From NCBI GenBank assembly GCA_029261405.1, contig JAJDBK010000052.1, forward strand, positions 1-39,544: a stretch of DNA of 39,544 nucleotides, read 5' to 3'. This stretch comes from Nitrospinaceae bacterium (GTDB lineage: Bacteria; Nitrospinota_A; UBA7883; JAJDBK01). Each line of letters opens with the position of its first letter. Within the stretch, counting starts at the first letter, position 1. The position numbers were made by a program, and so were the translations under genes. This document shows, piece by piece, positions 1 to 39,544 of the stretch. The notes under the pieces were generated by a model. The model saw only the letters and a program-made list of their open reading frames with translations. It made no database searches and was not told where the DNA came from.

Positions 1-1
1 A

Positions 2-232
2 ACTCGCCCATACCGGCCACAAACCAACGGCAAAGCCGAACGGTTCATCAAAACTGCCTTAGCCGAATGGGCGTATGCAAAAAGCTACCAGAACGCAAAA
101 GAGAGAAGTGCTAACCTTCCTGTGTGGCTTCATCGCTACAATTGGCATCGACCACATGGTAGCCTTGAAGACAAAACACCCATCAGCATCATCGGATTAA
201 GTGGGAATAACCTGTTGAGACTTCACACCTAG
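2..232 (+). CDS. IS481-family transposase, C-terminal fragment (5' end outside window)
   Basis: The frame is open from the window edge to a TAG stop and encodes 76 residues. It carries the typical end of an IS481-type DDE integrase core: PYRPQTNGKAERFIKT (with the catalytic Glu in KAER), then EWAYA, then YNWHRPHGSL. This enzyme class cuts and joins the ends of its own element. The gene runs off the left edge, so I cannot say whether the element is complete. Its stop lies only 13 bp from the convergent stop of the radical SAM gene. A short repeat (CCTGTTGAGA and CCTGTTAGCA) flanks the stop region, but I cannot define the terminal inverted repeat. The family call is firm; activity is unknown. 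Confidence 0.85.
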   Translation, partial: TRPYRPQTNGKAERFIKTALAEWAYAKSYQNAKERSANLPVWLHRYNWHRPHGSLEDKTPISIIGLSGNNLLRLHT

Positions 233-245
233 TGAAAACGACCTG

Positions 246-1265
246 TTAGCAGACCACTCCGGTTTTCGCGCCACAGTTTCCGCACACCCCACTTTCGGAA
301 AGATTCGTCGCCGTAACTGTGTATCCCGACCTTTCAATAACAATCCCATTGCAATCTGGACATAGTGTGACGCTCCCCTCGAAGGAGGAGACATTGCCCA
401 GATAAACGTGCGCAAGTCTTTTCCGGGCGATCTTTCCGGCCTTACGCATGGCGCCTATCGGTGTGCCGGACGCATTCTGGTGAAAAGCCGGATGGTACCT
501 CGAAAAATGGAGCGGGATCAGGGGATCGATATCGGCTATGAAATCCACTAATGCGGTAAAATTCTCCTCGCTATCGTTGAGACCGGGGATAATCAGATTC
601 GTAATCTCCACATGTGTCCTCTTCGCGGCCCTCTTCACTGTTTCGAGGACCGGCGCAAGAGTGGCCTTGCACACCTTTTTGTAAAACTGCGGGTCCATCG
701 ACTTGATATCGATGTTCATGGCGTCTACCAGAGGAAGCAGTTCATCAAGTGGCTCCGGGTTGATATAGCCGTTTGATACCAGAACATTTTTTAATCCCAG
801 TCTATGGACCTCCACCGAAGTTTCACGAACATACTCATACCAGATAAGAGGCTCCGAATATGTGTAGGCTAATCCGATGGAGCCGTGATTAAGAGCGGTA
901 TCGGCGGCTTGCATTGGAGTCAGGTACGATACGGGATATTCTGACTGGGATACATGATAGTTTTGGCAAAAGTTACACTTCAGGTTACATCCGTTGGGGC
1001 CAATGGAGAGGATCGAAGTTCCCGGATGAAAGTTATATAGCGGTTTTTTCTCTATGGGGTCCATGCTGAGGGACGTTGTCCACCCGTAGTTGATGGCGAG
1101 AAGAGTTCCGGCGGAATTCTGTTTTCCCCTACATATACCCATCTTTCCATCAGACAGGAGACAGTTAAAGGGACAGAGACGGCACTTGACTTTCAGGTCA
1201 TCAAGACTATCCCAATAATCAGCTATCCTGCAATCATCAACCCGGTTTTCAGGTATCTTCACCAT
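246..1265 (-). CDS. amrS: AmrS-type radical SAM enzyme (AmmeMemoRadiSam family)
   Basis: This 339-residue protein is related to pyruvate-formate-lyase activases. The radical SAM cluster motif is NGCNLKCNFC with Cys93, Cys97 and Cys100 (CX3CX2C). It is preceded by a Cys-rich N-terminus (Cys28, 31, 35, 45) and followed by a C-terminal zinc-ribbon-like CPDC...CGNC pair. This layout and length match the AmrS family, which often accompanies MEMO1 and AMMECR1 homologues; neither is in the window. The chemical reaction of the family is not settled. A TTG lies 9 nt upstream in frame, but AAGGTGG is correctly spaced only for the ATG chosen here. The gene overlaps the end of the upstream CBS gene by 17 nt, which suggests translational coupling and a two-gene operon. 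Confidence 0.85.
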   Translation of the reverse strand: MVKIPENRVDDCRIADYWDSLDDLKVKCRLCPFNCLLSDGKMGICRGKQNSAGTLLAINYGWTTSLSMDPIEKKPLYNFHPGTSILSIGPNGCNLKCNFCQNYHVSQSEYPVSYLTPMQAADTALNHGSIGLAYTYSEPLIWYEYVRETSVEVHRLGLKNVLVSNGYINPEPLDELLPLVDAMNIDIKSMDPQFYKKVCKATLAPVLETVKRAAKRTHVEITNLIIPGLNDSEENFTALVDFIADIDPLIPLHFSRYHPAFHQNASGTPIGAMRKAGKIARKRLAHVYLGNVSSFEGSVTLCPDCNGIVIERSGYTVTATNLSESGVCGNCGAKTGVVC

Positions 1266-1884
1266 AAGCGTCAACCACCTTCACACCTCGCCGTTTAAGC
1301 TCTGTAACAAGCGGCATGACCTTGCACGGTTTCAGCCGAAAATGGCATACCTGCCGATGATTTTTTCCGGGAGGCGTAGCGGAATAGCTTATTATACTGA
1401 CTTTATGGGCTCGCAATACAGACAATACCGCATCGCTATCGTCTATTTCATCAACAAGCTCTACATCAAGCGTGGAGGTGGTTTCTATAACCCTGAGCAT
1501 CTCCGTGAAGACACCCAACATGTCGTCTTTGGTCACAATACCGCTCAGAGTCCCCTCATCCACCACAGGTAACGAACCAACTTTCATCCTGAGCATGATC
1601 TTTACGGCGTCTGATACCGACATGCCCGGATTGACCGTTACGACGTTGCTGGTCATGATCTCCTTGACCTTTAACTTGTCGAATTTCTCCTGTTCTCGCC
1701 CTTTCTTCGCACCCATAACCTTGCGGATATCCCTGTCGGAGATGATGCCCACAAGTTCCTTCGAGCGGTTGAGTACCGGGAGATGCGCTATCTTTTTGTT
1801 GACCATCGAATTGAAAGCGGTCGATATTTTGGTTTCAGGAGTTGTGGTAACCAATTTTCTGGTCATAACCTGACCAATATGCAT
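1249..1884 (-). CDS. CBS-pair plus ACT-like domain protein (AcuB-like)
   Basis: The protein has 211 residues. Two CBS motifs occupy about 1-60 (VMTRKLVTT ... ISDRDIRKVMG) and about 72-130 (IMTSNVVTV ... VTKDDMLGVF). A C-terminal stretch of about 137-210 resembles an ACT domain. This is the AcuB-like architecture, in which CBS pairs bind adenine nucleotides and sense energy state. Its target here is unknown. The start at 1884 has a near-perfect ribosome binding site, AAAGGAGAT. A longer in-frame start exists upstream but would add 20 residues unlike the family. It heads an operon with the radical SAM gene, behind a good promoter at 1923-1952. Confidence 0.85.
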   Translation of the reverse strand: MHIGQVMTRKLVTTTPETKISTAFNSMVNKKIAHLPVLNRSKELVGIISDRDIRKVMGAKKGREQEKFDKLKVKEIMTSNVVTVNPGMSVSDAVKIMLRMKVGSLPVVDEGTLSGIVTKDDMLGVFTEMLRVIETTSTLDVELVDEIDDSDAVLSVLRAHKVSIISYSATPPGKNHRQVCHFRLKPCKVMPLVTELKRRGVKVVDAYGEDT

Positions 1885-1922
1885 GAGCGTATCTCCTTTA
1901 TGAGTGAATGCGCCTACAGCCC

Positions 1923-1952
1923 ATTCTATGAGCCAACAACCCAATCAGTCAA
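1923..1952 (-). promoter_or_regulatory. Sigma-70-like promoter of the CBS-amrS operon
   Basis: On the minus strand, TTGACT (1947-1952, 5/6 to consensus) is followed after 18 bp by TAGAAT (1923-1928, 5/6). It lies about 40 bp upstream of the CBS gene start. The -35 abuts the repeat cluster that begins at 1962. Confidence 0.55.
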
Positions 1953-1961
1953 GTGGCTGGG

Positions 1962-2029
1962 CCAGTGGCTGGGCCACGGCCATTACGCTACCGCGATGGT
2001 TGAATATCTCATTCCAATCGCGCTGGTAG
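1962..2029 (+). repeat. Degenerate GC-rich intergenic repeat, unit 1
   Basis: The unit opens with CCAGTGGCTGGGCCACGGCC and continues through CGCTACCGCGA to CTGGTAG. The first 21 bases match 18877-18897 on the opposite strand at 19 of 21 positions (counted by eye). The tail at 1989-2029 resembles 2332-2373, sharing TACCGCGA, TGAATA and GGTAG in order. No gene is seen here; short open frames have no family resemblance. Confidence 0.6.
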
Positions 2030-2069
2030 CGGTGGCTACGCCACCTTCCATCGGGTCTGTGTGGCTGGG

Positions 2070-2126
2070 CCAGTGGCGCGGTCACAGCGATTAACGCTAC
2101 CGCCAGGAATCGATAGTCTGTTTACG
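2070..2126 (+). repeat. Degenerate GC-rich intergenic repeat, unit 2
   Basis: The head CCAGTGGCGCGGTCACAGCG aligns with unit 1, and the unit goes on into AACGCTACCGCC. The tail 2095-2126 matches 2196-2227 of unit 3 at 26 of 32 positions by eye. A short GC hairpin (GCCCC-TAT-GGGGC, 2140-2152) lies just downstream; it lacks a T run and is not a typical terminator. Confidence 0.6.
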
Positions 2127-2170
2127 TCTGTTCGGCGCGGCCCCTATGGGGCGGCCTTCGGGGTGGCTGG

Positions 2171-2227
2171 GGTGGCTCTGGGCCACGCCCACTTCCGCTA
2201 CCGCTGGGAGCCGATGGTCTGATTACG
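2171..2227 (+). repeat. Degenerate GC-rich intergenic repeat, unit 3
   Basis: It begins GGTGGCTCTGGGCCACGCC and runs through CGCTACCGCTGGG to TGGTCTGATTACG. It is the closest relative of unit 2 (26 of 32 bases in the tail). The following GGTAGCGGTCGC is a partial inverse of the CGCTACCGC core, so the unit can fold back on itself. Confidence 0.6.
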
Positions 2228-2315
2228 CTTGGCTTCGGTAGCGGTCGCTTCGCTCCCTGCCTACGGGGCTATTACTGGAGAATAAGAAGAGGTAGGGACC
2301 TCGGCCATTAACGGT

Positions 2316-2373
2316 TGGCGCCCCACAGCATTACCGCGACATCTGAATACCTTATTCATTGCGCGATTGGTAG
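2316..2373 (+). repeat. Degenerate GC-rich intergenic repeat, unit 4 (weak)
   Basis: GGCGCCCCACAGCATTACCGC resembles the head-to-core part of unit 1 with a 3-4 base deletion. The tail TACCGCGA...TGAATA...GGTAG follows the order seen in unit 1. This is the most diverged copy. The 1885-2568 stretch holds no recognisable gene; besides these units it contains the promoters at its two ends. Confidence 0.45.
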
Positions 2374-2517
2374 GGATTAGGCTCTTGGAGTGCACCACGC
2401 CACTGCAATGGTTACACAACAGATTGATGCAGTAGTTAATCTCGTAATAGCATAAGTTAGTAATGCGGTACCTCTGGCGACCTGATGGTTTTACATGTAG
2501 TCACGCCAGATGAGAAT

Positions 2518-2526
2518 TGGTATAAT
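2518..2526 (+). promoter_or_regulatory. Extended -10 promoter of the REC-GGDEF gene
   Basis: TGGTATAAT is a perfect TATAAT with the extended TGn element, 43 bp before the GTG start. The -35 region is weak (TAGTCA at 2498-2503), as is usual for extended -10 promoters. Confidence 0.5.
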
Positions 2527-2568
2527 CAAGGGTGATCAATTAATTAAACAGGAACTTGGAAAAAACAA

Positions 2569-3570
2569 GTGCGATCTAGCGCGGAGATGTCGATTCTGGT
2601 GGTGGACGACTCACGAATGAGTCGCGCCCTTATCAAAGCCCTGCTGGAAAAATCTGGATACAAGAATGTTAAAACAGCCGAATCGGCTTCCGAAGCATTC
2701 GAAATTCTTGGAATCAATGGTGAAACCGTAAGAGAAACGCCAGATATCGACCTTGTACTACTCGATATCGTAATGCGTGATATGGATGGCATCGAAGCTT
2801 GCCGACGAATAAAGTGTGAAAAACTTCTTCGCGATATCCCTGTCGTAATGGTAACCGGAAAATCGAACAAGGAGACTTTCGAGAAGGCTTTTGAATCCGG
2901 CGCCATGGACTTCATAAGTAAACCGGTTGATAAAATCGAACTGAAAGCAAGAATAGGCTCCGCTTTAAGTCTCAAGATGGAAACGGACCGCCGCAAAAAC
3001 CGTGAACTGAAACTGATTAAACTTGCCGAGCAACTAGAGCAAGCCAATAAGGAACTGCATCGCCTCTCCTCCATCGACGGCCTGACAGGCATCGCCAACC
3101 GGCGGACATTCGATAAGATGGTGGACAAGGAATGGAAACGGGCTTTACGGCAAGAGCGGCCCATCGCCCTTGCTATGATAGATATCGATTATTTCAAACC
3201 GTATAACGACCATTACGGTCATCAGGAGGGTGACGACTGTCTGAAAAAAGTCGCCCGGTGTATCGCAAACTCCCTGAAAAGACCGGGTGACTTCGTAGCC
3301 CGGTACGGTGGCGAGGAGTTCGTGATAATTTTTCCGGAAATAACGGGCGAAAACGCCACAACGATTGCGGATCTTGTCAGAAAAGCAGTGGCCGATCTAA
3401 AGCTACCTCATGAGCTTTCCAAAGCGGGCGATTATGTATCGATAAGCGTCGGAGTAGCCGTAACGGTTCCTTTACCAGGAAGTTCCCATACTGAACTGAT
3501 CAAAAAAGCTGACTCTGCCCTCTATCAGGCCAAGGAAACCGGGCGAAACAAGGTTGTCGGAAACTTCTGA
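2569..3570 (+). CDS. Response-regulator diguanylate cyclase (REC-GGDEF)
   Basis: The protein has 333 residues. A receiver domain spans about 8-128 with acidic pocket DD (13-14) and phospho-acceptor Asp66 in LVLLDIVMRDMDG. A helical linker covers about 135-168. A GGDEF domain runs from about 169 with SSIDGLTGIANRR, metal-binding DIDYFK and an intact GGEEF at 247-251. The inhibitory I-site RxxD is present as RPGD (238-241), five residues before GGEEF, so product inhibition is likely. It should make c-di-GMP when phosphorylated; its histidine kinase is not adjacent. The start is uncertain: a GTG at 2569 with TGGA 8 nt upstream, or an ATG at 2587 (MSILVVDD). It lies upstream of the LapG/LapD pair, a natural c-di-GMP consumer. 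Confidence 0.9.
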   Translation: MRSSAEMSILVVDDSRMSRALIKALLEKSGYKNVKTAESASEAFEILGINGETVRETPDIDLVLLDIVMRDMDGIEACRRIKCEKLLRDIPVVMVTGKSNKETFEKAFESGAMDFISKPVDKIELKARIGSALSLKMETDRRKNRELKLIKLAEQLEQANKELHRLSSIDGLTGIANRRTFDKMVDKEWKRALRQERPIALAMIDIDYFKPYNDHYGHQEGDDCLKKVARCIANSLKRPGDFVARYGGEEFVIIFPEITGENATTIADLVRKAVADLKLPHELSKAGDYVSISVGVAVTVPLPGSSHTELIKKADSALYQAKETGRNKVVGNF

Positions 3571-3596
3571 ACCTCCGCTCTTATTTATTGTTACTG

Positions 3597-3626
3597 TTGA
3601 CACTCCACTTTTTCCCGCTTTAGAAT
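3597..3626 (+). promoter_or_regulatory. Sigma-70-like promoter of the haem-motif lipoprotein gene
   Basis: A perfect TTGACA (3597-3602) and TAGAAT (3621-3626) are separated by 18 bp. They lie 60 bp before the TTG start of the lipoprotein gene. Confidence 0.65.
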
Positions 3627-3685
3627 GCACACCTTATTTTTTTGCGTCACATAAATCAGGTCATAACCAGCCTAGGAGACAAAAG

Positions 3686-4114
3686 TTGAAGCGGTATTTA
3701 AAGCAGTTGGGGGTTTTATTTTTGTTGTTCGCTTGCATCGGGTTGGTCGCTTGCGGTGAAGACGAAGGTCCTGGTGGTGATTCCAATGGAAACAGTTATT
3801 CTCACAATCCCGGAAGAAACTGTATAGAGTGCCACGGCAACCTGAAATACGCAGGTACGGTCTATACTGATATTTCGGGAGGCTCCACAATCGCAGGGGA
3901 AATAATCGTGATTACCGAAACCGATGGCTCTGTTCGGCGTATCGAGTCGGATGGCTCCGGAAATTTCTACACCTCGAACGGCAATCCAGGCGGTGGTTAC
4001 ACTGTAACCGTAGAGGGCAACACCGTGGGAATGGTTGCGTCGGCCACCAATGGTGGTTGTAGCGCAGGCGGATGTCACGACGGTAGCTCTACTGCGAGAG
4101 TATACGTTAACTGA
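3686..4114 (+). CDS. Small lipoprotein with CxxCH and CX4CH haem-binding-like motifs
   Basis: The protein has 142 residues. The start is a TTG preceded by AGGAG at good spacing. A longer open frame begins inside the cyclase gene but would bury the signal peptide. The N-terminus MKRYLKQLGVLFLLFACIGL is a lipoprotein signal with lipobox LVAC (acylated Cys23), so the protein is probably membrane-anchored in the periplasm or at the surface. After a Gly/Asp/Ser linker comes CIECH (46-50), a c-type haem motif. A second motif, CSAGGCH (125-131), has the rarer CX4CH spacing. Between them is a beta-rich stretch resembling a carboxypeptidase-regulatory-like (Ig-type) fold. It could be an extracellular c-type cytochrome or a redox sensor. 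It has its own promoter and a strong terminator, so it is transcribed alone. The function is unknown. Confidence 0.75.
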   Translation: MKRYLKQLGVLFLLFACIGLVACGEDEGPGGDSNGNSYSHNPGRNCIECHGNLKYAGTVYTDISGGSTIAGEIIVITETDGSVRRIESDGSGNFYTSNGNPGGGYTVTVEGNTVGMVASATNGGCSAGGCHDGSSTARVYVN

Positions 4115-4130
4115 ATCTCCGCATTCTTTA

Positions 4131-4171
4131 AAACACCGGGGCGATATACCAGATATTTCGCCCCGGTGTTT
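4131..4171 (+). terminator. Strong hairpin terminator after the lipoprotein gene
   Basis: A perfect 14-bp stem, AAACACCGGGGCGA (4131-4144) pairing with TCGCCCCGGTGTTT (4158-4171), has a 13-nt loop. The arms begin with A's and end with T's. It sits 16 bp after the lipoprotein stop and isolates it from lapG. Confidence 0.8.
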
Positions 4172-4210
4172 GTCTGATTTCCATCAGCAATCCCCCTCCA
4201 AACCTGCGGG

Positions 4211-4219
4211 TGATATAAT
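4211..4219 (+). promoter_or_regulatory. Extended -10 promoter of lapG
   Basis: TGATATAAT has the extended TGn element and a perfect -10, about 40 bp before the lapG ATG. There is no clear -35. The position just after the terminator supports a new transcript starting here. Confidence 0.5.
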
Positions 4220-4257
4220 ATACTCCTGTTAACGCATTCTCCTTTTCCAGGGTGTTC

Positions 4258-4932
4258 ATGAGGTTTGCATCACTATTTCGAAGCATCGTTGCCGTTGTCG
4301 CATCGATTACGCTCTTACTTGTGGCGCCCTTTACTATGGCGGACCTTAGCGGAGGTCTCAGCGAAAGAACCATGCAAATGATCCAGAGTAAGTATGGGCG
4401 GTCCGCCAGGAAACGAGTGGAAGAGTGGCAGGACCTTATGAGGAGTGGAAGCTCTCTTAATGAAGCCGAAAAGCTCGAAGTTGTAAATTCTTTCTTCAAC
4501 GATGTGGAGTTCATCTCCGATATCGACCACTGGGACAAGGAGGATTACTGGGCGACCCCGGTGGAGATGCTGGCCACCGACGGCGGAGACTGCGAGGACT
4601 TCTCCATTGCAAAATATTTCACCTTAAAGGAGATGGGAGTCCCGGTGGAGCGGATGCTCATAACCTACGTCAAGGCGCTGGAACTCGATCAGGCCCATAT
4701 GGTGCTAACTTATTACAAGACACCAAATTCAGAACCTCTGGTACTCGACAACCTCATCAACAGTATAAAACCCGCTTCCGCCCGAGACGACCTGAAACCG
4801 GTATACAGTTTCAACGCGGACGGATTGTGGTTATCAAAACAGAGAGGTCTGGGAAAACGGGTCGGTTCGTCGGACCGCCTCAACCTTTGGAAAATCCTTA
4901 GGCAGAGAATGGAACAGGAGTTAGCAAATTGA
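4258..4932 (+). CDS. lapG: LapG-type periplasmic cysteine protease (transglutaminase-like)
   Basis: The protein has 224 residues with an N-terminal signal (hydrophobic 8-26, ending TMADL). The bacterial transglutaminase-like Cys protease triad is visible: Cys112 in DGGDCEDFSIAKY, His147 in QAHMVL and Asp164 in LVLDN. The preceding DHWDKEDYWATPVEML stretch is typical of the LapG family. In the family, LapG is a calcium-dependent periplasmic protease that clips the N-terminus of a large LapA-type adhesin and frees the cell from the biofilm. LapD sequesters it when c-di-GMP is high. The ATG at 4258 is preferred over the in-frame GTG at 4252 because of AGGG at 4249-4252. The lapD gene follows 73 bp downstream, confirming the pairing. 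The adhesin substrate is not in the window. Confidence 0.9.
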   Translation: MRFASLFRSIVAVVASITLLLVAPFTMADLSGGLSERTMQMIQSKYGRSARKRVEEWQDLMRSGSSLNEAEKLEVVNSFFNDVEFISDIDHWDKEDYWATPVEMLATDGGDCEDFSIAKYFTLKEMGVPVERMLITYVKALELDQAHMVLTYYKTPNSEPLVLDNLINSIKPASARDDLKPVYSFNADGLWLSKQRGLGKRVGSSDRLNLWKILRQRMEQELAN

Positions 4933-5005
4933 CCGACAAAGTCATTTCTGAGCCGATTAACATTAATATTGGGCCAATACCAATGGCAAACGGGGAGTTA
5001 TTTTC

Positions 5006-6955
5006 ATGAGTCTGTCACGTCAACTGATTCTTCTTATATCTTCACTCTTCGTTCTGGTGTTCGCCGGAACTATGGTCATGAGCATGGGCAACATGCGGGA
5101 CTACCTGGCGACACAGCTCGAATCGCACGCCCAGGACACAGCCACCTCGCTGAGTTTATCATTACAACCCAACTTCACCAGCGGAGATATACCGGTGATG
5201 ACCTCCATGGTCGACGCTATCTTCGACAGTGGTTATTACAGCGAGATCATAGTTGAAAAAATGGACGGTGAGCGGATCATTGAGCGTGTAAATGAAGTTT
5301 CCATCGACGGCGTTCCCGGCTGGTTCGTATCAATGTTTCCCCTCGACACTCCCCGGAGGCATTCGCTCATATCGTCGGGATGGAAACCGGGCGCAACCCT
5401 GTATGTCCGCAGTCACCCCGGATATGCGTATATACAGCTCTGGAACGATACCGCAGGAACGTTCAGGTGGTTTTTAGCGGTCCTTGCAGGCGCCATCATC
5501 CTCGTCATGGTCGCTCTTCGGTTTGTCTTAAAACCGCTGATTGATATCGAAGCGCAGGCTGTCGGTATAGCTAACAGGGAATTTCCTGTCCTCGAAAAAC
5601 TCCCCTGGACAAGGGAGCTTAGAAGCGTCGTCATAGCCATGAACAAGATGTCGCAAAAGATGAAACGGATCGTAACCGAGCAGACCGAAAGAGCTGAAAG
5701 TATGCGAAAGGAGGCTTATGAAGATCAGGTGACTGCTCTGGGCAACCGACGCAGTTTCGACATGCAACTTAGCCATATGGTTTCCGCGAAAGAGGAAGTC
5801 GCTTTTGGCGCTCTTATCATTGTCCAGATAATCGAGTTCGGCAAATATAACGAAAAATATGGTTATCCGGCTGGAAACTCTCTTTTGAAACAGGTAGCCG
5901 ACCTGCTTAAACAAAAATCGGAGGGTCTTCGGGATTCTTTTGTTGCAAGGATAGGTGGCGCTGAATTCGCCATGCTGGCCCAGGATACAACTGTGGAAGA
6001 CGCCGAAAACCTGGGGCGCCTTGTGGGAAGTGGCCTCTCGGAATTTAAAATCGAAGGTATGGAAAAAGGGATAGGACATGTGGGCATCGGCTATTACAGC
6101 CTTGACCTCACAGCGCCAAAACTTCTTGCAGAGGCGGACATGGCCTTGAAACACGCCCAGGTCAAAGGCCCCAACGAATGGCATATGTTTAAAGAAGAAA
6201 ACCTGAACAAAGCGGACATAAAAGGCGCCCAGGAGTGGAAAGATGTCATTCACAAAGTCATCGAAGCCAAGAGTGTATCGTTCCTGTTCCAGCCGGCTAA
6301 ACCTGTAAAAGGTGAGGCGAACCTGCACTACGAAGCGTTGGCGCGTATCAAGAACGAAGACGACTCCCTCATTCCGGCGGCGGTATTTATGCCGATGGTG
6401 GAAAGACTCAAGCTGACATCTGATGTGGACAAGCTACTGGTGGAAAAATTGCTCGACCGTATGGAGAGCGATCACGACAGCTTAAGTAAATTTTCGATCA
6501 ACCTCTTTTCCGAGTCGATAAACGATTCCGGGTTCATCAACTGGCTTTGCGAAACCTTGAAAGATAGAAAAAACGCCGCTAAACGAATATTCTTCGAGGT
6601 GTCGGAACACACAGCATTGCACGACGAGAGTTCGTTCATAAAATTGATCGACCGGCTGAAGAAATTCGGCGCTGGAATCACCCTCGACAATTTCGGCTCG
6701 ATCTCAACCTCGTACGGTTATCTGAGCGGTTTAAAGCTTGAATTTCTTAAAATCGACGGAAGTTACATCAGGGATATCGACAAGAACAAAGATAACCAGC
6801 ATTTTATACAGGCCATAATCGACATTGCCCATGGCCTCGATATCAAGGTGATAGCAAAATCTGTCGAAACCGATGAGGAGCTTAAGGCGTTGGAGCAGTT
6901 GAAGGTGGACGGAGCGCAAGGCTACCTGGTAGGGAAACCGGGCGAGGAGACATAG
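5006..6955 (+). CDS. lapD: LapD-type c-di-GMP receptor (HAMP, degenerate GGDEF and EAL)
   Basis: The protein has 649 residues: TM1 about 6-27, a periplasmic output domain about 28-152, TM2 about 153-173, HAMP about 174-226, GGDEF about 238-398 and EAL about 410-645. The GGDEF signature is degenerate (GGAEF, 317-321). The EAL domain keeps E443-A-L, N499, E531, D561 and K582, but the DDFG motif reads DNFG (N562) and the late AE(G/S)VE motif reads AKSVE (K618 replaces Glu). It should therefore bind c-di-GMP without hydrolysing it. Trp126 in SSGWKPGA corresponds to the LapD tryptophan known to dock into LapG. ATG with GGGGAG upstream. It acts as the inside-out switch holding LapG. The lapG-lapD order and spacing suggest co-transcription. 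Confidence 0.9.
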   Translation: MSLSRQLILLISSLFVLVFAGTMVMSMGNMRDYLATQLESHAQDTATSLSLSLQPNFTSGDIPVMTSMVDAIFDSGYYSEIIVEKMDGERIIERVNEVSIDGVPGWFVSMFPLDTPRRHSLISSGWKPGATLYVRSHPGYAYIQLWNDTAGTFRWFLAVLAGAIILVMVALRFVLKPLIDIEAQAVGIANREFPVLEKLPWTRELRSVVIAMNKMSQKMKRIVTEQTERAESMRKEAYEDQVTALGNRRSFDMQLSHMVSAKEEVAFGALIIVQIIEFGKYNEKYGYPAGNSLLKQVADLLKQKSEGLRDSFVARIGGAEFAMLAQDTTVEDAENLGRLVGSGLSEFKIEGMEKGIGHVGIGYYSLDLTAPKLLAEADMALKHAQVKGPNEWHMFKEENLNKADIKGAQEWKDVIHKVIEAKSVSFLFQPAKPVKGEANLHYEALARIKNEDDSLIPAAVFMPMVERLKLTSDVDKLLVEKLLDRMESDHDSLSKFSINLFSESINDSGFINWLCETLKDRKNAAKRIFFEVSEHTALHDESSFIKLIDRLKKFGAGITLDNFGSISTSYGYLSGLKLEFLKIDGSYIRDIDKNKDNQHFIQAIIDIAHGLDIKVIAKSVETDEELKALEQLKVDGAQGYLVGKPGEET

Positions 6956-6964
6956 GAGCCTCGG

Positions 6965-7372
6965 TTACATAATAAACCAGTCGAAGACTCCGGACGACAT
7001 ACCTTCAAAAACATCGATACCTACGGCTGACTTAAGAAGGTACATGGCTACAAGACCGACTGCCATGGCGATAACAATAAGGAGTGTCAGGAATATCACG
7101 TCTACCAACTGGGCCATCTTTCTCTGGGCCCTGGTCGGTCTTCTCCTGTCCCGACCCATTACAAAGACAACGTAGAACCGCCATCTCCATATTTGGATAT
7201 TCGTTCTTAAATCGACAGGGTGTTTTTTCCACTTGCGCTCACCTAGGGCCACTTTCAGCCCCACCAACTGGTCATCAGTAAAAGAATCCCGGAACCTTTC
7301 AGGGATGTTTCTGAGCAACCCTTCAATGGTCTTGTCTTCTCTGATATTCTTGTCTTCAGCTTTTTTTTGCAT
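6965..7372 (-). CDS. Conserved small membrane protein of unknown function
   Basis: The protein has 135 residues. The N-terminal soluble part includes IPERFRDSFTDDQLVGLKVAL, then WKKHPVDLRTNIQIWRWRFYVVFVMGRDRRR, followed by one strong membrane segment at about 88-112 and a short C-terminal tail. The pattern 'IPxxFxxSFTxxQLxxL ... HPVDxR ... (Y/F)VxxxGRxRR' recurs in small uncharacterised proteins of marine Gram-negatives, as far as I recall. The ribosome binding site AGGGG is well placed before the ATG at 7372. It is convergent with lapD, with stops 9 bp apart. A conserved Arg/Lys-rich juxtamembrane patch would face the cytoplasm. No function is claimed. Confidence 0.7.
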   Translation of the reverse strand: MQKKAEDKNIREDKTIEGLLRNIPERFRDSFTDDQLVGLKVALGERKWKKHPVDLRTNIQIWRWRFYVVFVMGRDRRRPTRAQRKMAQLVDVIFLTLLIVIAMAVGLVAMYLLKSAVGIDVFEGMSSGVFDWFIM

Positions 7373-7614
7373 GTTCCCCTTCCTGGATTCGTTGTATACT
7401 CTAACAGAATCGGTCAGTTAAGTAACGTATTTTAGTTCACCGAATAATCACATTTCCTGGGTATGAAAAATGAGACTGAACTTCTCCTTTTTCACAAGGG
7501 CTTCTGGGGCTATCTTTCAAGCATATGCGTATTTTCACACAACATGGCGTAACGATGCGATACATCTCCAGTAGAGATATCTAACATGTTGTTATTGTAG
7601 GACATTATTTTTAT

Positions 7615-8871
7615 ATGCTTAACATTGGCCAATATATTTCCGTTGAGCATAATGGCCATGCCGTCGCATCAGGCATGATACGGGCCGTTAGTGAAAAAAA
7701 GTATGTCCTGTTCAGTCTGGCGGAAAAGGCGTCTCTTACCAAATCCAACAATGAAGTTGTCTGCCGTGTAAAAACCGACATGGGTTCCCTGGGCTTCACA
7801 AGCAAGGTATTGGGAGTGATCGCAATCGACTGGGATCTAAAACTGGGCGTCATCGAATATCCGCAAGATTTTGTCAGTTCCAGTTTAAGGCAGGATGAAC
7901 GGGTGATCGTTTACCTTCCGGTCATAGTCAATGCCAAAGGCAAAAAAGAGGCTAGTGGCGTAATCAGTGATTTCAGCAGGAGTGGGTGCGGACTCATCTA
8001 CGACAAAACGGTTGTAGTTGGGGAAAGCCTGACGATAAGCGGTACATTTCCGGGAGGCAAAGAGGCCACCTCGTTCGATTGTACCGTGAGAAGGTGTGAC
8101 CGGTTGGGTGAAATGTATGTTTATGGTCTGGAGTTCCGCAAATTCGCAACAAGTCAGACTGAAATAATCGATACCACATTAGGCCATCTCGAAAGGCTTG
8201 ATGTTTTCCGCGAAGCCACAAGAAACAAGAAGGGTTTACCCGACGAGCTTGACTTTGGCATCCCTATCCAGGCTGAGATAGGCGATAAAAAGTATACTTC
8301 CATACTTAGGGGATTCATAGACGACAAGTTTGTTATCAGTGATCTCCCATCTTCAGGCGGGGCGCCGATGATTATTCCCCAAGGGCTACAGGTAATCATG
8401 GGAGTACGGTACCTTCACGAGGCGATAGCTTACGGATTCCGAACCATACTGTTCAACAGCTACGCCCACCCACTTCCTGTCTGTGTGTGGAGGTATCCCC
8501 AACAGATCGAACAGTTCAGCGTAAGAACGAGTAAAAGGGTCCGTACAGCCGCCATATCTGTATTGACCACCGCAATGGGCAGACAGGCAGGTCCCCTTGT
8601 TGATCTAAGCGACGGGGGATGCATGGTTGTTGTCGGCAGTAGCGCCGGGATGGCGCAGGAGTCGGAGTTAACCATGAAAGTGAAATTCTCCACTGGTGAA
8701 TGGTTCGATGGAGTGACATGTATCGTAAAGTCGATCAGGGAGAAATCAAACTCACAACTTATCAGCATGGCGTTTTCACAGGAAGCCCCCGGAGTTAAGA
8801 AACTGCAGGAATACTACAATGACTCGTTCTACCGATTTTGTAGCATCCACACTCCCGGACAAAGTTTCTAA
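7615..8871 (+). CDS. Tandem YcgR-N/PilZ c-di-GMP-binding protein
   Basis: The 418-residue protein reads as two successive halves, each a YcgR-N-like beta domain followed by a PilZ domain. Half 1 has RQDER (92-96) and DFSRSG (119-124). Half 2 has RTSKR (304-308) and DLSDGG (330-335). These are the RxxxR and (D/N)xSxxG motifs that bind c-di-GMP, and both sets look intact. No transmembrane segment or signal peptide is seen, so it is cytoplasmic. YcgR proteins couple c-di-GMP to flagellar braking or to secretion and polysaccharide machines; no flagellar gene is nearby. The ATG has only a distant AGGA (12 nt). A short hairpin (ATCTC-cagta-GAGAT, 7564-7578) lies upstream. It follows the LapD block and faces the polysaccharide operon. 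Confidence 0.8.
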   Translation: MLNIGQYISVEHNGHAVASGMIRAVSEKKYVLFSLAEKASLTKSNNEVVCRVKTDMGSLGFTSKVLGVIAIDWDLKLGVIEYPQDFVSSSLRQDERVIVYLPVIVNAKGKKEASGVISDFSRSGCGLIYDKTVVVGESLTISGTFPGGKEATSFDCTVRRCDRLGEMYVYGLEFRKFATSQTEIIDTTLGHLERLDVFREATRNKKGLPDELDFGIPIQAEIGDKKYTSILRGFIDDKFVISDLPSSGGAPMIIPQGLQVIMGVRYLHEAIAYGFRTILFNSYAHPLPVCVWRYPQQIEQFSVRTSKRVRTAAISVLTTAMGRQAGPLVDLSDGGCMVVVGSSAGMAQESELTMKVKFSTGEWFDGVTCIVKSIREKSNSQLISMAFSQEAPGVKKLQEYYNDSFYRFCSIHTPGQSF

Positions 8872-8915
8872 CCTGCATTTATCCGTGCGGAACGTCGTCG
8901 GGAGAACGTTATTAA

Positions 8916-9707
8916 ATGAAAGAATTTAATGCGCTGTTAAAGAGCGTCCGGTTTGATGTTTCCAGGGAAGCGAACATATTGCTTCTCCTCCTTATCCTGA
9001 CAGACATTGTTTTCATTGTACTAAACGTCATATATTATTTTTCAACCCGTTTTCCGATATCGGTTCCGGCTTCACCGGAGGAAACGTCACTTGTTGTCCA
9101 GACGGTCAGTTTCCTTGCCGTTTTTTTTTCCAATGAAAGTTTCTCCATAGCGTATGACTTGGGGTTTGCAGAATCGTTCCAGTATATAAAGGAATTCTGG
9201 ATAGTCTGCCTTTTACTTAACATCTCCAAACGTGATAAAAGTTTCCTATTACTATTATGGGCGATCCTTTTCACGTTTTTAGTGTTGGACGACTCAATCG
9301 GCTTGCACGAGATCAGCGGCTTATATCTATCACAGATTTTTGCGATAGAACCGATGTTCGGTGTTCGCTCAAGAGACATCGGTGAACTTTTGTTTGCCGC
9401 CGCTGTCGGATTATTCTTTTTTTTCCCGCTTGTCACCTCTTATTTAAAAGGTGACGAATTTGCGAAAAGAGTTTCACGTTTTCTCGGAGTGTTACTCTTC
9501 GCGCTGGTCTTATTCGGTGTCGGTGTGGACGTGATACATCAGATGGCTGAAGGCCGCTTGGCGCAGTTGTTGGGTTTGATCGAGGATTTCGGGGAGATGA
9601 TCGTGATGAGTTTAATCGTATGGACGGCCTTCTCTTTCTATTTTTCAAAAGAGCTTGAATCAAAAGTCTTCATTCGACATACGGTCGAGCCGGACAGGAA
9701 AGATTAA
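8916..9707 (+). CDS. Polytopic membrane protein of unknown function
   Basis: The protein has 263 residues and about six or seven hydrophobic segments (roughly 20-42, 60-80, 92-103, 109-128, 157-175, 187-206, 225-245). Conserved-looking polar motifs sit at membrane edges: LDDSIGLHE (124-132), RDIGE (153-157), DVIHQM (205-210) and EDFGEM (223-228). The DD...HE...H...E spacing looks like a buried metal or proton site and recalls uncharacterised 'LDDxxxLHE' membrane proteins. No catalytic function can be named. It lies 44 bp after the tandem PilZ gene on the same strand, so the two are probably co-transcribed. Its stop overlaps the convergent heparinase-like stop by 4 bp. Confidence 0.65.
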   Translation: MKEFNALLKSVRFDVSREANILLLLLILTDIVFIVLNVIYYFSTRFPISVPASPEETSLVVQTVSFLAVFFSNESFSIAYDLGFAESFQYIKEFWIVCLLLNISKRDKSFLLLLWAILFTFLVLDDSIGLHEISGLYLSQIFAIEPMFGVRSRDIGELLFAAAVGLFFFFPLVTSYLKGDEFAKRVSRFLGVLLFALVLFGVGVDVIHQMAEGRLAQLLGLIEDFGEMIVMSLIVWTAFSFYFSKELESKVFIRHTVEPDRKD

Positions 9708-11632
9708 TCGAATACCACCACCATACTGGTCACGACCTTTACAGGCGCCACACCATGCAATGTTCCGATCAGGGTGTCACAATGCGCTTTCAAATTAAAG
9801 CCGGGTGAATACCAGCCCGCCGTTTCGCCACCCCTTACAACTTTCCATTCGAAACGCTCGTCGAGTGAAATTTCAAGCTCTCCTTTACTGAAACTTGCGA
9901 CAAGCGATTTTCCCATTAGATCGGTTTTTATATCGGGATGAAAATGGAGACGCCATTCGACAAGGCGCTCCCCTTCCCCTACTATCTCGTCGGTTATTTT
10001 AACCCTTTGCCCATCAAGGGTGATTGACCGGCGATGCGCCACCGGACTTTCCAAACGGGTGTAACCGTCATGTTCAGCCTGTAACGTCGCTCCCGATTCG
10101 CTTTTGGAAAAATCGTGTACGACGCAGTTGGCCTTGCTCTTCCAAAGAAACGGACCGCCCGATTCGGACTGGTCTTCGCCGTCTACGGTAACGGTATTGT
10201 GCGCCAGTGCGCTTCTGAAGTAGCTACGCCACCGGGGCGCATAGTGGTATGCGTATGTTCCCGGATCGACAATAACGGGGACTCCACCGGCGCTCAGGGT
10301 GAATGACAAGGCGTCTGCATGGCCGTGGGCGGCTATGGAAAGGTAACCGTGTGGACCTGCGTCCGCCAGCAGGAAGATTTCGTCGGGTTTTCCCCTGTTC
10401 GATACGAGGGCGTAGAGACCCGCGTCGCTGAACCCGACTGAACCTGCGAGTGGTTTGAACATGTCGGTGTCATCTTTTACCCCGGGCAAAAGTAGATCTG
10501 ATGTCATACTCCCCTCCTCACCGGAAGGAAATGCGCCGCTTAGCCATTTGCGACCCAGACGGTAGATCCAGCTCACCCTTGATGAGTCAAGCGGCCGTAA
10601 CTGTAACGCCATACCTTCGTCAGCGTCACCATATTCAGGAATACCGGAACTACAAGTAGAAAGATCGGCGATCACCTTTATCGATTTGCTAACTATCTTC
10701 AGGTAATCATCGGAAAAAGCGCGACCGAATCGCTCACCTTCTATTCCGGCAAGCAGTAGAAACTCCAGTGAGAAAATGTGGTACGCAAACGCCTGTTCTT
10801 TGTTTAAACCACTCTCAAAGGTCTGTTCAGTTACCTCTTTTGCGAGTATCCCCTGAGCCAGCTTGCGCCACTTGTCTGACTCGTTGAATACCGGCCACTT
10901 GACCGAGGCGATATAGAGTCCGGCCATTTCACCGATCAGATGGTTGTTGGCGGAGGAGCCGTGGGAGTAGTGGGAGGCGATCATCCACTGGCTCCAATAT
11001 ATCGATGACCATAACAATCCCTCTGTGCCAAACAGTTCTTCGTGAGCTTTTGTACCACGCAATAACCGCTCTGTCCAGACCCACGATATCAGCCGGATGG
11101 CGATCTCAAGCGAACTTGTCCAGTTAACACCATTCGGAAACGAATTTTTATTAATCCAATCATTTAGCTGGTCGCCGACTTCATCAGCATACCGTTCTTC
11201 TCTGGTGAGAGCGTATGCGAGGGATAAAATTGTCAGGTGGTGGTGACGGTTTTTCTCCCATACGTTTTTCAGATTGCCGACTCTTGACGGGTCCTTGAAA
11301 TCAAGGTCGAGACCGAATGTCACAGGCAAGGAGAGACCGGTCTGGGGATCGGTGTGCCAGTCGATTTTCTCCTCATGAAAAGAGAGGTTCAGGAATGTGT
11401 AGCGACCCTCAAGATAACGTTCAGCCTCGGCGATAACGGCAATTCTCTCCACGTTATCGGGGTGAATGTCGGGCATTACCCACGGGTCTGTGACACCAGC
11501 TTCAGGGTAAGGAGCCACCCAGGACCGCCTGCGCCGCCACACTCTTTTCCTGATTGCGTGGAGAATACGGGCTTGCACTTCATCCAAAGACATCGCCTTG
11601 AGACGGCTTATATACCAGCTTGCCTTATTCAA
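9704..11632 (-). CDS. Heparinase II/III-like polysaccharide lyase
   Basis: The protein has 642 residues. An N-terminal helical toroid of about 120-400 contains SSANNHLIGE (Asn229/Asn230, His231) and EQAFAYHIF (Tyr284), the positions of the substrate Asn and catalytic His/Tyr in this fold. A C-terminal beta domain carries AHGHADALSF (His436, His438), DPGTYAYH (457-464) and AHNTVTVDG. Members of the family in exopolysaccharide clusters cleave uronate-containing chains or trim the polymer. No clear Sec signal peptide is visible. The start is TTG at 11632, overlapping the upstream transferase gene by 8 nt. It is the last gene of the four-gene polysaccharide operon. The substrate is unknown. Confidence 0.85.
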   Translation of the reverse strand: MNKASWYISRLKAMSLDEVQARILHAIRKRVWRRRRSWVAPYPEAGVTDPWVMPDIHPDNVERIAVIAEAERYLEGRYTFLNLSFHEEKIDWHTDPQTGLSLPVTFGLDLDFKDPSRVGNLKNVWEKNRHHHLTILSLAYALTREERYADEVGDQLNDWINKNSFPNGVNWTSSLEIAIRLISWVWTERLLRGTKAHEELFGTEGLLWSSIYWSQWMIASHYSHGSSANNHLIGEMAGLYIASVKWPVFNESDKWRKLAQGILAKEVTEQTFESGLNKEQAFAYHIFSLEFLLLAGIEGERFGRAFSDDYLKIVSKSIKVIADLSTCSSGIPEYGDADEGMALQLRPLDSSRVSWIYRLGRKWLSGAFPSGEEGSMTSDLLLPGVKDDTDMFKPLAGSVGFSDAGLYALVSNRGKPDEIFLLADAGPHGYLSIAAHGHADALSFTLSAGGVPVIVDPGTYAYHYAPRWRSYFRSALAHNTVTVDGEDQSESGGPFLWKSKANCVVHDFSKSESGATLQAEHDGYTRLESPVAHRRSITLDGQRVKITDEIVGEGERLVEWRLHFHPDIKTDLMGKSLVASFSKGELEISLDERFEWKVVRGGETAGWYSPGFNLKAHCDTLIGTLHGVAPVKVVTSMVVVFD

Positions 11633-13457
11633 CTATCATCTTTCTTACACCATCATCCCGGAACATCGACGAACCGTAGAAAAAATATCGCTCCGCAGGA
11701 GCCGGGTCGAGCAAGGTTTTGCCAACAGTATCCTTCACCCACGCCGGATCGTACCCCATTAGCTGTGTGATGGTCGGGAAAATTCTGTTGTGCGTCATTT
11801 TACTGAAAGATACTTTCGCCGCTTTTTCAAATTTTTCACGCCACGCCGGGTGTTCGGTAAAGAGTATCAACGGAACTATCCCCTCCACCGCTTTCGGATC
11901 TTCAACAGAACCGTGCCCCCTGTAAAAGCCGCTCTTCTGGTTATGAGGATCGACATACTGACCATGGTCAGAGGTATGGATCATAACAGTCTGACTCATG
12001 TCCAGACCTTCGAGGAGGAACCGGAAGAAATAATCTACCGACCAGTTGACGGCGTTCAGATAAGAATTGACCCGCTCGGAGCCAGAATCGTATTTGCCCT
12101 TGTCACGATTGCTCTTCACCGTTTCATAAAGCTCCTCGAGAAGGGCCACTTCCTCCTTTTCTTCGAGAAGCGGTATCAGACCCTGCGTCTTCGAGATGAA
12201 TTTTTCGCCTCCCCCCTTGCGGACCGGCATCTTGATAAACTCAACCCCCTTTACGACCGGAGAAAAGTTTGTCCAATCCTTTGGCGAGGCGTTTGCGTAT
12301 GGCCAGTGAACCCCCTCCTTAAGCACAACGATGAAAAACTTTCCTTCACGCGCAAGAATTTTCTTCAAGGTTTTGGCCGCAAGGAAGTCTGAGTATGCTC
12401 TGTTCCCTTCGTATCCGCCATACACCTCATCGACAAGGGCAAGCTCCTTTGCCGTTACAAAATCCTGGAAAAGATTCGGCCAGGCGTTTATAAATACCGT
12501 TCGATACCCCGCCTTTTTTGCGAACTGCCAGATGTTCGGTTTTGTGAAAGCTGTATAGGTGGTGTCAGGAATCATCTCAATCGACAGCCCTGCCCGCAAA
12601 AGCAGTTTGCTCGGAGCGCTACGATTCGTATAACTTGTTGCCAAACCGAAATTTATCTGTCGGGCGGCGCCACTCGACAGGAATGGAGTCACGCCTTCCG
12701 GTCCACCATTTATTGTCAACGAAGGGCCCGCGATACTCTCGTCGATATGAAGCGCTATCTTTTCCACGCTTTCGCCGAACTGACCTTCGTACACAAGTGG
12801 AACTCGTTCAAGACCTCCAATCATATTTCTCATCTTTACCGCCATAGGGATCTGGTATGGTAAAGCGAAAAGACTTGGCGAAAACTTTGAAACATTCATT
12901 CCCGGCATGACCATATGTAGCAGATATACCGAGATTACGAGCAGTGGTATGGGGATCGATAATGACGTTGGCAGTCTCGCCTCCGAAGGTGTGTATGCAA
13001 TAAAGAGTGTGGCTACGATAACCAGTGAAAGCGAGCTGATAAGTACCACGAAGTACTCGTTAAGAAACATCAGAAGAGTATTATTGTCTGTGGTTTCAAG
13101 CAGGCTCGAAATATACTCGGTATCAAGGTAGCCACCCGTCAGCTGATATGTAACCTGGTTCGTCGAGAGCAGAACCAGGAAGAAAAAAATTACAACCATT
13201 CTCACGGTCAGACTCCTGACCATCGAAGCAAGCAGAATGGAGAGGAAACAGGCCCCTGAAAAACCGACTACCGCTAACGACTTCCAGTATTGCCCATCGA
13301 ATGTCCGGCGGGTGATGTTCTCCGCAATGCTGTCACCGACATCCAGAACAAACAGGGCAAACAAAATCATCGCCTGTAGTGCAATGACCGTTATCTCAAA
13401 GTTGTTAAAAGCGCTAAACCTGCCCCGGTTTCGATCTTGTCTTACAGAAATACGCAC
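11625..13457 (-). CDS. Membrane alkaline-phosphatase-fold transferase (phosphoethanolamine-transferase/sulfatase-like)
   Basis: The protein has 610 residues. About five hydrophobic segments fill residues 20-185. The globular part from about 230 follows the EptA/CptA plan: metal Glu240 in HIDES, TPFLSS, a candidate nucleophile region SYTNRSAPS (275-283, Thr277 or Ser280), EGVHWPY (His384), YLNAVNWSVDYFF, and the metal motif HTSDHGQ (494-500) with YRGHGS (His515). Such enzymes move a phospho-alcohol group onto a lipid or glycan outside the membrane; the nucleophile context is divergent, so the donor is not certain. The start is GTG, overlapping the TAG of the upstream gene by one base. The position between the oxidoreductase and the lyase suggests it decorates the operon's polysaccharide. 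Confidence 0.7.
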   Translation of the reverse strand: MRISVRQDRNRGRFSAFNNFEITVIALQAMILFALFVLDVGDSIAENITRRTFDGQYWKSLAVVGFSGACFLSILLASMVRSLTVRMVVIFFFLVLLSTNQVTYQLTGGYLDTEYISSLLETTDNNTLLMFLNEYFVVLISSLSLVIVATLFIAYTPSEARLPTSLSIPIPLLVISVYLLHMVMPGMNVSKFSPSLFALPYQIPMAVKMRNMIGGLERVPLVYEGQFGESVEKIALHIDESIAGPSLTINGGPEGVTPFLSSGAARQINFGLATSYTNRSAPSKLLLRAGLSIEMIPDTTYTAFTKPNIWQFAKKAGYRTVFINAWPNLFQDFVTAKELALVDEVYGGYEGNRAYSDFLAAKTLKKILAREGKFFIVVLKEGVHWPYANASPKDWTNFSPVVKGVEFIKMPVRKGGGEKFISKTQGLIPLLEEKEEVALLEELYETVKSNRDKGKYDSGSERVNSYLNAVNWSVDYFFRFLLEGLDMSQTVMIHTSDHGQYVDPHNQKSGFYRGHGSVEDPKAVEGIVPLILFTEHPAWREKFEKAAKVSFSKMTHNRIFPTITQLMGYDPAWVKDTVGKTLLDPAPAERYFFYGSSMFRDDGVRKMIVE

Positions 13458-15655
13458 TAAATTTTTACCAAACAGTTTCCCATAAGCGATTCGTGGGTTT
13501 TTAACGCGACTTTCGATGTTGTGTAGAGGCTCTCAAACGAAATTGGCGCTTCGGTTCCATCCCTCACAGACTCGATGAATCGCTTCATCTCAGCCTTATG
13601 TCCCTTGTCCTGAATGAAATTTTTCTGTTTTTTCATATTTCCGTTGCTCATGGTGACAAGAGACGAAAAATTATCCATCACGGCCACCTTGCCGTCGCAA
13701 AAGATCTCGATATACTCTTTCGGAAACATCGGGTCACCGTTGGCAAGATAGGTAATCGAAGCTATACTGCCATCATTGAGTGTGATGGTTATTATCACGT
13801 TATCCTCCTGAGTAACCGAAACGTTCGATGTCCTGATCGCTCTTGCGAATACCGAGTCGGGAAGCGCGTCGGTGAAAAATTGCACCGTGTCGATCATGTG
13901 GCACGCTTCGCCAATAATTCTGCCACCACCGATATCGATCTGCTGGTACCAGTCGCTCTTCTTTTTAAATCCGGCGTTCACCCTGTATGTGATTACCATC
14001 GGTTCGGTACGTTTATCGAAAAAAGATTTCATCTCCACCACCAGAGGCGCGAACCTGCGGTTAAACCCCACAAAAAGTTTGCCGTCACCATCTTCGTATG
14101 CTGACTTCACCACATCCAGACTCTCTTCGGTGATAGCAAGTGGTTTCTCGACGTATACGTTTTTACCAGTTGTCAAGGCCTCGGCCACCATAGGTCCGTG
14201 CAAGTTGTGCCGGGTCAATACCATTACCGTATCGATGGAGTCGTCGTCTATAAGCTCCTTGTAATCAGTGGTACAACGATCAAAATTATATTTTCTGGCC
14301 GTATCCTTGGCTGTGATACCAGTGGATGTTGCGACACAGGAGAGGTTAACACCATCTTCGCCCGTAATATGGGGCAACAACATTGTGCGTGCAAAGTTAC
14401 CCGCGCCGATCATACCGATATTCGTCTGACCTGGGGTTTTTGCGACACCCCTCTCCCCTATCGACCTGATTCTGGCTTTTCCAAGGTTCTCTTCGGATAC
14501 GTCATATTTTAGTATTACGCCGACATAAAACTCGGTGGCTCTCCCCTCCAGCAGTTGATATGCGTCCTTTGCGTCGTCGAAGTTAAAACCGTGAGTGACA
14601 AGGGGAGACACGTCGATATCACCATTGGCCATCAGCTTGAGAAACGACTCCATGTTACGTTTCTCCGTCCACCTGACGTAACCGATTGGGTAGTCACGGC
14701 CTTTATCTTCATACTCAGGATCGTACCTGCCGGGACCGTATGATCGGGACTGTTTCAGGATAAGCTCCTTGCCGTAATAAAGTTTCCACGGTACATCCAT
14801 CCGATTGATTCCGATATTAACGATGGTTCCTCTGTCCCGGGCGATCTCTCCTGCGGTAATGATCGGTTCGTTTGATTTGCCGCCGCTTGCCACGATCACT
14901 TTGTCCATCCCGCGACCGCCCGAAAACGAGAGCGCCGAGGAGATAACGTCAGCCTCCCCCACAATCACAGTCGCATCGGCGCCAATCCTCTTTGCAAGCT
15001 CGCTTTTCCTCGGATCGATATCGATACCGAACACTTCGCATCCGGCCGCTTTTAAAATCTTGACCGCCAGCAGACCAACCAGTCCAAGGCCGATGACAGC
15101 CACGCTTTCGCCCACCTGCACATTCGCCTGCCTCACACCCTGCATGGCTATCGATCCGACAGTAGTAAAGGCCGCCTGGTCAGTAGGGAGAAACCCGGCT
15201 GTATCACCTTCGACACCATCGGCCACTTCCGGGATTTTTGCGCAAAGGTTTACCGGTATCCAGTTGATCTCGGCGTGGTTGGCAAGATCGGCCCCGGCGC
15301 AAGCGACCATATCCCCCACATTAAAATCGCTGGCGCCTTTCCCGACGGCAATAACTCTTCCCGCCAGGCTGTAACCTAACGGTGTAAAGGAATCGAGCCT
15401 GTTCCAGACTTTGCGAAACGTAGCCATGGGGCCTTGCTGTTTAAAAGTTTCGATAACCTGCTTTACCTGGTCTGGCTTGGCGCGCGCCATACCTATGAAC
15501 GAACGATTAGCGTCGTCCACTTTCATCTTCTCGGTGCCAGCGGAGATGAGTGAATGGTGGGTCTGGACCAGAACGCCGCCCGGTTTAAGCGCAGGTTCCG
15601 GGACCGTCTCTATCTTCAATTCACCTGTTTTGTATATCTGAATTATCTGTTTCAT
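13457..15655 (-). CDS. Bi-domain oxidoreductase (MDR-type dehydrogenase fused to Gfo/Idh/MocA)
   Basis: The protein has 732 residues. The first half (about 1-385) is a zinc-alcohol-dehydrogenase-like (MDR) domain with the Rossmann motif GLGLVG (189-194). The second half (about 410-732) is a Gfo/Idh/MocA oxidoreductase with GAGNFA (417-422) and VEKPL (EKP 503-505). This exact fusion is common in exopolysaccharide clusters beside heparinase-like genes and is presumed to oxidise or epimerise a nucleotide sugar. The in vivo substrate is not known. It overlaps the glycosyltransferase stop by 4 nt (ATGA) and the next gene by one base, so the operon is tightly coupled. Confidence 0.9.
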   Translation of the reverse strand: MKQIIQIYKTGELKIETVPEPALKPGGVLVQTHHSLISAGTEKMKVDDANRSFIGMARAKPDQVKQVIETFKQQGPMATFRKVWNRLDSFTPLGYSLAGRVIAVGKGASDFNVGDMVACAGADLANHAEINWIPVNLCAKIPEVADGVEGDTAGFLPTDQAAFTTVGSIAMQGVRQANVQVGESVAVIGLGLVGLLAVKILKAAGCEVFGIDIDPRKSELAKRIGADATVIVGEADVISSALSFSGGRGMDKVIVASGGKSNEPIITAGEIARDRGTIVNIGINRMDVPWKLYYGKELILKQSRSYGPGRYDPEYEDKGRDYPIGYVRWTEKRNMESFLKLMANGDIDVSPLVTHGFNFDDAKDAYQLLEGRATEFYVGVILKYDVSEENLGKARIRSIGERGVAKTPGQTNIGMIGAGNFARTMLLPHITGEDGVNLSCVATSTGITAKDTARKYNFDRCTTDYKELIDDDSIDTVMVLTRHNLHGPMVAEALTTGKNVYVEKPLAITEESLDVVKSAYEDGDGKLFVGFNRRFAPLVVEMKSFFDKRTEPMVITYRVNAGFKKKSDWYQQIDIGGGRIIGEACHMIDTVQFFTDALPDSVFARAIRTSNVSVTQEDNVIITITLNDGSIASITYLANGDPMFPKEYIEIFCDGKVAVMDNFSSLVTMSNGNMKKQKNFIQDKGHKAEMKRFIESVRDGTEAPISFESLYTTSKVALKTHESLMGNCLVKI

Positions 15656-16824
15656 TTACGCGAATCCCCAATTGCTTTCTCATAAACCTGCATCAATAAC
15701 CGGTAATTTTCTTCCGGGCCATATTTATCCTCAAAGGTTTTCCGGGCGTTATTCCCCATGGTAACAGCCAGGTCTTTGTTGTCGATAAGGGTTTTGGCTT
15801 TAACCGCGATATCAGCTCCGTCACCCGGCTGGCAATGAAACCCGGTTTTTCCATGCTCCACAATCTCCGCAGGCGCCCCCAGCCGTGATACCAGAACAGG
15901 TTTGCCACATGCGAAAGATTCCACGATGGTCATGGGAAAGTTTTCGTACCAGACCGACGGGAGAATAACGAAACGGCAGTTTCTCAACTGTTTCACCGCC
16001 TTGTCGTGCGGCAAGCCTCCGGTAAACTCTATGTTCGCACAACCCTCTGCGGCGGCTTTAAGCGCTTCTCGTTGCGGTCCGTCCCCTACAATCTTAAGTT
16101 TGAAGTTGTCGATCTTTTTCCACGCTTCTATCAGGGGCAAAACCCCTTTTTCAACGCTCAACCTGCCGAAGAAAAGAGCGTAATCCTCACTCTTGTCCGA
16201 CTTTTCAACCCCCGACACGAAGTTTGGTTTGACAGAAACTTTTTCGCCGTCAAAACCGTTCTCCACCAATTTTTTTCGGAGAAATCCTGAAGGTGAAATA
16301 TACCTGTCGATAACGTTTTTCCAGGTACCCATCCGCCGGTGCCGGTAGAGCATTATTACGATAGCCAGCGTCTGGATAGCGCTTTGCCTGTAACAACGAT
16401 GGTAAACCCCGTTCAACAACCCACTCTCCGGGCACTTTTCGCAAACTGACCCATCTCGCAAAAACTGGCCCGCAGGACAGATGAGGCGATAGTTGTGGAG
16501 GGTTTGTACTACGGGAACACCACTGTCCCGGCAGGCGTAATAGGCCGATGGCGTTATGAGAGGCCGGGTGTTGTGAAAATGGGCTACATCCGGTTTCCGC
16601 TTTTCGCAAATCTCTAGCGCCTTTTTGTACGACTCATCCGACCAGCTGGCGCGCCAAAGAAGAGAGGCTTTTTTCAGAAAAGGGAACTCGTTGATCTCGT
16701 CGTTGTTTCGGATAAAATCGATGACTTCATGACCGTGATCGGTGAGCAGTTTTCTCTCCATCTCCACAACGGTCTCTTCACCACCCCTGAATTGGTACTG
16801 GTTGTGTACAATTAATACTTTCAT
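15652..16824 (-). CDS. GT4-family glycosyltransferase
   Basis: The protein has 390 residues. The N-terminal Rossmann half starts VLIVHNQYQFRGGEE, a donor/acceptor loop typical of GT4. DVAHFHNTRPL is in the middle. The C-terminal half has LFFGRLSVEKGVLPLIEAW, then VVGDGPQ, then ENFPMTIVESFACGKPVLVS, the EX7E-type nucleotide-sugar site. A CPAGQFL...CEKCPESG cysteine cluster is also present, common in this subgroup. The start at 16824 is chosen from AGGG with a 10-nt spacer; ATG 16830 and TTG 16833 are alternatives. It is the first gene of the operon and is divergent from pgeF across about 60 bp. It likely adds one sugar in repeat-unit assembly. Confidence 0.88.
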   Translation of the reverse strand: MKVLIVHNQYQFRGGEETVVEMERKLLTDHGHEVIDFIRNNDEINEFPFLKKASLLWRASWSDESYKKALEICEKRKPDVAHFHNTRPLITPSAYYACRDSGVPVVQTLHNYRLICPAGQFLRDGSVCEKCPESGLLNGVYHRCYRQSAIQTLAIVIMLYRHRRMGTWKNVIDRYISPSGFLRKKLVENGFDGEKVSVKPNFVSGVEKSDKSEDYALFFGRLSVEKGVLPLIEAWKKIDNFKLKIVGDGPQREALKAAAEGCANIEFTGGLPHDKAVKQLRNCRFVILPSVWYENFPMTIVESFACGKPVLVSRLGAPAEIVEHGKTGFHCQPGDGADIAVKAKTLIDNKDLAVTMGNNARKTFEDKYGPEENYRLLMQVYEKAIGDSRK

Positions 16825-16889
16825 GTTCATCAAACCCTGTTATGAAGAGACGTGATCAATTCCTGTGACGAACCATTTTATGACATATT

Positions 16890-17654
16890 ATGCGATTTGA
16901 GAAAGTTATTAGCCCTTTGGAGCTTTACAGGTTCCCGTTTCTTGACGGTCACGGTTTCACAACGTTCGTTACAGGTCGTGGCGGAGGTGTCAGCCGAGCG
17001 CCTTATGAAACACTGAACACCGCCGCAAGCTCCGGCGATCCTGTCGGTAACGTTGCGGAAAATATGAGCAGGATAGAAACCTTCCTCGGGACGGGTAAAA
17101 TCGCCACATGCAACCAGGTTCATAGTGATGAAATCGTTACGGTCGATAGTTCTGATCCTGGCTCTCCTGTCTGCGCGGACGCCATCATGGTAACGGTTCC
17201 GAACGTGGCTGTGGCGGTAAGGACGGCTGACTGTCTCCCGGCCATTATCGTCGATCCGATCAATAAGGCCGCCTGTGCGGTCCACGCCGGCAGGAAAGGA
17301 ACCGAGCTTGCTATCATCGGGAAAGCTGTCGAAAAGATGAGCTCACATACCGGTAGCGATCCGTCATCTCTCGTTGTCGGGATTGGCCCCTGCATTCACC
17401 AATGTTGTTACGAGGTGGACGAAGAGAGCGCAGAGCTTTTCCATACAATGACTGGTGGTAATGGTGGCAGGTATATCGATATCGTATCGGCTAACATAAA
17501 GTCGTTGATAAACGCTGGTGTCGACCGTAAAAATATTCACGACAGCGACATCTGCACATCGTGCGAGAACCGGCGGTTTTTCTCTTACCGTAGCGACAAT
17601 CAGAATACAGGCAGGTTTTTAACTGGGGTGATGATTCAGGGTAAAACGATGTGA
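16890..17654 (+). CDS. pgeF: PgeF/YfiH-family laccase-domain protein (peptidoglycan editing factor)
   Basis: The protein has 254 residues. The zinc site of the family is visible: His78 in CNQVHSD, Cys115 in RTADCLP and His132 in AVHAGRKGT. Family members hydrolyse or phosphorolyse purine nucleosides, and PgeF removes wrongly incorporated residues from peptidoglycan precursors. The usual VHAGWRG reads VHAGRKG here, a small departure that keeps the His ligand. A Cys-rich segment IGPCIHQCCYEV and SDICTSC are also typical. No strong ribosome binding site is seen before the ATG. The last codons overlap the OpgC-like gene by 4 nt (GTGA), so the two are co-translated. Confidence 0.88.
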   Translation: MRFEKVISPLELYRFPFLDGHGFTTFVTGRGGGVSRAPYETLNTAASSGDPVGNVAENMSRIETFLGTGKIATCNQVHSDEIVTVDSSDPGSPVCADAIMVTVPNVAVAVRTADCLPAIIVDPINKAACAVHAGRKGTELAIIGKAVEKMSSHTGSDPSSLVVGIGPCIHQCCYEVDEESAELFHTMTGGNGGRYIDIVSANIKSLINAGVDRKNIHDSDICTSCENRRFFSYRSDNQNTGRFLTGVMIQGKTM

Positions 17655-18760
17655 AAAGGGATCCAAGGGTTGATTTCTGGCGAGGTTTGGCGCTAATTGC
17701 AATTCTGATAAACCATATAGAATATTTGACATCAAACAGGCTGGTTTCGTTTTTCACAGAGAGGCCGTTAGGTTACTCCGACATGTCACAAGTGTTCGTG
17801 ATGTTGTCTGGCTACAGCTACGGTTTAGCTTATCAGCAAATATTAATCAGGGACGGATACAGGCAGGTTTTCGCTAAATCTTTCTATCGGTCGTTTACCA
17901 TCTACTCGTACCACTGCATCGTAGTAATGTTGCTGTTATTTTTCTTTTTGGCCCCGTTTGCCGAATACAAAAAAAATCCTTTCCTCATGCATGGCATGGA
18001 TCGGATGATTGACCAACCCACCTCGTATATCATCGAAATGCTGAGCCTGACCAACTTTCCTGAAATCATTTCAATATTACCGCTCTACGTGATTTTGCTG
18101 GCAGTTGCTCCTTTTTTGATTATTGCATACGAGAAGAACCGGCTTCTGGCAATTACTCTGTCGGCCAGCGCCTATTGTTATTCGCAAGCGTACCATTTGT
18201 CGATTCTGACCGATTTCACTAATATCTACATCCCATTCAGCAAGAATAATTTCAATCCACTTGCGTGGCAGTTTCTGTTTTTTATTGCCATGACATTGGG
18301 AGTAAAAAGGATCTCCAACCAGAGGATAGAGTTTGGCGCGATAGCAAAATATTTTTCGATGGCGTTCCTTGTTATCGTGTTCATGACCTATAAGATCATA
18401 AGACCACTTCTTAACAGAGGTTATATTAACCTGGACGTGCAATGGCTTACGGAACCGTTTGACAAAACATTTCTTACGCCAGCTATATTAATACATGCGC
18501 TTTGTCTATGGCTCCTGTTTGTTATGATATCACCCAAAAGTGAGGTATATGGAAAATCTGCGCTGGTCAAGGCTTTTATTCTATGCGGTAAGAACTCTAT
18601 AGAAGTATATGCCCTGGGTATGATATTGGCTTTTTCATCATACTATTTTTTTCATGAGCTTGACGGAGGATTGGTGTCGCTAATAACGATTGAGATCATT
18701 GCGATTGCCTTGAGTTTATCGTTAATTCCACTCAAAACCATATACCTGAAAGGGACTTAA
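17651..18760 (+). CDS. OpgC-like multi-pass membrane acyltransferase/modification protein
   Basis: The protein has 369 residues and about ten hydrophobic segments. The N-terminus RDPRVDFWRGLALIAILINHI is the signature start of OpgC proteins, followed by FVMLSGYSYGLAY. OpgC adds succinyl groups to osmoregulated periplasmic glucans, and related proteins acylate other surface glycans. No opgGH genes are in the window, so the substrate may instead be the polysaccharide encoded on the opposite strand. The GTG start sits on the pgeF stop (GTGA). Confidence 0.75.
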   Translation: MKRDPRVDFWRGLALIAILINHIEYLTSNRLVSFFTERPLGYSDMSQVFVMLSGYSYGLAYQQILIRDGYRQVFAKSFYRSFTIYSYHCIVVMLLLFFFLAPFAEYKKNPFLMHGMDRMIDQPTSYIIEMLSLTNFPEIISILPLYVILLAVAPFLIIAYEKNRLLAITLSASAYCYSQAYHLSILTDFTNIYIPFSKNNFNPLAWQFLFFIAMTLGVKRISNQRIEFGAIAKYFSMAFLVIVFMTYKIIRPLLNRGYINLDVQWLTEPFDKTFLTPAILIHALCLWLLFVMISPKSEVYGKSALVKAFILCGKNSIEVYALGMILAFSSYYFFHELDGGLVSLITIEIIAIALSLSLIPLKTIYLKGT

Positions 18761-18865
18761 CTTACCTGCAAACACTTAAATTGGGCGGTTTCAAGATTCC
18801 AGCGCAACACCTTTGATATGGTATCTTGCAAGGAGCCTGTCAGACTTGGGATGATTCTGCTACAA

Positions 18866-18897
18866 AGTGGCGCCACTGGCTGTGGCCGAGCCACTGG
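18866..18897. repeat. Palindrome and inverted dispersed copy of the 1.9-kb repeat core
   Basis: AGTGGCGCCACT (18866-18877) is a perfect 12-bp palindrome. It runs into a 21-bp segment (18877-18897) whose reverse complement matches 1962-1982 at 19 of 21 positions. GCCACTGG occurs twice within 30 bp. It lies in the 225-bp gap before the MinD-like gene, which otherwise holds only a promoter. Confidence 0.6.
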
Positions 18898-18914
18898 TCA
18901 TGCAACCTTTTGTT

Positions 18915-18942
18915 TTGTTATGGTGGTTCGTGCGGCTATAAT
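18915..18942 (+). promoter_or_regulatory. Sigma-70-like promoter of the MinD-like gene
   Basis: TTGTTA (18915-18920) and a perfect TATAAT (18937-18942) are 16 bp apart, 43 bp before the ATG. The promoter starts 18 bp after the repeat copy. Confidence 0.5.
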
Positions 18943-18985
18943 GGTGCGCTATGGAGAACAATCAATATCCACGCCGGATTAACAG

Positions 18986-20287
18986 ATGAAAAAAATTGTA
19001 GCCGTAACGAGTGGTGGGCCGGGGGCTGGTAAAACAACCATTGCGCTCAACCTTGCCATTACCTTGAACAGAGGAGGGGATCGAACGGCTCTTCTGGATA
19101 CTGATCTTGGACTGAGCAACGTTGCCACCCTTCTGGGGTCTCAACCGGAGCTTACTTTGTACGACCTTTTGTTCCAGGGGCGGAAACTTGAGGATATCGT
19201 GGTCAACGGTCCTCTTGATGTATCCATTATCCCGGGAGGAACAGGCTTAAAGGAGCTGTCGGCTATCAGTGCGGAAGAGTACGGGTATCTTGCAGACCAG
19301 TTATCAACCATCGAAAATTACGACTACCTGATCGTCGATACTTCAGATGGTTTTTCACCCGGTAATTCCCCATTCCTTATGGCCGCTGATAGCGTAGTGG
19401 TGGTGGTCACTTCCGAACGATCTTCTATAGAAAGCGGGATCAATCTCTTTCAATCATTAGCAGAAAACGGGTATTCGGGAGAATTACTGCTGGCGCCGAA
19501 CAAGTTTTCAAGCGCCGATAGTGTCATCTCATGCGTACGGGAGTTCGAGAGTTTAAGCCGGAAATCCCCTTCCCTTGACATCTCCTCCTTGCCTCCAATA
19601 TTGAAGGACAAGGTCATTACCAACGCCATGATTAAACAGAAGCCATTTATGTTGACTGCGCGAAACAGCGCGGTGGGCAAGGGTTTCCAGAAATTTGCTG
19701 ATACTTTGGTGGAAGGGGCCGGAGGGGTGGTTAAACCTTCAGATTACATCATGGCGATTGCGAAAATCGTCACAGGCTCTAAGAATGAGGTTCCGGAAGA
19801 GATTTCGTTGGCCCCGGAGCTTGAGAGACTGAAACCAGAAATCACTATTGAATCGAGGGAAGAACTGATTCCCACTCTTGATGAGCTACCGGTTCTTCGG
19901 GTGGCAACGGGTAGTGAGAAAATCAGACTTGAAGTGGAAGAACCTGACTCTTGCATTGAAACGAACGAGCGCGAAATTCCGACTACTGTTGGATTATCGA
20001 GCAACCCGGAGTTGAGTTCGGCCATTATCAAGTCTCAAAACGCCATGATTAAAGCATTCGAGAAGAATTCGGCCATCCAGCAGAAAACCATCGAAACCCT
20101 GGAACGGCTTATTCAGATAGTCACCTCACAAGGATTGGCCTCTGCTCAAGGGACACTGGCGCCACCGGCGGACGCTCCCCCATTGCTTCGCTCGTCGAAG
20201 AAACCGCCACCACCGCTCGAATCGAAAGACGTTAAAATGTCCTTTCTCGACTTTGACGCATTTATGAAAAAGACCGAAATTGGGTAG
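18986..20287 (+). CDS. Atypical MinD/FlhG-like P-loop ATPase with C-terminal extension
   Basis: The protein has 433 residues. The N-terminal part of about 250 residues is a MinD/ParA-type ATPase: Walker A SGGPGAGKTT (9-18), switch LLDTDLGLSN (Asp39) and LIVDTSDG (Asp118). The deviant Walker A of this family has a signature lysine (SGKGGVGKT); here that position is Gly, leaving a plain GxxxxGKT loop. The usual DTPAG is DTSDG. From about 255 to 433 there is an acidic/Pro-rich extension with a predicted helix (about 345-375) not found in FlhG or MinD. Relatives place flagella, pili or division machinery at membranes, but none of those genes is adjacent, so the cargo is unknown. The ribosome binding site is weak. 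Confidence 0.75.
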   Translation: MKKIVAVTSGGPGAGKTTIALNLAITLNRGGDRTALLDTDLGLSNVATLLGSQPELTLYDLLFQGRKLEDIVVNGPLDVSIIPGGTGLKELSAISAEEYGYLADQLSTIENYDYLIVDTSDGFSPGNSPFLMAADSVVVVVTSERSSIESGINLFQSLAENGYSGELLLAPNKFSSADSVISCVREFESLSRKSPSLDISSLPPILKDKVITNAMIKQKPFMLTARNSAVGKGFQKFADTLVEGAGGVVKPSDYIMAIAKIVTGSKNEVPEEISLAPELERLKPEITIESREELIPTLDELPVLRVATGSEKIRLEVEEPDSCIETNEREIPTTVGLSSNPELSSAIIKSQNAMIKAFEKNSAIQQKTIETLERLIQIVTSQGLASAQGTLAPPADAPPLLRSSKKPPPPLESKDVKMSFLDFDAFMKKTEIG

Positions 20288-20318
20288 CGAGTCTGGTCTC
20301 GATAAAGGGGCGGTTAAA

Positions 20319-21017
20319 TTGGAAAATCGCTGGCGCCTCTTCTTCCTGGTCCCTTTAACAGCGTACCTGTTCCCTCATCTGTTCCTTCTGACCGGCGGAT
20401 ATGAAAGTTATATAATGCCTACTCCAAGAGAGTACGGTTATGTGGAAAACGGTACGGCGCTCTTCTTTCTGCTGGCTGGCTGTTATGCGTTTTACCTGGC
20501 GACAATTACAGGTAAAGGATTGAACATCCTTCGATTCGGATTGATCTTTGTCGGGCTTACAGCCATTTGGGTTGCGATGGAGGAGATCAGCTACGGTCAG
20601 CATTTTTTCAGCTACGATCCGCCAGACTGGTTTCTTAAGCACAATAAAAATAAAGAGTTCAATCTTCACAATCTGGGCAATGACGCTCCTTCATACGCTC
20701 TCAAAACCATTGGTTATATTGTGGTGTCGTTTGCGGGCATCATAGCGCCGCTATTTGCCGCTTATACGAAAATTGCTTTGCCCGCTTTTCTGGAAATCGC
20801 CATTCCCTCCGTCCCGATGGTAATTCCGAGCCTGTTTCATCTCTTTGCAAACCTTCCGAAAAATATTATCAGAGCGTTTCCGGGTGGTGATGATTATGTA
20901 CACTCAACCTACTATTTTTCCGAATCGGGTGAGTATGAAGAATATATGCTGGGGATATGGGCTATAATGTTTCTGGTCTCGTTTCACCGCTCCCTCAATA
21001 ACAGAACACACCCATAG
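20319..21017 (+). CDS. Uncharacterised polytopic membrane protein ('EEISxGQ...NLHN' family)
   Basis: The protein has 232 residues and about six hydrophobic segments. A conserved luminal-type block reads EEISYGQHFF, a gap of about 20 residues, then EFNLHN. I recognise this EEISxGQ...NLHN pattern from widespread uncharacterised bacterial membrane proteins; no activity is known to me. A second acidic motif, EYEEYMLG, lies near the C-terminus. The TTG at 20319 with AAGGGG eight bases upstream is preferred over the TTG at 20280, which would overlap the preceding gene and add a polar leader. The gene end overlaps the convergent fakA-like stop by 23 nt. Confidence 0.65.
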   Translation: MENRWRLFFLVPLTAYLFPHLFLLTGGYESYIMPTPREYGYVENGTALFFLLAGCYAFYLATITGKGLNILRFGLIFVGLTAIWVAMEEISYGQHFFSYDPPDWFLKHNKNKEFNLHNLGNDAPSYALKTIGYIVVSFAGIIAPLFAAYTKIALPAFLEIAIPSVPMVIPSLFHLFANLPKNIIRAFPGGDDYVHSTYYFSESGEYEEYMLGIWAIMFLVSFHRSLNNRTHP

Positions 21018-22755
21018 AGCCGGGGCCGCAGTGGGTGACCACAACTGGCGATGCGGAGCCTGTAATAAGTGATTTTACCGGGAGGTTTTCCTTTATCTTC
21101 CGGATCAACTCGTCAGCAAGTTCCGGTTCATCAGTCGATACAACAGCGTACATCCCTTCAAAACCTTCCACTTGCGCATCTTGCTCCAGGAGTTTAATCA
21201 GCTTATCGACCATTCTTTTGCGTCCGAATCCTTTTTCACAAGGAAGTATCTTTCCGTCCGTATACCGCAGTATAGGCTTTAAACCAAACATCTGCCCCAA
21301 CAGTTTTTCGCCCTGTCCGATCCTGCCGCCTCTGGCCAGGTGTTCCAGGCTATCGACGGTGACGTAGTCGCGCAGTTTTTTCTTGATTACATCAAGCCTG
21401 GCGGTTATCTCCTCCATAGAACACCCCGCCCCGGCCATTTTCGCCGCTTCCAGAATCATCATGCCCATGCCGAGGGAGACATGCCCGGAATCGTAACTTG
21501 TCACTTCGGTTCCATCGAAATCATCCCCCCATTTTTTTCCGACCTGCCACGTTCCAGAGAGAGTAGATGAGACGTAAATGCCAAGTATCCGGTCGCAATC
21601 GACGCTTAGATGCTCCATACATTGAAGGAAATCGGAGGCTTTCGGCAGGCTTGTCCTCGGCAATACTTCTGATAGTTTCAGTTTTTCATAAAACTCTTCC
21701 GCCGATAAATCTACCCGGTCCCTGTACCCCTTCTCCCCGAAAATAACCTGAAGCGGAGCCATCTCTATTCCGAGTTCTTCTCTGGTCTTCAGGTCAAGAT
21801 CGCAGGTGGAGTCGGTCATTATCCGAATATGCTGATGGTTCGACGATCTGGCGGCGCTCTGTTCCACCATATCGTCAACTTTGCTCTTTACCATGTCGCC
21901 ATACGATCCGAGAATGTCGAAAACCAGATCAGGATCGTTTGTGTGTATATGTACCTTGAGCAGACCATCCCCGCCGGTGACGATAAGGGAGTCGCCGAGC
22001 GGGTTGAGTTTATCGACCACAGATTTTCGGTCGAATTTATCGCAATGCGCCAGCCCTTCGGTACAATAACGGCGCTTTATCTTATTTTCGGCGCCTGAAA
22101 AGACCTTTTTGAGAGGTTCGAGGGCTGTATGGATAAGCTCTCCTTTCAGGAACATCAGCGCCCCCTCCCAGAAAAGAAGGAATCCGTGAGCGCCGGAGTC
22201 TACAATATCATTCTCTTTCAGCAGTTGCATCTCATCTTTTGTCTCTTCCAGCGACTTTCGCCCCGACTCGACCATACATTCTATGGCGTGTTTCATATCC
22301 TCGATTTCACCCTGCATTCGGGTGAGGTTATCGACTGTCTTCCTGATGACGGTAAGGATCGTTCCCTCCTTCGGATCGGCAAGGGAGGCGTAGGCGGCGT
22401 CCTTGCCGTTGGATATGGCTACAACGAAGTTTTGCGGGTCTATTTTGGATGCGTCTTTCAGGGCCAGAAACATTCCGTGGAAAAACTCGGCCAGGATTAT
22501 TCCTGAGTTGCCCCGGGCTTCCATTCGAAGTTTGCCAGACAAGGTTTCCAGCACAAATGGGAGGGAGTGATCGTCAATGGAAGATAGCGCGTCAACGGCG
22601 TTATTCATGGTGTCGGCCATGTTCGAGCCAGTATCACCGTCAGGTACAGGAAAAACGTTTATGCTGTTTAAGTATTCTCGCCCTTCGGAGATTCGCCTTG
22701 AACCAGCGATGAAAATATCCCTGAATCTTCCGCCGTCGAGAGATGAATGGGGCAC
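20995..22755 (-). CDS. DAK2-DegV fusion: fatty acid kinase and fatty-acid-binding subunit in one chain
   Basis: The protein has 586 residues. Residues about 1-205 are a DhaL/DAK2 kinase domain with PVPDGDTGSN (36-45), RGNSG (81-85) and DSGAHG (186-191). A middle domain to about 300 contains VHIHTNDP (268-275). Residues about 308-586 are a DegV/FakB domain with MTDSTCDL (313-320), RTSLPKAS (367-374) and VSSTLSGTW (395-403). In Firmicutes the ATP-binding FakA and the fatty-acid-holding FakB are separate proteins that phosphorylate fatty acids; here both are joined. GTG start with AGGAG six bases upstream. It is in the same orientation as the flippase-like gene and ends over its convergent neighbour. 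Confidence 0.85.
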   Translation of the reverse strand: MPHSSLDGGRFRDIFIAGSRRISEGREYLNSINVFPVPDGDTGSNMADTMNNAVDALSSIDDHSLPFVLETLSGKLRMEARGNSGIILAEFFHGMFLALKDASKIDPQNFVVAISNGKDAAYASLADPKEGTILTVIRKTVDNLTRMQGEIEDMKHAIECMVESGRKSLEETKDEMQLLKENDIVDSGAHGFLLFWEGALMFLKGELIHTALEPLKKVFSGAENKIKRRYCTEGLAHCDKFDRKSVVDKLNPLGDSLIVTGGDGLLKVHIHTNDPDLVFDILGSYGDMVKSKVDDMVEQSAARSSNHQHIRIMTDSTCDLDLKTREELGIEMAPLQVIFGEKGYRDRVDLSAEEFYEKLKLSEVLPRTSLPKASDFLQCMEHLSVDCDRILGIYVSSTLSGTWQVGKKWGDDFDGTEVTSYDSGHVSLGMGMMILEAAKMAGAGCSMEEITARLDVIKKKLRDYVTVDSLEHLARGGRIGQGEKLLGQMFGLKPILRYTDGKILPCEKGFGRKRMVDKLIKLLEQDAQVEGFEGMYAVVSTDEPELADELIRKIKENLPVKSLITGSASPVVVTHCGPGSMGVFCY

Positions 22756-22796
22756 AATAGTCTCCTGATATTCGTTTCCGCCCCATTATAGCGAAA

Positions 22797-23816
22797 TTAT
22801 TGCTCTTCTTGTTCGGCTGTCTCTTTTATCTCGTTGATAGAAAGTTTTTCAAGCCACAGAAAAACGATTCCAGGGATCATGTTGGTTATAAACATGGTGG
22901 CGTGCATTACGATAGCCATCGACAAGGCAAGTTCCTCACCCACGCCGTAAAACGCCAGGGCCGCCATGGTGGCGGCGTGAAAGGGGCCAACGAATCCGGG
23001 GGAAGGGATCATGACACCGATAACCTGGCCCATCAATACGAGGTAGGTTGCAATAAATGGGAGGTCGCGCAAACCAAACGCATGAAAGAAACCGATGTTA
23101 AGACCCCCGGCAATGGACCAGAAGACCACACTCCAGATCGTTATGGCTATCATATGATGACCGCTTGCCAGAACGTCAAAACCGGTGCGGAACGATTCGA
23201 GTAGCTCCCTGATTTGGCCCTTATATTTTTCCGGCATGACATTAATGGAAAAGTCGATGACCCGCTCCACCCAATGGACTCTTTTGTAGAGCAGAAACAG
23301 GGCGGTAAAAACGGTCAGATAAAAACCCGCCACAAAGTAACCAGTGGTTTTGAGGGTCGCCCAGTAGGCCTGTTTCTCCTCAGGAGCGTCTACGACAAGT
23401 AGTACTATCAGAATCAGAACAACAACCGATAGACCGTCGATGGAGCGTTCTATGACGACGGTTCCCATGGCGGCGCTTTTACTTATCGACTCCCGTTTTC
23501 CGATTAGCCATGCTCGCAGGAACTCACCGATTCTGGCCGGCAGTACCATGTTCGCCAGGAACCCTATGGCAGTTGCCATAGTGGTGTTGTAGTGGGAAAC
23601 CTTCTTGATCGGATCGAGGAAATAGCGCCACCTTACGGCCCGGATATAGATCAGGATCATTTCTATAATTGCCGTGGGAATGATCCACCAGTAGTTAACA
23701 CTCTGCAATGAGGACCAGACGGTGTTAAAGTCGTATCTGGCGATGGCCCACGCAATGAACCCGAAGGCGATGGCAAACCCGACCCAATATCCTGTCTGGC
23801 TCTTTGTAGATTTCAT
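22797..23816 (-). CDS. Flippase-like/LPG-synthase transmembrane-domain protein
   Basis: The protein has 339 residues and about eight hydrophobic segments. The family markers RAVRWRYFL, ANMVLPARIGEFLRAWLI and ERSIDGLSVVVLI are present, and a C-terminal PSPGFVGPFHAA loop follows. This is the lysylphosphatidylglycerol-synthase TM region family (UPF0104/AglD-like), whose isolated members flip or transfer lipid-linked substrates. No aminoacyl-transferase domain follows, so it is the TM-only form. The start ATG has a poorly placed AAGG. It lies 41 bp upstream of the DAK2-DegV fusion on the same strand, suggesting shared lipid-related work. Confidence 0.8.
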   Translation of the reverse strand: MKSTKSQTGYWVGFAIAFGFIAWAIARYDFNTVWSSLQSVNYWWIIPTAIIEMILIYIRAVRWRYFLDPIKKVSHYNTTMATAIGFLANMVLPARIGEFLRAWLIGKRESISKSAAMGTVVIERSIDGLSVVVLILIVLLVVDAPEEKQAYWATLKTTGYFVAGFYLTVFTALFLLYKRVHWVERVIDFSINVMPEKYKGQIRELLESFRTGFDVLASGHHMIAITIWSVVFWSIAGGLNIGFFHAFGLRDLPFIATYLVLMGQVIGVMIPSPGFVGPFHAATMAALAFYGVGEELALSMAIVMHATMFITNMIPGIVFLWLEKLSINEIKETAEQEEQ

Positions 23817-23886
23817 TTATGGCTTAATAACCTTGCGGAAAATGAAAGTCAGACCTTTATGTCCCGCAAAGTATAAAAAACCTTTC

Positions 23887-24531
23887 TTATTCTGTTGGGC
23901 TATCGGGTTTAATTGGCGATGTGACCGCCCGGTTCACAAGGCTCTCGAACGCAGAGACAAGCCCCGGACTGTACCAGTCACCCGGTCCTATCAGGTGATG
24001 CATGATGGTACCTTCCTTGTCGATAAGAAAAGTCTCCGGCACACCGGTCATATTATAGTTTTTGGCCGCTATCTGTCCCGGATCGAAGGCTACCGGAAAA
24101 GTCAGGCCCAGCTCTTTCATGAAAGGTTCAACCAGTTCGGTCTTCTCATCGATGCTGACCGTGAGCATTTCAAACGGCTTTCCTTCAAAATGCTTGTATA
24201 GCTTCTGCATTGAAGGCATCTCCTCACGGCATGGCGGGCACCAGGTGGCCCAGAAGTTCAGCAGAACAACCTTGCCCCGGTAGTCTGACAGCGTCATGGT
24301 TCCGCCGCCCATGAGCGGAAGTGAAAAATCGGGCGCCACTTTCCCTTCCATTACCGACTTGGGGCGTTCTTTCTCGCCGACGTTTGGATTGGCCCTTCGG
24401 GCTTCCTCAATGGTTGGCAGTGGCAGTTCCCGACTCTTCTCGATTTTCCAGAACATGGTTGTTGCCAGCAGAACCAGAGTCAAAAGACCGAACGGGGTCC
24501 ACTTGGTAACGTTATCGACGGTTGCGCCCAT
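23887..24531 (-). CDS. TlpA/ResA-like membrane-anchored thioredoxin
   Basis: The protein has 214 residues. A single N-terminal membrane anchor (about 13-30) is followed by a periplasmic thioredoxin fold with WCPPC (97-101) and cis-Pro in TGVPETFLID. This is the TlpA/ResA layout, used to reduce disulphides in the periplasm, often for c-type cytochrome maturation. A haem-motif lipoprotein occurs at 3.7 kb, but no ccm genes are here. The ATG has GAGG eight bases upstream. It is divergent from pdxA across 65 bp. It lies 70 bp upstream of the flippase-like gene on the same strand. Confidence 0.88.
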   Translation of the reverse strand: MGATVDNVTKWTPFGLLTLVLLATTMFWKIEKSRELPLPTIEEARRANPNVGEKERPKSVMEGKVAPDFSLPLMGGGTMTLSDYRGKVVLLNFWATWCPPCREEMPSMQKLYKHFEGKPFEMLTVSIDEKTELVEPFMKELGLTFPVAFDPGQIAAKNYNMTGVPETFLIDKEGTIMHHLIGPGDWYSPGLVSAFESLVNRAVTSPIKPDSPTE

Positions 24532-24596
24532 CGGATAATCCTCTAAAATGAATAATTCAGCGCTACAGTGTAACCCTCATAGGTTTTAACGATCAA

Positions 24597-25592
24597 ATGA
24601 AAAAAAGAGACAAGCCCATAGCGGTCACAATGGGGGACCCGGCTGGAGTAGGCCCGGAGACGATTCTCAAAGCGTTCCATAAGCTCTCGAAAACTGATCG
24701 AAACCGGCTTTTGCTCTTCGGTGATATCGGTTATTTCAGGAAACTCGACAGGAAACTGAAGACTGGCGTTACGGTAATGGCTCTGGAACGGGCTGATTCC
24801 GGGGCCGATTGTCTGAGGGTAGAACCGGTTACTCCGATAAATTTCAGGTTTGCCGAATTCGGGAAAATCGATAAAAGGTTTGGAACTGTGGCGATGGAGT
24901 CGGTCGTAAAAGCTATGACAGCGGTTATGGAAGGCCGTTGCGCGTGTATGGTAACAGCCCCGATAAACAAAGGTTCGGTCAACCTGGCGGGGTTCAAGGT
25001 AGCGGGACATACCGAGTTCCTGGCGCAAAAGTCTGGCGCAAAAGATGTGGTCATGATGCTAACCTCCAAAAAGCTTAGTGTGGCGTTGGTTACTACTCAT
25101 CTTGCGCTCAAGGATGTGGCAAAGAGGCTCTCGAACAGAAAGATTGAGAAAACCATACTGCTTGTTGACCAGTTTATGAATTCATACCGGAAGGAACCGG
25201 GCCGGATCGCTGTTACCGGATTGAATCCTCATGCGGGTGACGGCTCTCTTTTCGGCTCCGAGGAGGAACAGCTGATTGCTCCAGCCATTGAGTCGGCCCG
25301 GAGGAAATGCTTAAGCGAGCTATCCGGGCCTCATCCGGCGGACACAATGTTCACACCGCAAAGCAGAAAAAAGTATGATGTCGCCATCGCCATGTATCAT
25401 GATCAGGGGTTGATTCCGGTCAAGGCGCTCGGTTTTGGAGAAACGATAAACGTTACGATAGGTCTTCCATTTTTGCGCGTTTCGGTGGACCATGGAACGG
25501 CTTTTGATATCGCAGGAGAAAACCTGGCGGAACCTGCGCCGATGGTCCATGCGATAAAGACCGCCAGACAAATGCTTCAGGGGAAGTGGTAG
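24597..25592 (+). CDS. pdxA: 4-hydroxythreonine-4-phosphate dehydrogenase
   Basis: The protein has 331 residues, the usual length of PdxA. Family motifs: MGDPAGVGPE near the N-terminus, GHTEFLA (zinc His), GLNPHAGDGSLFGSEE, and AMYHDQGLIPVKALGF. It oxidises 4-phosphohydroxy-L-threonine in pyridoxal phosphate synthesis, in the cytoplasm. No strong ribosome binding site is seen. It overlaps the next frame at its stop and heads a compact string pdxA-rsmA-phoB-phoR. The pdxA-rsmA pairing is a classical bacterial gene neighbourhood. Confidence 0.95.
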   Translation: MKKRDKPIAVTMGDPAGVGPETILKAFHKLSKTDRNRLLLFGDIGYFRKLDRKLKTGVTVMALERADSGADCLRVEPVTPINFRFAEFGKIDKRFGTVAMESVVKAMTAVMEGRCACMVTAPINKGSVNLAGFKVAGHTEFLAQKSGAKDVVMMLTSKKLSVALVTTHLALKDVAKRLSNRKIEKTILLVDQFMNSYRKEPGRIAVTGLNPHAGDGSLFGSEEEQLIAPAIESARRKCLSELSGPHPADTMFTPQSRKKYDVAIAMYHDQGLIPVKALGFGETINVTIGLPFLRVSVDHGTAFDIAGENLAEPAPMVHAIKTARQMLQGKW

Positions 25593-25600
25593 ATACCTTT

Positions 25601-26404
25601 ATGAGTGTAAAACGAAAAAAACTGGGACAGCACTTCCTGATCGACAATAGTGTGACCGACATGATCGTAAGGGAAGCGAAGCTTAAACCGGGTGACAAGG
25701 TGGTGGAGATAGGCCCCGGAAGGGGAATCCTGACAGGCGCGTTGCTAAACGCCGGAGTTCTTGTTTACGCCGTGGAAATCGACTGGGGCCTTTACGAAGG
25801 TCTACAGGAAGAGTATGGATCGAATGAAAATTTTTCTGTGGTGCGAGCCAATGCGTTAAAACACGATTTCGCCGAAGCTGGCGCCTCTTTTCATATCGTA
25901 TCGAACCTGCCCTACTCAGTATCCACACCGTTGGTGAAACGATTTATCGAAATGGGCGCTAACGTAAAGTCGATGACCCTGATGATGCAGGAGGAGGTGG
26001 GAAAAAGAATGACCGCTGACGCTGGCGATTCGAGCTACGGTTCCCTTTCGTTGTATGTCTCTTTTCATTGCGCCACGACTTACCTTTTCAAGGTTCCACC
26101 AACAGCGTTTCGACCCCCTCCCAAAGTCGATTCCGCCGTAATCAGGCTGGTTCCTCGCGAAAAACCTCCGGTTTCGGTGGGTGACGAAGATCGTTTTTTT
26201 GAATTCATCAGGAAAGCCTTTGCCCATCGCCGTAAAACCCTTTCAAATAATGTGAAAGATCTGTTCGGTGGACGTGAGTCTTTCTCCGAGGTGTGCGCCT
26301 CCGCCAACCTTGATCCGCGTTCAAGGCCGGAGCAGGCCACATTGGAAAGTTACGCCTCTCTTTTTGCACAAGTGGAAAATGAGAATGAAAATACTGATCG
26401 TTGA
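25601..26404 (+). CDS. rsmA: 16S rRNA dimethyltransferase RsmA (KsgA)
   Basis: The protein has 267 residues. It opens KRKKLGQHFLID, then EIGPGRGILTGALL (SAM loop), then SNLPYSVSTPL (the NLPY catalytic motif), and ends in a basic C-terminal domain with AFAHRRKTLSNN. It dimethylates the two adjacent adenines in the 3' loop of 16S rRNA. ATG 25601 is chosen because it gives the family N-terminus; a GTG at 25586 is in frame and overlaps the pdxA stop. The gene's last 26 nt overlap phoB. Confidence 0.95.
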   Translation: MSVKRKKLGQHFLIDNSVTDMIVREAKLKPGDKVVEIGPGRGILTGALLNAGVLVYAVEIDWGLYEGLQEEYGSNENFSVVRANALKHDFAEAGASFHIVSNLPYSVSTPLVKRFIEMGANVKSMTLMMQEEVGKRMTADAGDSSYGSLSLYVSFHCATTYLFKVPPTAFRPPPKVDSAVIRLVPREKPPVSVGDEDRFFEFIRKAFAHRRKTLSNNVKDLFGGRESFSEVCASANLDPRSRPEQATLESYASLFAQVENENENTDR

Positions 26405-27068
26405 AGACGAACCCGATATTCGGGAAATTCTTGAATACAACCTTACAAAGGAAGGTTATTCCGTGATTTCCACGGAGGACGGTGAGCGGGGATTCCACCT
26501 TGCCAAAAAAGAGCTACCTGACCTTATGCTTTTAGATCTTATGTTGCCCGGAATGGATGGTCTCGAATTGTGCAAAAAAATCAAAGGCGACCCTTCCACA
26601 AGCTGTATAGCCATCATAATGGTTACCGCCAAGGGGGAGGAGAGCGATATCGTGTTGGGCCTTGGACTCGGAGCCGATGATTACGTTACAAAGCCGTTCA
26701 GCCCTAAAGAACTGATTGGCAGAGTGAAAGCTGTCCTCAGAAGAGGCCCGGTGAAAAAAGAGGATGGAGCGGAATCAAGAATAGTTCATGGAGATCTGGT
26801 TATTGATCCTGTGCGGCACAAGGTGAGTGTCAAGGGAGATAATCTGATACTTACCGCCACGGAGTTTCGGCTACTGCTTCATCTGGCGTCGAATCCAGGC
26901 AGGGTATTTACGAGAAACCAGTTGCTTGGGGTCGGTGTCGGCGAAGATGTCGAGGTTATCGACAGGAACATCGACGTACATATACAGGCCATCAGGAAAA
27001 AGCTGGGTGAAAGTAAATCGGTAATCGAAACCGTTCGAGGAATCGGTTACAGATTCGCAGAGTTCTAA
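26379..27068 (+). CDS. phoB: PhoB-like phosphate-regulon response regulator
   Basis: The protein has 229 residues. The receiver domain has EDEPD (10-14), phospho-acceptor Asp53 in LLDLMLPGMDG, and KPF. The C-terminal winged-helix (OmpR/PhoB type) contains TATEFRLLLHLA, RVFTRNQLL and VIDRNIDVHIQAIRKKLG. It binds direct repeats upstream of phosphate genes when phosphorylated. The ATG at 26379 lies inside the rsmA end; a second ATG at 26385 (MKILIVEDE) is possible. phoR begins one base after its stop. Confidence 0.92.
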   Translation: MRMKILIVEDEPDIREILEYNLTKEGYSVISTEDGERGFHLAKKELPDLMLLDLMLPGMDGLELCKKIKGDPSTSCIAIIMVTAKGEESDIVLGLGLGADDYVTKPFSPKELIGRVKAVLRRGPVKKEDGAESRIVHGDLVIDPVRHKVSVKGDNLILTATEFRLLLHLASNPGRVFTRNQLLGVGVGEDVEVIDRNIDVHIQAIRKKLGESKSVIETVRGIGYRFAEF

Positions 27069-27069
27069 A

Positions 27070-28842
27070 GTGTTCTTGTCACGTTTCTTGTGGAAGATAT
27101 ACGCCGGTTATATGGTGGTGATTCTTCTCTCCTCCATACTGATGGGAGTTTTGATTACCGGGTGGATGGAAGAGGAATCTCTTACAGCTATACATAATGA
27201 GTTGGCTACACAAGCGATTACGGTAAGGGTTATCACCGAAGATTTACCCGGTTTGGTTGGCCGGGGATTACAGAAGCGTGTAAGGGAACTGGGAAACGCC
27301 ACCGGATCGCGTTTTACTTTGATAGATAGTAGTGGTGTCGTCATTGCCGATTCGCTGGAAAATCCGGCGTTTATGGATAACCACGGAACCCGCCCCGAAA
27401 TTCTTTCCGCTCTTTCACACGGCGTAGGTAGCTCAACCAGGTATAGCGAAACTCTTAAAACCAAAATGATGTATGTGGCGGTTCCTTATCTGCAAAACGA
27501 AGAGATTGCAGGTTATGTCAGGACCTCCATTTCACTTGGTAAAATCGACCGGAAGCTCGCACGGTTACAGAATATAGTCCTGTTTGGCACCGGCATAGCG
27601 GTGGTGGCGGCTCTTCTGGTCGGTTATCTTCTTGCGCTCAATTTCTCGCGTCCTATCGAGTCGATGACTAGGAGGGCGGAGTCGATGTCCCTCGGCAATT
27701 ATGACGAAAAACTGCCTGTAAAAAGAGAAGACGAGATCGGCCAACTGGCAAAGGCGCTTAACCGTATGGCCGATGGGTTGAGGGAGAGAATCGAGACCAT
27801 AAGCGATGAAAAAAAGAAACTACAGGCCATTCTTGCGGGTATGGTGGAGGGGGTTATCGCCGTAAGCGATGACGAAAGAATTGTCCATATAAACGGGGCC
27901 GCCTCAAAAATAGCGGGGATTCCGATCAGTGGGAGTATTGGTCGGCGTTTTTGGGAAGTTTCTGACCTTCAGGTTCTAAGTGAGGTGTTGGGGCAGACCT
28001 TGCGAAGAAGAACCGAAGTGGAGCGTAATGTAAAGGTGGTAGGCCGCGACGGAGACATGTATCTGAATGTTCATTCGGCGCCCATTATGTCATCGGAAAA
28101 CGAGCTTGCCGGGGCTGTAATGGTGTTGCACGATATTACGGAGCTAAACAACATGGAGCGAATCCGGCGCGATTTTGTTACCAATGTCTCCCACGAACTC
28201 AAAACCCCTGTCACCGCTATCCGCGCCATGATAGAAACTATTATCGACGATAAGGAGATGAGCCGGGAGGATGAGGCCCGTTTTCTGGAGAAGATAAAAA
28301 ACCAGTCGATTCGGTTATCGGCTCTGGTAGGTGATGTCCTGACTCTGGCAAGGATCGAATCAGATAAAGGAGAGATAGAGTCTACACGGCTAAACCTTCG
28401 GGATTTGGTGTTCAGTGTCGCAGAATCGTTCCAAAGCGATGGTGACGTCAACCGGGTGGCCCTGGAATCGGACATTAAAGAGGGCGATGTTCTAATGGCG
28501 GGGGATGAAGAGACGATTTCCCAAGCAGTCTCCAACCTTATCGATAACGCTTTAAAGTACACGCCCCATAGCGGGAAAGTGACCGTACGACTGCGCGCGG
28601 ATAAGGAAAACGCGGTTATAATGGTTGAAGATGATGGACCGGGTATTGAACCTGTTCACCAGCGGAGAATTTTTGAGAGATTTTACAGGATCGACAAACC
28701 ACGTTCAAGAGAGCTTGGAGGGACCGGCCTCGGTCTTTCCATAGTGAAACACGCGGCCATCACTCATGGGGGGACTGTGGAGGTGAAAAGCGAGATGGGG
28801 AGGGGAAGCGTTTTTACTATTACACTGCCTCTTTTAATGTAA
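27070..28842 (+). CDS. phoR: PhoR-like sensor histidine kinase
   Basis: The protein has 590 residues: TM1 about 10-30, an extracytoplasmic sensor of about 130 residues, TM2 about 168-190, HAMP about 190-243, PAS about 250-360, then HisKA with His375 in NVSHELKTP, and an ATPase domain with NLIDNALKYTP, DDGPGI and GGTGLGLSIVK. It phosphorylates PhoB. The periplasmic domain is larger than in E. coli PhoR, as in many deep-branching lineages. GTG start directly after the phoB stop. The pst genes follow 135 bp downstream. Confidence 0.92.
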   Translation: MFLSRFLWKIYAGYMVVILLSSILMGVLITGWMEEESLTAIHNELATQAITVRVITEDLPGLVGRGLQKRVRELGNATGSRFTLIDSSGVVIADSLENPAFMDNHGTRPEILSALSHGVGSSTRYSETLKTKMMYVAVPYLQNEEIAGYVRTSISLGKIDRKLARLQNIVLFGTGIAVVAALLVGYLLALNFSRPIESMTRRAESMSLGNYDEKLPVKREDEIGQLAKALNRMADGLRERIETISDEKKKLQAILAGMVEGVIAVSDDERIVHINGAASKIAGIPISGSIGRRFWEVSDLQVLSEVLGQTLRRRTEVERNVKVVGRDGDMYLNVHSAPIMSSENELAGAVMVLHDITELNNMERIRRDFVTNVSHELKTPVTAIRAMIETIIDDKEMSREDEARFLEKIKNQSIRLSALVGDVLTLARIESDKGEIESTRLNLRDLVFSVAESFQSDGDVNRVALESDIKEGDVLMAGDEETISQAVSNLIDNALKYTPHSGKVTVRLRADKENAVIMVEDDGPGIEPVHQRRIFERFYRIDKPRSRELGGTGLGLSIVKHAAITHGGTVEVKSEMGRGSVFTITLPLLM

Positions 28843-28893
28843 CTTATTGATTTTCACCAGGTATACGAATCCACACCCCAGTTTTTCCGGTTG

Positions 28894-28947
28894 TTAAGGA
28901 CCGTTTAATTTCTTCTTAATATTATCTTAATATTCAAATGGTAAAAT
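28894..28947 (+). promoter_or_regulatory. Pho-box-like direct repeats with -10 element upstream of pstS
   Basis: Four TTAAN units begin at 28894 (TTAAG), 28905, 28916 and 28927 (TTAAT each), exactly 11 bp apart. A TAAAAT -10 (28942-28947) follows the last unit by 10 bp. PhoB and PhoP sites in many bacteria are 11-bp-phased direct repeats that replace the -35. The unit sequence differs from the E. coli CTGTCAT type. Confidence 0.75.
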
Positions 28948-28977
28948 CTTCATCACTGTTTAACCTATATTAACCAA

Positions 28978-29979
28978 ATGATGGAACAACTGATGAAAAG
29001 CTATATCGGCTTGACTGTTTTAGCATTAATGATTCTTTTGACAGGCGTTTCCGGAGCGGAAGGGGATCGTAACCTTAAAGGGTCGGTCAGGATTGACGGC
29101 TCCTCCACCGTCTACCCGGTAACCGAGGCTGTGGCTGAGGAGTTTTTACACCTCTATCCGAGAGTGCGGGTTACTGTAGGCGTCTCCGGTACAGGTGGCG
29201 GATTCAAGAAGTTTCTCGCAGGAGAGACAATCATCAGTGATGCGTCACGCCCTATCAAAGGCAAGGAGCTTGCCAAGGCAAAGGAGACAGGGATAGAGTT
29301 CATTGAACTTCCGGTAGCATACGATGGTTTGTCTGTGGTGATAAATAAACAGAACGATTTTATCGATTACCTTACAGTCGAGGAGCTCAAAAAAATCTGG
29401 CAACCGGGGAGCGCCGTGAAGAAATGGAGTGACGTAAGACCCAACTGGCCAGACAAGCCTGTCGAGCTGTTCGGACCTGGAGCGGACTCTGGCACATTCG
29501 ATTATTTCACCGAGGCGATCAACGGCAAATCACAAGCTTCCAGACCCGATTTTACCGCCAGTGAGGATGACAACGTTCTGGTGCAGGGAGTTGCCGGTGA
29601 GAAATACGCCCTCGGTTATTTCGGATACGCCTACTACGCCGAGAATAAGGACAAATTGAAAATCGTTCCGATTGACGGTGGGAACGGCCCGGTGGCTCCA
29701 TCGCCTGAAACGATTAATAACGGCACATACTCTCCGCTCTCCCGCCCACTGTTTATTTACGTCGAACCAAAATCGCTGGACCGGGTAGAGGTAAGCAGGT
29801 TCGTCGATTTCTACATCGCAAACTGTGGCGCCCTGGCAAGCGAAGTCGGTTATGTTCCACTCTCCGACAATATCTACACCGTCCTTAAAGAGCGTGTAGA
29901 TAAACGGATCACAGGCTCTCTTTTTTCCGGCAAGAAGACCGCAGGTATGAAACTGGAAAGCATTCTGAATGCCAATTAG
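28978..29979 (+). CDS. pstS: Phosphate ABC transporter substrate-binding protein PstS
   Basis: The protein has 333 residues. A Sec signal peptide (hydrophobic about 9-23) precedes a phosphate-binding fold: RIDGSSTVYPVTEAVAEEF, SGTGGGFKKF, SDASRPI, PGADSGTFDYF. These Ser/Thr/Gly-rich loops bind phosphate in the periplasm. Two start choices exist: ATG 28978 (five residues longer) and ATG 28993 (MKSYIGLTV). Expression is probably PhoB-dependent through the element just upstream. The stop overlaps pstC by 11 nt. Confidence 0.93.
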   Translation: MMEQLMKSYIGLTVLALMILLTGVSGAEGDRNLKGSVRIDGSSTVYPVTEAVAEEFLHLYPRVRVTVGVSGTGGGFKKFLAGETIISDASRPIKGKELAKAKETGIEFIELPVAYDGLSVVINKQNDFIDYLTVEELKKIWQPGSAVKKWSDVRPNWPDKPVELFGPGADSGTFDYFTEAINGKSQASRPDFTASEDDNVLVQGVAGEKYALGYFGYAYYAENKDKLKIVPIDGGNGPVAPSPETINNGTYSPLSRPLFIYVEPKSLDRVEVSRFVDFYIANCGALASEVGYVPLSDNIYTVLKERVDKRITGSLFSGKKTAGMKLESILNAN

Positions 29980-30910
29980 CCTCTCCCCACAGGCTATGGT
30001 CAAGGCCCCATCTCTCCTTTACAAGAAGAGGTGGGGCCGTTGGCGGGAGAGTGTTATAAAGGGTTTGATGTTTCTTTGCGCCGGAATTTCCGTAATAACA
30101 ACGTTTCTTATCATTGCGATCCTGCTCAAGGAGTCGTTCGGTTTTTTCGCAGAGGTAAGTTTTAGCGAATTTCTTTTCGGTACGCAGTGGACTCCTCTTT
30201 TTGAACCACGATCCTTCGGTGTTCTACCTCTTGTAAACGGAACCATGCTTATTGTGGTCGGGTCGGCTCTGTTTGCTTTGCCGACCGGTCTGTTAAGCGC
30301 AATATATATCTCCGAATACGCATCTGGTCGAGTGCGTGGTATCGTCAAGCCGGTCCTCGAAATCCTGGCTGGAATTCCTACGGTAGTCTACGGTTATTTC
30401 GCCCTCACTTTTATAACACCTGTTATCAGGCAGGTTTATCCGGAGGCTAATGTTTTTAACGCCATGAGCGCGGGGCTGGTCGTCGGAATAATGATTCTGC
30501 CGATGGTGGTCTCTTTATCAGACAACGCGCTACGCTCCGTTCCGGCGGCTTTGCGTCATGGTGGGTACGCCCTCGGCGCAACACAGCTTGAGGTTACTAC
30601 CAGAATTGTAGTACCAGCCTCCCTCTCAGGTATTGTGGCCTCGTATATTCTTGCACTCTCCAGGGCCATAGGGGAGACAATGGCGGTCACGCTGGCCGCT
30701 GGCTCCACTCCGAGAATCACGCTTAACCCGATGGAGTCGATTCAGACGATGACGGCGTATGTTGTGCAAGTGAGCCTGGGGGATACTCCAGCGGGAACCA
30801 TTGAATATAAATCGATATTCGCAGTGGCTTTATTACTCTTTGTCATCACTCTGGTCATGAACATGATCGCCCACAAGGTATTGGAAAAATTCAGGGAGGT
30901 ATACGATTGA
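29969..30910 (+). CDS. pstC: Phosphate ABC transporter permease PstC
   Basis: The protein has 313 residues with about six transmembrane helices. The EAA-type loop reads [29 protein letters not shown], and [17 protein letters not shown] is typical of PstC. It forms the inner-membrane channel with PstA. The ATG start overlaps the pstS stop; GGAAAG is well spaced upstream. The stop overlaps the pstA start (TTGA). Confidence 0.93.
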
Positions 30911-31761
30911 GCCGCCCCACCCTTTCTAAACGCCATTTTAAATCGCGTCTGTTCGCTCTCTCCTGCGCCGCTTTCACCTGGATGGGGGCGTTGATTCTGG
31001 CGCTTTTGCTTTACCACATTGTCGCGCAGGGCGTTAAATGGGTTGACTGGCAGTTCATAACCAGCTTTCCTTCCCGATTTCCGGCTAAGGCGGGGATAAA
31101 ATCGGCCCTCTACGGTACTCTCTGGCTGATCGGTTTCATAGCGCTGTTTTCGATCCCAATAGGGGTCGGGGCGGCGATATACCTTGAGGAGTACGCCAAA
31201 AAAGGGCCGCTTGGCAGGTTTATCGAGATTAATATCGCCAACCTCGCGGGTGTGCCTTCCATCGTATACGGAATTCTTGGTCTGGCGGTTTTTGTCCGGT
31301 TCATGGAACTGGGCCGGTCGGTTCTGGCGGGAAGTCTCACCATGAGCCTGCTTATACTGCCTGTAATCATCATCGCGTCGAGGGAGGCCATCAGGGCTGT
31401 GCCCGACTCCACAAGGCAGGCCGCCTTCGCCCTGGGCGCCACCCGTTGGCAGACGATTAAATCCCACACTCTACCAGCGGCGTTTCCAGGAATATTAACG
31501 GGGATCATTCTTGCCATCTCCCGCGCCATAGGTGAGACTGCGCCCCTTGTCATGATAGGAGCGCTTACGTTTGTGGCGTTCACACCTGAAGGCCCTCTCG
31601 ATGACTTTACGGCCTTGCCGATACAGATCTTCAACTGGGCCTCACGACCGCAGGAGGAGTTTCATCAACTGGCGGCCGGAGCAATCATTGTTCTACTGGT
31701 GGTTCTCCTCACCATGAACGCCACAGCAGTAATAATCAGACAGTTAGCGGAAAGAAAATAG
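30907..31761 (+). CDS. pstA: Phosphate ABC transporter permease PstA
   Basis: The protein has 284 residues with six transmembrane helices. The loop [29 protein letters not shown] and [18 protein letters not shown] identify PstA. TTG start with AGGGAGG seven bases upstream, overlapping pstC by 4 nt. It pairs with PstC. Confidence 0.93.
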
Positions 31762-31762
31762 G

Positions 31763-32599
31763 ATGGAGTTAGTGATAATGGAAGGAGCTTCTTCGAATGT
31801 GGATTCCAAGAAAAAAGAATTAACGGACCGAACGATTCCAGAGGTCGATTCGATCGCGCTTGAAGCTCGTAACGTAACCATCCGCTACGGCGACAATCCG
31901 GCCGTGAGAAACGTATCAATTCCTTTCCATCGTAACAGGATAACGGCCATTATCGGACCTTCAGGATGCGGCAAAAGCACTCTGCTCCGTTCGTTCAACA
32001 GAATGAACGATTTCGTGCCAGAGGCTACCATCGAAGGGGAGATACTCTACATGGGAGAGAATCTCTACGGAGAATTGATTGACCCGGTAGAGGTTCGGCG
32101 AACTATCGGCATGGTATTCCAGAAACCGAACCCCTTTCCGAAATCTATCTACGACAATGTCGCATGGGGGCCGTCGATCCATGGTCGAGTAGAGAACCTG
32201 CAGAAGAGAGTTGAAGATTCGCTTAAAAAAGCGGCGTTGTGGGACGAGATCAGGGAAGAGAGGTTACACGACTCGGCGTTAAACCTTTCAGGTGGACAAC
32301 AGCAAAGGTTGTGCATTGCAAGGACGCTTGCCATGGAGCCGCAGATTATCCTGATGGACGAGCCGTGTTCCGCCCTTGATCCGGTATCGACGGCGAAGAT
32401 CGAAGATCTGATGTTCGAGTTGAAAAAGAGATACACCATCGTAATCGTGACCCACAATATGCAACAGGCGGCGCGGGTCTCCGATTATACGGCGTTTATG
32501 GAGTATGGAAATCTTGTGGAACTGGGCGAAACAAACCAGATATTTACACGACCAAAAAATAAACGAACCGAAGAGTATGTAACAGGCAGGTTCGGATAA
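31763..32599 (+). CDS. pstB: Phosphate ABC transporter ATPase PstB
   Basis: The protein has 278 residues. Walker [10 protein letters not shown], signature LSGGQQQRL and Walker [13 protein letters not shown] are intact, and [18 protein letters not shown] is the PstB-type H-loop region. About 30 polar residues precede the usual start; internal starts at 31772 and 31778 are alternatives. It powers phosphate uptake by PstCA. It begins one base after pstA. Confidence 0.95.
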
Positions 32600-32609
32600 G
32601 GGAGCTTTT

Positions 32610-33317
32610 ATGTCAAAACATCTGCAAAGGGATATTGAGATCCTGAAAAAAGAGACGCTCATGCTCGGAGCGATGGTAGGAGACGCGATAAAAAAGGCGG
32701 TTTACGCCCTTGTGGACAGACGATCCGAACTGATCGACGAGATTATTGAAAACGATGACATAATCGATGAGAAAGAAGTGTCCATTGAGGAGGAGTGCCT
32801 CAAGGCGTTGGCGTTGCATCAACCTGTGGCGGGCGATCTGAGGTTTATCATAGTCATCCTCAAGGTTAATAACGATCTGGAGCGGATGGCCGATCTGGCG
32901 GTCAATATAGCGGAGAGAGCGCAATACCTGTCGCGTAAAGAGAAACTGGATGTTTCGCTCGATTTCGATCTGATGACACAAAAGGTAGAGACCATGGTTC
33001 AGGAGAGTATTACGGCCCTCATTGAGAGGGATACCACTCTTGCCAGAAAAGTTCTCAAGATGGATGACGATGTGGACACACTGAACAAAGAGATGTATGA
33101 AGTTCTTCAAAAGCTGATGATAAAAGACCCTTCCACTGTAAAGAGGGCTGTTCACATGCTCTCAAGCTCCCGGCATCTGGAGAGGATCGCCGATCTGGCT
33201 ACGAACATAGCTGAGGATGTGGTTTTTATGGTGGACGGAGAATTGATAAGGCACCGGACGGAAGACTACCTCGAATCGATAGCCGATAGAGGCATAAAAC
33301 GCACAACAGGACAATAA
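32610..33317 (+). CDS. phoU: Phosphate signalling protein PhoU
   Basis: The protein has 235 residues, all helical, in two three-helix repeats. The paired metal-binding motifs E-x3-D-x2-V-N are visible in NNDLERMADLAVNIAE and SSRHLERIADLATNIAED. PhoU links PstB to PhoR and silences the regulon when phosphate is plentiful. ATG with AAGGGAG upstream. It ends the pst operon; I see no strong hairpin after it, only a short palindrome GAACATGTTC. Confidence 0.93.
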   Translation: MSKHLQRDIEILKKETLMLGAMVGDAIKKAVYALVDRRSELIDEIIENDDIIDEKEVSIEEECLKALALHQPVAGDLRFIIVILKVNNDLERMADLAVNIAERAQYLSRKEKLDVSLDFDLMTQKVETMVQESITALIERDTTLARKVLKMDDDVDTLNKEMYEVLQKLMIKDPSTVKRAVHMLSSSRHLERIADLATNIAEDVVFMVDGELIRHRTEDYLESIADRGIKRTTGQ

Positions 33318-33425
33318 TGTCCGAACATGTTCAGGGAGCTAATATAAGCGGTTAATAATCAATAGGGTAATATTGGCTCAATCCTTGCAACTTAATCCGT
33401 AAATAGATTAAAGCGGTATAGGAAA

Positions 33426-34154
33426 ATGGACCAGAGCAAATATTCGAACAAATTTATCGAAGCCGGACAGAACCTGAAACACCGGGGCATGTTTACTCAG
33501 GAAGATACACTCAAAAAAGGCTTCGCCCATCTCGAATCGAAACAGGCCGATATAAAACTCTACTGGCAGATCGACCCCGATTTAAAGACAGTTTCGGCCA
33601 CACGATTCTTCTCTTACGGAGGCCACACCTCCCAGGCCGTTTCTGAAACCTTATGCCTGATCGCGGAAAATATGAGAGTCGAGGAGGCGTTCAGCCTGAC
33701 AGGTTCTGATATCGAATCGGCGTTAAGAAACGACCCGGACCTTCTCTCGGCCCCTGCGGAAGTCTTTGAAGTTGTGGACCTATTGGTAACTGATCTGAAA
33801 GGGCAATATAGGTCGGCTCTTGCCTTGACGGAAGCTGTTCTCGTCGCAAAGCCTGTTTCATCCGGTTCCACAGGCGCGGATGTCTGGAAGGACCTTCCGA
33901 GCGCGGAGAAATTTACAAGAATAGAGGCGGTACTCGAAGGTCCGATCCGTGATTTTCTGAGAATGGATGGTGGTGATATCGAGATAGTCGATATCGTTAA
34001 CGATTTTGAAATCCAGGCGCAGTTTCATGGAGCGTGCGGGTCGTGCTCATCTTCGAGCGGGTCCACACTCTACAACATCGAACACGCGCTCAGGCAGGAA
34101 CTGGATGAACGGATTACACTTGTCTCCCGGGACACCATGTCCAACTGGGTATGA
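33426..34154 (+). CDS. NifU-like protein: degenerate IscU-type N-domain plus Nfu C-domain
   Basis: The protein has 242 residues. The N-terminal part (about 1-145) resembles an IscU scaffold (YSNKFIEAGQNLKHRG ... GGHTSQAVSETLCLIAENMRVEEA), but the usual cluster Cys in 'GCGSAIASS' is replaced by GGHTSQAVS, and the other ligands are also missing. The C-terminal part (about 160-242) is an Nfu domain with FLRMDGGDIEIVD and HGACGSCSSSSGSTLYNIE, keeping the CxxC (Cys204, Cys207) that holds a transient 4Fe-4S cluster. It therefore looks like a carrier with a non-ligating scaffold-like front half. It opens the suf operon, ending 3 bp before sufB. Upstream there is only a weak promoter. Confidence 0.8.
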   Translation: MDQSKYSNKFIEAGQNLKHRGMFTQEDTLKKGFAHLESKQADIKLYWQIDPDLKTVSATRFFSYGGHTSQAVSETLCLIAENMRVEEAFSLTGSDIESALRNDPDLLSAPAEVFEVVDLLVTDLKGQYRSALALTEAVLVAKPVSSGSTGADVWKDLPSAEKFTRIEAVLEGPIRDFLRMDGGDIEIVDIVNDFEIQAQFHGACGSCSSSSGSTLYNIEHALRQELDERITLVSRDTMSNWV

Positions 34155-34157
34155 GTC

Positions 34158-35618
34158 ATGACAAGCGAGCAGGATAGCATGACCGATCTCGACCAGGTTG
34201 TAGCCCGTAAGGAATACAAACACGGTTTTACCACCGACATTGATACTGAAACTCTCGAAAAGGGATTAAGCGAAGATACAGTCCGAAAAATCTCAGCCAT
34301 CAAGAATGAGCCGGAATGGTTGCTAAAATTTCGGCTGAAGGCGTTTCGGATGTGGAAAAAAATGAGTCCCCCCGTCTGGGCCAACGTAAAATTTCCGCCG
34401 GTCGATTTTCAGGATATGTCTTACTATTCCGCCCCCAGAAAAAAACCGACGCGCAAAAGCCTCGACGAGGTGGATCCGGAGATACTGGAGACTTTTGAAC
34501 GTCTCGGAATCCCCATCGAGGAGCAGAAGCGGTTATCGAATGTTGCGGTGGACGCTGTTTTCGACTCAGTGTCGGTGGCTACGACCCACAAGAAAAAGCT
34601 GATGGAGGCGGGAGTAATTTTTCTCTCCTTTTCAGAAGCGGTAAAGGAGTTCCCGGAGCTGATCGAAAAATACCTTGGTACTGTCGTTCCGCCCGGAGAC
34701 AATTTCTATGCGGCGCTCAACAGCGCAGTCTTTTCTGACGGATCGTTTGTGTATATACCCCCCGACACGGTAAGCCCGATGGAGCTATCGACCTATTTTC
34801 GGATCAACACCGAGGAATCGGGCCAGTTCGAGCGGACTTTAATCGTGGCGGCTGAACGTAGTTACGTCTCATACATCGAAGGATGCACGGCTCCGCAGTT
34901 CGACTCGAACCAGCTCCACGCCGCCATAGTAGAACTGGTGGCGCTCGATGACGCTGAGATAAAATACAGCACGGTACAAAACTGGTATCCCGGCGATCCT
35001 GAAACCGGGAAGGGGGGCATCTTCAATTTTGTGGTCAAACGTGGGAAATGCCAAGGCAAAAACTCAAAAATATCTTGGACTCAGGTTGAGACCGGATCGG
35101 CAATAACCTGGAAATATCCGGGTTGTATCCTAAAAGGCGATAACTCCTCCGGCGAGTTTTATTCCGTAGCCCTGACCACAGGACACCAACAGGCCGATAC
35201 CGGCACAAAAATGATCCATATCGGAAAGAACACAAAATCTGTAATTATCACCAAAGGGATTTCGGCTGACTCGGCGTCGAACACATACCGGGGCAGGGTC
35301 TTCATATCACCTTCGGCTACCGGCGCCCGCAACTACACCCAGTGCGACAGTATGCTTGTGGGCGACAGTTGTAGCGCCCATACCTTCCCTTACATCGAAG
35401 GGGCCACTGAGTTCGCCCAGTTGGAGCATGAGGCTTCGACCTCGAAAATAAGTGATGATCAGCTCTTCTATTTCAGGCAGAGAGGTATCGACGCGGAGGA
35501 GGCTGTCTCCGCCATAGTCAGCGGTTTTTGCAAGGATGTATTCGTTCAACTGCCGATGGAGTTTTCAGTGGAAGCGCAAAAATTACTCGCCATGAAACTG
35601 GAAGATTCCGTCGGATAA
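34158..35618 (+). CDS. sufB: Fe-S assembly scaffold SufB
   Basis: The protein has 486 residues, normal for SufB. Diagnostic segments: [46 protein letters not shown], and [20 protein letters not shown] followed by [23 protein letters not shown]. It forms SufBC2D and builds the cluster. The start ATG 34158 has a weak ribosome binding site; ATG 34179 is an alternative. It follows the NifU-like gene by 3 bp and precedes sufC by 11 bp. Confidence 0.95.
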
Positions 35619-35629
35619 AAGGCAATAAA

Positions 35630-36382
35630 ATGTTGGAAATAAAAGATCTCACAGGCGGGTTTGAAGGGAAAGATATCCTCAAGGGGATTTCTCTTTCGGT
35701 AAAACCGGGGGAAGTTCACTCCATCATGGGTCCGAACGGCTCCGGGAAAAGCACACTGTCAAAAATTGTAGCGGGCCATCCCGGTTACGAAGTCACCGGT
35801 GGCTCGATATCATATAATGGCGCCGACCTGCTTGCGATGGAGCCTGAAATCAGGGCGCGTAAAGGTATCTTTCTCGCTTACCAGTACCCGATTGAAATAC
35901 CGGGAGTGAACAACGCCGAGTTTCTGAGGATGGCCTACAACGCCAAACTCAAAAGCCTTGGGCAAGAGGAGGCGGACCCGCTCGACTTCGACGAACTTTT
36001 GCGGGAAAAGATGAAATTTCTCGATATCGACGAAAAATTCCGGGAAAGATCGGTGAACGAAGGTTTTTCAGGTGGCGAGAAAAAGAAAAACGAGATATTG
36101 CAGATGGCCATTTTGAATCCCGCCGTATCAATTCTCGACGAGATAGACTCCGGGCTTGATATCGACGCGCTCAAAGTGGTGGCTGAAGGTGTGAACCGGT
36201 TACGCAACGGGAACAGCTCACTTATCCTTATCACCCACTACCCGCGACTGCTCAACTATATCAAACCGGATCATGTGCATGTCTTAAGTGGTGGGCGTAT
36301 TGTCTCCTCAGGTGATTTCTCCCTTGCCCTTGAGTTGGAGAGCGCCGGTTACGAGCGTTATACCGCTGTGGCCGGGGAATAA
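35630..36382 (+). CDS. sufC: Fe-S assembly ATPase SufC
   Basis: The protein has 250 residues. Walker A GPNGSGKST, signature-type FSGGEKKKNEILQM and Walker B ILDEIDSGLDID are all present, the last three being specific to SufC. It hydrolyses ATP to remodel SufBD. ATG with AAAAGG upstream; longer frames run back into sufB without a signal. sufD starts 6 bp after its stop. Confidence 0.96.
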   Translation: MLEIKDLTGGFEGKDILKGISLSVKPGEVHSIMGPNGSGKSTLSKIVAGHPGYEVTGGSISYNGADLLAMEPEIRARKGIFLAYQYPIEIPGVNNAEFLRMAYNAKLKSLGQEEADPLDFDELLREKMKFLDIDEKFRERSVNEGFSGGEKKKNEILQMAILNPAVSILDEIDSGLDIDALKVVAEGVNRLRNGNSSLILITHYPRLLNYIKPDHVHVLSGGRIVSSGDFSLALELESAGYERYTAVAGE

Positions 36383-36388
36383 ATAGTT

Positions 36389-37687
36389 ATGGTTACCGAA
36401 CAGGCGGTGAAACGGCTCCAGGATTGCTCCGGTGTTGTCGCCGATGATCTTGCGGCTCATCTCGACTCGTCCCCCATCGGCGCCGTTCTGACACCAGCCA
36501 ATGTAGCGGGGACAGAGAGGTTCATAGAGCTTGGGCTTCCTCACTCAAAGCATGAGATGTTTACTTATGTAAATACCGGAACTGTGAACTCGCATCGCTA
36601 CATAACCGCCGGGGAGACGCTACCTTCACCCTGTATGGATGTACCACCAGAATGTTCCGGGCGGTCGATAGCGATAATCAACGGTTCGTACCGCCCAGAA
36701 TATTCTGACCTTACAGGGGCCGATGGTCAGATAGTCGCCCGCCATCTTGGGGATGTTGTAGCCAACGACAGACTATTCGCAGGTGATCTTATACGTTCAA
36801 TCAAGAACGATAAAGATGTCTTCTCCGCCATCAACTCCGCCCTGATAAAAGAAGGGGTGGTGATAGATATTGTAGAGAACGCAATCACTGAACCGCTCTT
36901 TATAATGTCGAAAACCGGTGGAATAAATGAAGGCGCAGTCACAACACCGAGACTCTCGATTCGCGCCGGGGAAAACTCCCGATCCACGGTGATAATAGTC
37001 ACAGACCATAACCAGCCAGATATTTTTACCGATTCGGTTTTTGAAATAACCGTTGGGGCCAAGGCCCATATGGATCTGTATATGATACAGCCCGGAAAAA
37101 AAATAAAAAAAGGGGAATTTTCGCAATCCTTCACCCGTCTAAAGGTAGTGCAAAACGAAAATAGCTATGCCTCTTTCGTTGGCGCCAGCGCCGGGTCTCC
37201 TTTGTTACGATCCTCTGTTGAATGGCGTTTAACCGGTAAAGGTTGCAAGGTTGATTACAAAAGCCTGTCGCAACCCGCTGGCGCCGATGTTGCGCATCTC
37301 TTTGCCCGCTTTGTTCATACAGCGCCAGAATGCGAAAGCGATATAGTTATAAGAAACATCGTTCGTGATTCAGCAAGCGTATCGACCGACAGCACCGTAA
37401 TAGTATCCAGGGGCGCGTTCGGCTCCGTCTCCAGACAACTGGTCAACAACCTCATGCTCTCAGGCAACGGGAGGGCGGATACGAAACCGAATCTTATGAT
37501 TTTTAACGACGATGTGAAATGCTCCCACGGCGCCACTTTCGGCCAGACCGATCCTGAACAATTGCTCTACCTTCGTAGCCGTGGATTAAGCGAAAGGAGA
37601 GCCGTTTCTGTTCTGACCGAGGGGTTTTCAGGAGTCGTCACCGATGCGATCAAGGTACCCTCTATCCGTGAGATGGTGGCATCATGA
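36389..37687 (+). CDS. sufD: Fe-S assembly protein SufD
   Basis: The protein has 432 residues. The SufBD core fold ends with DDVKCSHGATFGQTDPEQLLYLRSRGLS, including the conserved Cys/His pair, and LTEGFSGVV. It pairs with SufB and may help with iron entry. GGGGAA lies upstream of the ATG. Its stop overlaps sufS (ATGA), so the two are co-translated. Confidence 0.93.
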   Translation: MVTEQAVKRLQDCSGVVADDLAAHLDSSPIGAVLTPANVAGTERFIELGLPHSKHEMFTYVNTGTVNSHRYITAGETLPSPCMDVPPECSGRSIAIINGSYRPEYSDLTGADGQIVARHLGDVVANDRLFAGDLIRSIKNDKDVFSAINSALIKEGVVIDIVENAITEPLFIMSKTGGINEGAVTTPRLSIRAGENSRSTVIIVTDHNQPDIFTDSVFEITVGAKAHMDLYMIQPGKKIKKGEFSQSFTRLKVVQNENSYASFVGASAGSPLLRSSVEWRLTGKGCKVDYKSLSQPAGADVAHLFARFVHTAPECESDIVIRNIVRDSASVSTDSTVIVSRGAFGSVSRQLVNNLMLSGNGRADTKPNLMIFNDDVKCSHGATFGQTDPEQLLYLRSRGLSERRAVSVLTEGFSGVVTDAIKVPSIREMVAS

Positions 37688-38925
37688 AAGTCGATGCAAC
37701 GATAAGAGAAATTGATATTGAGACCGTCCGAAAAGATTTTCCGGTCCTGTCAGTAAAGATGGGGGACAACTCCATCGCCTACCTTGATAGCGGCGCCACG
37801 GCCCAGAAACCGCTAGCGGTAATCGAGCGCATGAAAGAATTCGACAGCCATCAATACGCTACTGTACATCGAGGCTCCTACAGGTTAGGAGAAGAGGCGA
37901 CTCAGATTTTTGAGTCGGGGCGCGAAACCATCGCCTCCTTTATCGGCGCAAAACAGGGACGGGAAATTGTTTATACCAGCGGCGCCACCATGTCGATCAA
38001 CCTGGTTGCGTACGGTTACGGTCGAAAGTTTATAAGACGTGGCGACGAAATAGTCATAAGCGACATGGAGCATCACGCCAATATCGTACCGTGGTTAAAA
38101 TTGTGCGAGGAGACCGGAGCGGTATTAAAGGTGATACCGGTAACCGAAACCGGGGAGTTTGACGAATCTGCTTTTGTCAAACTTCTTTCCGCCAGAACGA
38201 AATTAGTCTCAATTACCCATGTCTCCAATGTTCTGGGAACTGTGAACCGGGTCAAAGAGCTTTCTGCGCTGGCTCATTCGGCGGGCGCAAAAGTTCTTGT
38301 CGATGGCGCTCAGGCGGCGCCACACATGAAGATTGACGTGTCGGAGATCGACTCTGATTTTTACGTCTTCTCCGGGCACAAGATGTATGGCCCGACCGGA
38401 GTCGGAGTATTGTATGGAAAATATGACCTACTTGAAACCATGGACCCTCTCCTGACAGGCGGTGACATGATCGAGCGGGTAACTTTTGCAGGCGCCACAT
38501 ATGCGCCACCACCCCAACGGTTTGAAGCTGGTACACCGCCCATTACACAGGTCGTTGGTCTTTGCGCCGCCATCGATTATCTGTCTGCTATCGGCATGGA
38601 AACTATTGAGGAGCGGGAGCGGGAATTACTGGAATACGGTTCTGATCTTCTGCGAAAAATTCCGCAGGTTCGCATAATCGGTACTGCGCCGGGGAAAGCG
38701 GCCATACTCTCCTTTGTTGTAGATTCGGTACATCCCCACGACATGGTTACTATCCTGGATGGCGAAGGTGTTGCGGTCCGGGGCGGCCATCATTGCGCCC
38801 AACCCTTGATGGATCGTTATAATATCCCTGCGGCGACACGGGCTTCGCTTGCTTTTTACAATACGACAGAAGAGCTTGATCGCCTCTCCGCCGCCATACG
38901 GAAAGCGGTCGCGCTGTTCGGATAA
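37684..38925 (+). CDS. sufS: Cysteine desulfurase SufS
   Basis: The protein has 413 residues, a type II PLP desulfurase. YLDSGATAQKP opens the fold, DMEHHANIVPW and VDGAQAAPHMKIDV hold the cofactor, SGHKMYGPTG carries the PLP lysine, and VRGGHHCAQPLM holds the catalytic cysteine. It takes sulphur from cysteine and passes it to SufU next door. It overlaps sufD by 4 nt; sufU starts 11 bp later. Confidence 0.96.
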   Translation: MKVDATIREIDIETVRKDFPVLSVKMGDNSIAYLDSGATAQKPLAVIERMKEFDSHQYATVHRGSYRLGEEATQIFESGRETIASFIGAKQGREIVYTSGATMSINLVAYGYGRKFIRRGDEIVISDMEHHANIVPWLKLCEETGAVLKVIPVTETGEFDESAFVKLLSARTKLVSITHVSNVLGTVNRVKELSALAHSAGAKVLVDGAQAAPHMKIDVSEIDSDFYVFSGHKMYGPTGVGVLYGKYDLLETMDPLLTGGDMIERVTFAGATYAPPPQRFEAGTPPITQVVGLCAAIDYLSAIGMETIEERERELLEYGSDLLRKIPQVRIIGTAPGKAAILSFVVDSVHPHDMVTILDGEGVAVRGGHHCAQPLMDRYNIPAATRASLAFYNTTEELDRLSAAIRKAVALFG

Positions 38926-38936
38926 AGGGCGTAAAG

Positions 38937-39389
38937 ATGTCTTACTCAAGCGACCTGTATCAGCAGGTGATCCTGGATCACAACAGGAAACCGAGAAACT
39001 TTTTCGCCATGGAAGATTCCACCCATCATTGCGAAGGATACAATCCGCTATGTGGAGACAAAATCACCGTTTATCTTAAAGTAGGGAATGGAGGTGTTAT
39101 CGAGGATATATCCTTTAACGGCTCCGGTTGCGCAATTTCAAAATCGAGCGCGTCGATGATGACCGCTTTTTTGAAAGGAAAAACTATCGATACGGCAAAA
39201 TCCGTATTTGAATCCTTTCACGCAATGGTAACAGACGACCCCGGTTTCGATCAGGCCAAATCGAATCTCGGCAAGCTGGCAATTTTTGAAGGTGTACGTG
39301 AATATCCGTCACGAATTAAGTGCGCCACCTTGTCGTGGCATACCCTTATAAGCGCGATTGATGACAAAAAGGAGGCGCAGACAGAATAA
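38937..39389 (+). CDS. sufU: SufU sulphur-relay protein
   Basis: The protein has 150 residues. It has an IscU-like fold with NPLCGDK (Cys39, Asp41), SGCAISKSSASMM (Cys65) and RIKCATLSWHTL (Cys129), the zinc ligands of SufU. The insertion between the second and third Cys is typical of SufU and absent from IscU. It accepts sulphur from SufS, replacing SufE. It is the last gene of the operon; an insertion sequence begins within about 15-40 bp after its stop. Confidence 0.93.
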   Translation: MSYSSDLYQQVILDHNRKPRNFFAMEDSTHHCEGYNPLCGDKITVYLKVGNGGVIEDISFNGSGCAISKSSASMMTAFLKGKTIDTAKSVFESFHAMVTDDPGFDQAKSNLGKLAIFEGVREYPSRIKCATLSWHTLISAIDDKKEAQTE

Positions 39390-39402
39390 ACTCTCTTTAA
39401 AT

Positions 39403-39430
39403 TGACCCTGTAAATTAAATTGTGTAACTG
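39403..39430 (+). mobile_element. Putative left terminal repeat of an IS256-like element
   Basis: GACCCTGTAAATT followed by TTGTGTAACTG resembles IS256-family ends, by recollection. It lies between the sufU stop and a transposase-like start. The right end is outside the window, so neither the inverted repeat nor the target duplication can be confirmed. Confidence 0.45.
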
Positions 39431-39463
39431 CTCATAGTTCCTTAATGTACTCAAAGGAGGATT

Positions 39464-39544
39464 ATGAGCATGACACGAGACCGCAAGAGACTTGAGGCGA
39501 TAGCCAAAGAGCTTGTAAAAGGCATCAAGTCTGAGAAAGACCTT
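39464..39544 (+). CDS. IS256-like transposase, N-terminal fragment (3' end outside window)
   Basis: Twenty-seven codons are open to the window edge, starting at an ATG with a perfect AAAGGAGG six bases upstream. The start MSMTRDRKRLEAIAKELV and the KSEKDL that follows resemble the opening of Mutator/IS256 transposases. The fragment is too short for a firm family call; the neighbouring terminal-repeat-like sequence supports it. Confidence 0.5.
   Translation, partial: MSMTRDRKRLEAIAKELVKGIKSEKDL

Follow-up and report, generated by a model that had tools for sequence, protein, structure and literature searches.

In the draft genome of a Nitrospinaceae bacterium, a dispersed family of non-coding hairpin elements of ∼120 bp lies mostly downstream of genes in one orientation, and the palindromic head of the element often begins exactly at a stop codon. 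The family was recognised from a cluster of repeats near the left end of the window, meaning the whole 39,544-nt stretch of contig JAJDBK010000052.1 (assembly GCA_029261405.1) that was analysed. Neighbouring matches in the genome were merged, with edges extended by rule, into 69 clusters. In 31 of these the outermost head lies no more than 1 nt from the end of an upstream open reading frame (ORF) on the same strand, a property of 1.4% of noncoding positions (p about 1e-38; ORFs of at least 60 codons, the background being every noncoding position of this DNA, with ORF ends used in place of curated annotation). The reading preferred here, to which we give an even chance of being correct, is that of a non-autonomous, REP/MITE-like mobile family, non-coding and composed of several hairpins, which occupies gene 3′ ends in the gene's own orientation.

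The units in the window lie in direct order on the forward strand. Self-comparison of the window confirmed direct repeats where the first-pass annotation had placed them, with a 47-nt ungapped repeat common to units 2 and 3 and a 33-nt head repeat common to units 1 and 2, and units 1–3 are matched by a covariance model of the family. The 33-nt repeat, held in common with 2061–2093, marks an extra partial head (GTGGCTGGGCCA, 1953–1964) 5′ of unit 1, and the same duplicated head precedes other genomic copies. Unit 1 (1965–2060) is of type A, with a head, core hairpin and GC hairpin but without the GATTAAGAA end, and matches model positions 1–98 of 122 at 88.5 bits. Unit 2 (2061–2161; model match 2073–2161, 37.3 bits) joins a partial head to an element with a third tail type (GGCCCC-TAT-GGGGCGGCC), a tail also present in copies on contig C33. 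Unit 3 (2160–2296; model match 2172–2296, 111.9 bits) is a full-length type B element with a doubled head. The agreement of 26 out of 32 tail bases previously counted between units 2 and 3 is correct, while the unit length of 55–70 bp was an underestimate, the actual unit being about 120 bp. Four units had been proposed, and the first three are family members; unit 4 (2297–2400) is merely a degenerate type A core with a weak model match (2332–2372, 12.2 bits, E=0.021). Folded as RNA, unit 1 is more stable than its own shuffles (−52.1 kcal/mol, z −3.5), whereas units 2–4 are unremarkable in this respect.

An inverted copy had also been described ∼17 kb away. Its 19 of 21 matches between the head of unit 1 and 18877–18897 check out on the sequence, but what lies there is a lone relic on the reverse strand: the weak model match spans 18792–18894 (12.4 bits, E=0.018), and only 18867–18897, read as a doubled head, is head-like. 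The cluster in the window sits between divergent genes and, unlike the majority of the family, has no recognisable gene end. Part of it (2193–2400) recurs at 93% identity on contig C63 (G000:C63:199-405), directly after a tRNA-Gln gene. The recurring segment of ∼200 bp as a whole spans 2193–2460 in the window and about 120–405 on C63, and includes unit 4.

A BLAST search of the own genome with window positions 1950–2400 gave 53 matches, the best of those outside the window at E=1.4e-84. The covariance model, built from 23 aligned copies of which two come from this window, gave at least 84 matches at E<1e-3 in the same 3.27-Mb genome (a draft of 81 contigs, 99.5% complete, with ORF-based gene calls); this number is a lower bound, with 150 of 965 candidates scored. 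Because of these matches, the similarity between the units is not a chance resemblance, and the further genomic copies on which the first-pass annotation had made its claim depend are present in number. On sequence evidence, units 1–3 are thus members of a dispersed family of non-coding stem-loop elements. Most clusters consist of one copy or of tandem copies in direct order, and one, on contig C78, is mixed.

The full unit consists of the palindromic head, a core of the form GCTAMCGC...GGTAGCG, a short GC hairpin (GGTGGC-TAC-GCCACC and variants) and the GATTAAGAA end. There are two middle types (A and B) beside the third tail, and tandem duplication of heads is frequent. The head occurs as GTGGC-NNN-GCCAC, GTGCG-NNN-CGCAC or GTGGG-NNN-CCCAC, the two sides of the head pairs having changed together in a compensatory manner. 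Over 62 distinct heads, 170 of 186 cells are paired, compared with 102 on average, and never more than 123, in 5,000 shuffles; the scored pairs (4–10, 5–9 and loop base 7 with base 17) were picked after viewing a subset of the same copies, and the shuffles ignore relatedness, such that part of the signal may go back to a small number of ancient switches that many copies have inherited. In the 23-copy alignment 88.9% of cells pair, and sliding the partners lowers this to 60.7% or less. Head positions 7–8 also covary with 16–17, which follow the hairpin immediately on its 3′ side (TGG with GCC, and GCG or TCG with GCG), a pattern that would resemble a small pseudoknot or guide pairing.

At the usual junction, TA/G or TAG/G with the slash marking the boundary, the head follows directly upon the native stop codon, and a C preceding the TA is common. 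By our own reading, one of the 31 abutting clusters (C31:233) adjoins the end of an IS481-type transposase and not a host gene. In 13 further clusters the ORF reads into the element and terminates inside it, and 12 of these 13 use the two frames that are also found in the exact copies. The run-in cases fit former stops that were turned into sense codons, with the element giving the new stop, although this is not proof. In RimM, for example, the reading frame continues as ..LME-WVAGPVARPQR*, and wherever the stop has been lost in this way the element adds a short C-terminal tail, such as ..VAGPVARPQR, to the host protein. Around 15 clusters, including the one in the window, have no gene end ahead of them, and on the tail side there is no fixed distance to convergent genes.

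The stops adjacent to the element are TAG in 17 of 24 cases, compared with 24 of 83 other ORFs (p=3e-4), a set that may include spurious ORFs. A target consisting simply of TAG or CTAG was considered and rejected: CTAG is strongly depleted throughout the window, with 9 occurrences against 154 expected from base composition, and intergenic TAG outnumbers TAG stops by 54 to 7. The TA cannot be counted as part of the element, as the run-in copies lack it. A short motif by itself leaves the preference for stop codons unexplained, and therefore two possibilities stand side by side: a coupling of insertion to gene ends, or the retention by selection of only those copies that lie there. Also rejected was a recoded TAG combined with a protein-coding element. 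The frame ending in GAT-TAA is open in many type B copies; column entropies calculated per frame, however, contain no third-position pattern common to types A and B, type A is in another frame, and the host proteins end natively at the stop.

The host proteins appear to be ordinary core proteins, among them SAHH, L28, DapB, ArgB, PrfA, pyruvate kinase, RimM and Dxr, with no evident common function, and their genes are dispersed and do not form cassettes. Judging from protein profiles and relatives, these proteins end at their native C-termini at the junction with the element. SAHH, DapB and pyruvate kinase match their NCBIfam profiles through the last position, and RimM and Dxr match theirs to 164/166 and 385/389. 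RimM of relatives ends within one to three residues of the junction, and nine relatives have SAHH ending in ..YRY*, in no case followed by the element.

SufB encoded in the window is most similar, at 74% identity, to that of a Nitrospinota genome, which weakly places the host in this phylum. None of 23 other genomes of the phylum has the head pattern, and the model gives only weak matches in them, all below 25 bits. They include two diverged copies in genome G011 and some head-like sequences in G010. One of the G011 copies starts exactly after a TAG; the other, together with one copy in G010 that ends ..VAGPQP*, is a run-in case. The bacteria with these diverged gene-end copies belong to other families of the order, and those of the remaining weak matches that were checked were away from gene ends or could not be placed. 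A search for the core pattern through about 85,000 species genomes, excluding the own one, and through viral contigs gave nothing, nor did blastn searches of plasmids and phages give a match. Rfam has nothing for the window at the gathering threshold and nothing for the cluster even at E≤10.

Such placement could also result from function. Were the element a 3′-UTR component that once spread more widely, selection would have kept the copies next to stops, and the hairpins would act on the end of the mRNA through stability, ribosome release or a block to read-through. The single orientation, the conserved hairpin, the position within the presumed transcript, the enrichment of TAG at the junction and the similar placement of diverged copies in other bacterial families of the order all speak for this. 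Copies nevertheless vary widely in sequence, the host genes share no evident function, relatives manage without the element at the same genes, and selection would not obviously require a spacing of 0–1 nt; on balance we consider a functional origin of the placement possible but unlikely.

Under the preferred mobile reading, an enzyme acting in trans would join the head end of the element to a short target at gene ends, probably CTA or CCA before the first G. Insertions at gene ends would survive because the stop codon is kept, and should the native stop later be lost, another lies inside the element. By its position, the element is predicted to form the first part of the 3′ untranslated region in the transcript. 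For this reading count the copy number, the exact abutment, the run-in cases with their shared frames, the native C-termini, the SAHH genes of nine relatives as empty sites, two junctions with tRNA-Gln genes, the variable distance on the tail side, the covariation of the head, the C before TA and the diverged copies at gene ends in other families of the order. Against it stand the failure to find a mover, the clusters with no gene end ahead of them and the choice of stop codons, for which a short DNA target would not suffice. No target site duplication was seen at the junctions and there is no same-species empty site for comparison; the mobility of the element is therefore itself an inference. 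The mover may have been lost, left unbinned or be of an unrecognised type.

Two clusters start 1–2 nt after the 3′ ends of tRNA-Gln genes, and these bear on a further alternative, in which the element would become attached to RNA ends, either cut or mature (at stop codons and at the CCA ends of tRNA), and then be copied back into DNA. Joining to RNA ends followed by copying back would fix the orientation, in agreement with the sense-only arrangement, and both the TA/G junctions within stop codons and the two tRNA junctions are as expected. The cleavage of stop codons by RelE-type toxins, which takes place in the ribosomal A site, likewise counts in its favour. The RNA intermediate is hypothetical, however, and the genome has no RVT_1 reverse transcriptase, which makes this coupling to RNA 3′ ends or translation termination rather improbable. 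Equally doubtful is the broader proposition of a mobile hairpin element that, in place of DNA sequence alone, senses where expressed genes end, at stop codons and tRNA CCA ends, and whose insertion follows the direction of transcription through a mechanism not yet described.

The first-pass annotation had suggested a REP/MITE-like element, binding sites or decayed transposon ends. The latter two gained no support, and the first is apt for the high copy number, dispersal and palindromic structure of the family. REP elements associated with RAYT transposases comprise GTAG- and CGTC-tagged families (PMC3733652, PMC2817692), and GTAG-REPs are reported to lie close to gene 3′ ends, where the TAG of the tag is often the stop codon (PMC3733652). 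The present family is similarly short, palindromic, dispersed, abundant and near gene 3′ ends. A REP, however, has an unpaired GT(A/G)G tag and a single palindrome of 20–40 nt, whereas here GTGG or GTGC is paired within the head stem of a ∼120-bp element with several hairpins; REPs form inverted pairs in BIMEs, while most copies here stand alone or follow one another in direct order. No RAYT-type transposase, for which the first-pass annotation had proposed to look, was found: the own genome contains no match to Y1_Tnp (PF01797) although controls match, an absence that is not final in a draft. Since three tested features of REPs fail (unpaired tag, RAYT and inverted pairs), the family is REP-like but is not REP.

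For comparison, 33 REPs of E. coli K-12 have an ORF 3′ end no more than 250 nt away, at distances of 2–152 nt and in no case within 1 nt (nhmmer with a small, self-written REP profile and ORFs of at least 100 codons, a procedure that differs from the count for the present family; ORF ends were again used). These REPs thus lack the exact, one-way abutment to stops seen here. That the elements might still be ordinary REPs, mobilised by a RAYT transposase missing from the draft, finds a parallel in their copy number, palindromes and nearness to gene 3′ ends and in the TAG stops reported to be supplied by GTAG-REPs (PMC3733652), but in a genome that is 99.5% complete and without Y1_Tnp, with the terminal bases paired in a stem and no exact abutment among the E. 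coli REPs, it is very unlikely.

Other known repeats are less close. MITEs, for example those of the Correia type or those derived from insertion sequences, are likewise small, non-coding, repeated and presumed non-autonomous, but here no parent insertion sequence was identified and no terminal inverted repeats were apparent by eye: no inverted pair was reported in window positions 1600–2700, and the ends, GTGG.. and ..GATTAAGAA, are not complementary. The first 232 nt of the window are the right end of an insertion sequence, recognised by a transposase motif and a terminal TGTGAAGTCTCAACAGGTTATTCCC and presumably of IS481 type, and contig C31 begins with a nearly identical stretch that diverges after CCTAG; its end differs from the element, and this insertion sequence was rejected as parent. 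Rickettsia palindromic elements can add peptides, as the short C-terminal tails do in run-in copies, but the present family lies at gene ends and not inside genes, and has no codon signal.

The attC sites of integrons are imperfect palindromes directly after genes, in fixed orientation, and the present element is alike in size, palindromic structure, placement and orientation. It is highly improbable, all the same, that the family is attC-like or related to group II introns, the intron version being already disfavoured. No R′ or R″ core boxes were noticed by eye in the consensus, matches to the integron integrase profile TIGR02249 in the draft genome are all below the cut-off, RVT_1 is absent, the cluster lacks an Rfam match and the hosts are dispersed core genes outside cassette arrays. 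On the other side stand the attC-like placement and what we take to be a resemblance of GTGCG-starting heads to group II intron 5′ ends. Genes for a tyrosine recombinase and a MazF/PemK-type toxin, located on contig C33 (L224, 5154–7394) between two facing clusters of the element, may also be counted for it. With no match above threshold in the genome, an absence that its draft state makes less telling, Y1/RAYT, reverse transcriptase and integron integrase were all rejected as movers.

Repeats near gene 3′ ends are already known in bacteria, but exact, one-way placement at stops is far stricter than that of the E. coli REPs measured here, and suggests a rule of targeting or selection stricter than that of ordinary bacterial repeats. 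Were targeting the cause, the family would embody a rule for insertion at gene ends; were it selection, the element would be a portable 3′-UTR element. The family is also relevant to how attC and other recombination sites get joined to gene ends, a question that to our knowledge is open for integrons.

Close to the inverted head relic, window positions 18830–18863 (AGGAGCCTGTCAGACTTGGGATGATTCTGCTAC) resemble stretches that adjoin other copies of the element (e.g. at L004), and a second dispersed repeat of this kind may travel with the hairpin family.
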